Of a DNA stretch of 64,000 nt, positions 1 to 64,000 are shown one piece after another. The DNA is from an uncultured Flavobacteriales bacterium (lineage in GTDB: Bacteria; Bacteroidota; Bacteroidia; Flavobacteriales_G; Salibacteraceae), in NCBI GenBank assembly GCA_913057205.1, contig CAJXNO010000002.1, positions 1 through 64,000 on the forward strand, written 5' to 3'. The translations under genes and the position numbers were made by a program. A model generated the notes under the pieces. That model saw nothing but the letters and a program-made list of their open reading frames with translations. It made no database searches and was not told where the DNA came from. Each line of letters opens with the position of its first letter. Position 1 is the first letter of the stretch.

Positions 1-3000
1 ACGGTAACCGATGACAACGGGTGTACCGATACCGAAACAGTAACCATCACCGAACCAGCTGCTTTGATCGCAACTGCAGTGGTTGATCAGAATGTAAGCT
101 GTAACGGCGGCAATGATGGAGAGGCTATCGCAAGTGCTACAGGTGGTACGGCACCTTACAGCTTCGCATGGAGCTCGGGAGGCACTACGGCAACAGAGAC
201 CGGTCTCATGGCAGGAACCTACACGGTAACGATCACCGATGGTAATGCATGTACGGATACGGCAAGTGTAAGTATCACGGAACCTGTCCTGCTTGTTGCT
301 AGTGCAGTGGTCGATCAGGATGTCAGTTGTAATGGTGGCAACGACGGTGAAGCAACCGCAAGTGCAACCGGTGGAACATCCCCCTACTCCTTTGCTTGGA
401 GCTCAGGCGGCACGGCAGCAACGGAGACCGGACTTTCAGCAGGAATGTACACGGTCACCGTAACCGACGATAACGGCTGTACCGATACGGAAACCATCAC
501 CATAGTTGAGCCAACACTTCTGGTAGTACAAATCGATTCAAGCTCAACCATAAGCTGTTTTGGATTATTTGATGGTAGCGCCCACGCTTCTGCAACTGGG
601 GGCTCCTCACCCTACAGCTTCCTCTGGAGCTCTGGCGCGAACACGGCTTCTGCCACTGGTTTGGGTGCGGCAACATTCACGGTTACCGTAACCGATAACA
701 ATGGATGCACCGATACCGCTCAGGTAACGATCACTGAGCCAGGTCAACTCGACGTGAGTGCCGCAGTAGATAGCAATGTGCTTTGCAATGGCGGTTCAAA
801 CGGACAGATCACTGCAACCGGCATCAGCGGAACTCCGCCGTACAGCTTCGCTTGGAGTTCAGGCGGTACTTCGGCCGTAGAATCCAATTTGAGCGCTGGA
901 ACCTATATCGTCACCATCACCGATGACAACGGTTGTACCGATACCACTTCAGCAACCATTACTGAACCTACGTTGTTGGTAGCTTCTGCTGTAGTGGATC
1001 AAAACGTTGGCTGTAACGGTGGAAATGACGGCGAAGCAACGGCGAGCGCCACAGGTGGCACTGCGCCATACAGCTTTGCGTGGAGTTCTGGAGGTTCTGC
1101 AGCCACTGAAACTGGGTTAGCTGCAGGTACCTACATGGTTTCAGTAACCGACGGTAACGGTTGTACCGATACTACTTCCGTAGTGATCACTGAACCTCTT
1201 GCCCTATCAGCAAGTGTTTCAACCATCGACGTGAGCTGCTTTGGTGCAGCAGATGGCTCACTTACGGCGAATGCAACTGGTGGTACATCTCCTTACACCT
1301 ACCTCTGGTCCAATGCTTCAACCATGATGACCATCACCAATATGTCACCTGGAACATACACAGTGACGGTAACGGATGATAATGGTTGTACAACTACGAG
1401 CTCAGGCACCATAACACAGCCTGCGGTCCTCGTGGCAAGCATCGCCTTGGATTCAAACGTCAGCTGTAACGGCGGAAACGACGGTTCGGCTACCGCGAGT
1501 GCAACAGGAGGTACAACGCCTTACACCTTTGCTTGGAGCTCTGGTGGAAATGTGGCTACTGCGGCCAATCTATCTGCTGGTAACTACACCGTGACCATTA
1601 CAGATGCTAATGGTTGTACCGATACGGAAACCATCACGATCACTGAGCCTACTCCACTGAGCATCACGCTTAACATCGATAGTTCGATCAGCTGTAACGG
1701 TGCTACAGATGGCGTAATCAGTGTAGCCGTGAGTGGTGGTACAAGTGGTTACAGCTTCCTTTGGTCAACAGGTGGAACAACCGCAAGCATCAATGGCCTT
1801 GGAGCAGGTAGTTACACCGTAACCGTAACCGATGCCAATGGATGTACAGACACAGCTGGATTGAACCTGACGGAGCCAGCGTTGCTTGTCGTAAGCATCG
1901 ATTCAATCAATGAGGTAAGCTGCTACAATGGCAATGATGGAAGTGTGGTAACTGGATCTACAGGAGGTACGATGCCTTACACCTACGTTTGGAATAATGG
2001 CGCTACTACAGCGAATATCACTGGCCTGGCCGCAGGGACGTATACCGTCACCCTAACAGATGCCAATGGATGTACAAGTGCAATCGCCGCCATCGTACAA
2101 GAACCAGACTCGATCTCCAATGTCTTCACGACCCAGAATGTCTCGTGCAATGGAGGCAATAATGGAATCATCATCTCCGTGCCTTCCGGTGGTACTTCAC
2201 CTTTCAGCTATGCTTGGAGTACAGGGGCAACGATCGACTCCATTGGTGGACTTACCGCAGGCAGTTATACCTTGACCATAACGGACGCGAATAACTGCAG
2301 CAACGTATTCACTACGACCCTCACAGAGCCATCTGCGCTTGACGTGCAGATCGTATTCACAGACTCCGTTGACTGTTCCGGCGACTCCACAGGAATCGCA
2401 GTTGCTATGGGCTCTGGAGGTACTGCTCCCTACTCCTACAGCTGGCCTGCTGGCTTTACATCGAACAACGATAGTTTGATTGGAGTGCCTGCAGGAAGTT
2501 ATACGGTTACCATCACAGACAACAATGCTTGCGTAGTCTCTGCCGTCGCAGTTATCGAAGAGAATCCGGCGATTGTCATCTCCGTTGACTCTACGCTGGA
2601 TGTGAACTGCGTAGGTGGTAATGATGGCTACGCCGCTGTTAGCGCCACAGGTGGGGTTGGCAACTTCAGCTTCGCTTGGCCAGATGGTGGCACAGGGGCT
2701 ATGAACGACAGCTTGACGGTAGGCACGCATTGTGTCACCATTACCGATGGCCTCGGTTGTTCAGAAATAGCGTGTGTTACCTTATCAGAAACCAATCCGC
2801 TTCCTGTCTTCAGCATGTCTCCTGACACCAGTGTATGTGATACCGCATTCACCATAGCTGTAGACAGTGGATTCAACTACCTTTGGAATACAGGAGCAAC
2901 AACTGCAAACTTGACGGTGAACGCATCTGGAACCTACACGGTCACCGTAACCGATAGCAACGGATGTGAAGCTTTCGAAGACGCAACCATCACCCTCTTC

Positions 3001-5742
3001 CCTGTGGTTAGTTTTGATGTGGACGTAGACTCCACCACTTGTGTTGCCAATACAGGAACCGCTAGTATCGTGAACTTGCTAGGCGGAGGTGGATACCTTT
3101 ATGATTGGAGTACCGGTGATACCACTGCTTCCATTGACAGCCTTGGGCTTGGTGCTTATGCCGTAACCGTATCTGATAGCAATGGATGCTTCGCAAGCGA
3201 TAGCTTCCAAATTGAACTGGCGAGTCAGCTTACCCTTTTAGCGGATGAGCAAGACATCACTTGTTTCGGTGCAAATGATGGCGCAGCTGCCGTGATTGCT
3301 AGTAATGGTGTACTCCCCTACAACTACGCCTGGTCAAATGGATCCCTGAACGACAGCATTGATAACTTGATGCCAGGATGGTACTTCATCACCGTGACGG
3401 ACGGCGCAGGTTGTACGGCTACAGACAGCGTCTTGATCAACGAACCAGACTCCATCACCTTCTCCGTTGTTACCATGGATGCTGATTGCGGTGATTCCAA
3501 TGGATATGCGGCTGTGATCAACATCGCACCGAGTAGCGTATATAGCTTCCAGTGGGATGATCCGTTTGCACAAACCACCGATACAGCGCAGATGATCCCT
3601 GCGGGAGTGTACAACGTAACGGTTACCGACTCCAACGGCTGCTCAAACAGCGCGCAGGCCATCGTGAATAACATCGGTGCACCAGCGTTGACGATGAGTG
3701 GACAGAACGAAAGCTGCGCAAACAGCAACGATGGCTTTGCAGCAGTAACTGCCGTAGGAGGAGCTCCATTCACCTATGCATGGAATGATCCTTTGGCACA
3801 AGTAACCGATACCGCATTCAGCTTGAGTGGTGGTACCTACTTCGTAACCGTGACCGATACCGCTGGGTGTATCAGCATCGATAGCATTACGTTGCAAACG
3901 AACTTCCCGGAAGCCATCCTTGCTTTGGGTGCTGACACCACCGTTTGTGCGAACGACTACCTTGTTGTGGCTCCATCCGGCTACAGCACCTACACATGGA
4001 ATACCGGTTCGTTGAATGACAGCTTAACGGTCACCTCTACTGGCACCTATACCCTAGAGGTAACAGACAGCAATGGCTGTAGTGCAACAGACTCGATCGT
4101 GATCACCTTGAACGCTCCGATTGAATTCAGCAGTGTGCTGGTTAATACGGTATGTCAAGAAGACACCGGAAGCATCGCGCTTACCATTACATCTGGAAAC
4201 GGTGGATATACCTTCAACTGGTCTACCGGTGATACCACATCGAGCATCGATAGCTTGAGCGCTGGAACCTACAGTGTAACCGTAAGTGATACCGTAGGAT
4301 GCGATGTGAGTGAAGCCTTCAACTTGGTTGCACCAGATGCACCTGTCCTCACCCTCAATGGCACAGATGCTAACTGCTTCGGCGAGGCTGGAAACATCAG
4401 CTTCTTCGCTACCGGGGGTGCTGCACCTTACAGTTACGCTTGGAGCAATGGCAGCATAGGAGACCCTAATCCAGTAACGGCTGGAAGCTATGTGGTGACC
4501 TTGACCGATGATAGCGGTTGCGTAGTCATAGACTCCATCACCATAGCTGAACCGGCTGAGATCAGCATCGATATTGCTGCTGTACTTCCAAATTGTGGTG
4601 ATAGCAACGGAAGCGTCCTGGCAACGGTGAGCAATACCCAAGGTCCTGTGAGCAGCTACTTGTGGAATGATGTACAGAACAGCTCCACCCCGGCCGTAGA
4701 CTCTCTACCTGCTGGCTTCTATGTGGTGACGGTAACGGACTCGGCAGGTTGTAGTGCAATGGGCTCTATTGCCTTGAGCGATAGCGGTGCAGCGAACTTA
4801 TCGCTCTTTGCAACGCAGAACGATTGTTCGAATGAGGCAGAGGCCTTTGCGGTTGTCAATGCAACGGGTGGAGCTCCGTTCACCTACCTATGGAATGACC
4901 TGATGCTCCAGACCACCGATACGGCGTTTAACTTGAGCAATGGAACCTATGCTGTTTCCGTAACCGACACCAACGGCTGTGTAGCAATGGCCGATACGCA
5001 GATCACTTCCATCAACGATGCGCCAGTGATTGACCTTGGACCTGATCGTACAGCATGCAATGGCTCTGAGACCATCTTGACTGCTGGTGGTGGCTTTGCA
5101 ACCTACTTCTGGAATACAGGTGCCACTACCCCATCCATTGTTGCCTTTGGGTCGCAGGTTTACGGCCTGACCGTAACGGATGCTGCGGGATGCGCTGGAT
5201 CGGATACCGTGAGTGTAGACTTCGTGAATCCTCCAGTAGTGGATCTTGGTCCAGACACCGTGGTTTGTGTGGATGACCTGGTACCAACGGTCACCTTATC
5301 AGCTGGCGAGGGCTTCTTGAGCTACCAATGGTCTACCAACGACACAACGTCCAGCATCCAGATCAACTCGGGTGGCTTATACGGGGTAACCGTGAGCAAC
5401 GCGCCAGAGTGCTTTGGCAGCGATCATCGTATCGTCGTGTTTGACACCTGCTTCAATGTTTCGTTGGAAGAGTTGATCGCAGATGGCGCTATTGGGTTGA
5501 CGGTGTATCCGAACCCGAACCGTGGGGTATTTGATGTGAGTTTGGATAACATCCCGCTCCGCGATGCGAACATCTTGATTCGAAACACGACCGGACAGCT
5601 GTTCCAAGACATCGCTTTGGAAGACCATCCAGGTTCAAGTCAGGAAATTCATGTTGACCTGAGCATGGCACCGAAAGGAGTGTACGTATTGACCTTGATC
5701 ACTGATGGTGTGCGGATAGACCGAAGGGTGATTGTTCAATAA
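1..5742 (+). CDS. Giant SprB-repeat adhesin with T9SS sorting domain, 5' end outside window
   Basis: The frame is open from base 1 (reading TVTDDNGCTDTETVTI), so the gene begins upstream and only the C-terminal ~1,913 residues are seen. About 24 tandem units of 70-80 residues follow, each with a Cys near its start (VSCNGGNDG), a GGTxPYSFxWSxG core, a GTYTVTVTDxNGC segment and an xITEP end. These are SprB-type repeats known from gliding adhesins of flavobacteria. Units 1-12 are close copies, even at nucleotide level; later units diverge. The last ~90 residues (from LTVYPNPNRGVFDVS to the terminal RRVIVQ) form a type A T9SS C-terminal sorting domain, implying export through the outer membrane and surface attachment. 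The role as a gliding or attachment adhesin is inferred. A strong terminator follows the stop. Confidence 0.9.
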   Translation, partial: TVTDDNGCTDTETVTITEPAALIATAVVDQNVSCNGGNDGEAIASATGGTAPYSFAWSSGGTTATETGLMAGTYTVTITDGNACTDTASVSITEPVLLVASAVVDQDVSCNGGNDGEATASATGGTSPYSFAWSSGGTAATETGLSAGMYTVTVTDDNGCTDTETITIVEPTLLVVQIDSSSTISCFGLFDGSAHASATGGSSPYSFLWSSGANTASATGLGAATFTVTVTDNNGCTDTAQVTITEPGQLDVSAAVDSNVLCNGGSNGQITATGISGTPPYSFAWSSGGTSAVESNLSAGTYIVTITDDNGCTDTTSATITEPTLLVASAVVDQNVGCNGGNDGEATASATGGTAPYSFAWSSGGSAATETGLAAGTYMVSVTDGNGCTDTTSVVITEPLALSASVSTIDVSCFGAADGSLTANATGGTSPYTYLWSNASTMMTITNMSPGTYTVTVTDDNGCTTTSSGTITQPAVLVASIALDSNVSCNGGNDGSATASATGGTTPYTFAWSSGGNVATAANLSAGNYTVTITDANGCTDTETITITEPTPLSITLNIDSSISCNGATDGVISVAVSGGTSGYSFLWSTGGTTASINGLGAGSYTVTVTDANGCTDTAGLNLTEPALLVVSIDSINEVSCYNGNDGSVVTGSTGGTMPYTYVWNNGATTANITGLAAGTYTVTLTDANGCTSAIAAIVQEPDSISNVFTTQNVSCNGGNNGIIISVPSGGTSPFSYAWSTGATIDSIGGLTAGSYTLTITDANNCSNVFTTTLTEPSALDVQIVFTDSVDCSGDSTGIAVAMGSGGTAPYSYSWPAGFTSNNDSLIGVPAGSYTVTITDNNACVVSAVAVIEENPAIVISVDSTLDVNCVGGNDGYAAVSATGGVGNFSFAWPDGGTGAMNDSLTVGTHCVTITDGLGCSEIACVTLSETNPLPVFSMSPDTSVCDTAFTIAVDSGFNYLWNTGATTANLTVNASGTYTVTVTDSNGCEAFEDATITLFPVVSFDVDVDSTTCVANTGTASIVNLLGGGGYLYDWSTGDTTASIDSLGLGAYAVTVSDSNGCFASDSFQIELASQLTLLADEQDITCFGANDGAAAVIASNGVLPYNYAWSNGSLNDSIDNLMPGWYFITVTDGAGCTATDSVLINEPDSITFSVVTMDADCGDSNGYAAVINIAPSSVYSFQWDDPFAQTTDTAQMIPAGVYNVTVTDSNGCSNSAQAIVNNIGAPALTMSGQNESCANSNDGFAAVTAVGGAPFTYAWNDPLAQVTDTAFSLSGGTYFVTVTDTAGCISIDSITLQTNFPEAILALGADTTVCANDYLVVAPSGYSTYTWNTGSLNDSLTVTSTGTYTLEVTDSNGCSATDSIVITLNAPIEFSSVLVNTVCQEDTGSIALTITSGNGGYTFNWSTGDTTSSIDSLSAGTYSVTVSDTVGCDVSEAFNLVAPDAPVLTLNGTDANCFGEAGNISFFATGGAAPYSYAWSNGSIGDPNPVTAGSYVVTLTDDSGCVVIDSITIAEPAEISIDIAAVLPNCGDSNGSVLATVSNTQGPVSSYLWNDVQNSSTPAVDSLPAGFYVVTVTDSAGCSAMGSIALSDSGAANLSLFATQNDCSNEAEAFAVVNATGGAPFTYLWNDLMLQTTDTAFNLSNGTYAVSVTDTNGCVAMADTQITSINDAPVIDLGPDRTACNGSETILTAGGGFATYFWNTGATTPSIVAFGSQVYGLTVTDAAGCAGSDTVSVDFVNPPVVDLGPDTVVCVDDLVPTVTLSAGEGFLSYQWSTNDTTSSIQINSGGLYGVTVSNAPECFGSDHRIVVFDTCFNVSLEELIADGAIGLTVYPNPNRGVFDVSLDNIPLRDANILIRNTTGQLFQDIALEDHPGSSQEIHVDLSMAPKGVYVLTLITDGVRIDRRVIVQ

Positions 5743-5765
5743 ATAGAAAGACACCTAAACTGAGA

Positions 5766-5806
5766 ACCGATCAACGCTTGTCAATGGCATCGTTGGTCGG
5801 TTTTTT
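5766..5806 (+). terminator. Intrinsic terminator of the adhesin gene
   Basis: An 11-bp stem (5766-5776 with 5791-5801, one G-T pair), a 14-nt loop and a run of six T follow the adhesin stop by 23 nt. Most of the hairpin lies inside the 3' end of the convergent tamB gene. Confidence 0.75.
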
Positions 5807-8800
5807 CTTTCCACCAAAGATCGATCGAAACAGATCGCCGAAGGTGTCGAACTCTCTTCTGTAAAACGCGCCCACACCTTGTGTATAAGGCGCTTGGTTA
5901 AGGTTGGTTGGATTGTAGTTGTTCGCCTCGTTGAAGACCCGCGCACGAAGCGATCCATCTTTGTTGATCTTGTATTCAATGTTGAATTCTCCAGCGAAGT
6001 TGTTCGAATTCTCCGTCCCTCCTTGTTCCCCTTGCACGCTTCCGTTCAATTCAACAAGCATACGGTCGTTTAGAAGCTCTCTCGAAATATTCAGCTCAGG
6101 CTGATCACCAACCATCACTCCAACATCCAGGTTCTCGAAATATTGAGAAATCCAGTTGCTGAATTGATTACTGATCATCTCATAGGCAGTACTCTGTCCT
6201 ACACCCGAAAGGCTAGACACCCCACTCCCCTGTGCGAAGAAATTATTGGTCAAGAGGAGCGCAAACACCTGCTGGTTCATATCCTGATCTGAGGTAGTTC
6301 TTGGATTCAACAATTGATTGGCAAGGTCAGACTCCGGCAGCGTTGGGAGCTCCACGTCAAAAGTGATCACGGGCTCGGTAAGCGGTCCTTTCATGGTCAA
6401 GAGTACATCCACCGGCATCCGCTTCTTGTAGGCTTCACTCGTATCACCAACCGAAGCGGTCAGGTTAATGGGCGCAGCGCGCAGGTTGTATTTCGCAGTG
6501 AGGTCTACTTCAGCTTCTGTCGGCGATCCATTCCAGGTGATCTTACTACCCGGACTCACCGAGAATCGTTTATTGATCACGTTCTGAAGGGTGAACAAGT
6601 AATCACCACCGCTCATGGTATAGTCACCATACATATTGAAACTACCCCGGTTATCGATCTTCATCAGGATATCACCATTGCCGTGCACTTTGATCACGTC
6701 ACCGATCTTCTGATCGAAGATGATCTGCACTTCTGCTTCATCATCCACCGTCAATTGAAAATCAAGGTTGAGCGCATTCAAGTCTTCAGCGATCACATTC
6801 TCATCCTTCTTCTCCACCACTTCAGTATCAGGCGGAGGAACAAAACGGATGTAATCCAGGTCACTGGCCTCATCAGATGAAGTCAAGGGAATAGAAAGCT
6901 TCGTATCCTTCTCCGTTTCAGCATTTACCACGATGTTGGTTTGTCCCTTGTAACCGCTTATGTCAATATCACCACTTACCCGAGCGGTTCCATAGTAAGC
7001 TTCATTCTGCACGGAGGTGGTATTCAGCGCTAAAAACTCTTCTGCATCAATGAAAATGTCGTAGTTGAAGTTTTGAAAGTTCTCATGAAACACGGTAGCG
7101 GTCAAGTACGCCTCGTTTCCATTCTCATCCCAGATCGGTACATAGTCTGATCCGATGAAACCATCGCTTATGTCAATCTTACCATCTGGGATGGTGTACT
7201 TCGTGTTTAAATAGCCCACCAAACCTTCAAATTCCTTCAGTTGAATCGATCCGTCTAGAATGGGCGCATTGATCATCCCTCCAACTTCAACGGTACCTTC
7301 AACATACCCACCTAGACCGGAGGCATACTCGCTTATGAATGGCTCAATGATCGCCACACGAAAGGCATCCAAGCTCAGTTCCAATTCCAATTGCTCGTCC
7401 TTCCGGTAGGGAAACACCTGTCCGTTCAAACGCACGTTTCTTGCTTGTTTATACTCCACATCTAAGCCCAGATCAATGGAACGTTCCTCAGAATTGAACG
7501 CCGTTACTCCATCCACATTTCCCACTTCTACATCATCTATCTGAAGCCCCCTGATCTGCAACAAGCTGTTGGCAATGTAGGCGCCATCGCGTTTTGAAAG
7601 CTTTACACTTCCCGTGAAGAAGCCTTCGAGTTTGTTCTGGTCGAAGCCAAAGTTGGAGAGGTAGCTGAGGTCGAGGTCCTTTACATCCAACTCAATCTGG
7701 TCGCTGGGTTTGCCCGAGACTTGTCCGTCACAAGCGATGAAACCGCGCTCACTCCTCACATCAAAGTCTTGGACGATGATGTAATTGGTATCTGCTTTCA
7801 GCGATGCCTTTGAGAAGCTCTCCCAAGTCTCTCCGGCAATGCGCGCGTAGAGTTCCTTCAGACGGAGGTTGTAGGGGTGTTCATCCGATCTAAACGCCAA
7901 CAGCTTCACGCTTCCGCTATCGGCGAGTTCTGTTCGGTTAGACCAAAACAACTCCGATTCCAGCGAATCGTTTTTCAGTTGATTGCGAACGCCGAGGTTC
8001 TCTAAGAAGTAATCATTGGCCAAGCTGAACCTACTCGCATTGATCTCGTTGTAGAGTCTACCCTCTGATGGCGCCACGTGCACCGTCATGTCTTCTGCCT
8101 TGATCTCGTTGAGGTTCCAAGAAAGGCTATCAATGTTGAGTTCAAACGAGTGGTCGATGGTACGGATGTTCGCATTCAATCGCACATCACGCTGCAGGTT
8201 GAGATCAGGATGGATCAATCGGGTCAATTCTGTTCGCTGATCTACCGTCAGGCTGATTTGGAAGTTTTGATGTTCCTCTGCCGAAAGTGCTATCTGAGCG
8301 CCAGCATCGAGTTCGGGTGCGTAATACTGGAGGACATCCAAGAACGCCAAATGAATCACACTCAGGTTGGTTTGTCCTTCAACAATCAATCGAGCGAGCG
8401 GTGAATTGAGGGTGATCCGGTGTCCTTCTGGCACTAGTTTGTCGCGGAGCACAACCGTATCCAGCTCGAGGAGATAATCCTCATTCTCATATTGAAGCGC
8501 GGATACATAGAGGGTTCCACTTAAGGCATCCATACTAGAGCCTCCCATCTGAAGGTCAATGTTGGCACTGATGCTTCCGAAGGTATCTTGAGGAACCAAG
8601 TTCAATTGCCCGATTCGTATGTTGCTGAGCCTACTCACACAACTCACCTGTGGCACCGCTTCATTGAGGTCAATGGTACCGGTGAAATCCACCCTCGCAT
8701 TTGGATCGTCTAGCGTAAGGTTTCCTTCCACTTGATTCTTCTCAAAGTGTCCATCAAGGGTAATGTTCTGATAGGCGTATCCCCTGATTGCGATGCTCCG

Positions 8801-10213
8801 AATCGTTCCATTCGCATCCAAATCAATGCGTGCAGGATCAAATTCCTCGCCTTGCACTTCTAAGTCAAAGCTTGAATTGCCCAGTCCGGCATCCACTATC
8901 AAACGTCCGAGATCAAGCGACTTGGAAGATAGACGTCCAGAATAACGGATGCGTTCACCCAGCTTTAGGTTCAAGTCGGTTTCTAATTTTCCTGCGATGG
9001 TATTGATGCTGCCGTAGGTGGTAAAATCATTCAAGAACCCAGAGAGTCTACCGCTGTAAGTAATGATTCCCCAATCATTCATCAGCTCTGGTAAGCCAAT
9101 CGTGGTCATTTCCCCATCGGAAGGAATACCGAGCATCGAAATATCGGTGGGTGTAAACGATAACTGCGCGAGCTTGGCATCCATCATCATCTCATCAGGA
9201 TCTGGGAGTCCTCTTACTTTCAGTCGCCCCTCAAGCCTTCCGCTACGGGCAAAGAACAAGGAATCAACATCCGCCCGTAGGCGGTCGATCGGGCCTTTAA
9301 CCATGGCGGTGATCTCCAGCGGTGTCAGCAATCCATTCACCGTGGGAGCAAAAAAGGCGATGTCCTCAAAAAACACGCTTGAGTTGATCAGTTGCGCATC
9401 CAACTCCACCTCTGAAATAAAATCATTGAACGCACCGTAGTCACTGAAGTGCATGCCATAAGACCCTTCCAAGATGGATCGGTTGGTTATGAGGGCCATT
9501 TCATCGAGGCTGATCAAGGTATCGCTGACCAGGGCCTCGGCGTTCAAACACCTGAGTTGAAGACCACTTCGCTCCTTGAAGTGCAAACCACGCAATTCCG
9601 CACGGAGGACATCTGAAAACGATACATCTGTGATGCGCCCAGAGAGTCCCTCTACGCTGATGTGATTAAAATCGACCTCTCCCTCACCTTTGGCAGTTGC
9701 GTTCCGATCCTCATAACGAAAGCGCAGTCGATCAAGGATCAACTCATCGCATGCAAGTAAAAAATTGGATGATGCAGCGGTATCGCTATCCGAGGCAAAC
9801 GCATCCAACAAGAACTGCATATTGAGCGCTTCCTCACCAACGGGCCTGTAAAGGTTGAAGTAGGCATTCCTCAACTCCACTTCATCCAGGTTTACTGAAG
9901 GTCGCTCTCGATCAAAAGAGGTTAGATCTACCCGCAATACATCCACATACAGCAGGGTATCCTGTGCCTGATCGCGGATCAAGAGATCATGAAGTCGAAG
10001 CGTTTTAATCGGTTCCAAGTAGATGGCACCGAGGGATATTTCAGCCTCGACATATTGAGCGGCCAAGCCTAGGCTGCGCTGCACCGCCCACGATTGCACG
10101 GAAGGAATGAGTAAAAGTCCTGCCAGAACGAAGGGTAGCAACAATACCATTACAGGGAGCAGTATCCACACCCTCCATCCCTTTTTGGTAGATTTGCGCT
10201 CCTTTTTTTCCAC
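5771..10213 (-). CDS. tamB: Translocation/assembly module TamB-like protein
   Basis: This 1,480-residue protein has a basic N-terminus and one membrane helix (about residues 12-36), then a long AsmA/TamB-like beta-rich body. The C-terminal TamB (DUF490) domain is about residues 1000-1430, with the typical segments GDYLFTLQNVINKRFSVSPG and LTAKYNLRAAP. TamB-type proteins are inner-membrane anchored and span the periplasm. With a BamA-family partner they help outer-membrane protein insertion or lipid transport; no TamA partner gene is in view. The start is GTG at 10213, because an in-frame stop lies five codons upstream. It is divergent from tsaD with only 30 bp between the starts, a pairing I know as common in Bacteroidota. 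Its 3' end overlaps the adhesin terminator. Confidence 0.9.
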   Translation of the reverse strand: MEKKERKSTKKGWRVWILLPVMVLLLPFVLAGLLLIPSVQSWAVQRSLGLAAQYVEAEISLGAIYLEPIKTLRLHDLLIRDQAQDTLLYVDVLRVDLTSFDRERPSVNLDEVELRNAYFNLYRPVGEEALNMQFLLDAFASDSDTAASSNFLLACDELILDRLRFRYEDRNATAKGEGEVDFNHISVEGLSGRITDVSFSDVLRAELRGLHFKERSGLQLRCLNAEALVSDTLISLDEMALITNRSILEGSYGMHFSDYGAFNDFISEVELDAQLINSSVFFEDIAFFAPTVNGLLTPLEITAMVKGPIDRLRADVDSLFFARSGRLEGRLKVRGLPDPDEMMMDAKLAQLSFTPTDISMLGIPSDGEMTTIGLPELMNDWGIITYSGRLSGFLNDFTTYGSINTIAGKLETDLNLKLGERIRYSGRLSSKSLDLGRLIVDAGLGNSSFDLEVQGEEFDPARIDLDANGTIRSIAIRGYAYQNITLDGHFEKNQVEGNLTLDDPNARVDFTGTIDLNEAVPQVSCVSRLSNIRIGQLNLVPQDTFGSISANIDLQMGGSSMDALSGTLYVSALQYENEDYLLELDTVVLRDKLVPEGHRITLNSPLARLIVEGQTNLSVIHLAFLDVLQYYAPELDAGAQIALSAEEHQNFQISLTVDQRTELTRLIHPDLNLQRDVRLNANIRTIDHSFELNIDSLSWNLNEIKAEDMTVHVAPSEGRLYNEINASRFSLANDYFLENLGVRNQLKNDSLESELFWSNRTELADSGSVKLLAFRSDEHPYNLRLKELYARIAGETWESFSKASLKADTNYIIVQDFDVRSERGFIACDGQVSGKPSDQIELDVKDLDLSYLSNFGFDQNKLEGFFTGSVKLSKRDGAYIANSLLQIRGLQIDDVEVGNVDGVTAFNSEERSIDLGLDVEYKQARNVRLNGQVFPYRKDEQLELELSLDAFRVAIIEPFISEYASGLGGYVEGTVEVGGMINAPILDGSIQLKEFEGLVGYLNTKYTIPDGKIDISDGFIGSDYVPIWDENGNEAYLTATVFHENFQNFNYDIFIDAEEFLALNTTSVQNEAYYGTARVSGDIDISGYKGQTNIVVNAETEKDTKLSIPLTSSDEASDLDYIRFVPPPDTEVVEKKDENVIAEDLNALNLDFQLTVDDEAEVQIIFDQKIGDVIKVHGNGDILMKIDNRGSFNMYGDYTMSGGDYLFTLQNVINKRFSVSPGSKITWNGSPTEAEVDLTAKYNLRAAPINLTASVGDTSEAYKKRMPVDVLLTMKGPLTEPVITFDVELPTLPESDLANQLLNPRTTSDQDMNQQVFALLLTNNFFAQGSGVSSLSGVGQSTAYEMISNQFSNWISQYFENLDVGVMVGDQPELNISRELLNDRMLVELNGSVQGEQGGTENSNNFAGEFNIEYKINKDGSLRARVFNEANNYNPTNLNQAPYTQGVGAFYRREFDTFGDLFRSIFGGKKKPTNDAIDKR

Positions 10214-10243
10214 TGAACTGATGGGTCAAAATTACAGGAAAGC

Positions 10244-11257
10244 TTGAAGCCGATAACGATACTGGGAATTGAGTCCTCTTGCGACGAGACCTCGGCGGCC
10301 GTTTTACGCGATCGTCGAGTATTGAGCAACGTGATCGCCAACCAAGAGGTACACGAAGCCTATGGCGGTGTGGTTCCAGAACTCGCGTCCCGTGCACACC
10401 AGAGCAACATTTTACCTGTAGTGGATAGCGCCATAGCGCGTGCCGGCATTCAAAAGCAGGAGATCGATGCGATCGCTTATACCACTGGGCCTGGACTGAT
10501 CGGCGCACTGATGGTGGGCAGTTCCTTTGCTAAAGGTCTCTCCATCGCCTTGCAACGGCCGCTTGTTGAGGTGCATCACATGCAAGCTCACGTCTTGGCA
10601 CACTTCATCAACGATGATGATCAACGGATGCCGGAGCTGCCTTTTCTCTGTTTGACGGTGAGCGGTGGACATACCCAGATTGTTTTGGTTCGCTCTCCGC
10701 TGGAACAAGAAGTGATCGGTAGCACCTTAGATGATGCGGCTGGAGAAGCCTTTGATAAGTCTGCAAAGATCTTAGGGCTCCCCTATCCAGGCGGTCCATT
10801 GGTAGATCAACATGCGAAAGACGGTGACCCAGAGCGGTTCTCCTTTCCAATTGCAGACATCTCGGGATTGGATTATAGCTTCAGCGGATTGAAAACAGCC
10901 ATCCTTTACAAGGTGCGCGATGGTCTAAAACAGGATTCGAACTTTGTGAAAGCCAACCTGAACGATCTGTGTGCGAGTATTCAACATACGATCGTAAACA
11001 CCTTACTCCTGAAGCTGAAAAAAGCCATCGAAGAAACCGGCATCAAGCATGTTGCGCTTGCGGGAGGTGTTTCTGCCAATTCCTTATTAAGAAGTCGTAT
11101 CTTAGAACTTGAGGGCAACGGATGTAAAGCCTACGTACCAAAGTTTGAGTTTTGTACCGACAATGCAGCGATGATTGGCATCTATGGGCACTACAAGTTC
11201 ATACAAGGAAGTTTTGGCCGACTCGATACGGCGCCACGTGCACGTTGGGCTTTTTAG
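10244..11257 (+). CDS. tsaD: tRNA N6-adenosine threonylcarbamoyltransferase TsaD
   Basis: TsaD transfers the threonylcarbamoyl group to A37 of ANN-decoding tRNAs in the cytoplasm, working with TsaB and TsaE. The family signatures are present in order: GIESSCDETS at residues 8-17, the metal-binding HMQAH at 112-116, SGGHTQIV at about 145, the DDAAGEAFDK loop, GLPYPGGP, FSGLKTA, ALAGGVSAN and CTDNAAMI near the C-terminus. Length (337 residues) is normal. The start is TTG, preceded at a suitable distance by AGGAAAG, one of the few Shine-Dalgarno-like sites in this window. It is divergent from tamB. Confidence 0.97.
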   Translation: MKPITILGIESSCDETSAAVLRDRRVLSNVIANQEVHEAYGGVVPELASRAHQSNILPVVDSAIARAGIQKQEIDAIAYTTGPGLIGALMVGSSFAKGLSIALQRPLVEVHHMQAHVLAHFINDDDQRMPELPFLCLTVSGGHTQIVLVRSPLEQEVIGSTLDDAAGEAFDKSAKILGLPYPGGPLVDQHAKDGDPERFSFPIADISGLDYSFSGLKTAILYKVRDGLKQDSNFVKANLNDLCASIQHTIVNTLLLKLKKAIEETGIKHVALAGGVSANSLLRSRILELEGNGCKAYVPKFEFCTDNAAMIGIYGHYKFIQGSFGRLDTAPRARWAF

Positions 11258-11960
11258 CTTAATGCTGCTGTTTACTTTCCTGCCCCATTCTTCGCGCTCT
11301 CAACGGTCGCACCCAGATCTGCATGATCAAAACCTGAAGGAACTCCCCGATGTTAAGCGGGTTTACCTGAAGACCAATCCATTCACCATCCTCACCGGAC
11401 CCATCATCAACACCTCTGAATACCGACTGGGTGTTGAGATCGTTGGTGGAGAGCGTTTTAGCTATGAACTTCAAGGAAGCTACCTCGGTAAGTGGGTTTT
11501 GCTGAACTCCAACCTGGTAGACGATACCCTTCGAGGTTTTGCCCAATCCATCGAGTTTCCGGGACTTCGCTTACAGGGAGCGCTGCGCTATTACTTCTTT
11601 AAAAATGAAATCCCGGACCGCTTTGAAGACTACTACCTACCGAGTGGACTTTACGTGAGTTTACACGCCAGCTATGCCATGGCAAGCCTGCAGTTTCAAG
11701 GTCAGCCACTACCACGTCAAGATTGGACCAACTTCCAGCTTATGGTGCGCTTAGGCTATCAAGTAGTGAGCCACGACCATCTCGGGTTTGAGGTCTTCAC
11801 TGGTTTGGGATACAAAGAGAATACTGCGGTAGACTTTGACATTCGAGGCAGGCGAACCGTGCTTGATTTAGAAGAAACCATCGGTGAAGGATTAGGCACC
11901 TACATCGCATCTCCGATCAAATTTGCTTTTGGCTTTTCATTCTTGTTTGGTGTTTTTTAA
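11238..11960 (+). CDS. Secreted, probable outer-membrane beta-barrel protein, unknown function
   Basis: I do not recognise a named family. The GTG at 11238 gives an N-terminal signal peptide (MHVGLFSLMLLFTFLPHSSRSQ) and about 240 residues. That start overlaps the 3' end of tsaD; an ATG at 11262 gives a shorter version with a curtailed signal. The mature part alternates polar and aromatic residues in strand-like stretches (YRLGVEIVGGERFSYELQGSY, GLRLQGALRYYFF, GLYVSLHASYAM, FQLMVRLGYQVV) and ends in FAFGFSFLFGVF, a typical outer-membrane barrel ending with terminal Phe. This suggests a small porin-like or DUF3575-like barrel. It probably shares a transcript with tsaD. Confidence 0.7.
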   Translation: MHVGLFSLMLLFTFLPHSSRSQRSHPDLHDQNLKELPDVKRVYLKTNPFTILTGPIINTSEYRLGVEIVGGERFSYELQGSYLGKWVLLNSNLVDDTLRGFAQSIEFPGLRLQGALRYYFFKNEIPDRFEDYYLPSGLYVSLHASYAMASLQFQGQPLPRQDWTNFQLMVRLGYQVVSHDHLGFEVFTGLGYKENTAVDFDIRGRRTVLDLEETIGEGLGTYIASPIKFAFGFSFLFGVF

Positions 11961-11989
11961 GGTTATTTGCGCCAACCCTATGAGCACAT

Positions 11990-12328
11990 ATGAGTAACCT
12001 GAACCTAGAATTCATCAAGACCAACGTTAGCGATGACCCAGACTTCATTAAGGAGTTGCTCGAGGTCTTTCTGAACAGTCTTGACACCGATGTACCTGCA
12101 CTTGAAGCCGCCATTGAAAAGGGTGAACACGACGGTATTCGAAAAGCCGCCCACAAGGTCAAGTCAGGTTTCCGAAGCCTTGGCATGGAAGAAATGACCA
12201 CCTATCTACAGGAACTGGAGGATATGGGCAAACAAGAAAAGCCTTTGGAAGAGATCGAACTGAAATACAAAGGTTTTTTAGATGGACTTCCAGAAGTAAA
12301 GTCGGAAGTGCGCGGCTTTATTGATTAG
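11990..12328 (+). CDS. Hpt-domain phosphotransfer protein
   Basis: A 112-residue, all-helical single-domain protein. The segment AAHKVKSGFRSLGM matches the Hpt signature HxxKxxxxxLG, with His55 as the likely phosphorylated residue. Stand-alone Hpt proteins pass phosphate between receiver domains and hybrid histidine kinases in the cytoplasm. No hybrid kinase is encoded next to it, so its partners are elsewhere. The only response regulator in view is the LytTR protein at 43.4 kb, and nothing shows they interact. Confidence 0.88.
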   Translation: MSNLNLEFIKTNVSDDPDFIKELLEVFLNSLDTDVPALEAAIEKGEHDGIRKAAHKVKSGFRSLGMEEMTTYLQELEDMGKQEKPLEEIELKYKGFLDGLPEVKSEVRGFID

Positions 12329-12349
12329 GATCGCAATACCTAGCGAGGC

Positions 12350-13378
12350 CTACTCCCCTTTTCCTGAAGCCTCTGTGAGTGCATCAAAGAAAGCGAGCAA
12401 GGCTTCTTTTTCATCTTCTTGCAGCGAAAGCGAACGGATACGTTCATCTTGATTCGTTACACCGTCACCACCTTTATTGTAGTGCTCAATCACTGCTTCA
12501 AGGCTAGCAAAGCGTCCATCGTGCATGTAAGGCGCAGTCAGTGCGATGTTTCTGAGCGATGGAACTTTAAACTTTCCACGATCGGCCTCATTCAAGGTCA
12601 AACGCATCAACCCTGGATCTGTATCGCGTGGTTTCAAGCCATTGTGCTCAAGCGCAAAGGAACTTAACAAGACACCGCTATGGCAGCTGCTGCATGCCAG
12701 CCGATCGCTCGTGAAAAGTGCATAGCCCTGTTGCTGTAGTGGTGTCAGCGCCGTGGAATCACCGAGTAAGTACGCGTCAAACGGGGCATCTCCACCGATG
12801 AGGGTACGTTCATAGGCAGCAATGGCGCGCGTCAGCGTGAATGGTGTAGCCGATTGTCCAAAAACCTCTTGAAACCTTGCCCGATAGGTACTGTCTTGAT
12901 TCAGGCGCTCACATGCCAGCACGATGTTGTGTGCCATTTCCGTTTCACCTTCCAGCGGTGAGAGCACTTGTAGCTCCAGGGTAGGCACGGCACCTTCTCG
13001 CATGAAGATCGGGTGAAAGCCGATGTTCATCAATGATGGAGAATTCCGTTCGGTAACCGCTCCCTTCACACCTTGGCTAACCGCAAGCACATCGCTGAAT
13101 GCCTTTGAAGGCAAGTGGCAACTGGCACAGGATACAGAGCCATCGACAGAGAGCGATGGATCAAAGAACAATTGCTTCCCCAATTCCACTTTGGCCACGG
13201 TCAAGGGGTTGTCCTTCGGGATCACCATGTCTGGGAAGTGTGAAGGGATGGCTAGCTCGAAGGGAACATGATTTTCTTGGAGCGTAACAAGGTTATCCTC
13301 CTTCTGCTCCGTTTCGGTAGAGCAAGCGACCAGCAAAAGAACACTGGTTAAAACGAATGCACCGAAGGTTTTCTTCAC
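12350..13378 (-). CDS. Di-heme cytochrome-c peroxidase / MbnH-like lipoprotein
   Basis: A 342-residue lipoprotein precursor (lipobox LLLVACS, Cys19) with two c-type heme motifs, CASCH at 84-88 and CSSCH at 229-233, as in the bacterial cytochrome-c peroxidase/MauG family. Members reduce H2O2 or, in the MauG/MbnH branch, oxidatively modify a partner protein. It is last in an operon after two MbnP-like proteins, and its start overlaps the preceding stop by 4 nt (ATGA). MbnH is known to act on a tryptophan of MbnP to create a copper site, so that role is favoured over simple peroxide removal. I infer this from gene order and did not test it by phylogeny. Confidence 0.9.
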   Translation of the reverse strand: MKKTFGAFVLTSVLLLVACSTETEQKEDNLVTLQENHVPFELAIPSHFPDMVIPKDNPLTVAKVELGKQLFFDPSLSVDGSVSCASCHLPSKAFSDVLAVSQGVKGAVTERNSPSLMNIGFHPIFMREGAVPTLELQVLSPLEGETEMAHNIVLACERLNQDSTYRARFQEVFGQSATPFTLTRAIAAYERTLIGGDAPFDAYLLGDSTALTPLQQQGYALFTSDRLACSSCHSGVLLSSFALEHNGLKPRDTDPGLMRLTLNEADRGKFKVPSLRNIALTAPYMHDGRFASLEAVIEHYNKGGDGVTNQDERIRSLSLQEDEKEALLAFFDALTEASGKGE

Positions 13379-14196
13379 TCTTGGTTGATCTTCAAGCCAG
13401 CCACAAAATTGTCGGTAAAGCGGCTCGCCAAATCAAAGTCTTCTTGGGTATCGGTGGTATGGGTGATGTGCTCTTCCTTCAGCAAGATGCTCGCGCCTTC
13501 AGCATACCAGATATCGTTCCAGTCCAAGCTTAATGTCAATGCCGCTTGATCACCCGAGGCGAGCGAAAGACTAATGGGATAGACGGGCGAAGTCCGGTAC
13601 AGGTCATCCAAACCCGTGTGAATCAAGATATCATGATCAAAGCTACCCGTACCTGTGTCCGATTCTGCTTCCAAGATGATGAATCGGTACATCGTTGCCC
13701 AATTCCAATACATGTTGCTAAAGGCGCTCAAGGGGTCTTCGTTAGCGTAAGTGGTTGGGTCCTCATCGTTGATGTCTGCCGGTATTCCCACTCCGAATTG
13801 AATCCCTGTGTAGTCACCTGAAGGCAAGGTGAAACTCACTTCACGGGTCCACTGTGGATTGTTAAGCGATGGATCAATGGGTTTGTAATCAAACAGGACC
13901 ACCTCATCCACTTCCTCCGTACTTCCATCGGCTTTCACAAGAACAAGGTTACTGAGGTAGAACTTCAGCGTCAACAAACGATGCTGGTATCCCATCACAT
14001 CGGTAAACGGAGCCTGAAAAGCAAGCTCTTCACTTCCGTTTTCCAGGTCAAAAGACAAGGTGATTTCAGCCACATCAGGCGGTTTGGGTGGATCGATCGG
14101 TCCACCGTTTCCACAACCCGAAAAAGAAGTAAGCGCAACCAACGCAGCAACCAAGGTTAGGCCTGTAATCCATTGATATGTCTGCTTCAGCTGCAT
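13375..14196 (-). CDS. MbnP family copper-binding-type lipoprotein
   Basis: A 273-residue protein with a lipoprotein signal (SFSGCGNGG, Cys28). The body carries the hallmarks of the MbnP family: LTLKFYLSNLVLV, the GIQFGVGIP segment and NMYWNWATMYRFIILEAE. The MYWNWATGYRF-type stretch, rich in Trp and Tyr, is the most conserved part of the family. MbnP proteins bind copper through a site that includes a kynurenine made from Trp by MbnH. The downstream di-heme gene overlaps this one by 4 nt and supports the pairing. Another MbnP-like gene lies 9 nt upstream. Confidence 0.87.
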   Translation of the reverse strand: MQLKQTYQWITGLTLVAALVALTSFSGCGNGGPIDPPKPPDVAEITLSFDLENGSEELAFQAPFTDVMGYQHRLLTLKFYLSNLVLVKADGSTEEVDEVVLFDYKPIDPSLNNPQWTREVSFTLPSGDYTGIQFGVGIPADINDEDPTTYANEDPLSAFSNMYWNWATMYRFIILEAESDTGTGSFDHDILIHTGLDDLYRTSPVYPISLSLASGDQAALTLSLDWNDIWYAEGASILLKEEHITHTTDTQEDFDLASRFTDNFVAGLKINQE

Positions 14197-14205
14197 GGTA
14201 GTGTC

Positions 14206-15036
14206 TTAGTTCGATGCTTGAACGGAGAACATCTCTGTAGCGTTGGTGGTAACCTTTTCAGCCAGCGGTAGGTTGTTCATGGTATGGGTCACCCACTCCG
14301 TGGTGAAGTCAACGTCGTTAAAAATGGTAGCCAAGTCCACTTTTACATCAAGTCGCATCTTGCCATCAGACAACACCAAGGGTTCTGTTTCTAAGGCAAC
14401 CCGGCGCAAAAGCTGGTTCAAACCGGTGTGGTACTCAAACTTAGCATCAACGGCTCCATCCGCATTCTCAGAGGCATCCAATCGTCCATCAATAGAAACA
14501 AAACGATAACCAGTAGCCCAAGACCAATACATGGTGGGTACTTGAGGCATGAACGGACCTGCTTCTTGTGTGGTGGGGTCCAATGAGTCGTTTCTGCATG
14601 CATCTACACCAACGTTAAAGCGTAGACCGGTGATCTCAAAATCGTCGTTCGGGAGCACCTCCACCGAGTAGATACGCTGATCGTTCTTGAGCAAATGCGC
14701 ATCCTTCGACCGTTCTAGGCAGTCCACCGAATCCGACAAGGTCTGGTACTTATCCCCCACCTTGATCGCCATTTCGGTCAGATAGATCCCAAAATGCTCG
14801 ATGGTTACGAAGCGTCCGTCTTCTCTTATGAATTTATTCTCCCCACTCAGCGACAGCTCTTCATCACCAAAATACGGATGGAAAGCCACCTCCAAGGTTA
14901 CCGGTGCGTATACACACGCTTCTGAATCTGTGCCCTCAGGATCATAATTAAAGGCAAAAGGTTGATCGCAACCATCATTCTTACACGCCTGTGTCATCAA
15001 GGCAAGTGCAAGCAGTACAAGAGAAAGTCGTTTCAT
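14206..15036 (-). CDS. Second MbnP family lipoprotein, first gene of the operon
   Basis: A 276-residue lipoprotein (ALMTQACKNDG, Cys18) with the same MbnP signatures as its neighbour: FGIYLTEMAIKVG, TGLRFNVGVD and TMYWSWATGYRFVSID. Between the lipid anchor and the domain it has a short CDQPFAFNYDPEGTDSEACVY segment resembling the Cys-bounded GCTDPxAxNYxPxAxxDDGSC motif common in secreted Bacteroidota proteins. The paralogues differ clearly in sequence, so the duplication is not recent. The 193-bp region upstream, before the next gene, should hold the operon promoter; I see no clean TAnnTTTG box there. Confidence 0.85.
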   Translation of the reverse strand: MKRLSLVLLALALMTQACKNDGCDQPFAFNYDPEGTDSEACVYAPVTLEVAFHPYFGDEELSLSGENKFIREDGRFVTIEHFGIYLTEMAIKVGDKYQTLSDSVDCLERSKDAHLLKNDQRIYSVEVLPNDDFEITGLRFNVGVDACRNDSLDPTTQEAGPFMPQVPTMYWSWATGYRFVSIDGRLDASENADGAVDAKFEYHTGLNQLLRRVALETEPLVLSDGKMRLDVKVDLATIFNDVDFTTEWVTHTMNNLPLAEKVTTNATEMFSVQASN

Positions 15037-15262
15037 GCTATCCGTTTTAGTTCATCGTCTGTTCATCCCAATAGACGTCGAAGTTGTGCCCAACGTTGAG
15101 TCGAATGGATCGTCAATGTTAAAGAATTAAGTAATCCTTACGTGTAACCAAGATCACAGATGAACGCATTTCACCGTACAACGTTCATTTTATAATTATT
15201 CGTTAACGGCTGCAAAACTTGCTCATATTTTGAATTGTTTTGACGCCACAACTAAGCATTCT

Positions 15263-16762
15263 ATGAGAACACTTACGAGCGTTTTTACCTTTTTACTCCT
15301 AGCAAGCGCTGCTTTTGCGCAAGCCCCCATCACCAACTACGAATACAAATTCAAGGTAAGCGGATTGCCGGACAGTATTGACAGTGCGGTTTACGTGGCC
15401 AACTACTTTGGCGGGAAGCAGTACTACTATGATACCTTGACCATCGATAAGAATGGAAGCTTCACCATGACGGGCGACAGCATTCCAGGGGGGATCTACT
15501 CTATCATCATGTGGGACCGCAAATCCTACTTTGAGTTCGTAGTGAACGAACCGAAGATCGAGATGGAGACCGAGTTCAACGACTACATCAACAAAATGAA
15601 GGTGAAGACCTCTGCGGAGAACACCAACTTTTATGAATACCTGCGCTACGTAAATGAAAAGTCGGAGTTGGCCAATAGCCTAAAAAACAGGGTCAAAACG
15701 GCTGAAGGAAAAGAAAAGGACAAAGCACAAGAGGAGTTGATGGGCATCGACAAGGATGTGATTGCTTACAAGAAACAATTCATGGCAGACCATCCGGACC
15801 TTTTCATCTCCAAGGTATTCCAGGCATCTGCCGAGCCGGAGGTTCCTGAATACAAGGAGATCAAGAACGAGCAAGAGCGTAACAAGCGCCGTTATTTGGA
15901 ATTCAAGGCCCAGTACCTCGAAGGAGTGGACCTAACAGATGACCGCCTGCTTCGCACCCCTGTACTTCACAACAAACTGAACTACTACATCACCAAACTG
16001 ACTCCGCAGGTGCCCGACAGCATCATCGCTGCAGCCGACATGCTGGTAGGTATGGCAAGTGGTAATAAGGAAGTAAGCAAGTACATCATTCACACCATTA
16101 CCAGTAAGTACGAAGACTCCAAGATCATGGGCATGGATGCGGTATTGATCCACATGGGTGAGACCTACTACTGTCCAGATAAAGCCTGGTGGTTGAGCGA
16201 TGAGAAGCTAGAGAAATTCTGCGAGCGCGTAGGCGCGATGTCGCCCCTCATGATCGGCAAACCCGCACCGAATTTGATTTTATTGGATACCACAGGAAAC
16301 TGGAAAAACCTTTATGCAACCGATGCGAACTACACCGTACTGTATTTCTGGGATTCCGGTTGTGGACATTGTAAAAAGGTAACTCCAAAACTGAAAGACT
16401 TCTACGACGAGTACAAAGCGAAAGGTGTTGAGGTATATGCGGTAGGTACTGAATTCGAAAACGATGATTGGAAGAAGTACATCCACAAAAACGGTTTGAA
16501 TTGGATCAACGTTTCAGATACGCCAGAGGCAAACGAGAATGCTTACGAATTGATCCAAGGGGGCAAGACGACCCTTGAAAGCTTGAACTTCCGCGACACT
16601 TACGATATCTTCAGCACACCGAAGGTGTTCTTGTTAGACAAAGACAAGAAGATTGTAGCCACAAAGCTATCACCCGAGCAGATCGGCGATTTCATCGATG
16701 ATCAATTGGCTCAGGCGGGTCCAACGAAAGACAAGAAGACCTCAAAGAAGTCCGAAAAGTGA
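15263..16762 (+). CDS. Secreted thioredoxin-domain protein (TlpA/DUF5106-like)
   Basis: The start at 15263 gives a clean signal peptide (MRTLTSVFTFLLLASAAFAQ) and 499 residues. An N-terminal DUF4369-like beta domain (about 25-120) and a helical, charged middle (about 120-320) precede a C-terminal thioredoxin fold (about 325-480). The active site CGHC is at 367-370 in FWDSGCGHCKKVTPKLKDFY, and TPKVFLLDKDKKI supplies the conserved cis-Pro region. Proteins of this design are periplasmic thiol-disulfide oxidoreductases of Bacteroidota. The tail is Lys-rich. Its 3' end overlaps the convergent methyltransferase by 21 nt. Confidence 0.88.
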   Translation: MRTLTSVFTFLLLASAAFAQAPITNYEYKFKVSGLPDSIDSAVYVANYFGGKQYYYDTLTIDKNGSFTMTGDSIPGGIYSIIMWDRKSYFEFVVNEPKIEMETEFNDYINKMKVKTSAENTNFYEYLRYVNEKSELANSLKNRVKTAEGKEKDKAQEELMGIDKDVIAYKKQFMADHPDLFISKVFQASAEPEVPEYKEIKNEQERNKRRYLEFKAQYLEGVDLTDDRLLRTPVLHNKLNYYITKLTPQVPDSIIAAADMLVGMASGNKEVSKYIIHTITSKYEDSKIMGMDAVLIHMGETYYCPDKAWWLSDEKLEKFCERVGAMSPLMIGKPAPNLILLDTTGNWKNLYATDANYTVLYFWDSGCGHCKKVTPKLKDFYDEYKAKGVEVYAVGTEFENDDWKKYIHKNGLNWINVSDTPEANENAYELIQGGKTTLESLNFRDTYDIFSTPKVFLLDKDKKIVATKLSPEQIGDFIDDQLAQAGPTKDKKTSKKSEK

Positions 16763-17524
16763 TCGAGGGAATCGGATAGAGAAATCTTCCTTGGCTTGAG
16801 GTAGACCGAGCCAAACAAGACCAAAAAAGAAAAGATCGAGCGTTACCTGTACGTCTCGGTCTTTTTTTATTTCCGTCCACGCACGTTCCATCCCCGGCGA
16901 ATGATAGATGTCGTGAAAGATCATCACCCCTCCGACAGCCATGCGTTCCTTCAGTTTAAGGAAGTAGCGCATGGTAGGCTCATACGCATGGTCACCATCA
17001 AGAAAAACCCAATCGTAATGCAGCGAAGCATCCTTCAAGACCTCATCAAAACGATTGCATGTGATGTTGGCATTCTCAATACCTAGTATTTTCAGAGAAT
17101 CCGAAGCATGGTCAGCCAAAGCAGGATTACCCTCTACCCCAACAAAGCTGCCTTTCGAAAAACCCGTTGCCATATAGCTCAGCGACTTCCCGAGGTTAGT
17201 TCCCAGCTCCAAGGCCTTCATCGGCTTGAGATACGCCGCCAAACGATGCAAGAGCTCAGCTTGAACGTCGGGCATCGCACTGGTCTTGGCGTAATCAGCC
17301 ACCGAGCGGATGGTCTCCTTCCCTTGTCCATGATCCATCCCCTTAAGCAAACGAGCATCACGCTTCAATGCCGAGAAATGACGTTCAACACGTGCATCTA
17401 CGGCAGGCGCATGGGCATAAACACACTGATCCACCAAGCTATATATGAAAGGCGAATGCAATCCATGTCGAGACTTGGACCGCCAGCGGTGAGCAAGAAA
17501 AGCAAAAGCCGGATGCATACGCAA
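16742..17524 (-). CDS. Class I SAM-dependent methyltransferase
   Basis: A 260-residue cytosolic protein with a Rossmann methyltransferase domain: motif I ALELGTNLGKSLSYMA (about residues 98-113), an acidic residue after strand 2 (FVGVEGN), YDWVFLDGDHAYEPT, and GGVMIFHDIYHS. The DGDHxYE and FHD segments are typical of the Methyltransf_24 / O-methyltransferase-like group, whose substrates are varied and often unknown. The gene is convergent with the thioredoxin-domain gene; the terminator of that gene lies inside this coding region. Confidence 0.85.
   Translation of the reverse strand: MRMHPAFAFLAHRWRSKSRHGLHSPFIYSLVDQCVYAHAPAVDARVERHFSALKRDARLLKGMDHGQGKETIRSVADYAKTSAMPDVQAELLHRLAAYLKPMKALELGTNLGKSLSYMATGFSKGSFVGVEGNPALADHASDSLKILGIENANITCNRFDEVLKDASLHYDWVFLDGDHAYEPTMRYFLKLKERMAVGGVMIFHDIYHSPGMERAWTEIKKDRDVQVTLDLFFFGLVWLGLPQAKEDFSIRFPRSLFGLL
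16833..16868 (+). terminator. Intrinsic terminator after the thioredoxin-domain gene
   Basis: An 8-bp stem (16833-16840 with 16855-16862, one G-T pair) is followed by seven T. It is embedded in the 3' coding part of the convergent methyltransferase. Confidence 0.55.
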
Positions 17525-17620
17525 AAGTAGAAAGCCATCACACGCATGACATTCCTATGAATAAATAGGACATTAATTATTAATTTCGCCGCCCGTTCTT
17601 AAAAACTATGTTTCTCTAAA

Positions 17621-17726
17621 ATGCCCAGGTGCCCCGATAGTTATCGGGAGTAGACACGGGGTAAGAGAATATGCCCAGGTGGTGAACCCCGATAGTTATC
17701 GGGGGGTAGACACGGGGTAAAAGAAT
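17621..17726 (+). repeat. Two tandem broken 5' copies of tRNA-Leu, each interrupted by a palindrome
   Basis: Just before the intact tRNA-Leu, its 5' segment (ATGCCCAGGTG...GTAGACAC) occurs twice more, starting at 17621 and 17671. In both copies the D-loop is replaced by a palindrome (CCCGATAGTTATCGGG at 17633-17648 and 17688-17703) and the sequence after GTAGACAC becomes GGGGTAAxAGAATAT before the next copy starts. Neither has an anticodon arm, so neither can give a tRNA. Confidence 0.8.
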
Positions 17727-17728
17727 AT

Positions 17729-17811
17729 GCCCAGGTGGTGAAATTGGTAGACACGCCATCTTGAGGGGGTGGTGCACTACGTGCATGCTGGTTCGAGTCC
17801 AGTCCTGGGCA
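17729..17811 (+). tRNA. tRNA-Leu (anticodon GAG)
   Basis: The acceptor stem pairs 17729-17735 (GCCCAGG) with 17804-17810 (CCTGGGC). The D-arm holds AAATTGGTAGAC. The anticodon stem CCATC/GGTGG closes a seven-base loop TTGAGGG with anticodon GAG. A long variable arm (GTGCACTACGTGCAT region) marks a class II tRNA, and the T-arm is CTGG-TTCGAGT-CCAG. The 3' end reads ACCG, so CCA is not fully encoded and must be added. It reads CUC/CUU leucine codons. Confidence 0.96.
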
Positions 17812-17827
17812 CCGAAGGTGACAAGGA

Positions 17828-17854
17828 GCCGTTGCGAAAGCAGCGGCTTTTTTG
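17828..17854 (+). terminator. Intrinsic terminator after tRNA-Leu
   Basis: A perfect 8-bp stem with a GAAA loop (17828-17835 with 17840-17847, one G-T pair) is followed by six T, 17 nt after the tRNA. Confidence 0.85.
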
Positions 17855-17891
17855 TTGGCCAAAGGACAACAATAACTGGAGGAGAAGTTTA

Positions 17892-17926
17892 TCCCGATGA
17901 CTATCGGGAAGTCCAGTCTTGGGCAC
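17892..17926 (+). repeat. Palindrome joined to a 3' fragment of tRNA-Leu
   Basis: A palindrome (CCCGATGACTATCGGG, 17893-17908) is followed by AAGTCCAGTCTTGGGCAC. This is the T-arm 3' strand and acceptor 3' strand of the neighbouring tRNA-Leu with one base changed. It mirrors the upstream copies, which keep only the 5' part. Confidence 0.7.
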
Positions 17927-18228
17927 TATCTGATTGTAGCTCCCCCCCAATCGTGGGACAGGAATCAGCCAAAGTTAGGTTAGATTGAATTATCGTTTTC
18001 AAGCTGATTGGGTTGCGTTTCCGTCTGGAAGTAAATTGTTCGTGCGGCCTCCTTCCTTCTTCCATGACTGAAGTGGTTGGAACACTGAGAATATAGCTCC
18101 GGACCGTTTTGATACATATCGGAAGCTATCAGCCAAGGCGCACTCCCATCTCTATACACCTATCTCCTAGCCCCTAGCTCCTCCATTCTCTTCCATCCTA
18201 TAGGAAAACTAGACTATCTTAGCCGTCG
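17927..18228. other. Intergenic region before the Rrf2 gene
   Basis: No credible gene. It holds a C/T-rich stretch with the 12-mer CTCCTAGCCCCT (18165-18176), which recurs in intergenic repeats at 61.0 and 63.9 kb, and a near-consensus promoter box TATCTTAG at 18215-18222, 6 nt before the Rrf2 start codon. Confidence 0.5.
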
Positions 18229-18663
18229 ATGTTATCCAAGAAAGCGAAATATGCCATTCATGCCTTGATCCACCTTGCGCGGCGCAAGGAAGACGGACCT
18301 ATCCTCATCAGTTCAATCGCGGAGGAAGAAAACATTCCCCAAAAGTTCCTAGAAGCCATCCTGCTTGATCTGAAGAAGGATGGTGTGCTGGCCAGTAAGA
18401 AAGGAAAAGGTGGTGGCTACTACCTCATCAAAGATCCGGAGGAAGTGAACATGGCGGATGTGATGCGTTTGTTTGATGGAGCCATCGCCTTTTTGCCGTG
18501 TGTTACCCACAAGTATTACGAACGCTGCGAGGAATGCAAGGATGAAGAAACCTGTGGCATTCGCGACGCCTTTTTACAAGTACGCAACGCTACCGTTGAT
18601 ATCCTTAAAGCCTCTACCCTCGCCAAGGTTATTGAGCGCGAAGCTGCGCTCAAAAAAGAATAA
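18229..18663 (+). CDS. Rrf2 family transcriptional regulator with clustered cysteines
   Basis: A 144-residue winged-helix regulator. MLSKKAKYAIHALIHLA and the SSIAEEENIPQKFLEAILLDL helix-turn-helix are classic Rrf2, followed by the wing GKGGGYYL. Cys91, Cys100, Cys103 and Cys109 form a cluster where IscR/NsrR-type members bind an iron-sulfur cluster, so redox, Fe-S or NO sensing is plausible. The spacing (C-x8-C-x2-C-x5-C) is not identical to IscR. It sits upstream of DUF2490 and an SLC13 permease in the same direction, though the latter may have its own promoter. A near-consensus -7 box ends 6 nt before the ATG, suggesting a very short leader. Confidence 0.93.
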   Translation: MLSKKAKYAIHALIHLARRKEDGPILISSIAEEENIPQKFLEAILLDLKKDGVLASKKGKGGGYYLIKDPEEVNMADVMRLFDGAIAFLPCVTHKYYERCEECKDEETCGIRDAFLQVRNATVDILKASTLAKVIEREAALKKE

Positions 18664-18697
18664 CCCAGACAATACTCTACTAAGTTTATAGAGTTTA

Positions 18698-18705
18698 TAT
18701 ATTTG
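18698..18705 (+). promoter_or_regulatory. Consensus Bacteroidota -7 box (TATATTTG)
   Basis: An exact TAnnTTTG match ends 4 bp before the ATG of the DUF2490 gene. If used, transcription would begin at or next to the start codon, giving a leaderless or nearly leaderless message. Confidence 0.4.
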
Positions 18706-18709
18706 TCGG

Positions 18710-19441
18710 ATGTTTCAACGCATCATCTTCGTCCTCTCTGTTGTTTTCATCCATCAAGCAGCACGTTCTCAGAACGTGGATCAGCGCTTGCTTTGGCTGA
18801 GGTACTACAACACGTTGAACATCACCGACCGCTTAGCAATCCACACCGAGATTGAGGAGCGACGCTATTTCTTGCCCGATCGGCAGCACCAACGACTGCT
18901 ACCGCGGATTGGAGCCCAATACAAGATGAACGAAACCGTCTACGGGAACATTGGATTCACCTATTTTCAGGCCTACGCCCCCAACGATCCGAAGCAGCCT
19001 GCTCAATTGAGATTGGAACTTCGACCGCATCAATACATCGAGTTCGATCATTACCACGGACGACTGAGGTTCCAGCAACGATTCATGACGGAGCAACGCT
19101 TCCTGGAGCAAGCTTCTGGTGATTATCATTTCAACTTCCGGCTAAGGATCTTAAACGCAGTGCTGATCGACTTTCTGCAAGGTTTCACCGCCTACGAAAA
19201 ATCTCGAATGTCCATCCATTTGCAAAATGAAACGATGCTGCAAGCAGGACAAGTGATCACCAATGAGTATTTTGATCAAACACGCTTCTATGCAGGTATT
19301 GACAGCCGCTGGAGCAAGCATTGGCGACTCGACCTTGGCGCCATGCTTTGGTTGCAGCAAGTGCCAGCCAGCACCGTCTATTTCCGTCGATTCATTACAC
19401 GTATTACCTTACACCATTATTTCTCGCTGAACAATGCTTGA
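18710..19441 (+). CDS. DUF2490 family outer-membrane-type protein
   Basis: A 243-residue protein with a signal peptide (MFQRIIFVLSVVFIHQAARSQ). The mature sequence has alternating strand patterns typical of DUF2490: DQRLLWLRYYNTLNITDRLAIHTEIEE-type opening, ELRPHQYIEFDH, LRFQQRFMTEQRF, FNFRLRIL and SIHLQNETMLQAG. DUF2490 proteins are predicted beta-barrels of unknown function. The last 8 nt overlap the SLC13 permease start, so the two are very likely co-transcribed, and a role connected with the permease substrate is possible. Confidence 0.88.
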   Translation: MFQRIIFVLSVVFIHQAARSQNVDQRLLWLRYYNTLNITDRLAIHTEIEERRYFLPDRQHQRLLPRIGAQYKMNETVYGNIGFTYFQAYAPNDPKQPAQLRLELRPHQYIEFDHYHGRLRFQQRFMTEQRFLEQASGDYHFNFRLRILNAVLIDFLQGFTAYEKSRMSIHLQNETMLQAGQVITNEYFDQTRFYAGIDSRWSKHWRLDLGAMLWLQQVPASTVYFRRFITRITLHHYFSLNNA

Positions 19442-21239
19442 TGTATTGACCATAGATGCATGGATCACCTTGGCCGTGATCGCAGGGGCGGTGGTTCTTT
19501 TTGTGACCGAGAAACTGTCCATTGACCTGGTAGCCCTCCTGATCATCTTGAGTTTGGTCCTCACCGGCGTGATCTCCCCTACGGAAGGCATGGAAGGCTT
19601 CTCTAACCCAGCTACGATGACCGTGGCCTTCATGTTCGTGATCTCGGCGGCGATCTTGAAGACGGGTTCACTGCAATACGTTGCGATACAACTCACCAAG
19701 ACCTTTAGAAACCATTACCAACGCGGCGTCATCCTGCTCATGTTGGTCGTAAGCGCCGTTTCTGCCTTCATCAACAACACACCGGTAGTTGCGGTGATGA
19801 TCCCAGTAACCACCCAGATTGCCAAGAACGCGGGTCGCTCAGCTTCTAAGCTATTGATTCCCGTGAGCTATGCGAGCATCTTCGGTGGAACCTGTACCGC
19901 CATCGGCACCTCTACCAACCTGATGGTGAGCGGTATTGCGGAACAGAATGGACTGGAACCCTTCTCCATGTTCGATCTGAGTCCGATGGGCTTGATCTTC
20001 GTTTTGGTGGGATCCTTATTCATGATCTTTATCGGGCAACGCCTCTTGCCTAACCGTAGCAGTGCGCAGGAGGATGAGTTGGAAGACAGCTTGATCGATT
20101 ACCTGGCGGAAATCGAGATCTTGGATGACTCCGAGTTGGATCAAAAAACCATCCTCTCCTCCCCTTTGGTGAAGGAACTTGATATGGAAATCTTGGAGCT
20201 ACGCAGAAATGGCTCCGTGATGAACCTGCCACAAGGTGATACCGTGATGATGCGGGGCGACATCTTGAAGGTGCGCTGTAATGTAGAGAAGATCCGTCAA
20301 CTCAAAGACCAGATGAAGGTGCGCGTGATGCCCTTCACCGACGATGACGAGCTCGATGAAGGTGCTGAGCGCAGCTCATTTGTGGAGCTGGTGATCCCAA
20401 CGAACTCCCCGCTCGAAGGAAAGACTTTGCGCGCCTTCGACTTCAGGCGACGCTTCCGTGCTGCTCCGTTGGCGATACGTCACCGAGAGGAAGTATTGCG
20501 CGACAAGCTACAAGACGTAGTACTCCGTTCAGGCGATGTGATCTTGGTGGAGATGAAGTCGCACTTCTTGGAGCAGTGGCGCACCACGAACCGCAACCAG
20601 AACACCCCCTTCATCATCTTGAGCGAGCAGGGTATCACCAACTTCGACCGAAAGCGTTTTTGGATCGTACTGGCTGTGATCCTTGGGGTGGTGATCACCT
20701 CATCCACCGGCTTGATCCCGATCGTTTTCAGCACCATGTTGGGCGTGGTTACCTTGGTGGTGACGGGCTGCCTGAACATGAAAGAGGTCTACAGAAGCAT
20801 TCAGTGGCCGATCGTTTTCCTCTTGGCTGGAGCGCTCAGTTTAGGAGTAGCAATGGCCAATTCCGGACTAGCGCATCACATAGCCGAAGCTTTGGTAACC
20901 CACCTGAGTCAATTCGGTCCAGTCGTGATCCTCTCCGGCCTCTACTTGCTGACCAGCCTGCTCACCGAAACGATGAGCAACAATGCCACAGCGGCTTTGA
21001 TAGCGCCGATCGCGATCGCTACGGCGCATCAGCTGGATGTATCGCCCATCCCCTTTTTGATGGCGACGATGTTTGCGGCCTCCGCGAGTTTCATGACACC
21101 GATCGGTTACCAAACCAACACGATGATCTACTCCGCAGGAGGCTACAAATTCACCGATTTCTTGAAGGTCGGGGTATGGCTCAACCTCTTGTTCTGGTTG
21201 TTGAGCACCCTATTGATCCCCTTCTTCTTTCCGTTCTAA
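19434..21239 (+). CDS. SLC13 family permease with two TrkA-C domains
   Basis: A 601-residue inner-membrane transporter. N-terminal and C-terminal helix bundles flank a cytosolic insert (about 205-390) containing two TrkA-C/RCK_C repeats ([17 protein letters not shown]... and [19 protein letters not shown]...). The substrate and sodium motifs of DASS carriers are present twice: [16 protein letters not shown] with [10 protein letters not shown], and [18 protein letters not shown] with [15 protein letters not shown]. This layout is found in sulfate/anion permeases; the substrate cannot be fixed from sequence. The Rrf2 gene nearby might hint at sulfur metabolism. Its stop codon overlaps that of the convergent cyclophilin gene. 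Confidence 0.93.
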
Positions 21240-21733
21240 GCGATCTCTCCGCAATCTTCAATGCGGATCTTCTTGCTGGTTTGTCCGCTGCGTGAACCCA
21301 ACTCCTCAATAGCAGAAACCACTTCCATGCCGCTGGTCACTTTGCCGAAAACCACGTGTCGGCCATCCAACCAATCCGTAACGATGGTGGTAATGAAGAA
21401 TTGGCTTCCGTTGGTATTTGGTCCCGCGTTGGCCATGCTCAGGAGTCCTGGCTCATCGTGCTTCAATTCAAAGTTCTCATCGGGGAACTTATCGCCATAG
21501 ATCGATTTCCCTCCTGTGCCGTTATGGTTGGTGAAGTCTCCACCTTGCAGCATGAATTCTGGGATGACGCGATGGAAGGTACTTCCCTTATATCCAAAGC
21601 CCTTTTCTCCAGTGCAGAGCGCACGGAAGTTTTCAGCGGTCTTGGGTGCCACATCGGCACGCAATTCAAATTCAATTCGTCCCAGTGCTTCGCCGTCTGC
21701 GGTCACCTCAAAAAAACATTTCGGATTGCTCAT
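21236..21733 (-). CDS. Cyclophilin-type peptidylprolyl isomerase
   Basis: The start [10 protein letters not shown] at 21733 gives a standard 165-residue single-domain cyclophilin with no signal peptide, so it is cytosolic. Conserved stretches include [20 protein letters not shown], the catalytic-site [33 protein letters not shown] and [12 protein letters not shown]; the active-site Arg, Phe, Gln, Trp and His of the family are all there. It catalyses cis-trans isomerisation of Xaa-Pro bonds. An upstream in-frame extension to 21817 is unlike cyclophilins and is rejected. Monocistronic, convergent with the permease. Confidence 0.95.
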
Positions 21734-22104
21734 CAATAAAAATTTTGGCGAATATCGGAAAGTTGAACAGTACCCCATCCCACTTTCGCTGAATTGAATC
21801 GACCTACGCCAGCTCAAGCCATCTGAGTCCTAGCTGCGTTTCCCGCTCCGAGTTCAAATGCTATCAATCGTTTACAAACGCTTGTTTTCGATAGTAAACA
21901 GTTACGTACCGATTCTTTTTCCACCCGCTCTCTTCTTTTGTGCCATCGTTCTTTCGTTTTCGTGGCTTCATTCATCCGCCAGCGGAGTTATGGATAGCCA
22001 GCAACGCAGGTTCGCAAGGTTGAGATGGAGGCGCGAATGGATTGAGCCCTGCGCAAACGAAAGTCGATGCATTCAATAAACATTAACATCAAATTTTAGA
22101 CGTC
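21734..22104. other. Intergenic region between cyclophilin and ssb
   Basis: A 371-bp spacer between divergent genes. Short frames here have no protein-like character. AT-rich stretches (for example 22078-22100) could hold the ssb promoter, but I see no exact TAnnTTTG box. No other feature supported. Confidence 0.4.
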
Positions 22105-22452
22105 ATGAACGCATTGAGAAATAAAGTACAGTTGATCGGACATCTGGGTATGGATCCAGACATCAAGAACTTCGATAAGGATCGCAAGCTTGCACGGATC
22201 TCCATCGCTACCAATGAAGTGTATTACAACAACAAGGGTGAGCGTGTAGAAGACACCCAATGGCACAACTTGGTCATGTGGGGCAAGGTTGCCGACCTAG
22301 CGGAGAAGTACCTTAAAAAGGGACAGGAGATTGCCATCGAAGGCAAGCTTGTGAACCGCAGCTGGGAAACCGAGAACGGCGACAAGCGCTACGCCACCGA
22401 GGTGGTTGTGAGCGAAGTGGTCATGCTCGGCAAGAAGGAAGCGGTGGCCTGA
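22105..22452 (+). CDS. ssb: Single-stranded DNA-binding protein
   Basis: A 115-residue OB-fold SSB. The conserved opening MNALRNKVQLIGHLGMDPD, the ISIATNEVYYNNKGERVEDT and WHNLVMWGKVADLAEKYLKK segments, and GKLVNRSWETENGDKRYATE are diagnostic. It is short and lacks the acidic C-terminal tip and the disordered linker of the housekeeping SSB, so it may be a secondary paralogue. A hairpin terminator follows. Confidence 0.94.
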   Translation: MNALRNKVQLIGHLGMDPDIKNFDKDRKLARISIATNEVYYNNKGERVEDTQWHNLVMWGKVADLAEKYLKKGQEIAIEGKLVNRSWETENGDKRYATEVVVSEVVMLGKKEAVA

Positions 22453-22480
22453 TCGGTCCGCCGGTCCTTCGGATTGAGGA

Positions 22481-22513
22481 AGAGTCGCTGTCAGACAATG
22501 GCGACTCTCTTTC
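22481..22513 (+). terminator. Probable terminator after ssb
   Basis: An 8-bp perfect stem (AGAGTCGC at 22481-22488 with GCGACTCT at 22501-22508) around a 12-nt loop, followed by only a weak T-rich stretch. Confidence 0.5.
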
Positions 22514-22579
22514 ATCTTATAACAACGAGGTTGATGGAGATGAGAAATATTTGAGAATCGTTTGAGTATCTTTAGGAGA

Positions 22580-22771
22580 ATGAAGGGAACGATATCCAAA
22601 AAGAACTTACTTAAGAGTATCGACGACTTGCCTGATGAGTTATCTGTTGAACAGCTTTTCGATTGTATTCGATTGCTTCAGAAGATCGAACAAGGGCAAA
22701 GCGATGTCAATAGCCATAACCATCTCTCCACTGCTGACCTCCGAAAGCAGATGGGAAAATGGTTGAAATAA
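22580..22771 (+). CDS. Small antitoxin-like protein, partner of a decayed ParE toxin
   Basis: A 63-residue protein starting at the ATG at 22580, preceded by TTTAGGAGA, which serves as a Shine-Dalgarno site, and by a near-consensus -7 box (TATCTTTA, 22567-22574). It is helical: ISKKNLLKSIDDLPDELSVEQLFDCIRLLQKIEQG, then a polar linker and LRKQMGKWLK. Size, position directly before a RelE/ParE-like frame and the short C-terminal helix suggest the antitoxin of a type II pair; many ParE partners in Bacteroidota have this arrangement. I do not recognise a named antitoxin family. Confidence 0.65.
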   Translation: MKGTISKKNLLKSIDDLPDELSVEQLFDCIRLLQKIEQGQSDVNSHNHLSTADLRKQMGKWLK

Positions 22772-22772
22772 G

Positions 22773-23127
22773 ATGGTCTTTACAATTACAGATTGACTTG
22801 TAGGAAATAGCAGAATTCATTGGCAAAGACTCGATGAAATTTGCACGACTAACCGTAGATAGTCTCATTGAAAGAACCGAGTTCCTGCATGATGATTCAT
22901 TCTCTGGCCACGTTGTCCCTGAAGTTGGTATAGAAGAAATACGTGAATTGATCTATGGCCATTATCGTATTATCTATCACCTTCATTCAAAGGACATTTT
23001 CATTTTAACTGTTTACCATTCTGCAATGCAGTTTAAAAGAAGTAAGCTCATTCAAAGAAATCATGGTGATCCAAGCGATGGAGACGAGGACCTGACGCAC
23101 TGGTCATTGCCCCCACCTCTACTCTGA
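22773..23127 (+). pseudogene. Disrupted RelE/ParE-family toxin gene
   Basis: One nt after the antitoxin stop, an ATG (22773) reads MVFTITD and then hits TGA. In another frame, DL-stop-EIAEFIGKDS continues without a break into a typical ParE body: MKFARLTVDSLIERTEFL, GHVVPEVGIEEIRELIYGHY, RIIYHLHSKDIFILTVYHSA. The simplest reading is one frameshift near 22793 plus a nonsense change at the TAG at 22801-22803. The uninterrupted part from the ATG at 22834 encodes 97 residues that lack the first ParE helix. The C-terminal ~25 residues are unlike the family. Functional ParE would block growth, so loss of the toxin with the antitoxin kept is plausible. Confidence 0.75.
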
Positions 23128-23153
23128 GCATCTTCACCTCTACTCAGAACTGC

Positions 23154-23999
23154 TTAAGAACTTTGAATCTCCACCCTCAAAAACCGTGGTTTACCCGCAA
23201 GGTCGAGTTTGAAGGTGGCCGTTGCATTCGCTCCTAGCGTACGCGCGACCAAGGTTTCAAGCTCCCCTTGTTCCTGGGCGTGGGTCTCGAAATAAACCCT
23301 TCGAACACCAGAGGTGCGGGCCTTCGCCAGTATCGCCTCGAAGAACTGCAGCGGGTGATCCTCAAACAAGGCCAGGTGAGGTTCGTGTGCCAGTACGCGG
23401 TCTTCCATGAACTTTTGCTGATGCGCTGGAATATAGGGTGGATTGCTCACCCAGATGCTTCCCCAATCGAATACCTCATCATCACCTAGGACATCCGCTT
23501 GAACGAAATCAATCGGTAAATGAAGTATGGCCGCATTTCCTCGAGCTACGTCCAAGGCGCCTTCCGATACGTCGCAAGCGCGCAGCTGCCATTGGGGGCG
23601 CTGTGACTTCAATGCGAGCGCAATGCAACCTGAACCTGTACCGATATCCAATACCCGCTCTTCAGATAGACCTTCGCTGTTCAATACCCATTCCACCAAC
23701 TCTTCGGTTTCTGGACGTGGGATCAATACCCGTGCATCCACCTGAAGCTCCAATCCGAAAAAGAGCGTTTTTCCAAAAATGTATTGTACTGGCTCTTGCT
23801 GTTGTAAGCGCTCAATAACCTTTTCCCAACGGCTCAATCTCGCTTCATCCATCTCATCTTCATCGTGCAGGTAGGCTTGTGCCCTGCCCCAACCTTCCAG
23901 CTCCTCAACGCACCAGTGGTACAGCGTCTGGAGCTCACCCTGTTTGTAGTGCTTGGTCAAGCGCTGGTAAAATACCTGTCGAAACGCACCGAAGTTCAT
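23154..23999 (-). CDS. prmC: Release factor glutamine methyltransferase PrmC
   Basis: PrmC methylates the Gln of the GGQ motif in peptide-chain release factors. The 281-residue protein has an N-terminal helical domain (1-85), then the Rossmann domain with VLIPRPETEELVEWV (91-105), motif I VLDIGTGSGCIALAL (116-130) and the catalytic NPPYI at 186-190. Length is normal. No release factor gene is adjacent. It is divergent from the TPMT-like gene with 59 bp between the starts. Confidence 0.96.
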   Translation of the reverse strand: MNFGAFRQVFYQRLTKHYKQGELQTLYHWCVEELEGWGRAQAYLHDEDEMDEARLSRWEKVIERLQQQEPVQYIFGKTLFFGLELQVDARVLIPRPETEELVEWVLNSEGLSEERVLDIGTGSGCIALALKSQRPQWQLRACDVSEGALDVARGNAAILHLPIDFVQADVLGDDEVFDWGSIWVSNPPYIPAHQQKFMEDRVLAHEPHLALFEDHPLQFFEAILAKARTSGVRRVYFETHAQEQGELETLVARTLGANATATFKLDLAGKPRFLRVEIQSS

Positions 24000-24058
24000 C
24001 CTGCGATATTACAGCTATTGCGAACCAATTAACGCCACCTTTGTCTAAATATCCCGAT

Positions 24059-24655
24059 ATGCAGAAGGACCTTATTTATGACTCCGAGTATTGGCAAGGA
24101 CGCTGGGAAGAGCAACAAACCGGCTGGGACATCGGCTATGCCTCCCCTCCGATAACCGAATACTTCACCACCATTGATCGAGACGCTCGAATCCTGATTC
24201 CTGGTTGCGGAAATGGCTGGGAGGGGCAACACCTCTTCGAGCAAGGCTTTAGAAACATCACCCTGCTCGATTTGGCACCAGCAGCAGTGGAATTGATGAA
24301 GCATCGCATGCCTGATGCACCTGCGGAAATGATCCAACACGGCGACTTCTTTGAACACACAGGCAGCTACGATTACATCGTTGAGCAGACCTTCTTCTGC
24401 GCTTTACACCCGAGCCAAAGACAAGACTACATCGAAAAGGCTAATGAGCTATTAACGGCCGATGGAAAACTCGTTGGTGTGCTTTTTGACACGCATTTTG
24501 GTTTCGATCATCCACCTTTTGGGGGCAGCAAGTCTGAATATGAACCGCTGTTTGAGCATCACTTCGAGCTCTTGCATTTTGAACGTTGTAGCAACAGCAT
24601 TGGTCCTCGACAAGGACGGGAGCTTTTCATCGAGTGTAAACCGAAAGAAGCTTGA
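24059..24655 (+). CDS. Thiopurine S-methyltransferase (TPMT)-like SAM methyltransferase
   Basis: The start at 24059 (MQKDLIYDSEYWQGRW) yields 198 residues; the longer upstream frame overlaps prmC and is rejected. The TPMT-family layout is visible: YWQGRWEEQQTGWDIG at the N-terminus, motif I ILIPGCGNGWEGQHLFEQG, DLAPAAVELM, YDYIVEQTFFCALHPSQR and LLTADGKLVGVLF. Bacterial relatives methylate varied thiols, halides or selenium compounds; the native substrate is not evident. CACCTTTG, one base off the promoter consensus, lies about 12 nt before the start. Confidence 0.88.
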   Translation: MQKDLIYDSEYWQGRWEEQQTGWDIGYASPPITEYFTTIDRDARILIPGCGNGWEGQHLFEQGFRNITLLDLAPAAVELMKHRMPDAPAEMIQHGDFFEHTGSYDYIVEQTFFCALHPSQRQDYIEKANELLTADGKLVGVLFDTHFGFDHPPFGGSKSEYEPLFEHHFELLHFERCSNSIGPRQGRELFIECKPKEA

Positions 24656-24658
24656 GTG

Positions 24659-25465
24659 CTAAATCGCCCGCGGAACAGGCACCAGTTGAACGTCACGTAC
24701 CCGAAGAAGTCCATCTAAAAAGGAAAGCTCCACCTTCATGCTCAGCTCTACAGAGACTTCCGCTCCATACTGCTTAACCACCCAATCCTTGAGGCTCATT
24801 TTGGTTTCTTCAGGATACACCTCAAAGTACGCAGGCCTGAAATTGCCCAGGCTGTCCGTGTAAAGCTTCAAGTGATCAATCGACCCTCCTGCGTCTTGAA
24901 AATGCAAGTAGAACCGTTTGGCATCTCCCCTTCGCTTGGCGGTGATCGGATCAAAGACCTGGGTCCCCATGGCGAGGTGGCTTGCGCTGATATCGAGTTC
25001 TGACCCTTGGCCGCTTAGATTGAATGTGATGACCAAGGCGCTTGCTTTATCCGCAGAGAATGAATTGTCGATCACCGTATCCCTCACTTTTCCGGTATAG
25101 ATATCTTCTACCATAACGGTATCGAACACCTTCAAGGCTTCCAACAAAGCCTTCGGATCGAGTGCATTGTCTTTATCCATTCCACCGAAAATATCAGGAG
25201 CTAACACCTGTACTTCCCCAGAAAAAGCCATCGCAAAAAGCTCATCAGAGAGCGCATTGAGCGACTGATCACTTTCAAAGGAAGTCACCTGCAACACATC
25301 GCGATCGGCAATCGATGTATCCGGCTTTAATCGAATGACCCACTGCGCAGACCAGTCTACCGGGCGCTCTAGATCATCTGCGCTTGTTTTTCTGTTTTCT
25401 TCTGCGCACGACAGGGTTCCCACAATGAGTAAGAACATCCAAAAAACACGGAGATAGCTCATCAT
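24659..25465 (-). CDS. Lipoprotein of unknown function coupled to the propeller protein
   Basis: I do not recognise a family. Starting at 25465, the 268-residue protein has a lipoprotein signal (FWMFLLIVGTLSCAEEN) and a mixed alpha/beta body without known motifs; LALVITFNLSGQGSELDISA-like strands and a charged C-terminal part (VSVELSMKVELSFLDGLLRV) are visible. Its start overlaps the stop of the upstream propeller gene (ATGA), so translation is coupled, and it is the last gene of a three-gene unit. A function together with the propeller protein is likely, but no reaction can be named. The GldN-like feel of DAKRFYLHF was considered and judged too weak. Confidence 0.75.
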   Translation of the reverse strand: MMSYLRVFWMFLLIVGTLSCAEENRKTSADDLERPVDWSAQWVIRLKPDTSIADRDVLQVTSFESDQSLNALSDELFAMAFSGEVQVLAPDIFGGMDKDNALDPKALLEALKVFDTVMVEDIYTGKVRDTVIDNSFSADKASALVITFNLSGQGSELDISASHLAMGTQVFDPITAKRRGDAKRFYLHFQDAGGSIDHLKLYTDSLGNFRPAYFEVYPEETKMSLKDWVVKQYGAEVSVELSMKVELSFLDGLLRVRDVQLVPVPRAI

Positions 25466-28400
25466 TTTGACATAGATTGATTGTTCCAAATGAATACAGC
25501 AAAGTCATCAAACTGTTCCATCGCTCCCTTCCAGCGATTAAAAGAACCCAAAAAGCCTTCTGCTAACGCCGCATTGGAGACATCTGAAAGCTTCAACAGC
25601 AATTCGGTGAGTTTCTCTTCTGGAAAGGTCTTGGTTCCTGCTTCGTTCAATTGCTCAAAGACGCGTTCAGGAACACAAGTGATGCGCGCATCATGGGTAA
25701 TGTCTCCATGCATACCCTCCGCCGCGTTCCTGGCCTTCAACCGCTGAATGCTTGAACCTACTGAAGTATGCACCACCATACCATCAAATGCGAGCCAACT
25801 TTGTTGGTTCATGTTCAAACAAAGCAACCAGTCCAATGAACGAAGACCTTTGAGGTGAGCGGTTAAGCCCTGAGCGCATGCAGTCCAAGTGGATAATACT
25901 TGATCTGGTGTCATTCCAGGGCGCAACTGCTGCCTGAATGCGAGGTAGAGTTCAGCGGTAACCGCTTGTGCCGCTGCCCCACTCAGTCCTACATCTAGAA
26001 GAATAACGATATCCGCATCCATTGTGCGCAAGGTTCTAACCGACTTTGAGTAAACGGCCTCTCCTTTCTGAATGGACTGATATTGATCCACAAAGCCAGA
26101 TAACACCTCTTCTAAGGGCTGCTCTCGATCAGAACGAAAACGACGTATGCTCTCCATGTAGCGATGATCCAACTTACGTTCTCCGATGAGCTCTTGGGTG
26201 CGTTGGTCCAGCTCAATGAATGCCTGTTCCTTTTGCTCGATGCGCTCGGCAAGCCTGTTTCTGTCTTCCAATAAGGCCACGGTTCTGTAGCGATCCATGA
26301 AAAAGATCGCAAAGACGATCACTAAGAAAAGTAGGGTGTAGAACCACCAAGTCCTGTAAAAAGGAGGCGCGATCTCAAAGGGTAGCACCTGAAAGTTAGA
26401 GGTGCAAACACCGCTGTTATTACAGGCCTTCAGTTCAAACTGATAAGAGCCGATCGGCAAGGCATGATAAGAAATGCTTTGTGGTTTATCCAAGCTTCTC
26501 CAATTCTCATGTAACCCTTTGAGGCGGTAGAAGTAGCAATTCTTCTCTGGGTTCATCAAGGAGGCGCCTTCAAAACGCACTGTTAGTTCATTGTTCTCTC
26601 CGAAGGTTGATGTAGAACGTTCCGCAGCGAGCAAATCATGGGCCCCTAAAAAGGCCTGTGTAACCTGTAACGTCGGTTCAAATGGGTTGGTCTGGAGCTC
26701 CTCTGGCTGAAGGTTAACCACGCCCATGAGCGTGCCCATCCAGATACCAGTTCTGGGGTGATAGACCATTGCACCTGGATTCACCTCAACGCCCGTAAAG
26801 CCATCGCTTTCTAAGAAGAGCTTATACTCATCAAGAGCTGGGTAGTACACCGCAAGGTCGCCGTTATTTCCCATCCAGATCGAGCCTTGTTCATCAATCG
26901 CCAAGGCGAAAGATGATGACACTTCGATGTCTGCCTTACCCTGTAGGCGTTCAAAGCCTTCACCTTTGAGAACATAAACACCATCATCGTAGGTGGCGAC
27001 CCAAAGCTGTCCTTGTTGATCAAACGCTGCATCCATGATCACATTGGGTGTGCCATCTTCACGCAACGCATAACGCTTAAACTTCCCCTCCTTGAACCGT
27101 ACGAGGTCGCTGCCTAAGGCGCTGATCCAAGTCTCATTGTTCAGGTGATTGTAGTAAATACCAGAGATCCGATTGCCCGATAGACCTGTGCGGGTAGTGA
27201 TCTTTTCTACCAAGCTCAATTGCAAGGGGTCGATGACCACGATACCATCATCGGTCCCCACCCAAAGGTATCCGTTCACCAGTGCAATGCAGCGTGCCTC
27301 TTCCTCCAGAGCCTCCACCTCAATCAACGCATCACTCGCAGATCGATATGCCCATAGCCGACCATCATCGGTAATGGCATAGATGCTCTGTTGCTGGTCA
27401 CTGCAGAGCTGAAATACCTCGTTTTCTTTTAATCCAACCAAAACCGCATCGGCGAGCTGAGCTTCATTTCCGAGCGCATATTTCACCCAGCCTTTCGATG
27501 TTGCAGCGTGCAGCTGATCCATTAAGATGACCACATCCCAAACCATGTTCTCAGGCAGTCCATAACTTCGATCAAATCGTTTGAAGGCCTCGCCTAAGTA
27601 TTGGTCTAGACCCGCAGCCGTTGCTATCCAAACGATGCCTTCACGGTCTACAAAAACAGCGCGCGTCTCATCATAACTCAGGCCATTCGAGCGCCTCAAT
27701 TGCGCCACCTCACCCGATGCAGGCGTAAACCTGAATGCTCCCGCGCTGCGAGTAGCAAGCCAGATGTTTCCATAGAGGTCCACCGCAGCGTCTTCAACCG
27801 CTAAATCCGTTGGAAGCGCTACAGGTCGCGTTTGAAGCCCTTCTTCATCCATACCGGTCAGCTCCAACCACCCTTTCGATGTTTGAACTAGATAGTGACC
27901 TTCGTTCCATTCAAAAACAAACTGAAGTGGATCTGCGTCACTTTCAAATACCCATTCCCAATTGCGTTCAGCTGCGCCGAGGGAGAGATCAAGTCGCAAA
28001 ACGCCAGCGTCGATGACCACAAAGACTTGTTCATTGCGAGACCACAAATCGATGACCCGCGCCGTTTCGTCAATGGGTAATACCATACGTTCGAGTCCAT
28101 TTGAGTCTAACAGAAAGACTTGGCCCGACTCATTTAAAATGTAAAGGTCATCACCTTCTGGTGCGAGTTTCTTGATGCTAGAAAACTCCATGGCTTCAGC
28201 CAGTTCGTAACGCTGAAAAGAATCCAGGCGGGGGGTGATCTTTGTGAGGTTACCCGTCCAATGTCCCACCCAGATCTCGTTGCCATTGGATGCTAAACAG
28301 GACACCGAACTTTCGGCCAGACCATGTGCCACGCCAATGGTCTCAAAGCTATAGCCATCGTATTCCACCAGTCCAGCCAGTGTTCCAACGAGTAGATTAC

Positions 28401-28548
28401 CATTCTGCTGCTGCGCTATGCATTCGATCCTGCTCGGAAAGACCGATTTATCTAAGCCGAAATGCTTGATGGGATGGATCTGTGCCGAAAGTGAAACTGC
28501 ACATACCCAAACGAAACTAAATACCAACCAATGCCTTAACCTGCTCAT
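25462..28548 (-). CDS. Membrane-anchored beta-propeller sensor with degenerate PP2C/SpoIIE-like domain
   Basis: A 1,028-residue protein with a signal peptide (ending AVSLSAQ). Residues ~20-620 are two-component-regulator propeller repeats (for example VSCLASNGNEIWVGHWTGNL, NLTVWIATxAGLDQYLGE-type units). A Y_Y_Y-like beta domain (~640-725) follows, then one helix (~736-758, WWFYTLLFLVIVFAIFFM), a coiled coil, and a cytosolic C-terminal domain (~830-1028). That domain resembles SpoIIE/PP2C phosphatases (VILLDVGLSGAAAQAVTAELY, and DDFAVFIWN at the end), but the metal-binding Asp-Gly-His part is not conserved, so it may be an inactive binding domain. It probably senses an external or periplasmic ligand. 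It overlaps the upstream gene by 32 nt and the downstream one by 4 nt. Confidence 0.82.
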   Translation of the reverse strand: MSRLRHWLVFSFVWVCAVSLSAQIHPIKHFGLDKSVFPSRIECIAQQQNGNLLVGTLAGLVEYDGYSFETIGVAHGLAESSVSCLASNGNEIWVGHWTGNLTKITPRLDSFQRYELAEAMEFSSIKKLAPEGDDLYILNESGQVFLLDSNGLERMVLPIDETARVIDLWSRNEQVFVVIDAGVLRLDLSLGAAERNWEWVFESDADPLQFVFEWNEGHYLVQTSKGWLELTGMDEEGLQTRPVALPTDLAVEDAAVDLYGNIWLATRSAGAFRFTPASGEVAQLRRSNGLSYDETRAVFVDREGIVWIATAAGLDQYLGEAFKRFDRSYGLPENMVWDVVILMDQLHAATSKGWVKYALGNEAQLADAVLVGLKENEVFQLCSDQQQSIYAITDDGRLWAYRSASDALIEVEALEEEARCIALVNGYLWVGTDDGIVVIDPLQLSLVEKITTRTGLSGNRISGIYYNHLNNETWISALGSDLVRFKEGKFKRYALREDGTPNVIMDAAFDQQGQLWVATYDDGVYVLKGEGFERLQGKADIEVSSSFALAIDEQGSIWMGNNGDLAVYYPALDEYKLFLESDGFTGVEVNPGAMVYHPRTGIWMGTLMGVVNLQPEELQTNPFEPTLQVTQAFLGAHDLLAAERSTSTFGENNELTVRFEGASLMNPEKNCYFYRLKGLHENWRSLDKPQSISYHALPIGSYQFELKACNNSGVCTSNFQVLPFEIAPPFYRTWWFYTLLFLVIVFAIFFMDRYRTVALLEDRNRLAERIEQKEQAFIELDQRTQELIGERKLDHRYMESIRRFRSDREQPLEEVLSGFVDQYQSIQKGEAVYSKSVRTLRTMDADIVILLDVGLSGAAAQAVTAELYLAFRQQLRPGMTPDQVLSTWTACAQGLTAHLKGLRSLDWLLCLNMNQQSWLAFDGMVVHTSVGSSIQRLKARNAAEGMHGDITHDARITCVPERVFEQLNEAGTKTFPEEKLTELLLKLSDVSNAALAEGFLGSFNRWKGAMEQFDDFAVFIWNNQSMSK

Positions 28549-29650
28549 ACTCCTGTTCTGCTATTTCTTCACCATTCTTGCTGCAAGTGACCACCTCAAA
28601 AAGAAGCCAATCATAGCTCGCGCGAACATATTCAATCCGTTTTCCATTTTCAGAAACAAGCAGCCGTTCTTCTGATAGCCATATCCCTTCGCTTGTTCTG
28701 AAATCAATGACTTGAATGCTTGGTGTAACGTTGGAGGTAGCGCTCGACCGGCTTGCACCCATTGAGCTCAGTCGTTCTTGCTTTGCGGCACGTGCTTCTG
28801 CGAGCAAGGTTTGCTCCTTTTCATGTTGCTCCGCCCATTCCTGGCGGGCCCGTTTCGATTGCTGAATCTCTTCCTGCATACGATCATCCTCCTGCTGCAA
28901 GGCCGAACGCTGGTCTTCCCAACTATTGCGCTGTTTAGATCTACTGATTACCTGAACCTCTTCCTCCCTTGCATGGTGACGTTTCTGAGCATCAATATCC
29001 AGCACCACATCGTCTTCTTCTTTCAGCGACGCCTTCTCTACCTTCCGCTCCGGAGGTGTTTCTGCAGCCTCTGCTCCAACCGGCTCATCCACAGGAACCT
29101 CCTCTGTAAATGCATCAAACGTACGCTCCTCGCGTTCCAACGATTCCGAATCCTCGATTGGTGCTTCCCCAGCCGCAAATCGCTGTTGAATCTCTGCATG
29201 CAGCCTCTTGATCTGAGCGATCGCCTTGGTATTCGGTACAAAACTGAAGGCGTCCTCACCTTTGCCCGTCTTTTTCACTACCCCAATGCTCGCCTTGAAC
29301 GGCTGATCATCTATTCGACTGAAGCGTTGGAACATACTCATGTTCAAGGTCACTTCATACACCGTCTCCGGCAGTTCTTCGAACATTCGGGTATCGATAT
29401 CAATGGAAACAGGGAACATGAAGGGACGCGTGAAGACCAAAACGTACTGCTTATCGAAAGGAATCTCTGTTTCGTACTTACCTCGCCGATTCACGGCCAG
29501 GGTTCGCAAGACCTTACCGTCCTCTACTACCTTGATGGAGACCTGATCCAATCCCGCACCCTCATGACTCACTTCTCCGGACAGGCGCACCTGAGCCCAG
29601 CCACTGAAGCCAGCTGTAACGAGCATGAAGAAGAGTGCAATTGATCGCAT
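28517..29650 (-). CDS. Secreted protein with carboxypeptidase-regulatory-like domain and coiled coil
   Basis: First gene of the propeller unit, 377 residues. A signal peptide (MRSIALFFMLVTAGFSGWAQ) precedes a beta-sandwich like CarboxypepD_reg (VRLSGEVSHEGAGLDQVSIKV... to ~100), an acidic, Pro/Glu-rich stretch (~160-215), a long Glu/Arg/Gln-rich coiled coil (~225-300, RQEWAEQHEKEQTLLAEARAA) and a C-terminal domain with VIDFRTSEGIWLSEERLLVS. No catalytic motif is seen. Coiled coil plus propeller in one operon suggests a structural or signalling complex at the envelope. The 3' end overlaps the propeller gene by 32 nt. Confidence 0.8.
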   Translation of the reverse strand: MRSIALFFMLVTAGFSGWAQVRLSGEVSHEGAGLDQVSIKVVEDGKVLRTLAVNRRGKYETEIPFDKQYVLVFTRPFMFPVSIDIDTRMFEELPETVYEVTLNMSMFQRFSRIDDQPFKASIGVVKKTGKGEDAFSFVPNTKAIAQIKRLHAEIQQRFAAGEAPIEDSESLEREERTFDAFTEEVPVDEPVGAEAAETPPERKVEKASLKEEDDVVLDIDAQKRHHAREEEVQVISRSKQRNSWEDQRSALQQEDDRMQEEIQQSKRARQEWAEQHEKEQTLLAEARAAKQERLSSMGASRSSATSNVTPSIQVIDFRTSEGIWLSEERLLVSENGKRIEYVRASYDWLLFEVVTCSKNGEEIAEQEYEQVKALVGI

Positions 29651-29714
29651 CGATGATGGTCTGAAGGCTAAAAGTAATAAAGCCGCGCATCCTGCATCAC
29701 ATAACTTGGATTTC

Positions 29715-29722
29715 TACCTTTG
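29715..29722 (+). promoter_or_regulatory. Consensus -7 box (TACCTTTG) of the phosphoribosyltransferase gene
   Basis: An exact TAnnTTTG match 18 bp before the ATG at 29741. It lies within a possible longer frame from 29720 and so supports the later start. Confidence 0.55.
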
Positions 29723-29740
29723 AGCCTCATTCAAGTGAGC

Positions 29741-30217
29741 ATGAAAACGATCATTCTTGACGCTTCTCGGATCAGTCGCATCACGCAGCGCATTGCTTAT
29801 CAAGTGATGGAGCATTGCTATCAACAAGACCGCATTACCCTTATTGGATTGGAGCCGAGAGGAACGTGGGTGGCTGATCAAGTGAGCAAGGTATTAAAGG
29901 ACCTCGCACCTTTTCAGGTCGACCAGCTATCACTGAACATTGACCATGCAGATGCACTCGAGCAAGATCAAGCGTTGATAAAAGATCGCTATGTGATCTT
30001 GGTGGACGATGTGATAAAGTCTGGAAACACGATGATGCAAGCTGCTGGAGCCATCATGCAGTATGAACCTCATTACCTCATCACGGCGTCACTCGTAGAC
30101 CGTAAACATCGCCGGTATCCGATTCAGAGCGATTTCACCGGCTTGAGTTTGGCAACTACGATTCAAGAACATATCCGTTTGTTGATCGATCCCGAGCCTA
30201 CGATCTTTCTTGAATGA
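29741..30217 (+). CDS. Phosphoribosyltransferase family protein (PyrR-like)
   Basis: The start MKTIILDASRISRIT gives 158 residues. The PRPP-binding loop YVILVDDVIKSGNTMMQA (about residues 85-102) has the two acidic residues and the following small residues of type I phosphoribosyltransferases. RISRITQRIAYQVMEHC and the DRKHRRYPIQSDFTGLSL segment resemble PyrR, the bifunctional pyr-operon regulator/uracil phosphoribosyltransferase. No pyrimidine genes are adjacent, so a regulatory role is not supported here; simple PRTase activity is safer. The last 20 nt overlap the convergent aroK gene. Confidence 0.85.
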   Translation: MKTIILDASRISRITQRIAYQVMEHCYQQDRITLIGLEPRGTWVADQVSKVLKDLAPFQVDQLSLNIDHADALEQDQALIKDRYVILVDDVIKSGNTMMQAAGAIMQYEPHYLITASLVDRKHRRYPIQSDFTGLSLATTIQEHIRLLIDPEPTIFLE

Positions 30218-30761
30218 TACCCACGAGGTGGTCGGATAGCTCCTTTGGCTTCATTTGCATAACGTTTACAATCAAGTGCGCCTTTTTGTAAAACGTACTG
30301 CGTTCATCTAAGAGCTCCTGTAGGTAATTCACCAAGGTCTCCCCCTTCTTAGACCTGATTAAGGGACGTTCAACCGAAGCCGTTTCCAATCGTTTTGCCA
30401 AGGCCCCCGCTGGCGCATCCAACCAAATGCTCAATCCTTGGTCGAGCATGAGATCAGCATGATCGCTGAAACATGGTGTACCGCCACCTGTTGAGACCAC
30501 GATCTTCTGTTGGCCATTCAGTTTGGCTAAGCATGACTTTTCTAGCGTTCTGAAGTAGGCCTCGCCTTCACGTTCAAAAATCAATGAAATGGAGCGCCCC
30601 TCCGTATTCTCGATCATGTCATCAAGGTCTACCCACTCCCATCCTAAGCTGGCTGCGATGCGCTTACCATAAGTGCTCTTACCAGCGCCCATCATACCCC
30701 AGAGGTAGATCTTGTTGACAGGACCATCAAATTGTAAAAAGGGAGCGAAGGAAATATGCAT
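30198..30761 (-). CDS. aroK: Shikimate kinase
   Basis: Catalyses ATP-dependent phosphorylation of shikimate in aromatic amino-acid synthesis. Walker A is GMMGAGKST (about residues 22-30), the shikimate-binding DLDDMIE follows strand 2, then FEREGEAYFRTLE with the binding Arg, the STGGGTP loop and the lid Arg in SVERPLIRS. Length (187 residues) is slightly long because of ~15 extra N-terminal residues; an internal GTG just before NKIYLWG would give the usual length. It is divergent from the GNAT-like gene (23 bp between starts) and overlaps the PRTase tail. Confidence 0.94.
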   Translation of the reverse strand: MHISFAPFLQFDGPVNKIYLWGMMGAGKSTYGKRIAASLGWEWVDLDDMIENTEGRSISLIFEREGEAYFRTLEKSCLAKLNGQQKIVVSTGGGTPCFSDHADLMLDQGLSIWLDAPAGALAKRLETASVERPLIRSKKGETLVNYLQELLDERSTFYKKAHLIVNVMQMKPKELSDHLVGIIQERS

Positions 30762-30784
30762 TTTATTTGAACCTTTGAATTGCT

Positions 30785-31957
30785 ATGAAGGTAACGGCCA
30801 CCGAAGTTAATGACAAGGTTACTATTGAGGCGTTTCGGAAGTTACCCTTTACGTTGTACAGGGATGATCCGAACTGGATTCCTCATATGCGTCAGGATGT
30901 AGAGGCCGTCTTTGATCCTAAGCAAAACAAATTCTTTCGGCATGGGGAAGCCATCCGATGGATCTTCAAGAACGATGAAGGCAAAGTGGTTGGAAGAGTG
31001 GCCGCGTTCATCAATGAAAAACAGGCCCGAACCTTTCCGCAGCCCACAGGAGGCATGGGCTTTTTTGAGTCCATCAACAACCAAGAAGTAGCCTTTCAAA
31101 TCTTCGACACCTGCAAGCGATGGCTACAAGAACGAGGGATGGAAGCAATGGATGGACCGATCAATTTCGGCGAGAAGGATCGATTCTGGGGCTTGATCAC
31201 GGAGAACTTCGATATGCCTCCCTACTACGGCCAGAACTATAATCCGGCGCATTATGTGGACTTTTTCGAGGCCTATGGCTTTCAGATCTATTACAACCAG
31301 CTGATCTTCTTCAGAAAGGTAGAAGACCCGCTCCAGGAAAAGTTCCACGAGCGCTACCTTAAGATCAAGAACGATCCGAACTACCATTGTGAGCACATCA
31401 ATAAGCGCAACTTGAGCAAGTACGCGGAAGATTTTAGAACGGTATACAATCGAGCATGGGTAACCCATAACAACTTTAAAGGCATGTCTAAGACACAGGC
31501 CATGAGCATCATGAAAAAGCTCAAACCCGTCTTGGATGAACGCCTGATATGGTTCGTGTACTTTAAAGGAACTCCGGTTGGCTTTTACATCTCTTTACCC
31601 GAATTGAATGAGATCTTCAAGAAAGTGGGCGATAACTTGAATGCTTCGGGAAAGCTCAAGTTCTTCGTGTACAAAACACTCGGTATATGCCGAAACTCAT
31701 TTGGCGTAGCTTTCGGAATCGATCCTGATCATCAAGCCAAAGGGATTGAAGGCTTCATGTTTCAGCACATGGCTGAAGTGATCCAACGCAAGAAACTTTA
31801 CGACGGCATCATCATCACGTGGATCGGTGATTTCAATCCGAAAATGATCGCCATCATTCGTTCGCTTGGAGGCTCAAAGATCAGGCAGATGGCTACCTAC
31901 CGTAAACTCTTCGACCCAAATGCCACCTTTGAACGATCTCCAATCATTGAGCGCTAA
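30785..31957 (+). CDS. GNAT-like acyltransferase family protein
   Basis: A 390-residue cytosolic protein of a family common in Bacteroidota and usually labelled GNAT N-acetyltransferase. The N-terminal half has the family stretches FTLYRDDPNWIPHMR, GRVAAFINEKQ, MGFFESINNQEVA and MDGPINFGEKDRFWGLI; the C-terminal half has GNAT-like VAFGIDPDHQAKGIEGFMFQHMAE and GIIITWIGDFNPKMIAIIRSLGG. The acyl acceptor is unknown. It is followed after 8 nt by a glycosyltransferase, so it may act in the surface-polysaccharide locus. Confidence 0.82.
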   Translation: MKVTATEVNDKVTIEAFRKLPFTLYRDDPNWIPHMRQDVEAVFDPKQNKFFRHGEAIRWIFKNDEGKVVGRVAAFINEKQARTFPQPTGGMGFFESINNQEVAFQIFDTCKRWLQERGMEAMDGPINFGEKDRFWGLITENFDMPPYYGQNYNPAHYVDFFEAYGFQIYYNQLIFFRKVEDPLQEKFHERYLKIKNDPNYHCEHINKRNLSKYAEDFRTVYNRAWVTHNNFKGMSKTQAMSIMKKLKPVLDERLIWFVYFKGTPVGFYISLPELNEIFKKVGDNLNASGKLKFFVYKTLGICRNSFGVAFGIDPDHQAKGIEGFMFQHMAEVIQRKKLYDGIIITWIGDFNPKMIAIIRSLGGSKIRQMATYRKLFDPNATFERSPIIER

Positions 31958-31965
31958 ATGGCGCA

Positions 31966-33054
31966 ATGAATCGTAACATTGCAGCCGAATTCAATCAGGT
32001 GTCTAAAAACAGTCCATTTCCGAAGGTCAAAGTAGCCATTGCGCTGCTCTGCTACAACAACAAAGACCTGCTTGAGCGTTTCCTTCCCGGACTGCTCACG
32101 ACCATCCCGAAAAGCAAGGACTACGGACTGTTCGTGATCGACAATGCATCCTCGGATGACACCCAAGACTACCTGGCGCAATTCAAGGATCAACTCCATG
32201 TGATCACCATTGAAGTGAATAAGGGCTTCACCAATGGCTATGCACGTGGCTTGGCTCAGATCAATGCCGACATCTTCTGTCTACTCAGCAGCGACGTGGA
32301 AGTGAGTCCAGGGTGGATCGAACCGGTTGTTGCCCAATTCGAGCAGGATGCCAAGGTTGCCGTAGTGCAGCCAAAGATCAAGAGTTGGCATGAGAAGTCC
32401 CATTTTGAATACGCTGGTGCCAGCGGTGGCTTCATCGATGCCTTGTCTTTTCCGTTCTGTAGAGGGCGTATCTTTTATGATGTTGAAGAAGATCATGGGC
32501 AATACAATGAACCGATGGAGATCTTCTGGGCCTCGGGTGCATGTTTCTTCATTCGTGCCCATGTGTATGAGGAAAGCGGTGGACTTGACAACGATTTCTA
32601 CGCTCACATGGAAGAGATCGACCTGTGCTGGCGTTTGAAGAATCGCGGTTATAAGATCATGGTGTGTCCACAATCAGAAGTCTACCACATCGGTGGCGCC
32701 GTGATTGCTTATGGAAGTCCGGAAAAGACCTACCGTAATCACCGGAACAACCTGATCATGATGGTGAAGAACCTGCCGCCATCGGAGCTCTTCTGGAAGG
32801 TATTCCTTCGCTTATTGCTGGATGCACTGGCGTTCTGGAACATGGTGCTTCGCGGACAGGTACGCGCTTCATTTGCAATCATCCATGCCCATTGGAACTT
32901 CCTTTGGAACCTCCCGCGCTGGCTGAGGAAGCGACAGAAACTGCAATCGTACTGCGTAAAAAACTGCAACGACGCTGTATATCCACGGTCGATCATCTGG
33001 GATTACTTCGCGCGCGGAAAGCGCACCTTCGCTTCCTTGAATTGGAAACCCTAG
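31966..33054 (+). CDS. Family 2 glycosyltransferase
   Basis: A 362-residue GT-A fold enzyme. The opening VAIALLCYNNKDLLERFLP and FVIDNASSDDTQDYL bind the nucleotide sugar; CLLSSDVEVSPGW carries the DxD-equivalent (SDVE). SGACFFIRAHVYEESGGLDNDFYAHMEEIDLCWRL is typical of rhamnosyl-/WbbL-like GT2 enzymes, with the catalytic-base E-E-IDL-WR pattern. A short hydrophobic, membrane-associating C-terminal part follows. It probably adds a sugar to a cell-surface glycan and may use the nucleotide sugar made by the genes just downstream. Confidence 0.92.
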   Translation: MNRNIAAEFNQVSKNSPFPKVKVAIALLCYNNKDLLERFLPGLLTTIPKSKDYGLFVIDNASSDDTQDYLAQFKDQLHVITIEVNKGFTNGYARGLAQINADIFCLLSSDVEVSPGWIEPVVAQFEQDAKVAVVQPKIKSWHEKSHFEYAGASGGFIDALSFPFCRGRIFYDVEEDHGQYNEPMEIFWASGACFFIRAHVYEESGGLDNDFYAHMEEIDLCWRLKNRGYKIMVCPQSEVYHIGGAVIAYGSPEKTYRNHRNNLIMMVKNLPPSELFWKVFLRLLLDALAFWNMVLRGQVRASFAIIHAHWNFLWNLPRWLRKRQKLQSYCVKNCNDAVYPRSIIWDYFARGKRTFASLNWKP

Positions 33055-33124
33055 GATCGTAAGAGGCAATCGATAGAAGAGCTTCCGATACAAATTCTTA
33101 ACGCCTCCCCTATCCTGCAGCTTT

Positions 33125-33132
33125 TATATTTG
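33125..33132 (+). promoter_or_regulatory. Consensus -7 box (TATATTTG) before rfbF
   Basis: An exact TAnnTTTG match 23 bp before the rfbF ATG, in the only sizeable gap (101 bp) of this stretch. It likely starts an operon rfbF-rfbG-epimerase-DUF4105. Confidence 0.55.
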
Positions 33133-33155
33133 CGGTCAACACGAAACTCCCCTAC

Positions 33156-33929
33156 ATGAAGGTAGTCATATTCGCAGGCGGCAAAGGAACCCGAATCAGT
33201 GAGGAATCGCATCTCAAACCGAAACCCATGATCGAGATCGGTGGCAAGCCCATCCTGTGGCACATCATGAAGATGTACCAAGCCTTCGGTCATACCGAGT
33301 TCATCGTTTGTTGCGGATATAAAGGCTACGTGATCAAAGAGTATGTCTACCACTACTTTCTGCACAACTCAGACCTTACCATCGACTTGAGCAACAATGA
33401 GATGCAGATCCACAACAGCAATGCAGAACCGATCAAAGTAACCTTGGTAGACACGGGGCTCGATACGATGACCGCAGGTCGACTGAAGCGCGTTGAGCCT
33501 TACGTAAAGGGCGAACGCTTCATGCTCACCTATGGGGATGGGGTCGCCAACATTGACATGAAGGAACAATTGGCCTATCACGAGGAAAAGGGTGTTACCT
33601 GTACCATGACCATCGTACAGCCGGGAAGCCGATTCGGAATGATCGAATTGGACGAGAACAACATTGTAAAAGCTTTTGCCGAAAAGCCCAAGGAAGATGG
33701 AACGTGGATCAATGGAGGTTTCTTCATCTGCGAACCAGAGACCTTTGATTATTTGCCAGAAGATGCGGATGACGTGATGTGGGAACGCTATCCACTCGAA
33801 AAACTAACAGAAGCAGGTGCATTGGCCGCTTATCGCCATCATGGCTTTTGGAAGTGCATGGATACGTTGCGTGATAACATGGACCTCAACCGCATGTGGG
33901 ACGAGGATCCTAAGTGGAAAAACTGGTAG
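33156..33929 (+). CDS. rfbF: Glucose-1-phosphate cytidylyltransferase
   Basis: Makes CDP-glucose from CTP and glucose-1-phosphate, the first step to CDP-linked 3,6-dideoxyhexoses. The 257-residue protein opens with the nucleotidyltransferase motif MKVVIFAGGKGTRISEES, then LKPKPMIEIGGKPILWHIMK, CGYKGYVIKEY, the TGRLKRV-like AGRLKRVEPYV, the metal-site LTYGDGVANIDM and the FWKCMDTLRDN ending, all specific to RfbF rather than RfbA/RmlA. It is followed by rfbG after 3 nt. Confidence 0.96.
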   Translation: MKVVIFAGGKGTRISEESHLKPKPMIEIGGKPILWHIMKMYQAFGHTEFIVCCGYKGYVIKEYVYHYFLHNSDLTIDLSNNEMQIHNSNAEPIKVTLVDTGLDTMTAGRLKRVEPYVKGERFMLTYGDGVANIDMKEQLAYHEEKGVTCTMTIVQPGSRFGMIELDENNIVKAFAEKPKEDGTWINGGFFICEPETFDYLPEDADDVMWERYPLEKLTEAGALAAYRHHGFWKCMDTLRDNMDLNRMWDEDPKWKNW

Positions 33930-33932
33930 CCC

Positions 33933-35003
33933 ATGTCGATCAAAGAAGCTTTCAAGGGCAAGCGGGTATTCTTGACTGGTCATACCGGGTTCAAAGGTGC
34001 ATGGCTGCTGCTCTTGCTGAAGGAATTAGGCGCTGAGGTCAAAGGCTACTCCCTAGCGCCTAAGCAAGACATTGACCTCTATCCAAGCATGGGTGGAGAC
34101 GCTTATTGTGAGAGTGTCATCGCTGATATTCGGGACGGAGCACGGCTCGAAAAAGAAATACTAGACTTCCAACCTGACTTTGTGTTTCACCTCGCTGCCC
34201 AGGCATTGGTGATCGATGGTTATGCGAACCCCGTGGAGACTTACGAAACGAATGTGATGGGAACGATCCATGTGATCCAAGCCCTTCGCAAGCTTTCCAA
34301 GCCTTGTTGCAGTGTCTTGGTCACCACCGACAAGGTCTACGAGAACATGGAAACCGGCGAGGCTTATCCAGAAGATGCGCGTTTGGGCGGATACGACCCC
34401 TACAGCAGCTCTAAAGCATGTGCAGAGATCGCTATTGGCAGTTTCCGAAACTCGTTTCTCCACCCGGATAGATACAACGACCATCAGCAGAGTTTTGCTT
34501 CCGTGCGAAGCGGTAACGTGATTGGCGGTGGCGATTGGAGTGCGAATCGATTGGTGCCAGATATTGCACGGGCGCTGATCAAAGGAGATGACATTATCCT
34601 GCGGAATCCGAGCGCCACGCGTCCATGGCAACACGTGCTTGACCCGTTGATTGGATACTTGACCCTTGCCACTAACATGACCCAAGACCCTGTTCGTTTC
34701 GCTAGCGCGTACAACTTCGGGCCCGAGCCGGAAGATGAACGCGATGTGGAGTCGATGACCAAACTGGCCATTGACGTTTGGGGTAACGGAAGGTATCAAA
34801 CACCGGAACTGAAAGATCAGCCCCATGAGGCGGGACAACTCAACCTAGCCATTGATAAGGCAAAGCGGGACCTGGACTGGTCGCCTCGCTTCACCTCGGC
34901 GGATGCGGTGAAGTGGACGATGGATTGGTACAAAGACGGTCGTGAAGCGCCGCATGATTATACCTTGAAGCAGATCCAGACCTACTTGAAGTATGTAGCA
35001 TGA
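33933..35003 (+). CDS. rfbG: CDP-glucose 4,6-dehydratase
   Basis: Converts CDP-glucose to CDP-4-keto-6-deoxyglucose with bound NAD. The 356-residue extended SDR has VFLTGHTGFKGAWLLLLL (NAD-binding GxxGxxG), the HLAAQALVIDGYANPVETY segment, the catalytic TTDKVYEN (Thr and Asp-Lys) and YSSSK, then RSGNVIGGGDWSANRLVPD and RPWQHVLDPL, all characteristic of RfbG. The stop overlaps the next start by 4 nt (ATGA). Confidence 0.96.
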   Translation: MSIKEAFKGKRVFLTGHTGFKGAWLLLLLKELGAEVKGYSLAPKQDIDLYPSMGGDAYCESVIADIRDGARLEKEILDFQPDFVFHLAAQALVIDGYANPVETYETNVMGTIHVIQALRKLSKPCCSVLVTTDKVYENMETGEAYPEDARLGGYDPYSSSKACAEIAIGSFRNSFLHPDRYNDHQQSFASVRSGNVIGGGDWSANRLVPDIARALIKGDDIILRNPSATRPWQHVLDPLIGYLTLATNMTQDPVRFASAYNFGPEPEDERDVESMTKLAIDVWGNGRYQTPELKDQPHEAGQLNLAIDKAKRDLDWSPRFTSADAVKWTMDWYKDGREAPHDYTLKQIQTYLKYVA

Positions 35004-35545
35004 AGATTGAAAACACAGCTATACTTGGCGTTCACGTGCTTCATTTCTTTCATGCAGGCGATGATCGTGGAATGTTCGTGAAGCCCTATCATGCGCCTAC
35101 TTTGATCCAGCATGGCTTGGTAAGCGATTACAAAGAGAGCTTCTACTCTACCAACCAACGTGGTGTGATCCGTGGGATGCATTTTCAATACCCACCGCAT
35201 GACCACGCTAAGATCGTTTACTGCACATCTGGAAGCTTAACCGACGTTATTCTGGACCTCCGTCAGGGCTCACCTACCTATGGACAACATGTTTGCATTG
35301 AATTGAGCGGGAACAATTACAAGGGAGTTTACATGCCTAGTGGTGTTGCACATGGCTTTGCCGTGCATGAAGACAACACCTGCATGATCTACTTAACATC
35401 CACTCCGCACGCCCCTGAATACGATGGCGGAGTGCACATGGATTCCTTTGGTATGAAATGGCCCTATGATCAACCGATCACCTCTGATCGCGATCAACGA
35501 TTCCCAACACTGGAAGCCCTTGAAAGCCCTTTTATCTATGCTTAA
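35000..35545 (+). CDS. RmlC/RfbC-like sugar 3,5-epimerase family protein
   Basis: A 181-residue cupin. GVIRGMHFQYPPHDHAKIVY holds the catalytic-base His and the following Lys of the RmlC family, DVILDLRQGSPTYGQ and YMPSGVAHGFAVHE are further signatures. Because it is coupled to rfbG by a 4-nt overlap, its substrate is probably a CDP-4-keto-6-deoxyhexose (or its 3-deoxy derivative) rather than the dTDP sugar of canonical RmlC. This would parallel the 5-epimerase of the CDP-ascarylose pathway. Regiochemistry (C3, C5 or both) cannot be read from the sequence. Confidence 0.9.
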   Translation: MKIENTAILGVHVLHFFHAGDDRGMFVKPYHAPTLIQHGLVSDYKESFYSTNQRGVIRGMHFQYPPHDHAKIVYCTSGSLTDVILDLRQGSPTYGQHVCIELSGNNYKGVYMPSGVAHGFAVHEDNTCMIYLTSTPHAPEYDGGVHMDSFGMKWPYDQPITSDRDQRFPTLEALESPFIYA

Positions 35546-36701
35546 GATAATGCACTTTATAATACTGGTATTGTTTACTTTAACTTTAATTAAAGTAAGT
35601 CATGCAGAAGCGCCAACTTTGTCGCCAGAAGCCGAGGTCTCTGTGCTCACTTGCTCGCCTGGCGGTGAGCTTTACTCCCTTTTCGGACACAGCGCCATTC
35701 GCATACATGATCCGGTAAAGCACATCGATGTGGTGTTCAACTACGGCACCTTTAGCTTTGATGAAAACTTCTACTTCAACTTCGCGATGGGGCGGTTGAA
35801 TTACAGCCTATCGATCCAAGGAATGGAGAACTTTCTGCGGGCCTACAAAATAGAAGACAGAAGTGTGGTAGAACAAGTGCTGCGTTTGGAGCCAGAGCAA
35901 AAGCAAAAGGTGGTTGATTATTTAGATTGGAACCACCTGCCAGAGAATCGCGAATACCTTTATGACTTCTTTTATGATAACTGTTCTTCACGGATCCGAT
36001 TTGTCTTAGAACAGGCTTTGCCGGATGCAGATGTCGACTTTCAGGACCTGCAATATGAGTCGAAGCCTAGCTTCCGAGACATGATCGATGAATACTTGAT
36101 CTATCATCCATGGGGCGACTTCGGGATCGATCTAGGGCTTGGACTCCCTTGCGACAAGGTTCCGAGCAGTGATGAGTATGTATTTCTTCCGAATGAGTTG
36201 GAGCGCGCGTTTGATCAGGCCAAGCTTGATGGTGCACCGCTCGTGATGCGGAAGGCTACCATGATCGAAGGATCACCGCTCCGTGCTTCGTTCAGCCTTT
36301 TTGATCCGAGTCCATTGATGTGGCTGTTGCTTGGACTCGTGGTGGTCTTCTCTACCCTAGGCTGGCGCAGAAAGCAGCTCTGGTGGGGAATCGATATGGC
36401 GTTATTCTTGATCATTGGAGCGGTTGGCCTGCTGGTTGCCTTCCTTTGGTTCGTGACCGATCATACGGCAACGGTGAACAACCTCAACATCCTCTGGGCT
36501 TGGCCAACGCACCTGATCGCCATCTTCTTCTTGATGATGCCGCGGGTGCGACGCACCTACATGATGATCTATGGAGGCGTGCTTGTACTTAGCTTATTGA
36601 GTTTTCCTTTTTTACCGCAAGCCTTGCACCTGGCTACGATTCCGTTGATGATCATCGGTATTGTACGCGCGGCATTGTATTGGCGGATTGGAAAGGTATA
36701 G
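35538..36701 (+). CDS. DUF4105 membrane protein
   Basis: The start at 35538 overlaps the previous stop by 8 nt and gives 387 residues with a signal peptide (MHFIILVLFTLTLIKVSHAE). The DUF4105 domain (about 35-190) shows LTCSPGGELYSLFGHSAIRIHD, NYGTFSFDENFYFNFAMGRLNY and the YDFFYDNCSSRIRFVLE motif; the conserved His, Asp, Asn and Cys suggest a cysteine-protease-like fold, though no activity is established. The C-terminal third has four or five membrane helices (about 280-385). It sits between sugar-nucleotide genes and the tandem lipoproteins, so a role in envelope assembly is possible. Confidence 0.9.
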   Translation: MLKIMHFIILVLFTLTLIKVSHAEAPTLSPEAEVSVLTCSPGGELYSLFGHSAIRIHDPVKHIDVVFNYGTFSFDENFYFNFAMGRLNYSLSIQGMENFLRAYKIEDRSVVEQVLRLEPEQKQKVVDYLDWNHLPENREYLYDFFYDNCSSRIRFVLEQALPDADVDFQDLQYESKPSFRDMIDEYLIYHPWGDFGIDLGLGLPCDKVPSSDEYVFLPNELERAFDQAKLDGAPLVMRKATMIEGSPLRASFSLFDPSPLMWLLLGLVVVFSTLGWRRKQLWWGIDMALFLIIGAVGLLVAFLWFVTDHTATVNNLNILWAWPTHLIAIFFLMMPRVRRTYMMIYGGVLVLSLLSFPFLPQALHLATIPLMIIGIVRAALYWRIGKV

Positions 36702-36764
36702 TCCGTTTTACGGATTTGCGCAAAAATCTCGTTTTCCGCTTTTTTTCTTCGCAACTGACAGATG

Positions 36765-36803
36765 ATCAAGTGATTATAGTTTAGCGCTATAAAATCATTT
36801 GAT
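36765..36803. promoter_or_regulatory. Imperfect inverted repeat overlapping promoter of the tandem lipoprotein genes
   Basis: ATCAAGTGATTATAG (36765-36779) is the near reverse complement of 36787-36803; the 7-nt centre plus arm end holds TAGTTTAG (36777-36784), a near-consensus -7 box. The dyad ends 1 nt before the ATG at 36805. It could be an operator or an RNA hairpin hiding the start. Confidence 0.5.
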
Positions 36804-36804
36804 T

Positions 36805-37776
36805 ATGCTACGAAAAATCACACCCTTTAAATCCGTCTTGGCGCTAGCGCTTGTGCTGACCTCATGCCAAGGCGCTCAAGACGTCGTATCTGAAAGCTGG
36901 TTACAGAAGCGAAAACATCGACCAGGATTTCACCTTAACATCGCACAGCTTCAGCGGAACACTTCGAAACCAAGCATCAATGCTCAAGCTGAACAGGGCT
37001 CCATTGCTAAGCTCCCACGAAGAAAAGGAGAACTAGCAATAGCGTCAACAAACCTCAGAGATAGCATCCGTTCTGCAACATGGATGATTGCGGAACATGG
37101 TGAACAAGATCAGTTGCATTCTGCGCCCCATCGAACGTACCTCGAAAAGAATGAAGCACCTAGCCTACAAGCAACAGCAGTGGAGCGAACGGAAGAACTC
37201 GAAGAGCTTGCTCAGCACCAAGAGGTCAACAAGAAAAAGCTCTTGCGCAGCAGCGGCATGCTTGGCCTCGGTTTAATGGCCTTGGTAAGCAGTTCGATTT
37301 TATCCGCTCTTCCTTTTATTCTATCCGTGCTTCTCTCTGTGCTTGGTGCACACATCTCATTGGTAAGCATTGCCTTGCTATCCATTCATTGGATAGAACG
37401 TAAGCGCTTAATGAAGGGATCTATGTTCTACACCGAGCAACGCATAAAGGATTGGACTGATTTCACCGTCTTGATGAAGAAGACACAGCTCGTTGGGACT
37501 ATTCTCAGTGCGGTTCTTGGAGTGGTATCCATTGCATTAACCCTGAGCCCAGCACTCTTCATGTACGGCACTATGGTGAAGTCCATAATATTCCTTTTAG
37601 GATTAGGAACTACGATCGTTACTTTACTTGGAATTAGCGTTGGGAGCAGTGTTTCTCCCTACAGCTTTGAGGCCAAGCGTACTGCACGTCGATTGATCCT
37701 TTTGCCGCTGATTTCGGCTGCAATCGGTATCGGACTTCTTTCGCTTGTTTCTCTTATTCCTCAATTGATCTTCTAA
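36805..37776 (+). CDS. QKRK-motif lipoprotein/membrane protein, paralogue 1
   Basis: Function unknown; first of four tandem paralogues. The ATG at 36805 is preferred over a TTG two codons upstream and gives 323 residues. A lipoprotein signal (VLALALVLTSC, Cys21) is followed by QDVV and, 13 residues after the Cys, QKRKHRPGFHLN (34-45). A variable, polar linker leads to a juxtamembrane motif VERTEELEELAQHQEVNKKKL, then about four to five hydrophobic helices (from LLRSSGMLGLGLMALV to the C-terminal LPLISAAIGIGLLSLVSLIP). A lipid anchor plus helices suggests inner-membrane retention. A dyad and weak promoter box precede it; paralogue 2 follows after 10 nt. Confidence 0.82.
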   Translation: MLRKITPFKSVLALALVLTSCQGAQDVVSESWLQKRKHRPGFHLNIAQLQRNTSKPSINAQAEQGSIAKLPRRKGELAIASTNLRDSIRSATWMIAEHGEQDQLHSAPHRTYLEKNEAPSLQATAVERTEELEELAQHQEVNKKKLLRSSGMLGLGLMALVSSSILSALPFILSVLLSVLGAHISLVSIALLSIHWIERKRLMKGSMFYTEQRIKDWTDFTVLMKKTQLVGTILSAVLGVVSIALTLSPALFMYGTMVKSIIFLLGLGTTIVTLLGISVGSSVSPYSFEAKRTARRLILLPLISAAIGIGLLSLVSLIPQLIF

Positions 37777-37786
37777 GCGTATTGTC

Positions 37787-38764
37787 ATGTCCAGCATCCT
37801 AAAACAAAAGGGCCTGCTCTTCTGGCTGGGGCTGGCCCTCCTCCTCACCTGCAATTCTTGCAAAACTTCAAACGATGTTGTATCGAATGGGTTCTTGCAG
37901 AAGCGGAAATACCGTCCAGGATTTCACTTGAACTGGATCAACTCGAACACTCCAGCACCTTCAGCATCCGGATCATCAAGCGCTTGGAAAAGGAACAATC
38001 TGGTGAACAAAGCTTTACTTGCAGACAGGAAACAGTCAAAGGCCCAACGTATTGAAGCCCAAACACAAAAGCCCATTATGGAGGCGAACCGAGGTGATGG
38101 AGCGAATAACCCTGTTTTATCTCACCGAAAACGAGTACCAAGTAAGGGAGCGGATAGCCTGCCTGATTTTCGTGAAAAGCGAACGGAGGAACTGAAAAAG
38201 ATCAAAGAAGATAAGCGCGAGAACCTCTTATCCATTTTGAACAGTGCATTGATTGTTGCAGCCTCTTTAGCCATTATTATTCATCATATTCTTTCAGCAG
38301 GCATAGATCCAGTACTTGCTTTCTTCGCGATGGTTGCCAGTATTTCATTGCTCATAGGAGCGGTAATGCTCCTCTTATTCATCATTGAGCGCTTCGTCCT
38401 GAATCGCGACCGTATCCTCTTAAGTGAACGCTGGAAAACGCGTTGGAAGTGGTTTGTTCGTATTTCCAGATGGAGCACTACGGTACTCGGTCTTGGTTTT
38501 GTCACGAGCGTTGCATTTCTCGGTCTTTCCTTCATTTTCTTTCCGGATCTAGTGAACGCGTTACTCATCATCGTTAGCTCACTCACCATGTTGACCTTAC
38601 TGGTAGCTTTCATTGGAAGTTTACTAGCCCTACCTGTAATCCATCGAATTGATGAGGTCGGCTCAGATCTAGGCAAGATGGTTGGTATGGCCGGTGTTGT
38701 CTTTGGGATACTTGGTACGGTATCCTTCATTGCAATGTATGTTGCCATATTCACCGCATTTTAG
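37787..38764 (+). CDS. QKRK-motif lipoprotein/membrane protein, paralogue 2
   Basis: 325 residues, same layout as its neighbours: signal MSSILKQKGLLFWLGLALLL, lipidated Cys25 (Cys22 is the alternative), NDVV, then QKRKYRPGFHLN at 38-49, again 13 residues after Cys25. The linker contains the family's EKRTEELKKIKEDKRENLL before the helices. Helix content begins at ILNSALIVAASLAIIIHHIL and ends MAGVVFGILGTVSFIAMYVAIF. It is the most divergent of the four in the juxtamembrane motif. No enzyme motif seen. Co-transcription with paralogue 1 is likely. Confidence 0.82.
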   Translation: MSSILKQKGLLFWLGLALLLTCNSCKTSNDVVSNGFLQKRKYRPGFHLNWINSNTPAPSASGSSSAWKRNNLVNKALLADRKQSKAQRIEAQTQKPIMEANRGDGANNPVLSHRKRVPSKGADSLPDFREKRTEELKKIKEDKRENLLSILNSALIVAASLAIIIHHILSAGIDPVLAFFAMVASISLLIGAVMLLLFIIERFVLNRDRILLSERWKTRWKWFVRISRWSTTVLGLGFVTSVAFLGLSFIFFPDLVNALLIIVSSLTMLTLLVAFIGSLLALPVIHRIDEVGSDLGKMVGMAGVVFGILGTVSFIAMYVAIFTAF

Positions 38765-38888
38765 CCGCGCATGAACCGTCACGGGAACCTCACGCTATCG
38801 AACACATGGAACACATGCGTAAATATTCTTCTGATCACGAAAGAGTCGACCCGAATACCTTTATTTGATAGAACCTACGGAACGACTT

Positions 38889-39887
38889 ATGAAGACTAAA
38901 AATCGGCCTATGCGCTTTTTCCCCTTGCTAACCTTGCTAGTTGTATTGGTCATGAGTGGATGCAAGACCAGCAATGACGTGGTTTCCGACGGACTCTTCC
39001 AGAAGCGGAAACACCGTCCAGGATACCACTTGAATTGGGCACAGCGCTCAAAACACCATCAGGCCGATGTCAAGGAAGAGCGTCGTCAATGGACATCAAC
39101 GGATTCCACGTCCATGGATCCTCAAGACGAACGATCAGGTAGCCGTAAGCTCCAGCCACTCAAACGAATCTTATCTGCGGATACAGGACCACTTCACCCA
39201 AGTGTGCTTTCGCCAAGAAAGCTTAACCCATTGAAAAAGTGGCAAGGAAAATCACTGAGGGAAACAGCAGACGAGCGCAGCGAAGAATTGGAAGAGCTGC
39301 AGGATCACAAGATCCGGAATGAACGCAACCTAAACATCACGGGAATCCTAAGCGCACTCTCGCTTGCTGCTTACATTATATACTACGTAAGTATTTTAAT
39401 GGCCGTGCCAATGGCACCCGCTTTGGGACTGGTGGTCATTCCATTTACGCTGCTCCTGCGCTACACGTTTCCGCTGCTGATCATCTACATCATAGAGCGG
39501 CTTAAGCTGAAGAATGACGAACTGTTCTTTAACGAGAAGCGCATTCGATTCTTTGAAGATACCACCCTTGCGATGAAGCGGGTGCAGCTCCTCACCTTCA
39601 TCATATCGCTGCTGTCAGTGATTGGATTTATACTGGGTTTGCTTTACTTCCCAGCTGCTGCGTTGTTGTCACTACTGACCTTCGGGATATCCATCTTCAT
39701 TCTTGGTTTGGCTTCTTGGATTGGAATTGTGACCGCGCTTGCCGTCAAGCGTTTTTCTCGAGATGCGAAGAGAGCGCTTATCCAACTTATCATCCTGCAA
39801 ATCCTCGGTAATATACTGTTGGTTTTCATGGCCGTTCTATTCCTTTTGCTGCTGTTCGGAGCGCTTACAGGAGGTATTGTCATCTGA
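38889..39887 (+). CDS. QKRK-motif lipoprotein/membrane protein, paralogue 3
   Basis: The ATG at 38889 gives 332 residues; an in-frame TTG at 38865 lies too close to the promoter-like TACCTTTA (38856-38863) and is rejected. Lipobox LVMSGC with Cys25, then TSNDVV and QKRKHRPGYHLN at 38-49. The linker ends DERSEELEELQDHKIRNERNL, followed by about five hydrophobic segments (ITGILSALSLAAYIIYYV, LGLVVIPFTLLL, LLTFIISLLSVIGFILGLL, LLTFGISIFILGLASWIG, LIILQILGNILLVFMAVLFL). It shares its membrane domain most closely with paralogue 4. A 124-bp gap and its own promoter box suggest separate initiation from the first pair. Confidence 0.82.
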   Translation: MKTKNRPMRFFPLLTLLVVLVMSGCKTSNDVVSDGLFQKRKHRPGYHLNWAQRSKHHQADVKEERRQWTSTDSTSMDPQDERSGSRKLQPLKRILSADTGPLHPSVLSPRKLNPLKKWQGKSLRETADERSEELEELQDHKIRNERNLNITGILSALSLAAYIIYYVSILMAVPMAPALGLVVIPFTLLLRYTFPLLIIYIIERLKLKNDELFFNEKRIRFFEDTTLAMKRVQLLTFIISLLSVIGFILGLLYFPAAALLSLLTFGISIFILGLASWIGIVTALAVKRFSRDAKRALIQLIILQILGNILLVFMAVLFLLLLFGALTGGIVI

Positions 39888-40882
39888 TGTGGGTGCGTAG
39901 GTCTTTCCACCCCTTGCTGCTGGTTGCAGCCCTGTGCACACTTGTTTTTACTGGTTGCAAACACCAGCAAGATGTAGTTGGAAATGGCATCCTACAAAAG
40001 CGCAAACACCGGCCGGGATTGCACCTCAACCTGAAGCGGATCCATGAGAAGAAGCTTGCCCATATTGATGATGAAAAGGAAAAGCTCATTCAGCGAGATA
40101 GCAGCAGCCTGATTGGCAAGGCAGTGCGACAACAAGAAAGGGGCCAACCGGACCATAAAGCCTTGGTCGCAGATCGATCAAGCGAGGAAAGCTTATCATA
40201 TGATGTAACAGCCTCTCGCAGTGGCGCGGTGAAAGGGAACCTACCAAGCATTAGAAAATCAGCAGATGAGCGAACGGAAACCTTGGAGGAACTTCGTGAG
40301 CACCAAGAAAGAAACAAGCGAAACCTAAAGATAACCGGCATCTTGTTTTCTACGCCTTTGATCGCGTGGATCCTTTTCAACATTGTAGCACTCTTAGGCA
40401 TTCCGATTGCACCCATTTTAGGAATCGTATTTCTTGTATGCTTAGTTCTCCTGCGCTACACCATCCCACTCTTCATCATCTACTTGGTCGAGTACTTTGT
40501 ACTGAAGAAGGGAAACATCTTCTTTAATGACCATAGGATTAAGGTGTTCGAAGGAATCAGTGTTTGGGCGAAACGCATCCAACTCATCGCCTTTGTGGTT
40601 ATGATACTATCCGCAGTCGGAATTGTAGCTGGACTATTGTTCTTCCTACCGCTTACCATCTGGTCTTTCGTTGCTCTTTCTGTTGCTTACGTGTTGCTTT
40701 TGCTGACATCTTGGGTGGGCATTGTTGCGAGTTTGGCCTCTCGGCGTTATTCAACGGAATCGGCCAAGGCGTTATTTCAACTCATCGCCCTACAAATCAC
40801 TTCTGGGCTCTTAGCGATTGTATTTCTTATCACCGCTGTGTTCCTGATCATTTTAGGTGTGCTCGCCGCATCGATCGTATGA
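39887..40882 (+). CDS. QKRK-motif lipoprotein/membrane protein, paralogue 4
   Basis: 331 residues; its ATG overlaps the stop of paralogue 3 by one base (TGATG), so the two are translationally linked. Lipobox LVFTGC with Cys24, QQDVV, QKRKHRPGLHLN at 37-48 (again Cys+13). The juxtamembrane motif is DERTETLEELREHQERNKRNLKI. The membrane part follows paralogue 3 closely (TPLIAWILFNIVALLGIPIAP, YTIPLFIIYLVEYFVLKKGNIFFND, FVALSVAYVLLLLTSWVGIVASLASRRYS). The shared FFNDxRIKxFE loop between helices is conserved in 3 and 4 and, more loosely, in 1. Function unknown. Confidence 0.82.
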   Translation: MWVRRSFHPLLLVAALCTLVFTGCKHQQDVVGNGILQKRKHRPGLHLNLKRIHEKKLAHIDDEKEKLIQRDSSSLIGKAVRQQERGQPDHKALVADRSSEESLSYDVTASRSGAVKGNLPSIRKSADERTETLEELREHQERNKRNLKITGILFSTPLIAWILFNIVALLGIPIAPILGIVFLVCLVLLRYTIPLFIIYLVEYFVLKKGNIFFNDHRIKVFEGISVWAKRIQLIAFVVMILSAVGIVAGLLFFLPLTIWSFVALSVAYVLLLLTSWVGIVASLASRRYSTESAKALFQLIALQITSGLLAIVFLITAVFLIILGVLAASIV

Positions 40883-41031
40883 TTGACGAGCATCCGTTCT
40901 TGGGACGAACAGTAAAGTGATTAGCCTTCCTTTCGAGCGCTTAAAATAAGCTGCCACACGACCTGATTACCCTGTACATCCATCAAAACCTTTTCATCAC
41001 CAATTAAGCAATGCTTTGTAATCTTGCATGC

Positions 41032-41907
41032 ATGAAGGTTTTGATACTGGGAGCAAGCGGATTGGTTGGAGGCAACTGCCTCCATCACTTCATGGAACAA
41101 GGAGCTGAATGCCTTGGCACCCACTTCTCCTTTGCTACAGACGAGACGGTATACTTCAACACCTTGGCGTTGGATGATCCGCAAAACGGTGAGGTCATCG
41201 CCTTCAACCCAGATGTGATCGTTCACTGCGGTGCCCTGACCTGGGTAGATTACTGCGAAGAGAACCCCGAAGAGAGTTATGAAAAGACGGTACAGTCTAC
41301 TAAGAATGCCGTTGACTTAGCTGAATCTCTGCAAGCGAAGTTGGTGTATTTGAGCACCGATTATGTCTTTGATGGCAAACGGGGCTTTTATGTGGAAACT
41401 GATGAAGTGAACCCGCTCAGCATCTATGGAAATCACAAGCTTGAAGCAGAGCAGATCGTGCAGCGATTTGAAGATCATTTGATCTGTAGGATCACGAACG
41501 TCTATGGCAACGAAGTACGCGGAAAGAACTTTATCGCACGCTTGGTGAGCAATATGCGAAAAGGAGACGCTATGGACCTGAAGCTTCCGATCGATCAATA
41601 CGCAACTCCGGTGAATGCCTATGATGTGGCACGAGCCATTTACCTGCTCTTGACGGACGGACATACCGGGATCTTCCATTTTGCTGGCACGGATTATTTG
41701 AACCGTGTACAATTGGCAGAACGCATTATTCGTTATTTCGGTCACGAACAGGTACGCCTTTCGGCTGTTACTACAGACGAGTTGAATCCTCCTGCAACCC
41801 GGCCGCTGAACGGAGGGATGAGTGCCGCTAAATTCAATGCGCTTTATCCACACTTCAAATGGTCTAATGTGGATGACTACCTCAAACAATTGAACGAATT
41901 ATCATAA
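41032..41907 (+). CDS. RmlD-like NAD(P)-dependent sugar ketoreductase
   Basis: The ATG at 41032 gives 291 residues. Rossmann motif MKVLILGASGLVGGNCL, HCGALTWVDYCEENPEESY, the catalytic Thr/Tyr/Lys in YLSTDYVFDGKRG and IYGNHKLEAEQ, and RITNVYGNEVRGKNF match the RmlD/RfbD (dTDP-4-dehydrorhamnose reductase) family. With CDP-sugar genes on both sides it probably reduces the C4 ketone of a CDP-linked deoxysugar. A near-consensus -7 box (TAATCTTG, 41019-41026) lies just before the start. It precedes the RfbH-like gene by 1 nt. Confidence 0.9.
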   Translation: MKVLILGASGLVGGNCLHHFMEQGAECLGTHFSFATDETVYFNTLALDDPQNGEVIAFNPDVIVHCGALTWVDYCEENPEESYEKTVQSTKNAVDLAESLQAKLVYLSTDYVFDGKRGFYVETDEVNPLSIYGNHKLEAEQIVQRFEDHLICRITNVYGNEVRGKNFIARLVSNMRKGDAMDLKLPIDQYATPVNAYDVARAIYLLLTDGHTGIFHFAGTDYLNRVQLAERIIRYFGHEQVRLSAVTTDELNPPATRPLNGGMSAAKFNALYPHFKWSNVDDYLKQLNELS

Positions 41908-41908
41908 C

Positions 41909-43120
41909 ATGAGCAATACAACGGAAGAAATGATCCGCGTGCCCTACGGAATGACGGTACACGGACAAGAAGAAATCGACGCGGTGGTGAAGGTCCTGCA
42001 GACCAGCACACAGATGGGGCCACACGTTCGATCGATGGAAGAACGGGTCGCTGAGCTGTTTGACAAGCCATATGGCATCATGCTGAACAGTGGTTCTTCT
42101 GCCAATTACTTGGCGGTAGAATTGATGGCACTGCCTGAAGGTAGCGAGGTCATTACGCCTGCCCTCACCTTCTCTACTACGGTTGCGCCATTGGTACGCA
42201 ACAAGCTCATCCCTGCGTTTGTAGACGTAGAGGAAGGAACTTACAACTTGGATGCTGACCAGGTTGAAGCCATGATCACTTCAAAAACAAAGGCGCTGAT
42301 GATCCCAAACTTGATCGGTAATCTGCCGGATTGGGAAAAGCTCCGCGCCATTGCTGACAAGCACAACTTGGTAGTGATTGAAGATTCTGCCGATACGCTT
42401 GGCGCTACCATCAATGGTAAGAGCAGCGGTAGCTTCTCTGACATGAGCATCACGAGCTTTTATGGCTCCCACGTGATCAATTGTGCAGGAAATGGAGGAA
42501 TGTTAACCGTTCGCAATCCGGAGCATTATGAGCGCGGTAAGCTCTTGCGTTCTTGGGGACGTTCATCGAGCTTATTTGTAGAGTCTGAAGCCATTGAAAA
42601 CCGCTTTAATGTAGAGGTAGATGGCATCCCCTACGATTCTAAATTCATCTTCGCTGAGCCCGGTTACAACATTGAGCCATCAGAAATGGGTGCAGCATTC
42701 GGGTTGGTACAATTGGACAAATTGGATCACAACATCAGCGAGCGGGAGAAGAATTACGATGAAATGCGCTCTTTCTTTGAACAGTACGAGGAATGGTTCA
42801 TCTTGCCAAAGCAACTACCGAATAGCAGAACGGGTTGGCTGGCTATGGCACTGACCATTCGCGATGATGCTCCGTTCAAGCGCCCGGAAATGCAGATCTT
42901 CTTGGAGAAACGAAACATTCAAACCCGCACGGTATTCACGGGCAATATCCTGCGGCAGCCAGGCTTCCAAAACATCCCTGCAAAACGCAGTGATGCCGGA
43001 TACGTTGAAGCTGACAAGGTCATGCGCGGTGGTATGTTGTTGGCCTGTCACCATGGTCTAACCCCTGCCATGAAAGACCACGTGAAAACGCAAGTAGAAG
43101 CATTCTTGAAGCAGTTCTAA
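41909..43120 (+). CDS. RfbH/ColD-like PLP-dependent sugar 3-dehydratase, no Fe-S cysteines
   Basis: A 403-residue DegT/DnrJ/EryC1/StrS-fold protein. MLNSGSSANYLAV binds phosphate, EDSADTLGA contains the Asp159 that pairs with the pyridine N, and the usual PLP-binding Lys is replaced by His188 (ITSFYGSHVINCAGNGGM). That Lys-to-His change marks the 3-dehydratases RfbH (E1) and ColD rather than aminotransferases. The RfbH-type insertion is there (GRSSSLFVESEAIENRF, 217-233), but all cysteines that hold the [2Fe-2S] cluster in RfbH are missing. Such an enzyme could deoxygenate C3 by a ColD-like route with glutamate as co-substrate. Its likely substrate is CDP-4-keto-6-deoxyglucose. Terminator follows. 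Confidence 0.88.
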   Translation: MSNTTEEMIRVPYGMTVHGQEEIDAVVKVLQTSTQMGPHVRSMEERVAELFDKPYGIMLNSGSSANYLAVELMALPEGSEVITPALTFSTTVAPLVRNKLIPAFVDVEEGTYNLDADQVEAMITSKTKALMIPNLIGNLPDWEKLRAIADKHNLVVIEDSADTLGATINGKSSGSFSDMSITSFYGSHVINCAGNGGMLTVRNPEHYERGKLLRSWGRSSSLFVESEAIENRFNVEVDGIPYDSKFIFAEPGYNIEPSEMGAAFGLVQLDKLDHNISEREKNYDEMRSFFEQYEEWFILPKQLPNSRTGWLAMALTIRDDAPFKRPEMQIFLEKRNIQTRTVFTGNILRQPGFQNIPAKRSDAGYVEADKVMRGGMLLACHHGLTPAMKDHVKTQVEAFLKQF

Positions 43121-43152
43121 CAAGAACGATAAAGCGAAATCTTAGCTGCAAA

Positions 43153-43180
43153 AGCCTGATCAACACTGATCGGGCTTTAT
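43153..43180 (+). terminator. Terminator after the RfbH-like gene
   Basis: A 10-bp stem (43153-43162 with 43167-43176, one G-T pair) with an ACAC loop, followed by TTATATT. Confidence 0.7.
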
Positions 43181-43197
43181 ATTCCCAGAATTTAGGG

Positions 43198-43226
43198 CAA
43201 AAAAAAACCGGCCCGGGAGGGCCGGC
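43198..43226 (-). terminator. Strong intrinsic terminator of the LytTR/pgi unit
   Basis: On the minus strand a GC-only 7-bp stem (GGGCCGG/CCGGCCC type, 43208-43225) is followed by nine T. It lies 158 nt after the response-regulator stop. Confidence 0.85.
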
Positions 43227-43383
43227 TAGCGATCTAGATCGCCATGCTACGGATTGAGGATTATGTGGAAGCCTTTCGGCTATCTCTGTCTTTTTTTGAC
43301 CGAACGAATATAGAACGAAATTCTTTGGCGCAAAGAATAGGTGAATTTAATGTTGTGAGTGTGTGAATTTTGATGGTAAATGG

Positions 43384-44079
43384 TTAATTGATTCGATTGG
43401 AGAGCTGATCCCGGTAAGATCTCGACACAGGAAGCTGTTCTCCATTCACTTCAACGTAGTTTCTAGCAAGGGTTTGAATGTGGTTGACGTTCACTGCATA
43501 GGAGCGATGAATCCTTAACAAGCTCTCTCGCGGATGTTCTTCCATGAAGCCGGTGAGCGACTGCCGAATCAAATACTTCCGGTCTTTGGTCACCACATCC
43601 ACGTATATGTTATCGGCCTTCAAGTAATAGATTTCTTCAGGCTGAACGAGTACGGTACGGCGCCCTACTTTCAGCGGGATCACCTCACCCTGTTCAGAAG
43701 TTGCGTGCATCAATGCCATTTCTACTCCTGTATAGACATCTTCCTCGTTGAATGGCTTTAATACATATGCACCCGGCTTGGTCACCTTGGCCTGTTCAAT
43801 GGTAGCCCGATCGGTGTAGGAGGTCAAGAACATGAATGGAATGTTGATTGACGATGCACGTTTGGCCAATTCAACACCTTCCATACCGCCTTCTAAGTTG
43901 ATATCAAATACAGCGAAGTCAAACGATTGCTTAGCAAACGCCTCTTCGGCCGTTGCTACATCCAATGCTGTATGTACAACCTCATGCCCCATATCCTCCA
44001 ACATGGTGCGTAGCATTTCAGCGATGAACGCTTCATCTTCTACAACCAGTACCTTTCTATTTTGCTTTGGAGCCATCAC
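43384..44079 (-). CDS. LytTR family response regulator
   Basis: A 231-residue two-domain protein. The receiver (about 8-125) has the acidic pair Glu15-Asp16, phospho-acceptor Asp59 in FDFAVFDINLEGGM, TSYTD and the Lys of VLKPF. The LytTR DNA-binding domain (about 135-231) shows YLKADNIYVDVVTKDRKYLIRQSL and LLRIHRSYAVNVNHIQ and ends ELPVSRSYRDQL. It regulates transcription when phosphorylated; no histidine kinase is adjacent. Its start overlaps the pgi stop by 4 nt, so it is co-transcribed with pgi, an unusual partner for a response regulator. Confidence 0.95.
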   Translation of the reverse strand: MMAPKQNRKVLVVEDEAFIAEMLRTMLEDMGHEVVHTALDVATAEEAFAKQSFDFAVFDINLEGGMEGVELAKRASSINIPFMFLTSYTDRATIEQAKVTKPGAYVLKPFNEEDVYTGVEMALMHATSEQGEVIPLKVGRRTVLVQPEEIYYLKADNIYVDVVTKDRKYLIRQSLTGFMEEHPRESLLRIHRSYAVNVNHIQTLARNYVEVNGEQLPVSRSYRDQLSNRIN

Positions 44080-45731
44080 TTCAGCTTACGTTGAATGCGC
44101 GACAACAGTTCTGTTGTACTTCCATCAAACCGAACGGAAGAAGCTGAACCATTCCGCTTAGCGGTCATTTCATCCAGGATGGGCGCAGCCAGCTGTTTGC
44201 CGAGTTCTACTCCCCATTGATCAAAACTATAGATATTCCAGATCAATCCTTGAATGAATATTTTGTGTTCATATAAGGCGATCAACTGGCCCAATTGGTA
44301 GGCCCCCCATTCATCAAATAAGATACTTGAACTTGGATTGTTCCCTTCGAACACTTTAAAGGGCAAGATCTTGACCACTTCCTCTTCTTTCAGTCCTTCA
44401 TTTCGTAGCTCCTTCTCCGCTTCCTTTACCGACTTTCCTTGCATCAATGCTTGTGATTGCGCCAAGAAATTCGCCAACAGCTTTTGGTGGTGATCGCCGT
44501 TTCCGTGTACCGGCTTGATGTAGGCGATGAAGTCTACCGGGATCAGTTTTGTGCCTTGATGCAGGAGCTGATAGAAGGCGTGCTGCCCATTCGTTCCGGG
44601 CTCGCCCCAAACGATCGGACCCGTGCTATAGCGTACAGGCACTCCAGCGCGGGTCATGGATTTTCCATTGCTCTCCATGTCGGCCTGTTGCAGGTAAGCT
44701 GGGAAACGACTGAGGTATTGGCTATATGGTAAGACTGCATGACTCTCTGCTTCAAAGAAGTTGTTGTACCAGATGCCCAGTAAAGCCATGATGGAAGGAA
44801 TACTCTGACTCCCTTTGACCTTAACATGCTCATCCACTGCGTGCGCTCCCTCCAAGAGTTTGAAAAAGGCTTGGTCACCAATGGCCAACATGATCGGTAA
44901 GCCGATCGCACTCCATAAGGAGTACCTTCCACCGACCCAGTCCCAAAAGCGGAACATATTGCCGGGGTCAATACCAAAGGCGGTTACTGCAGCTTCATTG
45001 GTCGAAACGGCCACAAAATGCTTTGCAATCGCTTCCTCGTCTTCGATTTGTTGCAAGAACCACTCCCTTGCACTTTGTGCGTTGGTCATGGTTTCTTGTG
45101 TGGTAAAGGTTTTGGAGGCGATAATGAACAAAGTCTCCTCTGCCTTGATCTGCTTTAAGGTTTCAACCAGGTGCGCTTCATCCACATTGGAAACGAAGTG
45201 GAAACGCATGTTGCATTGGAACGCTTTGAGTGCTTCAACCGCCATTACAGGGCCCAGATCTGAACCACCTATACCGATATTGACCACGTGCTTGAAACGT
45301 TTGCCGGTAGCGCCCAAACGATCACCTTCTCTAACGGACGTACTGAAACGTGCCATTTGATCGAGCACTTCATTTACTTCGGGCATCAAATCCACTCCGC
45401 CTACCAACGTCTTACGGTTGCTTCGATTTCTCAGCGCGACGTGCAATACCGCGCGGTCTTCCGTTTCATTGATGGCTTCACCTTTGAACATGCGCTCAAT
45501 TCCATCATTCACCTCACACTCCTTTGCGAGGTCCATCAAGGCATCCATTATTTCTTCATCGATGCGATGCTTGCTGTAGTCAAAGAACAGTCCGTCCCAC
45601 TCTACGGAAAACTGCTTTGCACGCGAACGGTCAGCTTTAAACAGCTCTTTGATCGTCTGGGCTTGTTCTCCGGCAAGCTCATGCAGCGAGGCCCAGGCAT
45701 TGGTTTTAGTAGGATCAATCTTCTTTAGCAT
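44076..45731 (-). CDS. pgi: Glucose-6-phosphate isomerase
   Basis: Interconverts glucose-6-phosphate and fructose-6-phosphate. The 551-residue length matches long-form PGI. Signatures: VNIGIGGSDLGPVM, IIASKTFTTQETMTNA, the DWVGGRYSLWSAIGLP site, GEPGTNGQHAFYQLLHQGT with the catalytic Glu and His, and YEHKIFIQGLIWNIYSFDQWGVELGK. Upstream, the DUF1015 gene ends in a terminator, so pgi likely begins its own transcript, which runs on into the LytTR gene. Confidence 0.97.
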   Translation of the reverse strand: MLKKIDPTKTNAWASLHELAGEQAQTIKELFKADRSRAKQFSVEWDGLFFDYSKHRIDEEIMDALMDLAKECEVNDGIERMFKGEAINETEDRAVLHVALRNRSNRKTLVGGVDLMPEVNEVLDQMARFSTSVREGDRLGATGKRFKHVVNIGIGGSDLGPVMAVEALKAFQCNMRFHFVSNVDEAHLVETLKQIKAEETLFIIASKTFTTQETMTNAQSAREWFLQQIEDEEAIAKHFVAVSTNEAAVTAFGIDPGNMFRFWDWVGGRYSLWSAIGLPIMLAIGDQAFFKLLEGAHAVDEHVKVKGSQSIPSIMALLGIWYNNFFEAESHAVLPYSQYLSRFPAYLQQADMESNGKSMTRAGVPVRYSTGPIVWGEPGTNGQHAFYQLLHQGTKLIPVDFIAYIKPVHGNGDHHQKLLANFLAQSQALMQGKSVKEAEKELRNEGLKEEEVVKILPFKVFEGNNPSSSILFDEWGAYQLGQLIALYEHKIFIQGLIWNIYSFDQWGVELGKQLAAPILDEMTAKRNGSASSVRFDGSTTELLSRIQRKLK

Positions 45732-45760
45732 CTAAGGTACAGAGTTCATTGCTCGTGCAA

Positions 45761-45796
45761 CAAAAAAAGCCTCAGTGGTTCAATCCACCAAGGCTT
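45761..45796 (-). terminator. Intrinsic terminator of the serC-serA-DUF1015 operon
   Basis: On the minus strand AGCCT..GTGG pairs with CCAC..AGGCT (two-step stem with a small internal loop) and is followed by seven T. It separates the operon from pgi. Confidence 0.75.
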
Positions 45797-45819
45797 TGGT
45801 AACAATTTTCGTGCTTGGA

Positions 45820-47073
45820 CTATGCTTCAAGCTCGTGGATGAATAATCCGCTGCGAAGCTTAGGTTCAAACCAAGTCACCTTTGGAGGCATGATTAAGTC
45901 TGCATCGCTGATGTCTATCAACTGCTGCATGGAGACCGGATACATAGCGAAAGCAACCTTCATCTCACCGCTGTTGACCCGCTTCTCCAGTTCACCCAAA
46001 CCGCGGATACCTCCCACGAAGTCGATGCGCTTATCGCGACGCAGGTCAACGATATCAAACATCGGCTCGAGAACTTGCTTTGACAGGATCGTCACATCAA
46101 GAACGCCTACTGGATCGTTATCATCATAGGTGTTGTCTTTTGCTGTGAGCTTATACCAAGTACCGTCTAAATACATACCAATGGTGTGTAAACGCTCTGG
46201 TTTGTACTGCGCGTCCTTCTTCTCCACCTCGAAGCTTTGCTCCAAACGCTGAAGAAACTCCTCAGAACTCAGGCCATTCAGATCGGTTACCACACGGTTA
46301 TAATCAATGATCTTCAGTTGATTATCTGGGAAAAGCACCGCCATGAAGTAGTTGTAGCGCTTACCGTCGTTGGCATTGCCACCCGCTTCATCGCGAAACT
46401 CCTTTCCAACCAAGGCTCCTGCTGCGGTACGGTGGTGTCCGTCTGCCACGTAGATCGAAGGAACTTGGGCGTTGAATAGTTGCTCCACCTGAGCGATGTC
46501 CTGATCCTCACCAAGTACCCAAAGCGTATGTTGGATTCCATCTTTCGTGGTGATGTCATAAACCGGATCATTGGCCTTCTTCACTTTATCTACCAAGGCA
46601 TCGATGGCGTCCACGTGCGGGTAGGAGAAGAACACCGGCTCTGCATTGATCTTTCCATATCGAACGTGGTTCTTGCGGTCTTCTTCTTTGTCTGGACGTG
46701 TAAGCTCGTGCTTCTTGATCACATTGTTGAAGTAATCATCAATGGCACAGCAACCCACGATCCCTGTTTGGGTATGCCCGTCCATGATCAATTCATACAC
46801 GTAGTACTGCTCCTTGTCGTCTTTGAGCAAAACACCGTGCTCCTTCAACAAGCTGTAGTTCTCCCGACCTTTCTTGTAGATGGACTCATCATAATGGTCT
46901 TGATCATCCGGAAAGTCGATCTCTGGTTTGATCACGAGATAGAAGGAGACCGGATTACCGGCTGCTTCTTCTCTGGCTTCTGCAGCATTCAACACATCAT
47001 ATGGGCGGCATACCACGTCCGCCACCTTGTCTTCAGCCGGACGTACGGCCTTAAAGGGTTTTACAATACTCAT
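45820..47073 (-). CDS. DUF1015 family protein
   Basis: A 417-residue cytosolic protein. The family stretches are VKPFKAVRPAEDKVADVVCRPYDV, YYVYELIMDGHTQTGIVGCCAIDDYF, IKKHELTRPDKEEDRKNH, SIYVADGHHRTAAGAL (a ParB/SrfA-like DGHHR motif) and DYNRVVTDL. DUF1015 is often found beside serA/serC and has been linked by context to serine metabolism; here it closes such an operon, 17 nt after serA. The reaction is unknown, although the DGHHR motif resembles kinase SbnI/ParB-type folds that can phosphorylate serine. Confidence 0.93.
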   Translation of the reverse strand: MSIVKPFKAVRPAEDKVADVVCRPYDVLNAAEAREEAAGNPVSFYLVIKPEIDFPDDQDHYDESIYKKGRENYSLLKEHGVLLKDDKEQYYVYELIMDGHTQTGIVGCCAIDDYFNNVIKKHELTRPDKEEDRKNHVRYGKINAEPVFFSYPHVDAIDALVDKVKKANDPVYDITTKDGIQHTLWVLGEDQDIAQVEQLFNAQVPSIYVADGHHRTAAGALVGKEFRDEAGGNANDGKRYNYFMAVLFPDNQLKIIDYNRVVTDLNGLSSEEFLQRLEQSFEVEKKDAQYKPERLHTIGMYLDGTWYKLTAKDNTYDDNDPVGVLDVTILSKQVLEPMFDIVDLRRDKRIDFVGGIRGLGELEKRVNSGEMKVAFAMYPVSMQQLIDISDADLIMPPKVTWFEPKLRSGLFIHELEA

Positions 47074-47090
47074 CTTCCTAGAATTAAGGA

Positions 47091-48047
47091 TTACTTCAAA
47101 AGAGAAATGATCTGATCTGCAAGCTCAACACCGATGCGATCTTGGGCTTCAATGGTGCTTCCACCGATATGTGGTGTGGCCAGCACCTTTGGGTGTGATA
47201 ACAAATCTTCGCGTGCAGCTGGTTCGCCAACAAAGACATCCAGTGCGGCCGCCTTAACCTTACCACTGTTGAGTGCTTCCAGCAGGGCATCCTCATCGAT
47301 GGATCCACCACGGGATGTATTTACCAAAGCAACGCCGTCTTTCAAGAGTGCTATTTCTGCTTTGCCGATCACCGGCGATCCATCTGCCTGTTTAGGCACG
47401 TGAAGGCTGATGTAGTCTGACTTTTTGAATAGCTCTTCCTTGCTTACGCGGTTAACAACCACCTCAACCGAATTCCCTCCGATCTTCATGGTCAACTTGG
47501 TGCTCGTATCTTCAGGCAGTGTGTTGTATACTACCTTCATTCCGCAGCCCAATGCATACTTGGCCAACTCCTGGCCAATACCTCCAAAACCAATAATTCC
47601 CAAGGTCTTACCTCTCAGTTCTAATCCTTTGCTGTACGACTTCTTGAGTCCTTTAAAATCTGCAGCACCCTCGCTTGGCATTTTGCGATACGCATCATAG
47701 GTAAAACGTGCTATATTGAAGAGTGATGCGATCGCCAATTCAGCAACAGACTGAGAGCTGGCTGCTGGGGTGTTGATCACATGTAAGCCTTTTTCGCGGG
47801 CATATTCCACATCAATGTTATCCATTCCAACCCCACCACGTCCGATGAGCTTCAGATTTGGACAGGCATCGATATGTTCTTTACGCACCTTGGTGGCAGA
47901 TCGCACCAAAACGGCCACAAAGTCACCTTCATTGATGCCTTGGGCAAGCATGTCTTGTTCAACTTTATCTGTAACGACCTGAAAACCGTAGGCTTCCAGC
48001 TTCGCTTTACCGGCGGCTGAGATGCCGTCGTTTGCTAATACCTTCAT
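47091..48047 (-). CDS. serA: D-3-phosphoglycerate dehydrogenase
   Basis: Oxidises 3-phosphoglycerate to 3-phosphohydroxypyruvate, the first step of serine synthesis. The 318-residue short form lacks the C-terminal ACT domain, so feedback control by serine through ACT is not expected. NAD site GIIGFGGIGQELAKYALGCGMKVVY, the catalytic Arg in VNTSRGGSIDEDALLEAL, Glu in VGEP and His in TPHIGGSTIEAQDRI are present. The gene lies in the order serC - small secreted protein - serA - DUF1015. Confidence 0.95.
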   Translation of the reverse strand: MKVLANDGISAAGKAKLEAYGFQVVTDKVEQDMLAQGINEGDFVAVLVRSATKVRKEHIDACPNLKLIGRGGVGMDNIDVEYAREKGLHVINTPAASSQSVAELAIASLFNIARFTYDAYRKMPSEGAADFKGLKKSYSKGLELRGKTLGIIGFGGIGQELAKYALGCGMKVVYNTLPEDTSTKLTMKIGGNSVEVVVNRVSKEELFKKSDYISLHVPKQADGSPVIGKAEIALLKDGVALVNTSRGGSIDEDALLEALNSGKVKAAALDVFVGEPAAREDLLSHPKVLATPHIGGSTIEAQDRIGVELADQIISLLK

Positions 48048-48086
48048 GTTTGTGGATTGTGTTAGTGTTATCTTGGAATGCCAGGC

Positions 48087-48614
48087 TTATTCTTCTTCGA
48101 GCTCCGTTTCTGTCGCTTCTTCGAACGACTCGATGAGCGCCATCATCATGTTATGCACCTCTTCTTCCAGACTTTTCCTGGCGGCGGTCTTCAAGTCTGA
48201 GAGGTAGCCGTTAAGTTGCTCCTCCTCTCCTTTGTGATCGATCTCTTTGGCTTGATACTCGAACCGATTGATCTTATATGAGTAATCCTTGCGTTCTGCA
48301 TCAAACTTGATGTGGTACTTCAACAAGCGATCTTCGTGCTTTCGTTTCACACCGAAGTATGCTTCTACCATGGGCTGGCTCACGTTAACCTCCACGTATC
48401 GCTCAGTAGAATCATCTACGAGCACCTCTACTTTGGCATTATCAAAATAGGTGTTCGCCCATTTGGTTAAACGCTTTTGAAGATCGCCAGAACCTGCACG
48501 TCGAACAGAATTCTCGCCGTAATACTCAAATTGCTTCTCGTCGTTCTTGGGTATTTGCGCAAAGGCCGTTGTACTCAAGAAACAAACGATAAGGCTCAAA
48601 AGGGTAAATCGCAT
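48087..48614 (-). CDS. Small secreted protein in the serine operon
   Basis: The start at 48614 gives a typical signal peptide (MRFTLLSLIVCFLSTTAFAQ) and 175 residues; an ATG three codons upstream overlaps the serC stop. The mature part (LQKRLTKWANTYFDNAKVEVLVDDSTERYVEVNVSQPMVEA...) resembles DUF4468-type, TBP-like-fold proteins, but the match is weak. The tail is acidic (ATETELEEE). It sits between serC and serA, 39 nt from serA, an odd place for an exported protein; it may simply be inserted in the operon. Confidence 0.78.
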   Translation of the reverse strand: MRFTLLSLIVCFLSTTAFAQIPKNDEKQFEYYGENSVRRAGSGDLQKRLTKWANTYFDNAKVEVLVDDSTERYVEVNVSQPMVEAYFGVKRKHEDRLLKYHIKFDAERKDYSYKINRFEYQAKEIDHKGEEEQLNGYLSDLKTAARKSLEEEVHNMMMALIESFEEATETELEEE

Positions 48615-48615
48615 A

Positions 48616-49695
48616 CTATCCAAATTTTGATTCGAAGGTCTTCATTACATCCACCAAGGCCTCTACGCTCTCTAGTGGAAGCGCATTGTACATGCTAGCA
48701 CGAAAACCACCTACCGATCGGTGCCCCTTGATACCGCTGATGTTCGCGTCCTTACACATGTCTAGGAATTGTTGATTCAATGCTTCATCAACTCCATCAT
48801 TCAGTACAAAGCATCCATTCATGATCGATCGATCTTCAACTGCTGCGGTTCCTTTGAACAAGCTGTTGCGGTCTACTTCGCTGTACAGCGCATTGGCTTT
48901 CGCCGCATTGTTCTGACCGATGGTCTGCAAACCGGTCTTCTTGATCCATCGCAATACCAACATACTCACGTAAACAGCAAATACAGGAGGAGTGTTGAAC
49001 ATCGATTCCTTATCTGCGTGTGTTTTGAGGTCGAGCATGGTCGGGATATCAATGCTCGACTTGCCGATCGCATCCTTCTTAACGATATATAACGTGGTTC
49101 CTGCAGGTCCCATGTTCTTCTGTGCACCGGCATATATCAGGTCGAATTGCTTCGCATCCAGTGGACGACAGAAGATGTCTGACGACATATCGCACACCAA
49201 GGCCGCATCGGTCTTAGGTACTTCATGGTATTGGGTACCGAAGATGGTGTTGTTTGAGGTATAGTGCAGGAAGTCAATATCGCTCGGCACATCATATCCT
49301 TTAGGAATGTAATTGAAATTGGTATCTGCAGATGACGCCACCTCATGCATGCCGCCCAGCCACTTCGCCTCCTTGGCTGCTTTTTTCGCCCAAGCTCCTG
49401 TAACGATATAGCCGCCTTTCTTATGCTCACGCATCATGTTGTAGGCACTGGTCAAGAAACCAAGGCTAGCACCGCCCTGCAAGAAAAGTACTTCGTAGTC
49501 ATCGCCTAGGTTGTAGATCTCCTTTACCAGGGCACACGCTTCGTCCATAACAGCAACAAAGTCCTTGCTTCGGTGTGAGATCTCCAATAAGGAAAGTCCG
49601 AGGCCATTGAAATCCTTTACTGCTTCTGAAGCTTCTTGAAATACCTCTTGAGGTAAAATGCTGGGACCAGCGCTGAAGTTATGAACCTTTGTCAT
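48616..49695 (-). CDS. serC: Phosphoserine aminotransferase
   Basis: Converts 3-phosphohydroxypyruvate to phosphoserine with PLP; also acts in pyridoxine synthesis in some bacteria. The start MTKVHNFSAGPSILP at 49695 gives the usual 359 residues; the longer frame to 49797 would overlap the upstream lipoprotein gene. Key parts: FSAGPSILP, LEISHRSKDF, LFLQGGASLGF, ALVCDMSSDIF, the PLP Lys in YAGAQKNMGPAG and GHRSVGGFRASMYNALP. It heads the serine operon. Confidence 0.97.
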   Translation of the reverse strand: MTKVHNFSAGPSILPQEVFQEASEAVKDFNGLGLSLLEISHRSKDFVAVMDEACALVKEIYNLGDDYEVLFLQGGASLGFLTSAYNMMREHKKGGYIVTGAWAKKAAKEAKWLGGMHEVASSADTNFNYIPKGYDVPSDIDFLHYTSNNTIFGTQYHEVPKTDAALVCDMSSDIFCRPLDAKQFDLIYAGAQKNMGPAGTTLYIVKKDAIGKSSIDIPTMLDLKTHADKESMFNTPPVFAVYVSMLVLRWIKKTGLQTIGQNNAAKANALYSEVDRNSLFKGTAAVEDRSIMNGCFVLNDGVDEALNQQFLDMCKDANISGIKGHRSVGGFRASMYNALPLESVEALVDVMKTFESKFG

Positions 49696-49793
49696 CGTTG
49701 TTATATTGGTTTGTGGACGGCGAAATTGTGAAAATTTTATTGTTTCAGAAACGTTTTCCGGGAAGACTAACAATTTCGAAACATGCCGCGGAC

Positions 49794-50237
49794 TCAAAGC
49801 TGCTGCTTTGCGCTCAAGGAGGCCTCTACACGCGTGCTGTCTGTGCGCAATTCCATCCGCAAGGAAAAACGGTTCAAGAGCATCTCGCCTTCACCTGATA
49901 CTTCATACCCCTTCCAAGCTTGATCAGGTAGCTCAAAGCCCCAACGATCCGTGAAGCGAACGCGCAGCCCCTCCCCTTCTAACAGCATGTCTTCTGGGGG
50001 ATTTTGAGCCCAACGCAGCTGAAAACTCAAGGTATCTAAAACGGTATCACCTTGAATCAACTCACCGCCATAACCGCCCTCATAAGTGGCAAGGATAGCT
50101 CGTTCACAGGCATCGCCCTCGTACCATTCGAAACAGTCGCAATCGCCGCGTTTACAAATGCCGTTCTCACAGCCATAGCGACACCGGCCACAAGCAGACA
50201 TGAACAGGATCAGTAATATGTAGGCGATGCGATGCAT
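49794..50237 (-). CDS. Small lipoprotein with EGF-like Cys-rich segment
   Basis: 147 residues. A lipoprotein signal (ILLILFMSAC) is followed by a dense cysteine block, CRYGCENGICKRGDCDCFEWY-like with ACERA (about residues 17-45), which reads like a bacterial EGF-like module: C-x3-C-x4-C-x4-C-x-C-x8-C. The rest is a short beta-rich domain (LSFQLRWAQNPPEDMLLEGEGLRVRF). Proteins with this lipobox/EGF-like start occur widely in Bacteroidota, with no known function. It is 31 nt after the propeller protein gene and may share its transcript. Confidence 0.85.
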   Translation of the reverse strand: MHRIAYILLILFMSACGRCRYGCENGICKRGDCDCFEWYEGDACERAILATYEGGYGGELIQGDTVLDTLSFQLRWAQNPPEDMLLEGEGLRVRFTDRWGFELPDQAWKGYEVSGEGEMLLNRFSLRMELRTDSTRVEASLSAKQQL

Positions 50238-50268
50238 GGATGAATAGCAGTTCTTTCTGGCGGAAGGC

Positions 50269-52299
50269 TTAGTGAATGATCAACTTCTTGACGTGTTCTG
50301 AATCATCGGAGCGAAGTACAAACCAATAAACGCCTGCAGGTATCGCTGAAAGGTCTAATGTACGGTCGGGTTCTAGCTGTTGCCAAATTCGCACGGTTCT
50401 GCCCAGCGCATCCCGCAAGACCACTTGCTCAATTACCGAGGCATCACCCTTCCATGACAAGCTCATCCGATCATCGGCAGGATTCGGATAGAGTTGGAAT
50501 ACCTCTTCCGCTCGCAGGTTGGTCACACCAAGCGCGGTATATGCAAAGCAAGCACTCATTGCTGAACATCCATTCTTCTCAACGATCAATGCATATTGTC
50601 CGCTACCGGGAGGCGCGAAAGACTGCCCACTATCTAAAACCACGGAGGGCGAGTCACAACTCACCCATTGGTAGCTAGCACTGTCTTCCAAAGCGATCAG
50701 CAGGCTATCGGTTTGTTTGATGGCTGTGTCTACCTCGTTTATGGTGAGGTGGATGGTCAAGATGGAATCGCAGCCATAACGGTTGGCGATGGTGTCTTGA
50801 TAAACGCCGCTGCTATCCCAGGTTTGGTGCTGACTCGGACTCACAAACGAGAAGCAGGTGGCTGTATCGAGCTGGCCCGATGTTTCAATGCAGCTCAGCT
50901 TAAGGATGTAGGCATGCACATCACCCGATGGGGTCACGTTGAATGTGCCGCTTCCAGGATCAAAATCGGTTTGCTGGGCGAAGCGTCCAGTCAGGTAAAT
51001 GTTTTCGCCCTCTGGCAACAGAACACTGTAAGGATAATTATCCCACCACCCCGATAATGATGCGCGTCCCAGCTTTCTTACCCAAAGATCGCGGCCCGTG
51101 GTATCGAAACGTGCGATAAACCCGTTCTCGCTGTTCCAATCACCCTGCAAAACCTGGATACCCACGTCCAATTCATCGTCAAAGGACCCCACCACGGTAA
51201 AGGTCTGTTGGTTTGGCGCCAAGGCGATGTCGAAGTAGCGTTCATATCCGTCGCCCCGCGATTCATGGATGCGCCGTTGATCACTGCCATCCGTTCGGAA
51301 GCGATAGATCGAAGACGAGTAGATATAGGTGCTGTAGGTAGCATCTTGACAAACCACATAGCAATTCCCTTGATCATCCACCGCAATCGACTCGCCTAGC
51401 TGTTCACTGGATGGAGAGTGTGCCCACTGATATGCGCCACTTCTTGTGAACTTGGCAACAAAGGCATCCGTCTCATAGGCATGTTGATGGTACAGCTCGC
51501 CTGATCCTTCGTTGTTCGGGTCAAAGTCTACGAACAAGCTGTAATAGCCGGTGAAGTAAATGTTGTTCATCGGATCGATCGTCAGTGCTCTGCCTTGCTC
51601 GTACGCAGATACATCCGTGCTACCGAAGCCGCGTGCCCACATCAGGTTTCCATTGTTATTCATCTTCATCAAGAAGATGTCAGAGAACCCATCCGCAGTG
51701 ATGTTGGTGACGCCCGTTCCTGGATTGAAATCTACGGTTCCTCCAAAATAGCCCGTCAATGCGATGTGTTGATCTGGACCTACCGCAATAGCGATTGGCT
51801 CGTGGAAGCCGTTTCGAAAGGTTCGCACCCATACAAAGTCTCCGTCACTTTCGAGCTTCAACAGAAATCCATTCCACTCCGGACCTGAAGATATCTCCTG
51901 TGCTACACCTCCGTTCGGATCAAAGTCAATGGTATCTCGAAATGAACCCGCCACATACACATACCCTTGCGCATCTACTGCAATGCTGTTGGCATAGCAA
52001 AGGCCCGTCCCTTCGGTGAACTTTGCCCATACCAGATCGCCATCTTGATCATTCTTTTGGATCAAAGCCACCACGGGTGCCGTTGGATACATCAGTGGCT
52101 CACCGGCTGCTGGCCGGTAGCTACCCTGTGCATGACCAGTGATGTAAACATTTTCATCCTTATCAACCGTCGCATCCGTGAGGTCATTCGACGTATTCAC
52201 GAGGCCACCCATGGTCCGCACCCAATCAAACGACTGCGCATTAAGGGTAGTGCTAGGTAGGAAAAGAAAGAGGAAGAAGAGGAATCTAGACAGCTTCAT
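50269..52299 (-). CDS. Secreted SBBP-type beta-propeller protein with T9SS sorting domain
   Basis: 676 residues. A signal peptide (MKLSRFLFFLFLFLPSTTLNAQ) precedes bead-like repeats of ~50-60 residues with DxxxNVYITGHAQGS, QGYVYVAGSFRDTIDFDPNGG, IALTGYFGGTVDFNPGTG, NIYFTGYYSLFVDFDPN and NIYLTGRFAQQTDFDPGSG. These are SBBP beta-propeller blades, probably seven or eight. A Cys-containing linker (YGCDSILTIHLTINEVD) follows, then a type A T9SS C-terminal domain (about 600-676, VFQLYPNPADDRMSL ... VYWFVLRSDD). It is therefore secreted by T9SS to the surface or medium. Ligand unknown. Confidence 0.92.
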   Translation of the reverse strand: MKLSRFLFFLFLFLPSTTLNAQSFDWVRTMGGLVNTSNDLTDATVDKDENVYITGHAQGSYRPAAGEPLMYPTAPVVALIQKNDQDGDLVWAKFTEGTGLCYANSIAVDAQGYVYVAGSFRDTIDFDPNGGVAQEISSGPEWNGFLLKLESDGDFVWVRTFRNGFHEPIAIAVGPDQHIALTGYFGGTVDFNPGTGVTNITADGFSDIFLMKMNNNGNLMWARGFGSTDVSAYEQGRALTIDPMNNIYFTGYYSLFVDFDPNNEGSGELYHQHAYETDAFVAKFTRSGAYQWAHSPSSEQLGESIAVDDQGNCYVVCQDATYSTYIYSSSIYRFRTDGSDQRRIHESRGDGYERYFDIALAPNQQTFTVVGSFDDELDVGIQVLQGDWNSENGFIARFDTTGRDLWVRKLGRASLSGWWDNYPYSVLLPEGENIYLTGRFAQQTDFDPGSGTFNVTPSGDVHAYILKLSCIETSGQLDTATCFSFVSPSQHQTWDSSGVYQDTIANRYGCDSILTIHLTINEVDTAIKQTDSLLIALEDSASYQWVSCDSPSVVLDSGQSFAPPGSGQYALIVEKNGCSAMSACFAYTALGVTNLRAEEVFQLYPNPADDRMSLSWKGDASVIEQVVLRDALGRTVRIWQQLEPDRTLDLSAIPAGVYWFVLRSDDSEHVKKLIIH

Positions 52300-52360
52300 T
52301 GCATCTCCGTAATAAAGGTTCTTTTTCTTCAGACGAAACTAGGCAATAAAGGATGGCGCA

Positions 52361-52960
52361 TTAAGCCAGTAACTGGATCCATTCCGTCTCCATCGATTGC
52401 TGCTTGTCTTTGGCATACCAGAGCTGCACTTGCTTAACGAATTCGGTATAGGGTGGCTTGGGTTCGTCTGCATGCTTGTAATCCATTACCAGTTTCTGCG
52501 CGGGTTCCGGTCTTGGACCCCACGTTGCTTTCACCTCCCAGTTCTTTGTGTCTATGAAGAGGATGATCGGAATGGAGCGTCCGCCGTTCGTAAGGTGCGC
52601 ATCCATCAGCTCGAGGTTCTCATCCCGCAACACCGTCCGTACTTTAACCCCCGCTGCCGACCCCGCTTTCGCGATCACCGGTACGATCTGTGCCGCATCG
52701 CCACACCAACCTTCGGTGATGACCAAAACAGCCAGGTTCTCTGTTGATCTCATCTGCTCGAGCAAGGTATCGCTCGGGTTGCAGGTCTTTGCCAACCGCG
52801 CCATTCGCTTGGCGTTGAGATCGGTGTATTCTACCAATGCTTCGGTCTGGTTTGGACCTGTGGTCTTTCCTTCTGCCAACAGCGATTCGATCCGCTGCAT
52901 GTAAGCGTCAAACGATTCGCCTTTTTCCCAGTATGCTTTGTAATCCATTATAGTGTTCAT
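52361..52960 (-). CDS. Thioredoxin-fold family protein with WCGDA active site
   Basis: 199 residues, no signal peptide, so cytosolic. LAVLVITEGWCGDAAQIVPVIAK (about 75-97) aligns with the thioredoxin active-site strand and helix, but the second Cys of CxxC is replaced (WCGDAA). Such WCGD thioredoxin-like proteins are common in Bacteroidota and would act through a single Cys, if at all. SIPIILFID contains the cis-Pro. The ATG at 52960 and one four codons later are both possible starts. Monocistronic. Confidence 0.87.
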   Translation of the reverse strand: MNTIMDYKAYWEKGESFDAYMQRIESLLAEGKTTGPNQTEALVEYTDLNAKRMARLAKTCNPSDTLLEQMRSTENLAVLVITEGWCGDAAQIVPVIAKAGSAAGVKVRTVLRDENLELMDAHLTNGGRSIPIILFIDTKNWEVKATWGPRPEPAQKLVMDYKHADEPKPPYTEFVKQVQLWYAKDKQQSMETEWIQLLA

Positions 52961-53303
52961 GTAGCTAATGACGATGCAAAGCTATCAACCTTACGTGTTT
53001 TGAGTGCGGAGAGTGAGAGCGGAGAGTGAGGACTTTATTCTTTGCTCTCTAACGATAGCTATTGGGACTCTCTCTCGATAACTATCGGGTTCTGTGGTCG
53101 TTGAGGTATCGATATTCTCAGAATAAATTACAGACTGTCCTCCGTTTCACTGTCAGTTCTGATGCATGTCTGTCCAATACTTTTTTTAGAAAAAAGTATC
53201 CAACCTGCCGCGCGGAACGCCGGGGAAAATGGAGAACTCAAGCCTATCGGAATCCTGCGCGCAGGGCCACATCGCGCGTCAGCTGGATTCGCCTGCCCGC
53301 TAC

Positions 53304-53378
53304 GCTGCCGCACTGAGTTCTCCATCCTGCCCGCTTGTAGTGAAAGCTTTAAGATTTAATCTCCGACTAAAAACGAGC
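53304..53378 (+). repeat. Diverged direct repeat, copy 1
   Basis: GCTGCCGCaCTGAGTTCTCCAT through TTAATCTCC..CTAAAAACGAGC; copy 2 is at 53468-53541 with scattered differences. Confidence 0.65.
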
Positions 53379-53467
53379 ACCAAAGCAGTACATGAGGAGC
53401 GTGAGTACGAAGTGTGAGATCGAAGACTTTATTCTTCGCTCTCTTCTGTCACTCTCACTCTCATTCA

Positions 53468-53541
53468 GCTGCCGCGCTGAGTTCTCCATTCGGCCCGTGT
53501 GTTTTGGAAGCTTCAAGTTTTAATCTCCTATTAAAACGGTC
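53468..53541 (+). repeat. Diverged direct repeat, copy 2
   Basis: Matches 53304-53378: GCTGCCGC-CTGAGTTCTCCAT, then a shared CCCG, GAAGCTT-AAG, TTTAATCTCC and TAAAA series. Confidence 0.65.
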
Positions 53542-53640
53542 TTTCCACGTCCTACATCCAGAAGGCCATCAAGGTCGGTAGGGCGTTAGTAAGAGATAGC
53601 TAGAAGCTAGAAGCTAGAAGCTAGTAGCCAGTCGCCATCA

Positions 53641-53676
53641 GCTATCAGGGAGAGTCTTAAGTCACCAGTCTTAAGT
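53641..53676 (-). repeat. CTTAAGACT-type repeat module
   Basis: Read on the minus strand it gives CTTAAGACT-GGT-GACTTAAGACTCTCCCTGATAGC, almost identical to the last 40 bases of the window (63961-64000) on the plus strand. Confidence 0.65.
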
Positions 53677-53703
53677 GGGAAAAGCCAGATGCCAGTAGCC
53701 AGT

Positions 53704-53820
53704 AGCCAGCTGAACGAAGTGAACTAACCGAGCGAAGCGAGTTCAACTAGGCGAAGTACTTATGCAGATAGGCTCATGACCGAAGGGAGTAAATCCCGCT
53801 CTGCGGGAAAGCAAACAGCC
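53704..53820 (+). repeat. 117-bp long inverted repeat, left arm
   Basis: Identical to the reverse complement of 60828-60944 apart from one base (C against T near the outer end). It contains a CCCGC-TCT-GCGGG hairpin and GAACT..AGTTC arms. Confidence 0.9.
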
Positions 53821-53896
53821 AAAAGCAAACAGCCAAGAGCTAGATGCTAGAAGCTAGAAGCAACCAGCAGCCAGCAGCACCACACCTCCGGTTTGC

Positions 53897-55003
53897 CTAC
53901 CATGCATCCGCCAACTCCTCGCCTAGATATCCGGCAAGGGCTATGCCCATGCCGCTTAGTCCCGCGACAACCCAAATGCCTTCTGGGGTGCGGTGGACCA
54001 TCGGTTGTTTGTTGCTGGTGAAGCCCATCGTTCCACTCCAGCGTTGTTCGATCTTGTAGCGCTGCCCGAAGAGCTTTATCAAGTACTCTTCTAAGGCCGA
54101 CTGGATCTGATCCGTCAAGCCCTGTTCGGTGGTCTCCTCGCCTGCTTTGTTGAGGTTGCGTCCACCGCCAAACATGATACGATTGCCTAAGTCACGCAGG
54201 TAGTAGAAGCCTTCTTCGATGTGTAGGTTGCCGCGAAACTTTAGGTTTGGAATGGGTTCGGTGAGCAGGACTTGTCCCCTTCCTGGCTTCAATTCTATGG
54301 CTTCCAACAAGCGACCCGCAAAGGCATTGTTGGCTACGATGACGTGTTGACTCGTGAGCAGGAACGAACTGCGGACGCTGTCGTTCAGTTCGATCTCATA
54401 GCTGGAGCCTTGCTGGTTTACCGTTTCCACGGAGGTGCCGTTGATTATCTCTGCGCCCATTGAGGAGACGTAGTTCCTCAGGCTTTTCATGAGCTGGCCA
54501 CTGTTCACCTGGCCTTCACCTTGAATGGAGATCAACTTGCCAGGCGCCTCGATCCCGAGGTCTGCTTTGCGATCCGTGGCATTGGCAAAGTAATCGGGTA
54601 GAAAATCGGCCACTACATCGTTCAGCGCTTCCAACTCCATCGCATCAAGTTGTCCTTCTTCTACAAGCTCATACCCACCGCTTTCTACATAGCCGATGGC
54701 AGCATCCGTCAACCGTTTGCGGGTAATCTGAATGCCCATCCAGCGTTTGAACACCAATTCACGGGCGGCATCCGCCCCCATCAGTTCCATGTCGGAGGCC
54801 AACTCGGTCGGACTCCCGAAACAGGCAAACCCTGCATTGCGCGTGCTGGCACCGTAAGGGAAGGCCGACCGTTCCAAGATCCGGATATTCCTATTCGGAT
54901 CGCGCTCCAGGAAGCTTGCGGCAATGGACAAGCCTGTGATGCCACCGCCAATAATGGTGGTATCGGCATGCAGCAATTCCGATTGTTCCCAGAAACTGAT
55001 CAA
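53897..55003 (-). CDS. FAD-dependent oxidoreductase (DAO family)
   Basis: 368 residues, cytosolic. The N-terminal FAD-binding motif is TTIIGGGITGLSIAASFLE with the acidic strand end ILERSAFPYGASTRNAGF, typical of glycine/D-amino-acid oxidase-like flavoproteins. VIVANNAFAGRLLEAIELKPGRGQVLLTEP and the C-terminal VAGLSGMGIALAGYLGEELA complete the fold. Substrate unknown; DAO members oxidise secondary or D-amines. It is 3 nt downstream of the SDR gene, so the two are probably co-transcribed. Its stop lies 76 nt from the left arm of the inverted repeat. Confidence 0.9.
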   Translation of the reverse strand: MISFWEQSELLHADTTIIGGGITGLSIAASFLERDPNRNIRILERSAFPYGASTRNAGFACFGSPTELASDMELMGADAARELVFKRWMGIQITRKRLTDAAIGYVESGGYELVEEGQLDAMELEALNDVVADFLPDYFANATDRKADLGIEAPGKLISIQGEGQVNSGQLMKSLRNYVSSMGAEIINGTSVETVNQQGSSYEIELNDSVRSSFLLTSQHVIVANNAFAGRLLEAIELKPGRGQVLLTEPIPNLKFRGNLHIEEGFYYLRDLGNRIMFGGGRNLNKAGEETTEQGLTDQIQSALEEYLIKLFGQRYKIEQRWSGTMGFTSNKQPMVHRTPEGIWVVAGLSGMGIALAGYLGEELADAW

Positions 55004-55006
55004 GTG

Positions 55007-55708
55007 CTAGAATGGATTGGTCGCGTGAACGCTCAACTCAGGAATGTAACCGCGGTCGTCCATCTCCAACGCGCCGATGATGGCGTGTGCGATCTCTTCT
55101 GAACGCAACTTGTTCTCGACCGCAGCGCGCTCCTTTCTTCCAGGCTGGTTGAAGGCGGTGGTCACCTCTGACGGATTGATGAGCATCACACGAATGTTAT
55201 CACGTCGCAATTCCTGCTGCCAGCACTGGGTTAAGCCACGCAAAGCGAATTTAGACGAGCTGTAAACAGATCCATGCGCGTAGCCTTTCAGCGCCGCAGT
55301 CGATGCGATGTTCACAATGTTTCCGGAACGTTGCTCCATGAAAACCTTGGCTGCCGCCTGCCCCATCATGGCCGCTCCGAATACGTTCACCCGGTAGATT
55401 TCTTCGAAATCCTCCCAGGTTACTTCGTGCATCAGCTTGCTCCAACCGTGACCGGCATTGTTGATGAGTCCGTCCAGATTGCCAAAGGCGTCTAAGGTCT
55501 CCTTGATCGTTTTATCGATGTCGGCTTGTTGGCTGACATCGGCATGGATGGCAAGCGCGCCAACTTCATTGGCTACTCGCTCCAGTTTGTCTTTATCGCG
55601 ACCGGTGATCGACACCTTGGCTCCTTTTTCTATGAGCAATGCCGCGGTTGCTTTTCCAATACCAGAGCTTCCTCCGGTTACGATGAATACCTTGTCTTTC
55701 AAATTCAT
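55007..55708 (-). CDS. Short-chain dehydrogenase/reductase
   Basis: The start MNLKDKVFIVTGGSSGIG at 55708 gives 233 residues and avoids overlap with yaaA. Cofactor motif TGGSSGIGKA, NNAGHGW (NNAG), the catalytic Ser in NIASTAALKG and YSSSK are present; ITGRDKDKL suggests an NADP preference through the Arg after strand 2. VMLINPSEVTTAF is the PG-like segment. Classical SDRs of this type reduce carbonyls; the substrate is not evident. Confidence 0.94.
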   Translation of the reverse strand: MNLKDKVFIVTGGSSGIGKATAALLIEKGAKVSITGRDKDKLERVANEVGALAIHADVSQQADIDKTIKETLDAFGNLDGLINNAGHGWSKLMHEVTWEDFEEIYRVNVFGAAMMGQAAAKVFMEQRSGNIVNIASTAALKGYAHGSVYSSSKFALRGLTQCWQQELRRDNIRVMLINPSEVTTAFNQPGRKERAAVENKLRSEEIAHAIIGALEMDDRGYIPELSVHATNPF

Positions 55709-55728
55709 ATCATGCTGTGTTTTGTGGT

Positions 55729-56487
55729 TCAACGAATGAAGATCCATTCGCTGTCATTGCTGTGTTTTGGCGAGAAGGTATAGGATTCAAATCCTTTGAG
55801 GTCTTCTGGATCGGTGATTTTGTTTTTGACGATGTAAGATGCCATCTCGCCACGGGCATGCTTTGCATACATCATCACAACCTTCAGATCGTCGCCTTTC
55901 CGGTCTTTAAAAACTGGGGTGATCACCTTCGCATCCAATTGGTCTAATTTGACGGCCTTGGCATACTCGTTGCTCGCCAAGTTCACCACCACCTTTGAGC
56001 TGCTTTCTTCCAGCTCTTCCTTGAGGGTTGCCGTGAGCTTGTCTTGCCAGAAATCATACAGGTTCTTCTTTCTGCGCACCGGAAGCTTGATTCCCATTTC
56101 TAAGCGGTACGGACGTATGCGGTCCAAGGGACGCAGCACCCCGTGGAGTCCGCTCAAGATGCGCACGTGTTCCTGGGCAAAGACACGATCACCTTCGTTC
56201 CACTTGCTTGCATCCATGCCACGGTAAACCTCGCCGGTGAACGCATAGGCTGCTGGTCGGCTCGCCCCATCGGTGAAATCCGCTTCCCATTCCTGGTAGC
56301 GCAAGGCGTTGAGCTCGGTCAGATCCTTGCTCAGGTTCATCAAGCTGCTGAGTTTCTTTTTTGACAAGCCGCGCAGCTTGCTGATCAATTGCGCTGATTC
56401 CTCCTGAAAACGAGGCTGCGTATCGTGCATCTCTGGCAGATTTGATTCGTAGTCCAGAGATTTAGCGGGTGATAAGAGTACGATCAT
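55729..56487 (-). CDS. yaaA: Peroxide stress protein YaaA
   Basis: 252 residues, the normal length for YaaA (DUF328). MIVLLSPAKSLDYE, LMNLSKDLTELNALRYQEWEADF, AAYAFTGEVYRGMDA, LSGLHGVLRPLDRIRPYRLEMG and VVNLASNEYAKAV are family signatures. In E. coli YaaA lowers free iron and binds DNA during hydrogen peroxide stress. Transcribed toward the SDR gene with a 20-nt gap. Confidence 0.95.
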   Translation of the reverse strand: MIVLLSPAKSLDYESNLPEMHDTQPRFQEESAQLISKLRGLSKKKLSSLMNLSKDLTELNALRYQEWEADFTDGASRPAAYAFTGEVYRGMDASKWNEGDRVFAQEHVRILSGLHGVLRPLDRIRPYRLEMGIKLPVRRKKNLYDFWQDKLTATLKEELEESSSKVVVNLASNEYAKAVKLDQLDAKVITPVFKDRKGDDLKVVMMYAKHARGEMASYIVKNKITDPEDLKGFESYTFSPKHSNDSEWIFIR

Positions 56488-56530
56488 TTCGAATCAATCG
56501 GTTTCGTTCATTGTTGGTTCTGAGCTGGAT

Positions 56531-57592
56531 TTACTCCAAGCCCGGTGGTTTCGGAGCTTCAGCGTCAAGCCACTGGAAGAACTGCTCTACTTCGTCGTAG
56601 TGATCCTTCATCCATGCCTCTGAAGCCATGTACACCTTATGGTGCATATAGTGGTAACAGGCCTCCATGTAGCCTTGTTTTGCAATGGCCGAGAAAAAGG
56701 GCACATAGTAGCTCGTCACCACATCCTTACGCGCTTCAAAATCAACCTCTCCTGCTTCAGTGAAGAAGGTCGTTAAGAGAACGATCTGATCGTTCAGCAC
56801 TTTGTCTTTCGCGAGCAGGTCCTTAGCCATGAAGAAGGCCCTGTACTGCAAGTCAAGCGTACGCATCGGATCATTCCACGCATAGCCTTTGTCTTTATCC
56901 TTCCCTTTCTGCTTTTCTTCAACGCTGTGCTGTTCTAAGCCCTCCTGAAACTTCACGATCCGCTCTACCAAACGCGGCGTAAGCTCGTGCTCTGGCTCCA
57001 GCAGCATGAAAAAGTACAATGGATACAGCGCCTCCACCATCCGCTCACGAGCAGAACTAACCCGTGCCATACCTAAATGGCTGTCAGGATGATCTAACTC
57101 TTTCAAGATCGCTCGCTGGAAGGCATCGAAGGCTTCTTCATAACGTTCGGCCTCAAAGGCTGCAACGCCGAGGTTGTAGTTCAACAAGTAATAGTCACCG
57201 AAACGCTTGATGGCCTTGCGCAATACCCGCATCGACTTCTTGGGCTTGTTGCGTTCATCCCAGATGGTGCCGAGCAGGATGCTTCCCTGCACGCCGTGTT
57301 GCGAGTCCTCTTTTGCTGCCTTCTTCGCATACTTTACCGCAGTGGAGTTGTTCTCCATTTGGTAATGTGTGAGTGCGGTCTCATAGTTCAAGAAGCCGCT
57401 TTTCGGATCGATGGCGCGCGCCTTTTCGAATTCCAGCAGAGCCAGGTCATACCGACCATCATCATAGTGGGCTAAACCCCGATCCATGGCCGCGCGAAAG
57501 GCGCTGTCTACCGTGATGCTATCCTCCTGTGCTCCCACATGCGAGCATGTGAAGCCTAGGAACACAAACGATAAGATCAAGCGCTTGGCCAT
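56531..57592 (-). CDS. Tetratricopeptide-repeat secreted protein
   Basis: The start MAKRLILSFVFLGF at 57592 gives 353 residues with a signal peptide ending VGAQ; the longer frame runs into pepD and is rejected. At least three or four TPR motifs are visible: RGLAHYDDGRYDLALLEFEKARAIDP, GFLNYETALTHYQMENNSTAVKYAKKA, YYLLNYNLGVAAFEAERYEEAFDAFQRAI and HLGMARVSSARERMVEALYPL. The C-terminal part (about 230-353) is charged and helical. TPR proteins of this kind scaffold protein complexes in the periplasm. It starts 8 nt after the pepD stop. Confidence 0.88.
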   Translation of the reverse strand: MAKRLILSFVFLGFTCSHVGAQEDSITVDSAFRAAMDRGLAHYDDGRYDLALLEFEKARAIDPKSGFLNYETALTHYQMENNSTAVKYAKKAAKEDSQHGVQGSILLGTIWDERNKPKKSMRVLRKAIKRFGDYYLLNYNLGVAAFEAERYEEAFDAFQRAILKELDHPDSHLGMARVSSARERMVEALYPLYFFMLLEPEHELTPRLVERIVKFQEGLEQHSVEEKQKGKDKDKGYAWNDPMRTLDLQYRAFFMAKDLLAKDKVLNDQIVLLTTFFTEAGEVDFEARKDVVTSYYVPFFSAIAKQGYMEACYHYMHHKVYMASEAWMKDHYDEVEQFFQWLDAEAPKPPGLE

Positions 57593-57600
57593 CGGAGTTA

Positions 57601-59061
57601 CTAGCGCGTTGGAATGGCTTTCAAGGTATCCAGCAAGAGCGACCAAAACTTCTGTACAGAAGATACCTGACAGCATTCGTCTGGCGAGTGTGCACCGCGG
57701 ATGTTGGGCCCGAAGCTGATCATTTCCATCTCTGGATAATTGGTTCCTAGGATGCCGCACTCCAGTCCGGCGTGGCACGCCATCACGTGTGGTTCATCGT
57801 TGAACTTCTTACGGTAGAGCTCTTGCATCACATGCACGATATCGGCTCCCGGACGCGGCGTCCAACCTGGATACGATCCTCCGAACTTCACAGTAGCACC
57901 GATCAATTCGAAGATGCTCTTGATCATGTTTGCTTCGTCCATCTTCTCCGTATCTACCGAGCTTCTCGTGAGGCATTGAACTTCATACTTTCCGTCGCGC
58001 ACCAGCACACGTGCCAGGTTATTGGAGGTCTGTACCAAGTCTTCCATGTCTGGACTCATGCGGTAAATACCTACCGGACAAGCGTAGATGGCGCGGATGA
58101 AATCCATTTGAAAATCTGCCTTGAGCACCTTCTTGGGTGTTTCGATCGCTTGGGTAGAAATCTTGAAGTTGGGGTCTGTGGTGTTGTACTCTGCTTTCAG
58201 TTCTGCTTCGAAGGACTTGAGCCACTGCAAGAAGCCATCGTGCTGGGTAGACTCCACTCCCAATTCACACACCGATTCGCGTGGAATCGCATTTCGGAGT
58301 CCGCCGCCGTCAATGGCTGCCACGCTGATGTTGAATTCTTCAGCCGCTCTTGAAAGCAAGCGGTTCATGAGTTTATTGGCATTGCCAAGTCCCTTATGGA
58401 TATCCATACCGGAGTGTCCGCCAGAAAGTCCGTTCAAGGTCACTTTCATGAAGCTCATGCCAGCAGGCGCATCCGTCTCCACATATAAGCCCGATGCAGA
58501 AACATCGATCCCTCCTGCGCAGCCGATCGTAAGTTCATCGTCATCTTCGGTGTCTAGGTTGAGCATGATGGAGGCGTCTAGGAGTCCGCCTTCCAAACCC
58601 ATCGCGCCGGTCATTCCGGTTTCTTCATCGATGGTGAACAAGGCCTCCAAGGGAGGATGCTCAATGTCGTTAGACGAAAGCAAAGCCATGATGGCCGCTA
58701 CTCCGATGCCGTTGTCTGCGCCAAGCGTGGTACCTTCTGCACGCACCCAATCGCCATCTACGTACATGCGGATACCTTCTTTGTCAAAGTCGAACTCCGT
58801 TGCATTGTTCTTCTGGTGCACCATGTCGAGGTGGCTCTGCAAAACCACTGTCTTGCGGTTTTCCATCCCTGGGGTAGCAGGCTTCTTCATGATCACGTTT
58901 CCCACCTTGTCTACCATGACCTCAAGCCCGAGCTTTCGTCCGAAGTCTTCCATGAAGGCGATGACACGTTCCTCTTTCTTGGAGGGACGCGGCACGGCGT
59001 TCAGGTCGGCAAAATGGTTCCAGAGGGTCTTTGGTTCGAGGCTTCTTACTGCTTCACTCAT
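57601..59061 (-). CDS. pepD: Aminoacyl-histidine dipeptidase (cytosol non-specific dipeptidase)
   Basis: A 486-residue M20-family zinc peptidase of the PepD type, hydrolysing X-His dipeptides and others. Metal and catalytic motifs: VVLQSHLDMVHQKN (His and Asp), GTTLGADNGIGVAA (Asp), the catalytic and ligand Glu in ALFTIDEETGMTGAMGL, and LNLDTEDDDELTIGCAG. LSGGHSGMDIHKGLGNANKLMNRLL marks the dimerisation domain, and CHAGLECGILG holds the last His ligand. Length matches the family. Confidence 0.96.
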   Translation of the reverse strand: MSEAVRSLEPKTLWNHFADLNAVPRPSKKEERVIAFMEDFGRKLGLEVMVDKVGNVIMKKPATPGMENRKTVVLQSHLDMVHQKNNATEFDFDKEGIRMYVDGDWVRAEGTTLGADNGIGVAAIMALLSSNDIEHPPLEALFTIDEETGMTGAMGLEGGLLDASIMLNLDTEDDDELTIGCAGGIDVSASGLYVETDAPAGMSFMKVTLNGLSGGHSGMDIHKGLGNANKLMNRLLSRAAEEFNISVAAIDGGGLRNAIPRESVCELGVESTQHDGFLQWLKSFEAELKAEYNTTDPNFKISTQAIETPKKVLKADFQMDFIRAIYACPVGIYRMSPDMEDLVQTSNNLARVLVRDGKYEVQCLTRSSVDTEKMDEANMIKSIFELIGATVKFGGSYPGWTPRPGADIVHVMQELYRKKFNDEPHVMACHAGLECGILGTNYPEMEMISFGPNIRGAHSPDECCQVSSVQKFWSLLLDTLKAIPTR

Positions 59062-59113
59062 AGCTATTCATTCTTATTTGCTACAATGTTACAGGTTAGC
59101 CCGCAAGTGAAGG

Positions 59114-59935
59114 CTAGGCGTTAAGATTTCCTTGCACAAGTGATTCAAGGGAGCTGAGCCAAGCAATGGTATTCGGACCGGAACGCTGGCAGCGATAGCC
59201 GAATTGCGCCAATCGACCATGGGCGCGTTGGAGGTCATCGGCGCTCAGGTGCATGTCTTCAAAGACCACCAAAGCAGGCTGTATTTCCTCGAAGGGGAAC
59301 ATGCGGATCACCTCCCCATCAAAGCCTTCGGTATCGATCATCAGCAGGTCGGTTTTTTGGAGGATGGGGTACTTAGCGATCAAAGTGGGAAAGGAGATCA
59401 CTGGAACATCAATGGCATCGATCCATTGGGCCGTATCCTTGGGTGGTTTGGCGCCGTTCTTTCGGATGCGCTTGTCCAGTCGGCCTTCGGCGATGAGTTG
59501 TTCGAGGGAGGCCTTATCGAAGCGACTCAAACCACTCGCCCATCGGTCATTGCTGAAGGAGATCTTGTAGAGTTTAGTGGTGCCGTCTTGTTCGCTCAAG
59601 GCGGCGTTCACAACATGGATATCCGGATGCGCGGCGTACATCTTTCGGGTGTAGTTGGCCACCACGTGCGGTTGAGGTTCAAGGAGAACGCCTTGCCAAG
59701 CATCGCGTTTGGCCCATTTCTGCACCGGATCGTGGGTGAAGCCATCGTTTGCCCCTACTTGCAATACGGTGAACTTCGTTTTGGTCTTTGACCAAGCATC
59801 GATCAGGGCATCAACGCTTCCAGGCTTGGGTTGATAGACATACCTTAGGTAGAACCGATAGCTCGGTCCGTTCTTGGCGGCCCAATTGAAACGCCATTGG
59901 TGCACAGCGTGTTTGATGGATGCGATCAAGGCCAC
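59114..59935 (-). CDS. FkbM family methyltransferase
   Basis: 273 residues. Motif I VLQVGANDGFTHDPVQ, LLEPQPHVVANYTRKM, VNAALSEQDGTTKLY and the FkbM-typical LLMIDTEGFDGEVIRMFPFEEIQPALVVFED are present. FkbM enzymes are SAM-dependent O-methyltransferases often modifying sugars or polyketides; the acceptor here is unknown. The start shares one base with the stop of the upstream Lgt-like gene, so both are co-transcribed. Confidence 0.9.
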   Translation of the reverse strand: MALIASIKHAVHQWRFNWAAKNGPSYRFYLRYVYQPKPGSVDALIDAWSKTKTKFTVLQVGANDGFTHDPVQKWAKRDAWQGVLLEPQPHVVANYTRKMYAAHPDIHVVNAALSEQDGTTKLYKISFSNDRWASGLSRFDKASLEQLIAEGRLDKRIRKNGAKPPKDTAQWIDAIDVPVISFPTLIAKYPILQKTDLLMIDTEGFDGEVIRMFPFEEIQPALVVFEDMHLSADDLQRAHGRLAQFGYRCQRSGPNTIAWLSSLESLVQGNLNA

Positions 59936-60717
59936 TAGCGCGATGGTTTAGCGGCAGCCCTTCTATGGAAGTACAGTACCGCGGCAATGCTGATCAAAAT
60001 GAGTGAGATGAACTGCGAATGCGAAAGGAGTCCATCGAAGAGGTATCCCCTCGCCTCGTCTCCACGAAACTCTTCAATAACGCCGCGTCCAACGCTGTAG
60101 AGCATCACATAGATGAGAAAGAGTTGTCCGGGAAAGCGATCCGGACGTTTATAGAGCCATTTCAAGAGCAAGAAGATCCCAAGCAAGAGCGTGACCGCAT
60201 AGAGCTGCGAGGGGTGCAGGTGAACATTCAGCGGATCAGCCTGGCATGCGGGATCGGTGTACATCACACCCAAGACGCTATCGGTAGGCACACCGTGGCA
60301 GCAGCCCGCCAAAAAGCAGCCGATGCGTCCAAATCCATGCGCAATGATGGCGCTGAAGGCCGTAAGGTCAAGCATGCCCCAGATCGGCAGTTTCTTCTCT
60401 TTTAAGAACCAGATCACGGCAGGCACGGCGAAGAGCAAGGAACCAAAGAAGACAAAGCCGTTGCCCATATCATCGAGCATGAGTGATGGGTCACTAATGT
60501 AAAGCGAAGGATCCTCGAGGTAGAACAGCACCTTCCCTCCGATAAAGGCCATAGCGATGATCAGCAGCAAGAGCGAGCTGATGGTATCGGAACGTACGTT
60601 GTAATCCTTCTTAGCAAAAACAACCATGTGCCGATACGCCAAGAAGGCCCCGAGCACGATAAAGAACCCGTAGGAGAAGATGGTCAAGCCACCAAGTTCA
60701 AGCAGGATGGGATGCAT
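59935..60717 (-). CDS. lgt: Prolipoprotein diacylglyceryl transferase-like protein
   Basis: 260 residues with seven hydrophobic segments. FGRIGCFLAGCCHG corresponds to the Lgt signature GRIGNFxN, HPSQLYAVTLL and FLIYVMLYSVGRGVIEEFRGD match the conserved H-x-SQ-Y and R-x-x-EFxR-x-D regions. Lgt attaches diacylglycerol to the lipobox Cys of prolipoproteins in the inner membrane. The signature Asn is replaced by Cys and a C-x4-CC pattern is added; I know this variant from Lgt-like proteins of several phyla, so it may be a second, specialised copy. Next to DUF6787, a neighbour common in this group. Confidence 0.85.
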   Translation of the reverse strand: MHPILLELGGLTIFSYGFFIVLGAFLAYRHMVVFAKKDYNVRSDTISSLLLLIIAMAFIGGKVLFYLEDPSLYISDPSLMLDDMGNGFVFFGSLLFAVPAVIWFLKEKKLPIWGMLDLTAFSAIIAHGFGRIGCFLAGCCHGVPTDSVLGVMYTDPACQADPLNVHLHPSQLYAVTLLLGIFLLLKWLYKRPDRFPGQLFLIYVMLYSVGRGVIEEFRGDEARGYLFDGLLSHSQFISLILISIAAVLYFHRRAAAKPSR

Positions 60718-61040
60718 GGGGCGAAGATAGTTGAGAGGAAAGACAAAAGAGGAAAGACGAAAGACAATAGACCAAAGGCTTGGGCTTGTTGGTTGGGATA
60801 GCTGTTTGCTGCTGGCTGCTGGCTGTTGGCTGTTTGCTTTCCCGCAGAGCGGGATTTACTCCCTTCGGTCATGAGCCTATCTGCATAAGTACTTCGCCTA
60901 GTTGAACTCGCTTCGCTCGGTTAGTTCACTTCGTTCAACTGGCTATTTGCTGTTCGCTTTTTGCTCTGTGATTGTATTGCGAGCTTTAGAGGGGTTTGCA
61001 TCTCACTACGAATTAGGAACTAGCACTTATATCCTAGCTC
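60718..61040. other. Intergenic region carrying the right arm of the long inverted repeat
   Basis: No gene. It contains GCTGGCTGCTGGCTGTTGGC-type tandem words, the 117-bp right arm, and TTAGGAACTAG/CTAGCTCCTAGCCCCT words that run into the stop codon of the DUF6787 gene. Confidence 0.6.
60828..60944 (-). repeat. 117-bp long inverted repeat, right arm
   Basis: Reverse complement of 53704-53820 with one base difference. Together the arms enclose a 7.0-kb block of eight minus-strand genes, from the FAD oxidoreductase to the Lgt-like gene. Confidence 0.9.
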
Positions 61041-61049
61041 CTAGCCCCT
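61034..61049 (+). repeat. CTAGCTCCTAGCCCCT intergenic word
   Basis: A 16-mer identical to 63944-63959, and sharing 12 bases with 18165-18176. It overlaps the stop and last two codons of the DUF6787 gene. Confidence 0.6.
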
Positions 61050-61346
61050 TTTAAAAACCTTCCTCAACCTCTCCAGCGTCTTCTTCTCGTATTTCCAGAA
61101 GAAGTTGAATTGTCCGAACAGAAAGCCGAAGCCAAGCAGGAGCACGTTGTAGACCGGGAGGATCAGGACAAAATAAAGCACGGACATCCACCATTGCTGC
61201 TCGGCATCACCTCGGATCCAGTCTAAGAGGGGTTCTTTGATGAATAGGACGGTGAAGCCGGTACACGCGAAAACCACAAGCACGATGATGACCTGCCAAA
61301 TGGAATCGAGTCCCCAACGGGTTTTCAGTTTTGTAATCCAGCTCAT
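61041..61346 (-). CDS. DUF6787 family small membrane protein
   Basis: 101 residues with two hydrophobic helices (IWQVIIVLVVFACTGFTVLFI and WMSVLYFVLILPVYNVLLLGFGFLFG) and charged ends; WITKLKTRWGLDSIWQ at the N-terminus and FNFFWKYEKKTLERL at the C-terminus match DUF6787, a small inner-membrane family of Bacteroidota with unknown function. Its last codons and stop fall within the repeat word CTAGCTCCTAGCCCCT, so the C-terminal RG may be repeat-derived. It starts 18 nt after the PD40 lipoprotein gene stop and is likely co-transcribed with it. Confidence 0.88.
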   Translation of the reverse strand: MSWITKLKTRWGLDSIWQVIIVLVVFACTGFTVLFIKEPLLDWIRGDAEQQWWMSVLYFVLILPVYNVLLLGFGFLFGQFNFFWKYEKKTLERLRKVFKRG

Positions 61347-61364
61347 GGTGTGGTGGTCAGCGAA

Positions 61365-62489
61365 CTACTCTACCCAGTCAGCCACGAATAGGTTTGTTTC
61401 TCTGGTTCCGCCGTTGTTGCGGTTGGAACTGAAAACCAAATGCTTTCCGTTGTTAGAAAACACCGGGAAGGCGTCAAAGACATTATCGTGCGTGATCTGC
61501 TCCAGGTTGTTGCCCAGGGTATCGATCATGTACAGGTTGAAAGGATAACCACGCTCGGTGCCGTGGTTACTGGCAAAAATCACCTTGTCGCCATCCGGAT
61601 GAAAGAACGGACACCAGTTCGCTTGTCCGAGGTTGGTCAACTTCTTAAGGTTGCTGCCATCTGCATTGCACATGTACAATTCCATCTCAGTGGGCATCAC
61701 TAAGCCTTCGGCCAGCAGGTCTTTGTAAACCTTGATCTCTTCATCGGTCTTTGGTCTGCTTGACCGGAAGATCAGCTTCTCGCCGTCTGGAGAAAAGAAG
61801 GCACCTCCATCGTAACCCAATTCATCCGTGATCTGTACCACCTCACTTCCATCGATGTTCATGGTATACAACTCCAGGTCGCCAGAGCGGATTGAAGTGA
61901 ATACGATCTTGTCACCTTTCGGTGAAACGGTGGCTTCTGCATCATAACCTGCCTCTTTGGTCAGGGTATCCAAGATGTTCCCTTGAAGGTCAGCCACGAA
62001 AATGTCGAAGGTTTCATAGATCGGCCATACGTACTTACCATCTTCACGTTTCTCAGGCTTGGCCGGACAGTTTGAATCTGCGAGGTGGGTTGAAGCGTAA
62101 ACGATGGTTGTATCGCCCGGCAAGAAGTAGGAACACGTTGTTCTTCCCCAACCGGTGCTCACCATATCCGCTTGCTTTTCACCAAGCTGATCTTCTTTCC
62201 AACGGGTCACGTAGATCTGATCGCATTCTACATCCCATGCAGGATTGGTCGCTTGGAAGACAAGCATCTCATCATTGGTACTCCAATACGCTTCCGCATT
62301 ATCGCCGCCGTAGGTCAACTGACGGATGTTGGTCAAATGCTTCTCGTCTGGATAGTGGATGATGTCTGTGACCGTTTCACCCGACCAGCCATCTTCGGCG
62401 CTCGCTTCGTTCTCTGCATTCCCTTTGCTGTTGGAATCACAGGCGGTGAGGAGGACCACCAAGCCAAGCGGAAAAAGTTTCTTCAACAT
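61365..62489 (-). CDS. PD40/TolB-like beta-propeller lipoprotein
   Basis: 374 residues with lipobox LVVLLTACDS. Five or six PD40 (WD40-like) repeats are visible, each with the xxPDGxKIxFxSxR pattern: DAEATVSPKGDKIVFTSIRSG, DGGAFFSPDGEKLIFRSSRP, NWCPFFHPDGDKVIFASNHG and DAFPVFSNNGKHLVFSSNRN; these form a TolB-like propeller. Such lipoproteins bind protein or peptide partners at the envelope; no enzyme domain is attached. It is divergent from the M28 peptidase gene (80 bp between starts). Confidence 0.92.
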   Translation of the reverse strand: MLKKLFPLGLVVLLTACDSNSKGNAENEASAEDGWSGETVTDIIHYPDEKHLTNIRQLTYGGDNAEAYWSTNDEMLVFQATNPAWDVECDQIYVTRWKEDQLGEKQADMVSTGWGRTTCSYFLPGDTTIVYASTHLADSNCPAKPEKREDGKYVWPIYETFDIFVADLQGNILDTLTKEAGYDAEATVSPKGDKIVFTSIRSGDLELYTMNIDGSEVVQITDELGYDGGAFFSPDGEKLIFRSSRPKTDEEIKVYKDLLAEGLVMPTEMELYMCNADGSNLKKLTNLGQANWCPFFHPDGDKVIFASNHGTERGYPFNLYMIDTLGNNLEQITHDNVFDAFPVFSNNGKHLVFSSNRNNGGTRETNLFVADWVE

Positions 62490-62569
62490 TGCATCAATTT
62501 TGGAGCTGCAATGTTAATGTACAGCGATAAGAATCTGCGAAGTAGTTTCGCGACAAATTGAAGAAGACG

Positions 62570-63817
62570 ATGAGAAAGTTCTTGGGCCTCGTTCTAGTGG
62601 TGATGATATCGCTTCCTGCAGATGCGCAGCCAGCCGGAGAAGCCTACGGCGAAAAGAAAGCGGTCAAAAGCATTGAGAAGGATGTGAAGACGCTGGCAGA
62701 CGACAAGATGGAAGGTAGAGAAACCGGTACCCAAGGTGAGGCATTGGCTGCCGAGTACATCGCCAAGCGGATGGAAAAACTAGGACTGAAGCCGTACGGC
62801 ATTGGTGGTTATTTTCAAACCTTCACCTTTACTCCCAGAGCAAATCCCCATGCACAAGAACCACCATCTTCCTCTGGACCGATCATGGGAAAGAACGTGA
62901 TCGGCTATTGGGATAACGGAGCTGCGTACACCGTAGTTATTGGAGCACATTACGATCACCTGGGCAAAGGCGGTGAAGGCTCCCTGCACGCGGGTGAAGC
63001 CGCCATCCATAATGGTGCAGATGATAACGCAAGCGGTGTGGCAGCGATGCTCGAATTGGCGCGTATGCTATCGAAATCTGAAGACTTGAAGCAGAGCAAC
63101 TACCTCTTCATCGCCTTCAGTGGCGAGGAGAAGGGCTTGTGGGGCAGCAAGAGTTTTGTTGCCAACCCAACCATACCACTGAATTCCGTGAACTACATGA
63201 TCAACATGGACATGGTAGGCCGGCTGGACAGCAATAAACTAGCGATCAATGCCACGGGTACCTCCACGAAGTGGGAAGAAGCCCTGAAGGCCGCGAATAC
63301 AGATGATCTGGAATTGGTACAAGGTGAGTCAGGCATAGGTCCATCGGATCACACCAGCTTCTACCTCGAGGACATCCCCGTGCTGCATTTTTTCACCGGC
63401 CAACACAGCGACTACCACAAACCCAGCGATGACACGGAGAAGGTCAACATGGAAGGCATAAAGGTCGTCAGTGATTTCATCTATCGCGTAATGGAGCACG
63501 TGCAGCTACATGGCAAGCTGGATCACCAAGCAACCAAAAGCAATGAGCAGGATACGCCACGCTTCAAGGTAACGCTCGGCGTGATGCCCGACTACATGTT
63601 TCAAGGAAACGGCATGCGCATCGACGGCATCATCCCTGATCGTCCGGCCGAAAAAGCCGGCCTGAAACGCGGCGATATCGTGATCAAAATGGGCGATGTA
63701 GAAATCAAAGACATGCAGACCTACATGCAAGGCCTAGGTCAGTTTGAAACGGGAGATAAAGCCACCGTGGTGGTGAAGCGAGGAAGCGAGGAGCTTGAGG
63801 TAGTTGTGGAGTTTTGA
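62570..63817 (+). CDS. Secreted M28-family aminopeptidase with PDZ domain
   Basis: The ATG at 62570 gives 415 residues with a signal peptide (ending PADAQ). The M28 metallopeptidase core has zinc ligands and catalytic residues in IGAHYDHLGKGG (His, Asp), NGADDNASGVAAMLE (Asp), FSGEEKGLWGS (Glu-Glu), INMDMVGRL (Asp) and GPSDHTSFY (His). A C-terminal PDZ domain (about 320-415) includes IDGIIPDRPAEKAGLKRGDIVIKMGDVEI. Peptidases of this type trim N-terminal residues in the periplasm or outside; the PDZ may select substrates. No T9SS domain is present. Confidence 0.94.
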   Translation: MRKFLGLVLVVMISLPADAQPAGEAYGEKKAVKSIEKDVKTLADDKMEGRETGTQGEALAAEYIAKRMEKLGLKPYGIGGYFQTFTFTPRANPHAQEPPSSSGPIMGKNVIGYWDNGAAYTVVIGAHYDHLGKGGEGSLHAGEAAIHNGADDNASGVAAMLELARMLSKSEDLKQSNYLFIAFSGEEKGLWGSKSFVANPTIPLNSVNYMINMDMVGRLDSNKLAINATGTSTKWEEALKAANTDDLELVQGESGIGPSDHTSFYLEDIPVLHFFTGQHSDYHKPSDDTEKVNMEGIKVVSDFIYRVMEHVQLHGKLDHQATKSNEQDTPRFKVTLGVMPDYMFQGNGMRIDGIIPDRPAEKAGLKRGDIVIKMGDVEIKDMQTYMQGLGQFETGDKATVVVKRGSEELEVVVEF

Positions 63818-64000
63818 TTGTGCAGGTATTTGGAACTAGGTATTAGGAACCGAGCGGAGCGAGCTCAACGATCACGCCTTAGCATGAGCGTTGGTTAGGT
63901 ACAAGGTATTAGGAACCAATCCACGCCGCCAACGTGGACGATTCTAGCTCCTAGCCCCTCTTAAGACTTACGACTTAAGACTCCCCCTGATAGCCGATAG
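63818..64000. repeat. Intergenic repeat modules at the window end
   Basis: No gene. AGGTATTAGGAACC occurs twice (63838-63851, 63904-63917), GAGCGGAGCGAGCTCAAC (63852 on) is close to a word in the 117-bp repeat, CTAGCTCCTAGCCCCT is at 63944-63959, and 63961-64000 is the CTTAAGACT module seen inverted at 53641-53676. Confidence 0.65.

Follow-up and report, generated by a model that had tools for sequence, protein, structure and literature searches.

A conserved KRKYxxG box, lying close behind the lipidated cysteine, marks lipoproteins with transmembrane helices, in which the linker between box and helices is constrained in length and not in sequence; the box is thus a candidate sorting or tethering signal that can be tested directly. 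The proteins that bear it form a family that is undescribed but widespread in Bacteroidia and whose role may be to tie together or position cell-envelope components, and many lipoproteins annotated as 'DUF4190', 'TM2' or 'hypothetical' would become recognisable as its members. Four of them are encoded in tandem in the window, a stretch of 64,000 nucleotides from an uncultured Flavobacteriales bacterium (contig CAJXNO010000002.1, forward strand). The relevant features are as follows.

35466..36701, forward strand: Lnb (formerly DUF4105), a neighbour outside the family, with Pfam Lnb_N and 5TMH_Lnb
36805..37776, forward strand: copy 1, lipoprotein of 323 aa with Cys21, QKRKHRPGFHLN at 36904-36939, a linker and five predicted C-terminal helices
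37787..38764, forward strand: copy 2, lipoprotein of 325 aa with Cys25 and QKRKYRPGFHLN at 37898-37933
38889..39887, forward strand: copy 3, lipoprotein of 332 aa with QKRKHRPGYHLN at 39000-39035
39887..40882, forward strand: copy 4, lipoprotein of 331 aa with QKRKHRPGLHLN at 39995-40030
36904..36939, forward strand: KRKYxxG box of copy 1, 13 residues past the lipobox Cys (36865-36867)
40250..40876, forward strand: C-terminal membrane domain of copy 4, five helices (residues 122-330, pLDDT ~90)
C51:118-825, on another contig: fifth paralogue L005, with the same N-terminus and a different, shorter C-terminal membrane domain

The four encoded lipoproteins are of similar size (323-332 residues). 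From copy 1 to copy 4, the lipobox Cys is found at 36865, 37859, 38961 and 39956 and the codon of the motif glutamine at 36904, 37898, 39000 and 39995, a distance of exactly 39 bases (13 residues) in 4/4 copies. The open reading frames and codon positions therefore agree with the sequence-only reading, which had described four tandem lipoproteins, each with a lipobox, DVV and QKRK[HY]RPGxHLN at +13. DVV, QKRK, RPG and HLN are invariant across the copies and the linker between the two ends is hypervariable, so that the pattern of constant ends around a variable linker was also recovered. Copy 4, which is closest to copy 3 (40% identity), starts with a one-base overlap with the stop of the latter, and an alternative upstream TTG start of copy 3, at 38865, is likewise open. 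Using a pattern script, a lipobox (basic n-region, hydrophobic h-region, [LVI][ASTVI][GAS]C) was found in the four copies and in 108 relatives; lipoboxes and helices were assigned throughout by simple scripts, and lipidation is predicted.

No Pfam or NCBIfam model reached its cut-off on the four copies, and DUF4190, TM2 and Pmp3 gave no match above the gathering score in any of them. The N-terminal module lies outside the models of both collections, in agreement with the earlier remark that no known family name fits. The helical part of copy 1 showed a sub-threshold match to the SseC translocator family (20.3 bits for a cut-off of 30.2), which had no counterpart in copies 2-4 and was above the gathering score in no copy. 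AlphaFold2 was run on copy 4, the sole window-type box protein folded, with an alignment of 14 sequences. The model has a disordered linker (pLDDT <50 over residues 69-116) followed by five long C-terminal helices with pLDDT ~90 (122-170, 175-207, 215-252, 254-285 and 290-330), which is the architecture that had been proposed; the first long helix begins with the ERTEELEEL stretch. Foldseek searches of PDB and BFVD gave no significant match to the five-helix domain, and VIA-align Z scores of up to 11.6 are within the range of generic helical bundles.

A 27-base motif pattern matched five times in the 2.8 Mb genome, in the four genes and the fifth paralogue, and the reversed-pattern control gave 0 matches, indicating that the motif is not due to chance. 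Two other, weak hits in this genome, apart from the five, were dismissed, one being antisense to another gene (C22:40225) and the other having a stop inside (C43:17159). Since L005 combines the shared N-terminus with another membrane domain, the N-terminus behaves as a module. The four copies group in a single clade (96/98 support), as expected from the repeated duplication assumed earlier, and genus-mates carry just one copy at this locus, between Lnb and RmlD/RfbH-like genes. The array therefore arose by lineage-specific tandem duplication. Tandem copies were found elsewhere as well (L142, L145, L148, L155, L156 and L157).

A profile of the N-terminal module had matches in 22/35 genomes of the taxonomic family and 62/295 of the class (E <= 0.01, the weakest being doubtful). 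To avoid the circularity of a profile search, we also scanned 197 Bacteroidia genomes with the motif only, as DNA (KR-[basic or polar]-[YH]-x-x-G-[YF]-[HY]), which led to ~160 matches versus ~80 for the reversed pattern, as counted from the table. Reading of 110 match-holding loci gave 111 frames, and in 41 of these the motif was followed by 150 residues or more. A lipobox Cys lay within 20 residues upstream in 38 of these 41, and all 38 box lipoproteins had C-terminal hydrophobic helices. The three others were L208, with an atypical lipobox (DSC), the unrelated L166, and L198 (G079:C16), in which the lipobox Cys is gone and the signal peptide, box and helices are kept. Among the loci read, at least 42/197 genomes had a family member. 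When a different class of the phylum was scanned in this way, 5 matches were obtained, none of them in a lipoprotein, versus 47 for the reversed controls. This pattern scan is a better negative control than the phylum-wide profile search, in which few candidates were scored per genome, so that a low count there is not evidence of absence. Within the genomes sampled, the family is seen only in the class Bacteroidia, and its class-wide occurrence runs counter to the statement that polytopic lipoproteins are rare. A typical flavobacterial box lipoprotein (L015) was present in a MAG labelled Saccharospirillaceae, on a contig that is probably misbinned. A phage origin was rejected, the phage collections (viral_contigs and phages) having no family match. 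A literature search with the motif returned only three chance string matches and no description of it.

The pooled set comprised 108 distinct lipoproteins with helices and a KR[KR][YH]xxG[YFW][HY] box 4-15 residues past the Cys. Their consensus is [ILFV][QET]KR[KR][YH]xxG[YFW][HY][VLI], in which the invariance of K, R and G is largely fixed by the search pattern. The commonest Cys-to-KR distance is 14, that of the DVV subfamily (equivalent to +13 for Q), and the others are mainly 4, 7, 8, 10 and 12. The Cys+13 spacing, which had been set beforehand as a test, thus holds within the DVV subfamily and does not extend to the other relatives, with their Cys-to-KR range of 4-15. Among 71 lipoproteins encoded in larger loci, helices were predicted in 37/38 with the box versus 10/33 without it, a comparison that bears on architecture and not on frequency, these loci having been picked for box presence. 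Four of the ten helical lipoproteins without the box had a variant of it, such as NRKYTKGY in L147, and most of the others had segments that look weak or spurious; nearly all convincing polytopic lipoproteins in the box-chosen loci bear the box or a variant.

The distance from box to first helix was 116.3 ± 8.7 residues in 94/108 proteins. It was independent of the Cys-to-box spacing and similar for modules of 2, 3 and 5 helices, whereas module length varied widely (CV 0.52) and linker alignments scored barely above shuffled controls (0.147 versus 0.136). The modules themselves are swapped between members: in many relatives they match Pmp3 (PF01679), DUF4190 (PF13828), TM2 (PF05154) or DUF5670 (PF18919), the remainder being unclassified, and unlike the plain proteins of these families they sit after a lipobox, the box and a linker of fixed length. 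Most of the longer linkers contain an inserted beta domain with two conserved Cys and a predicted Sm/Hfq-like fold (Foldseek best E 0.009, probability 1.00, TMt ~0.7; YgdR-type lipoproteins were also similar). This insert with its Cys pair was seen in L142 (6816-7550), L061, L066, L053, L073, L097, L103, L201, L203 and L126, and the linker has no Cys in 81/108 members. A conserved Cys pair is as expected on the oxidising, periplasmic side. One box lipoprotein, L151 (7731-8954), has no helices and consists of a Pro/Thr-rich linker of ~200 residues and a beta-rich C-terminus without a Pfam family match; judged by eye, and as a single case, this C-terminus looks like an outer-membrane barrel.

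In seven genomes of the genus, the gene for Lnb, a recently described lipoprotein N-acyltransferase of Bacteroides (PMC13103446), immediately precedes that for a box lipoprotein. Like the box proteins, Lnb has a helical C-terminal domain. It differs from them in being an enzyme, and homology between its five-helix domain and the C-terminal domain of the box proteins was rejected (hhalign probability 0.6%, no profile similarity). Lnb was also rejected as a universal partner, since co-occurrence was absent class-wide (5/42 box-positive versus 27/155 other genomes, own tally). L122 was read through as one operon, whose syntenic genes are common to L014, L121 and L128. The proposed link to CDP-sugar or LPS genes did not extend beyond these four close relatives, the other contexts being unrelated, and such a role was rejected since neighbours are conserved only within the genus. 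Outside it, no neighbour recurred convincingly; those named by eye were FKBP (twice), DUF2752 (in a few loci), a holin-like membrane protein (three times, in related genomes) and housekeeping genes.

Bacteroidota lipoprotein sorting is poorly understood, although a signal for outer-membrane export is already known, and a recognition or sorting role of the box is plausible. Taken together, our results suggest that the box proteins are most likely doubly anchored in the envelope. We tentatively favour, at somewhat less than even probability, a tether that would span the periplasm, its lipid sitting in the outer membrane and its helices in the inner one. The N-terminus, processed by signal peptidase II and lipidated, would be fixed in a membrane and the box would lie at the membrane surface, right behind the lipid; some 116 presumably unstructured residues would then lead to a small hydrophobic helical module anchoring the C-terminus in the inner membrane. 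This reading is favoured because length is the only conserved property of the linker, because the lipoprotein export signal (LES) is absent, and because phages provide a precedent. The LES of Bacteroidetes, K-(D/E)2 or Q-A-(D/E)2 (PMC5080379), resembles the box in being short, charged and located just after the lipidated Cys, but the box is of opposite charge, longer, usually farther from this residue and coupled to transmembrane modules. This acidic signal for surface export was found in 0/108 box lipoproteins, so that a lipid in the outer membrane would face the periplasm. Phage u-spanins demonstrate that an outer-membrane lipid and an inner-membrane helix are possible in a single chain (PMC6139136). 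As in these unimolecular spanins (T1 gp11 type), the box proteins have an N-terminal lipobox, a linker, here putatively periplasmic, and a C-terminal transmembrane anchor in one chain, and the lack of linker Cys in most members parallels u-spanins, which have no periplasmic Cys. Unlike u-spanins, they are chromosomal, in contexts without lysis genes, class-wide, equipped with several helices instead of one and with a conserved box; the likeness is one of layout, with no sequence similarity shown and a membrane placement that we infer. L151 also argues for a tether, joining the N-terminal module to a long linker and a barrel-like, beta-rich C-terminus. It is possible, though doubtful, that such single-chain tethers make up a large family in Bacteroidia, in which the linker is selected as a ruler, for its length and irrespective of sequence, the box is a new sorting signal next to the lipid, and the inner-membrane modules are exchangeable.

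Several observations fit this tether poorly. Transport by Lol of a lipid on a chain held by inner-membrane helices is mechanically awkward, and two-component spanins range from 62 to 300 residues (PMC6139136), so spanning does not call for a constant linker length. In 89/106 proteins, the K/R residues concentrate at the linker-facing end of the helices. With a periplasmic linker this would violate the positive-inside rule, and none of the models considered explains it; it may reflect either an unusual topology, a charge function at the periplasmic face or hairpin insertion of the modules. A near-equal rival, itself a minority possibility, is that both ends stay in the inner membrane and that the box is a Bacteroidia Lol-avoidance signal, which would block extraction by LolCDE, with contacts of the basic residues to phospholipid head groups. 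In Pseudomonas, MexA is retained by Lys+3/Ser+4. The tight coupling of the box to lipid and helices, with a variant in four of the ten exceptions, and its position 4-15 residues past the lipidated Cys speak for retention; the LolA/LolB paper has no mention of a Bacteroidota retention signal, and neither a retention nor a dual-anchoring signal for Bacteroidota was found described in the literature searched. Retention leaves the constant linker length unexplained, however, does not need the G-[YFW]-[HY] that follows the basic cluster, and does not predict that the exported L198 should have kept its box despite the lost Cys.

Alternatively, a protein partner (envelope machine or chaperone) might recognise lipid and box together, the box being its docking tag and the helical modules the cargo. 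Near-invariance of the box in the 108 proteins (K, R and G being largely fixed by the search) while the cargo modules are swapped points in this direction, but we consider it unlikely since no partner gene travels along, neighbours being conserved only within the genus and Lnb co-occurrence being absent class-wide. Binding of the basic, exposed box to LPS core or another polyanion, in the service of CDP-sugar or O-antigen biosynthesis, had been raised by the sequence-only reading and is consistent with the position of the gene between Lnb and RmlD/RfbH-like genes in the genus. It is now very improbable: sugar genes recur only there, the neighbours of members elsewhere are FKBP, DUF2752, holin-like or housekeeping genes, and the loci read suggest that members occur in strains without such polysaccharide loci. 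It appears just as improbable that the modules are secreted hydrophobic hairpins put into other membranes, in a translocator- or toxin-like manner. Linker-side charge would fit insertion from that side and copy 1 has its sub-threshold SseC match, but the other three copies lack this match, no immunity-like partner genes were noted, and Pmp3, DUF4190 and TM2, which the modules of relatives match, are ordinary small membrane domains.

Arrays of four members, as in the window, were also observed at L147 (G263:C60, 2976-6120) and L148 (G287:C32, 3629-7204). At L147 the box has drifted to the forms NRKYTKGYF, SRKYTKGYF and TRKYTKGYF.
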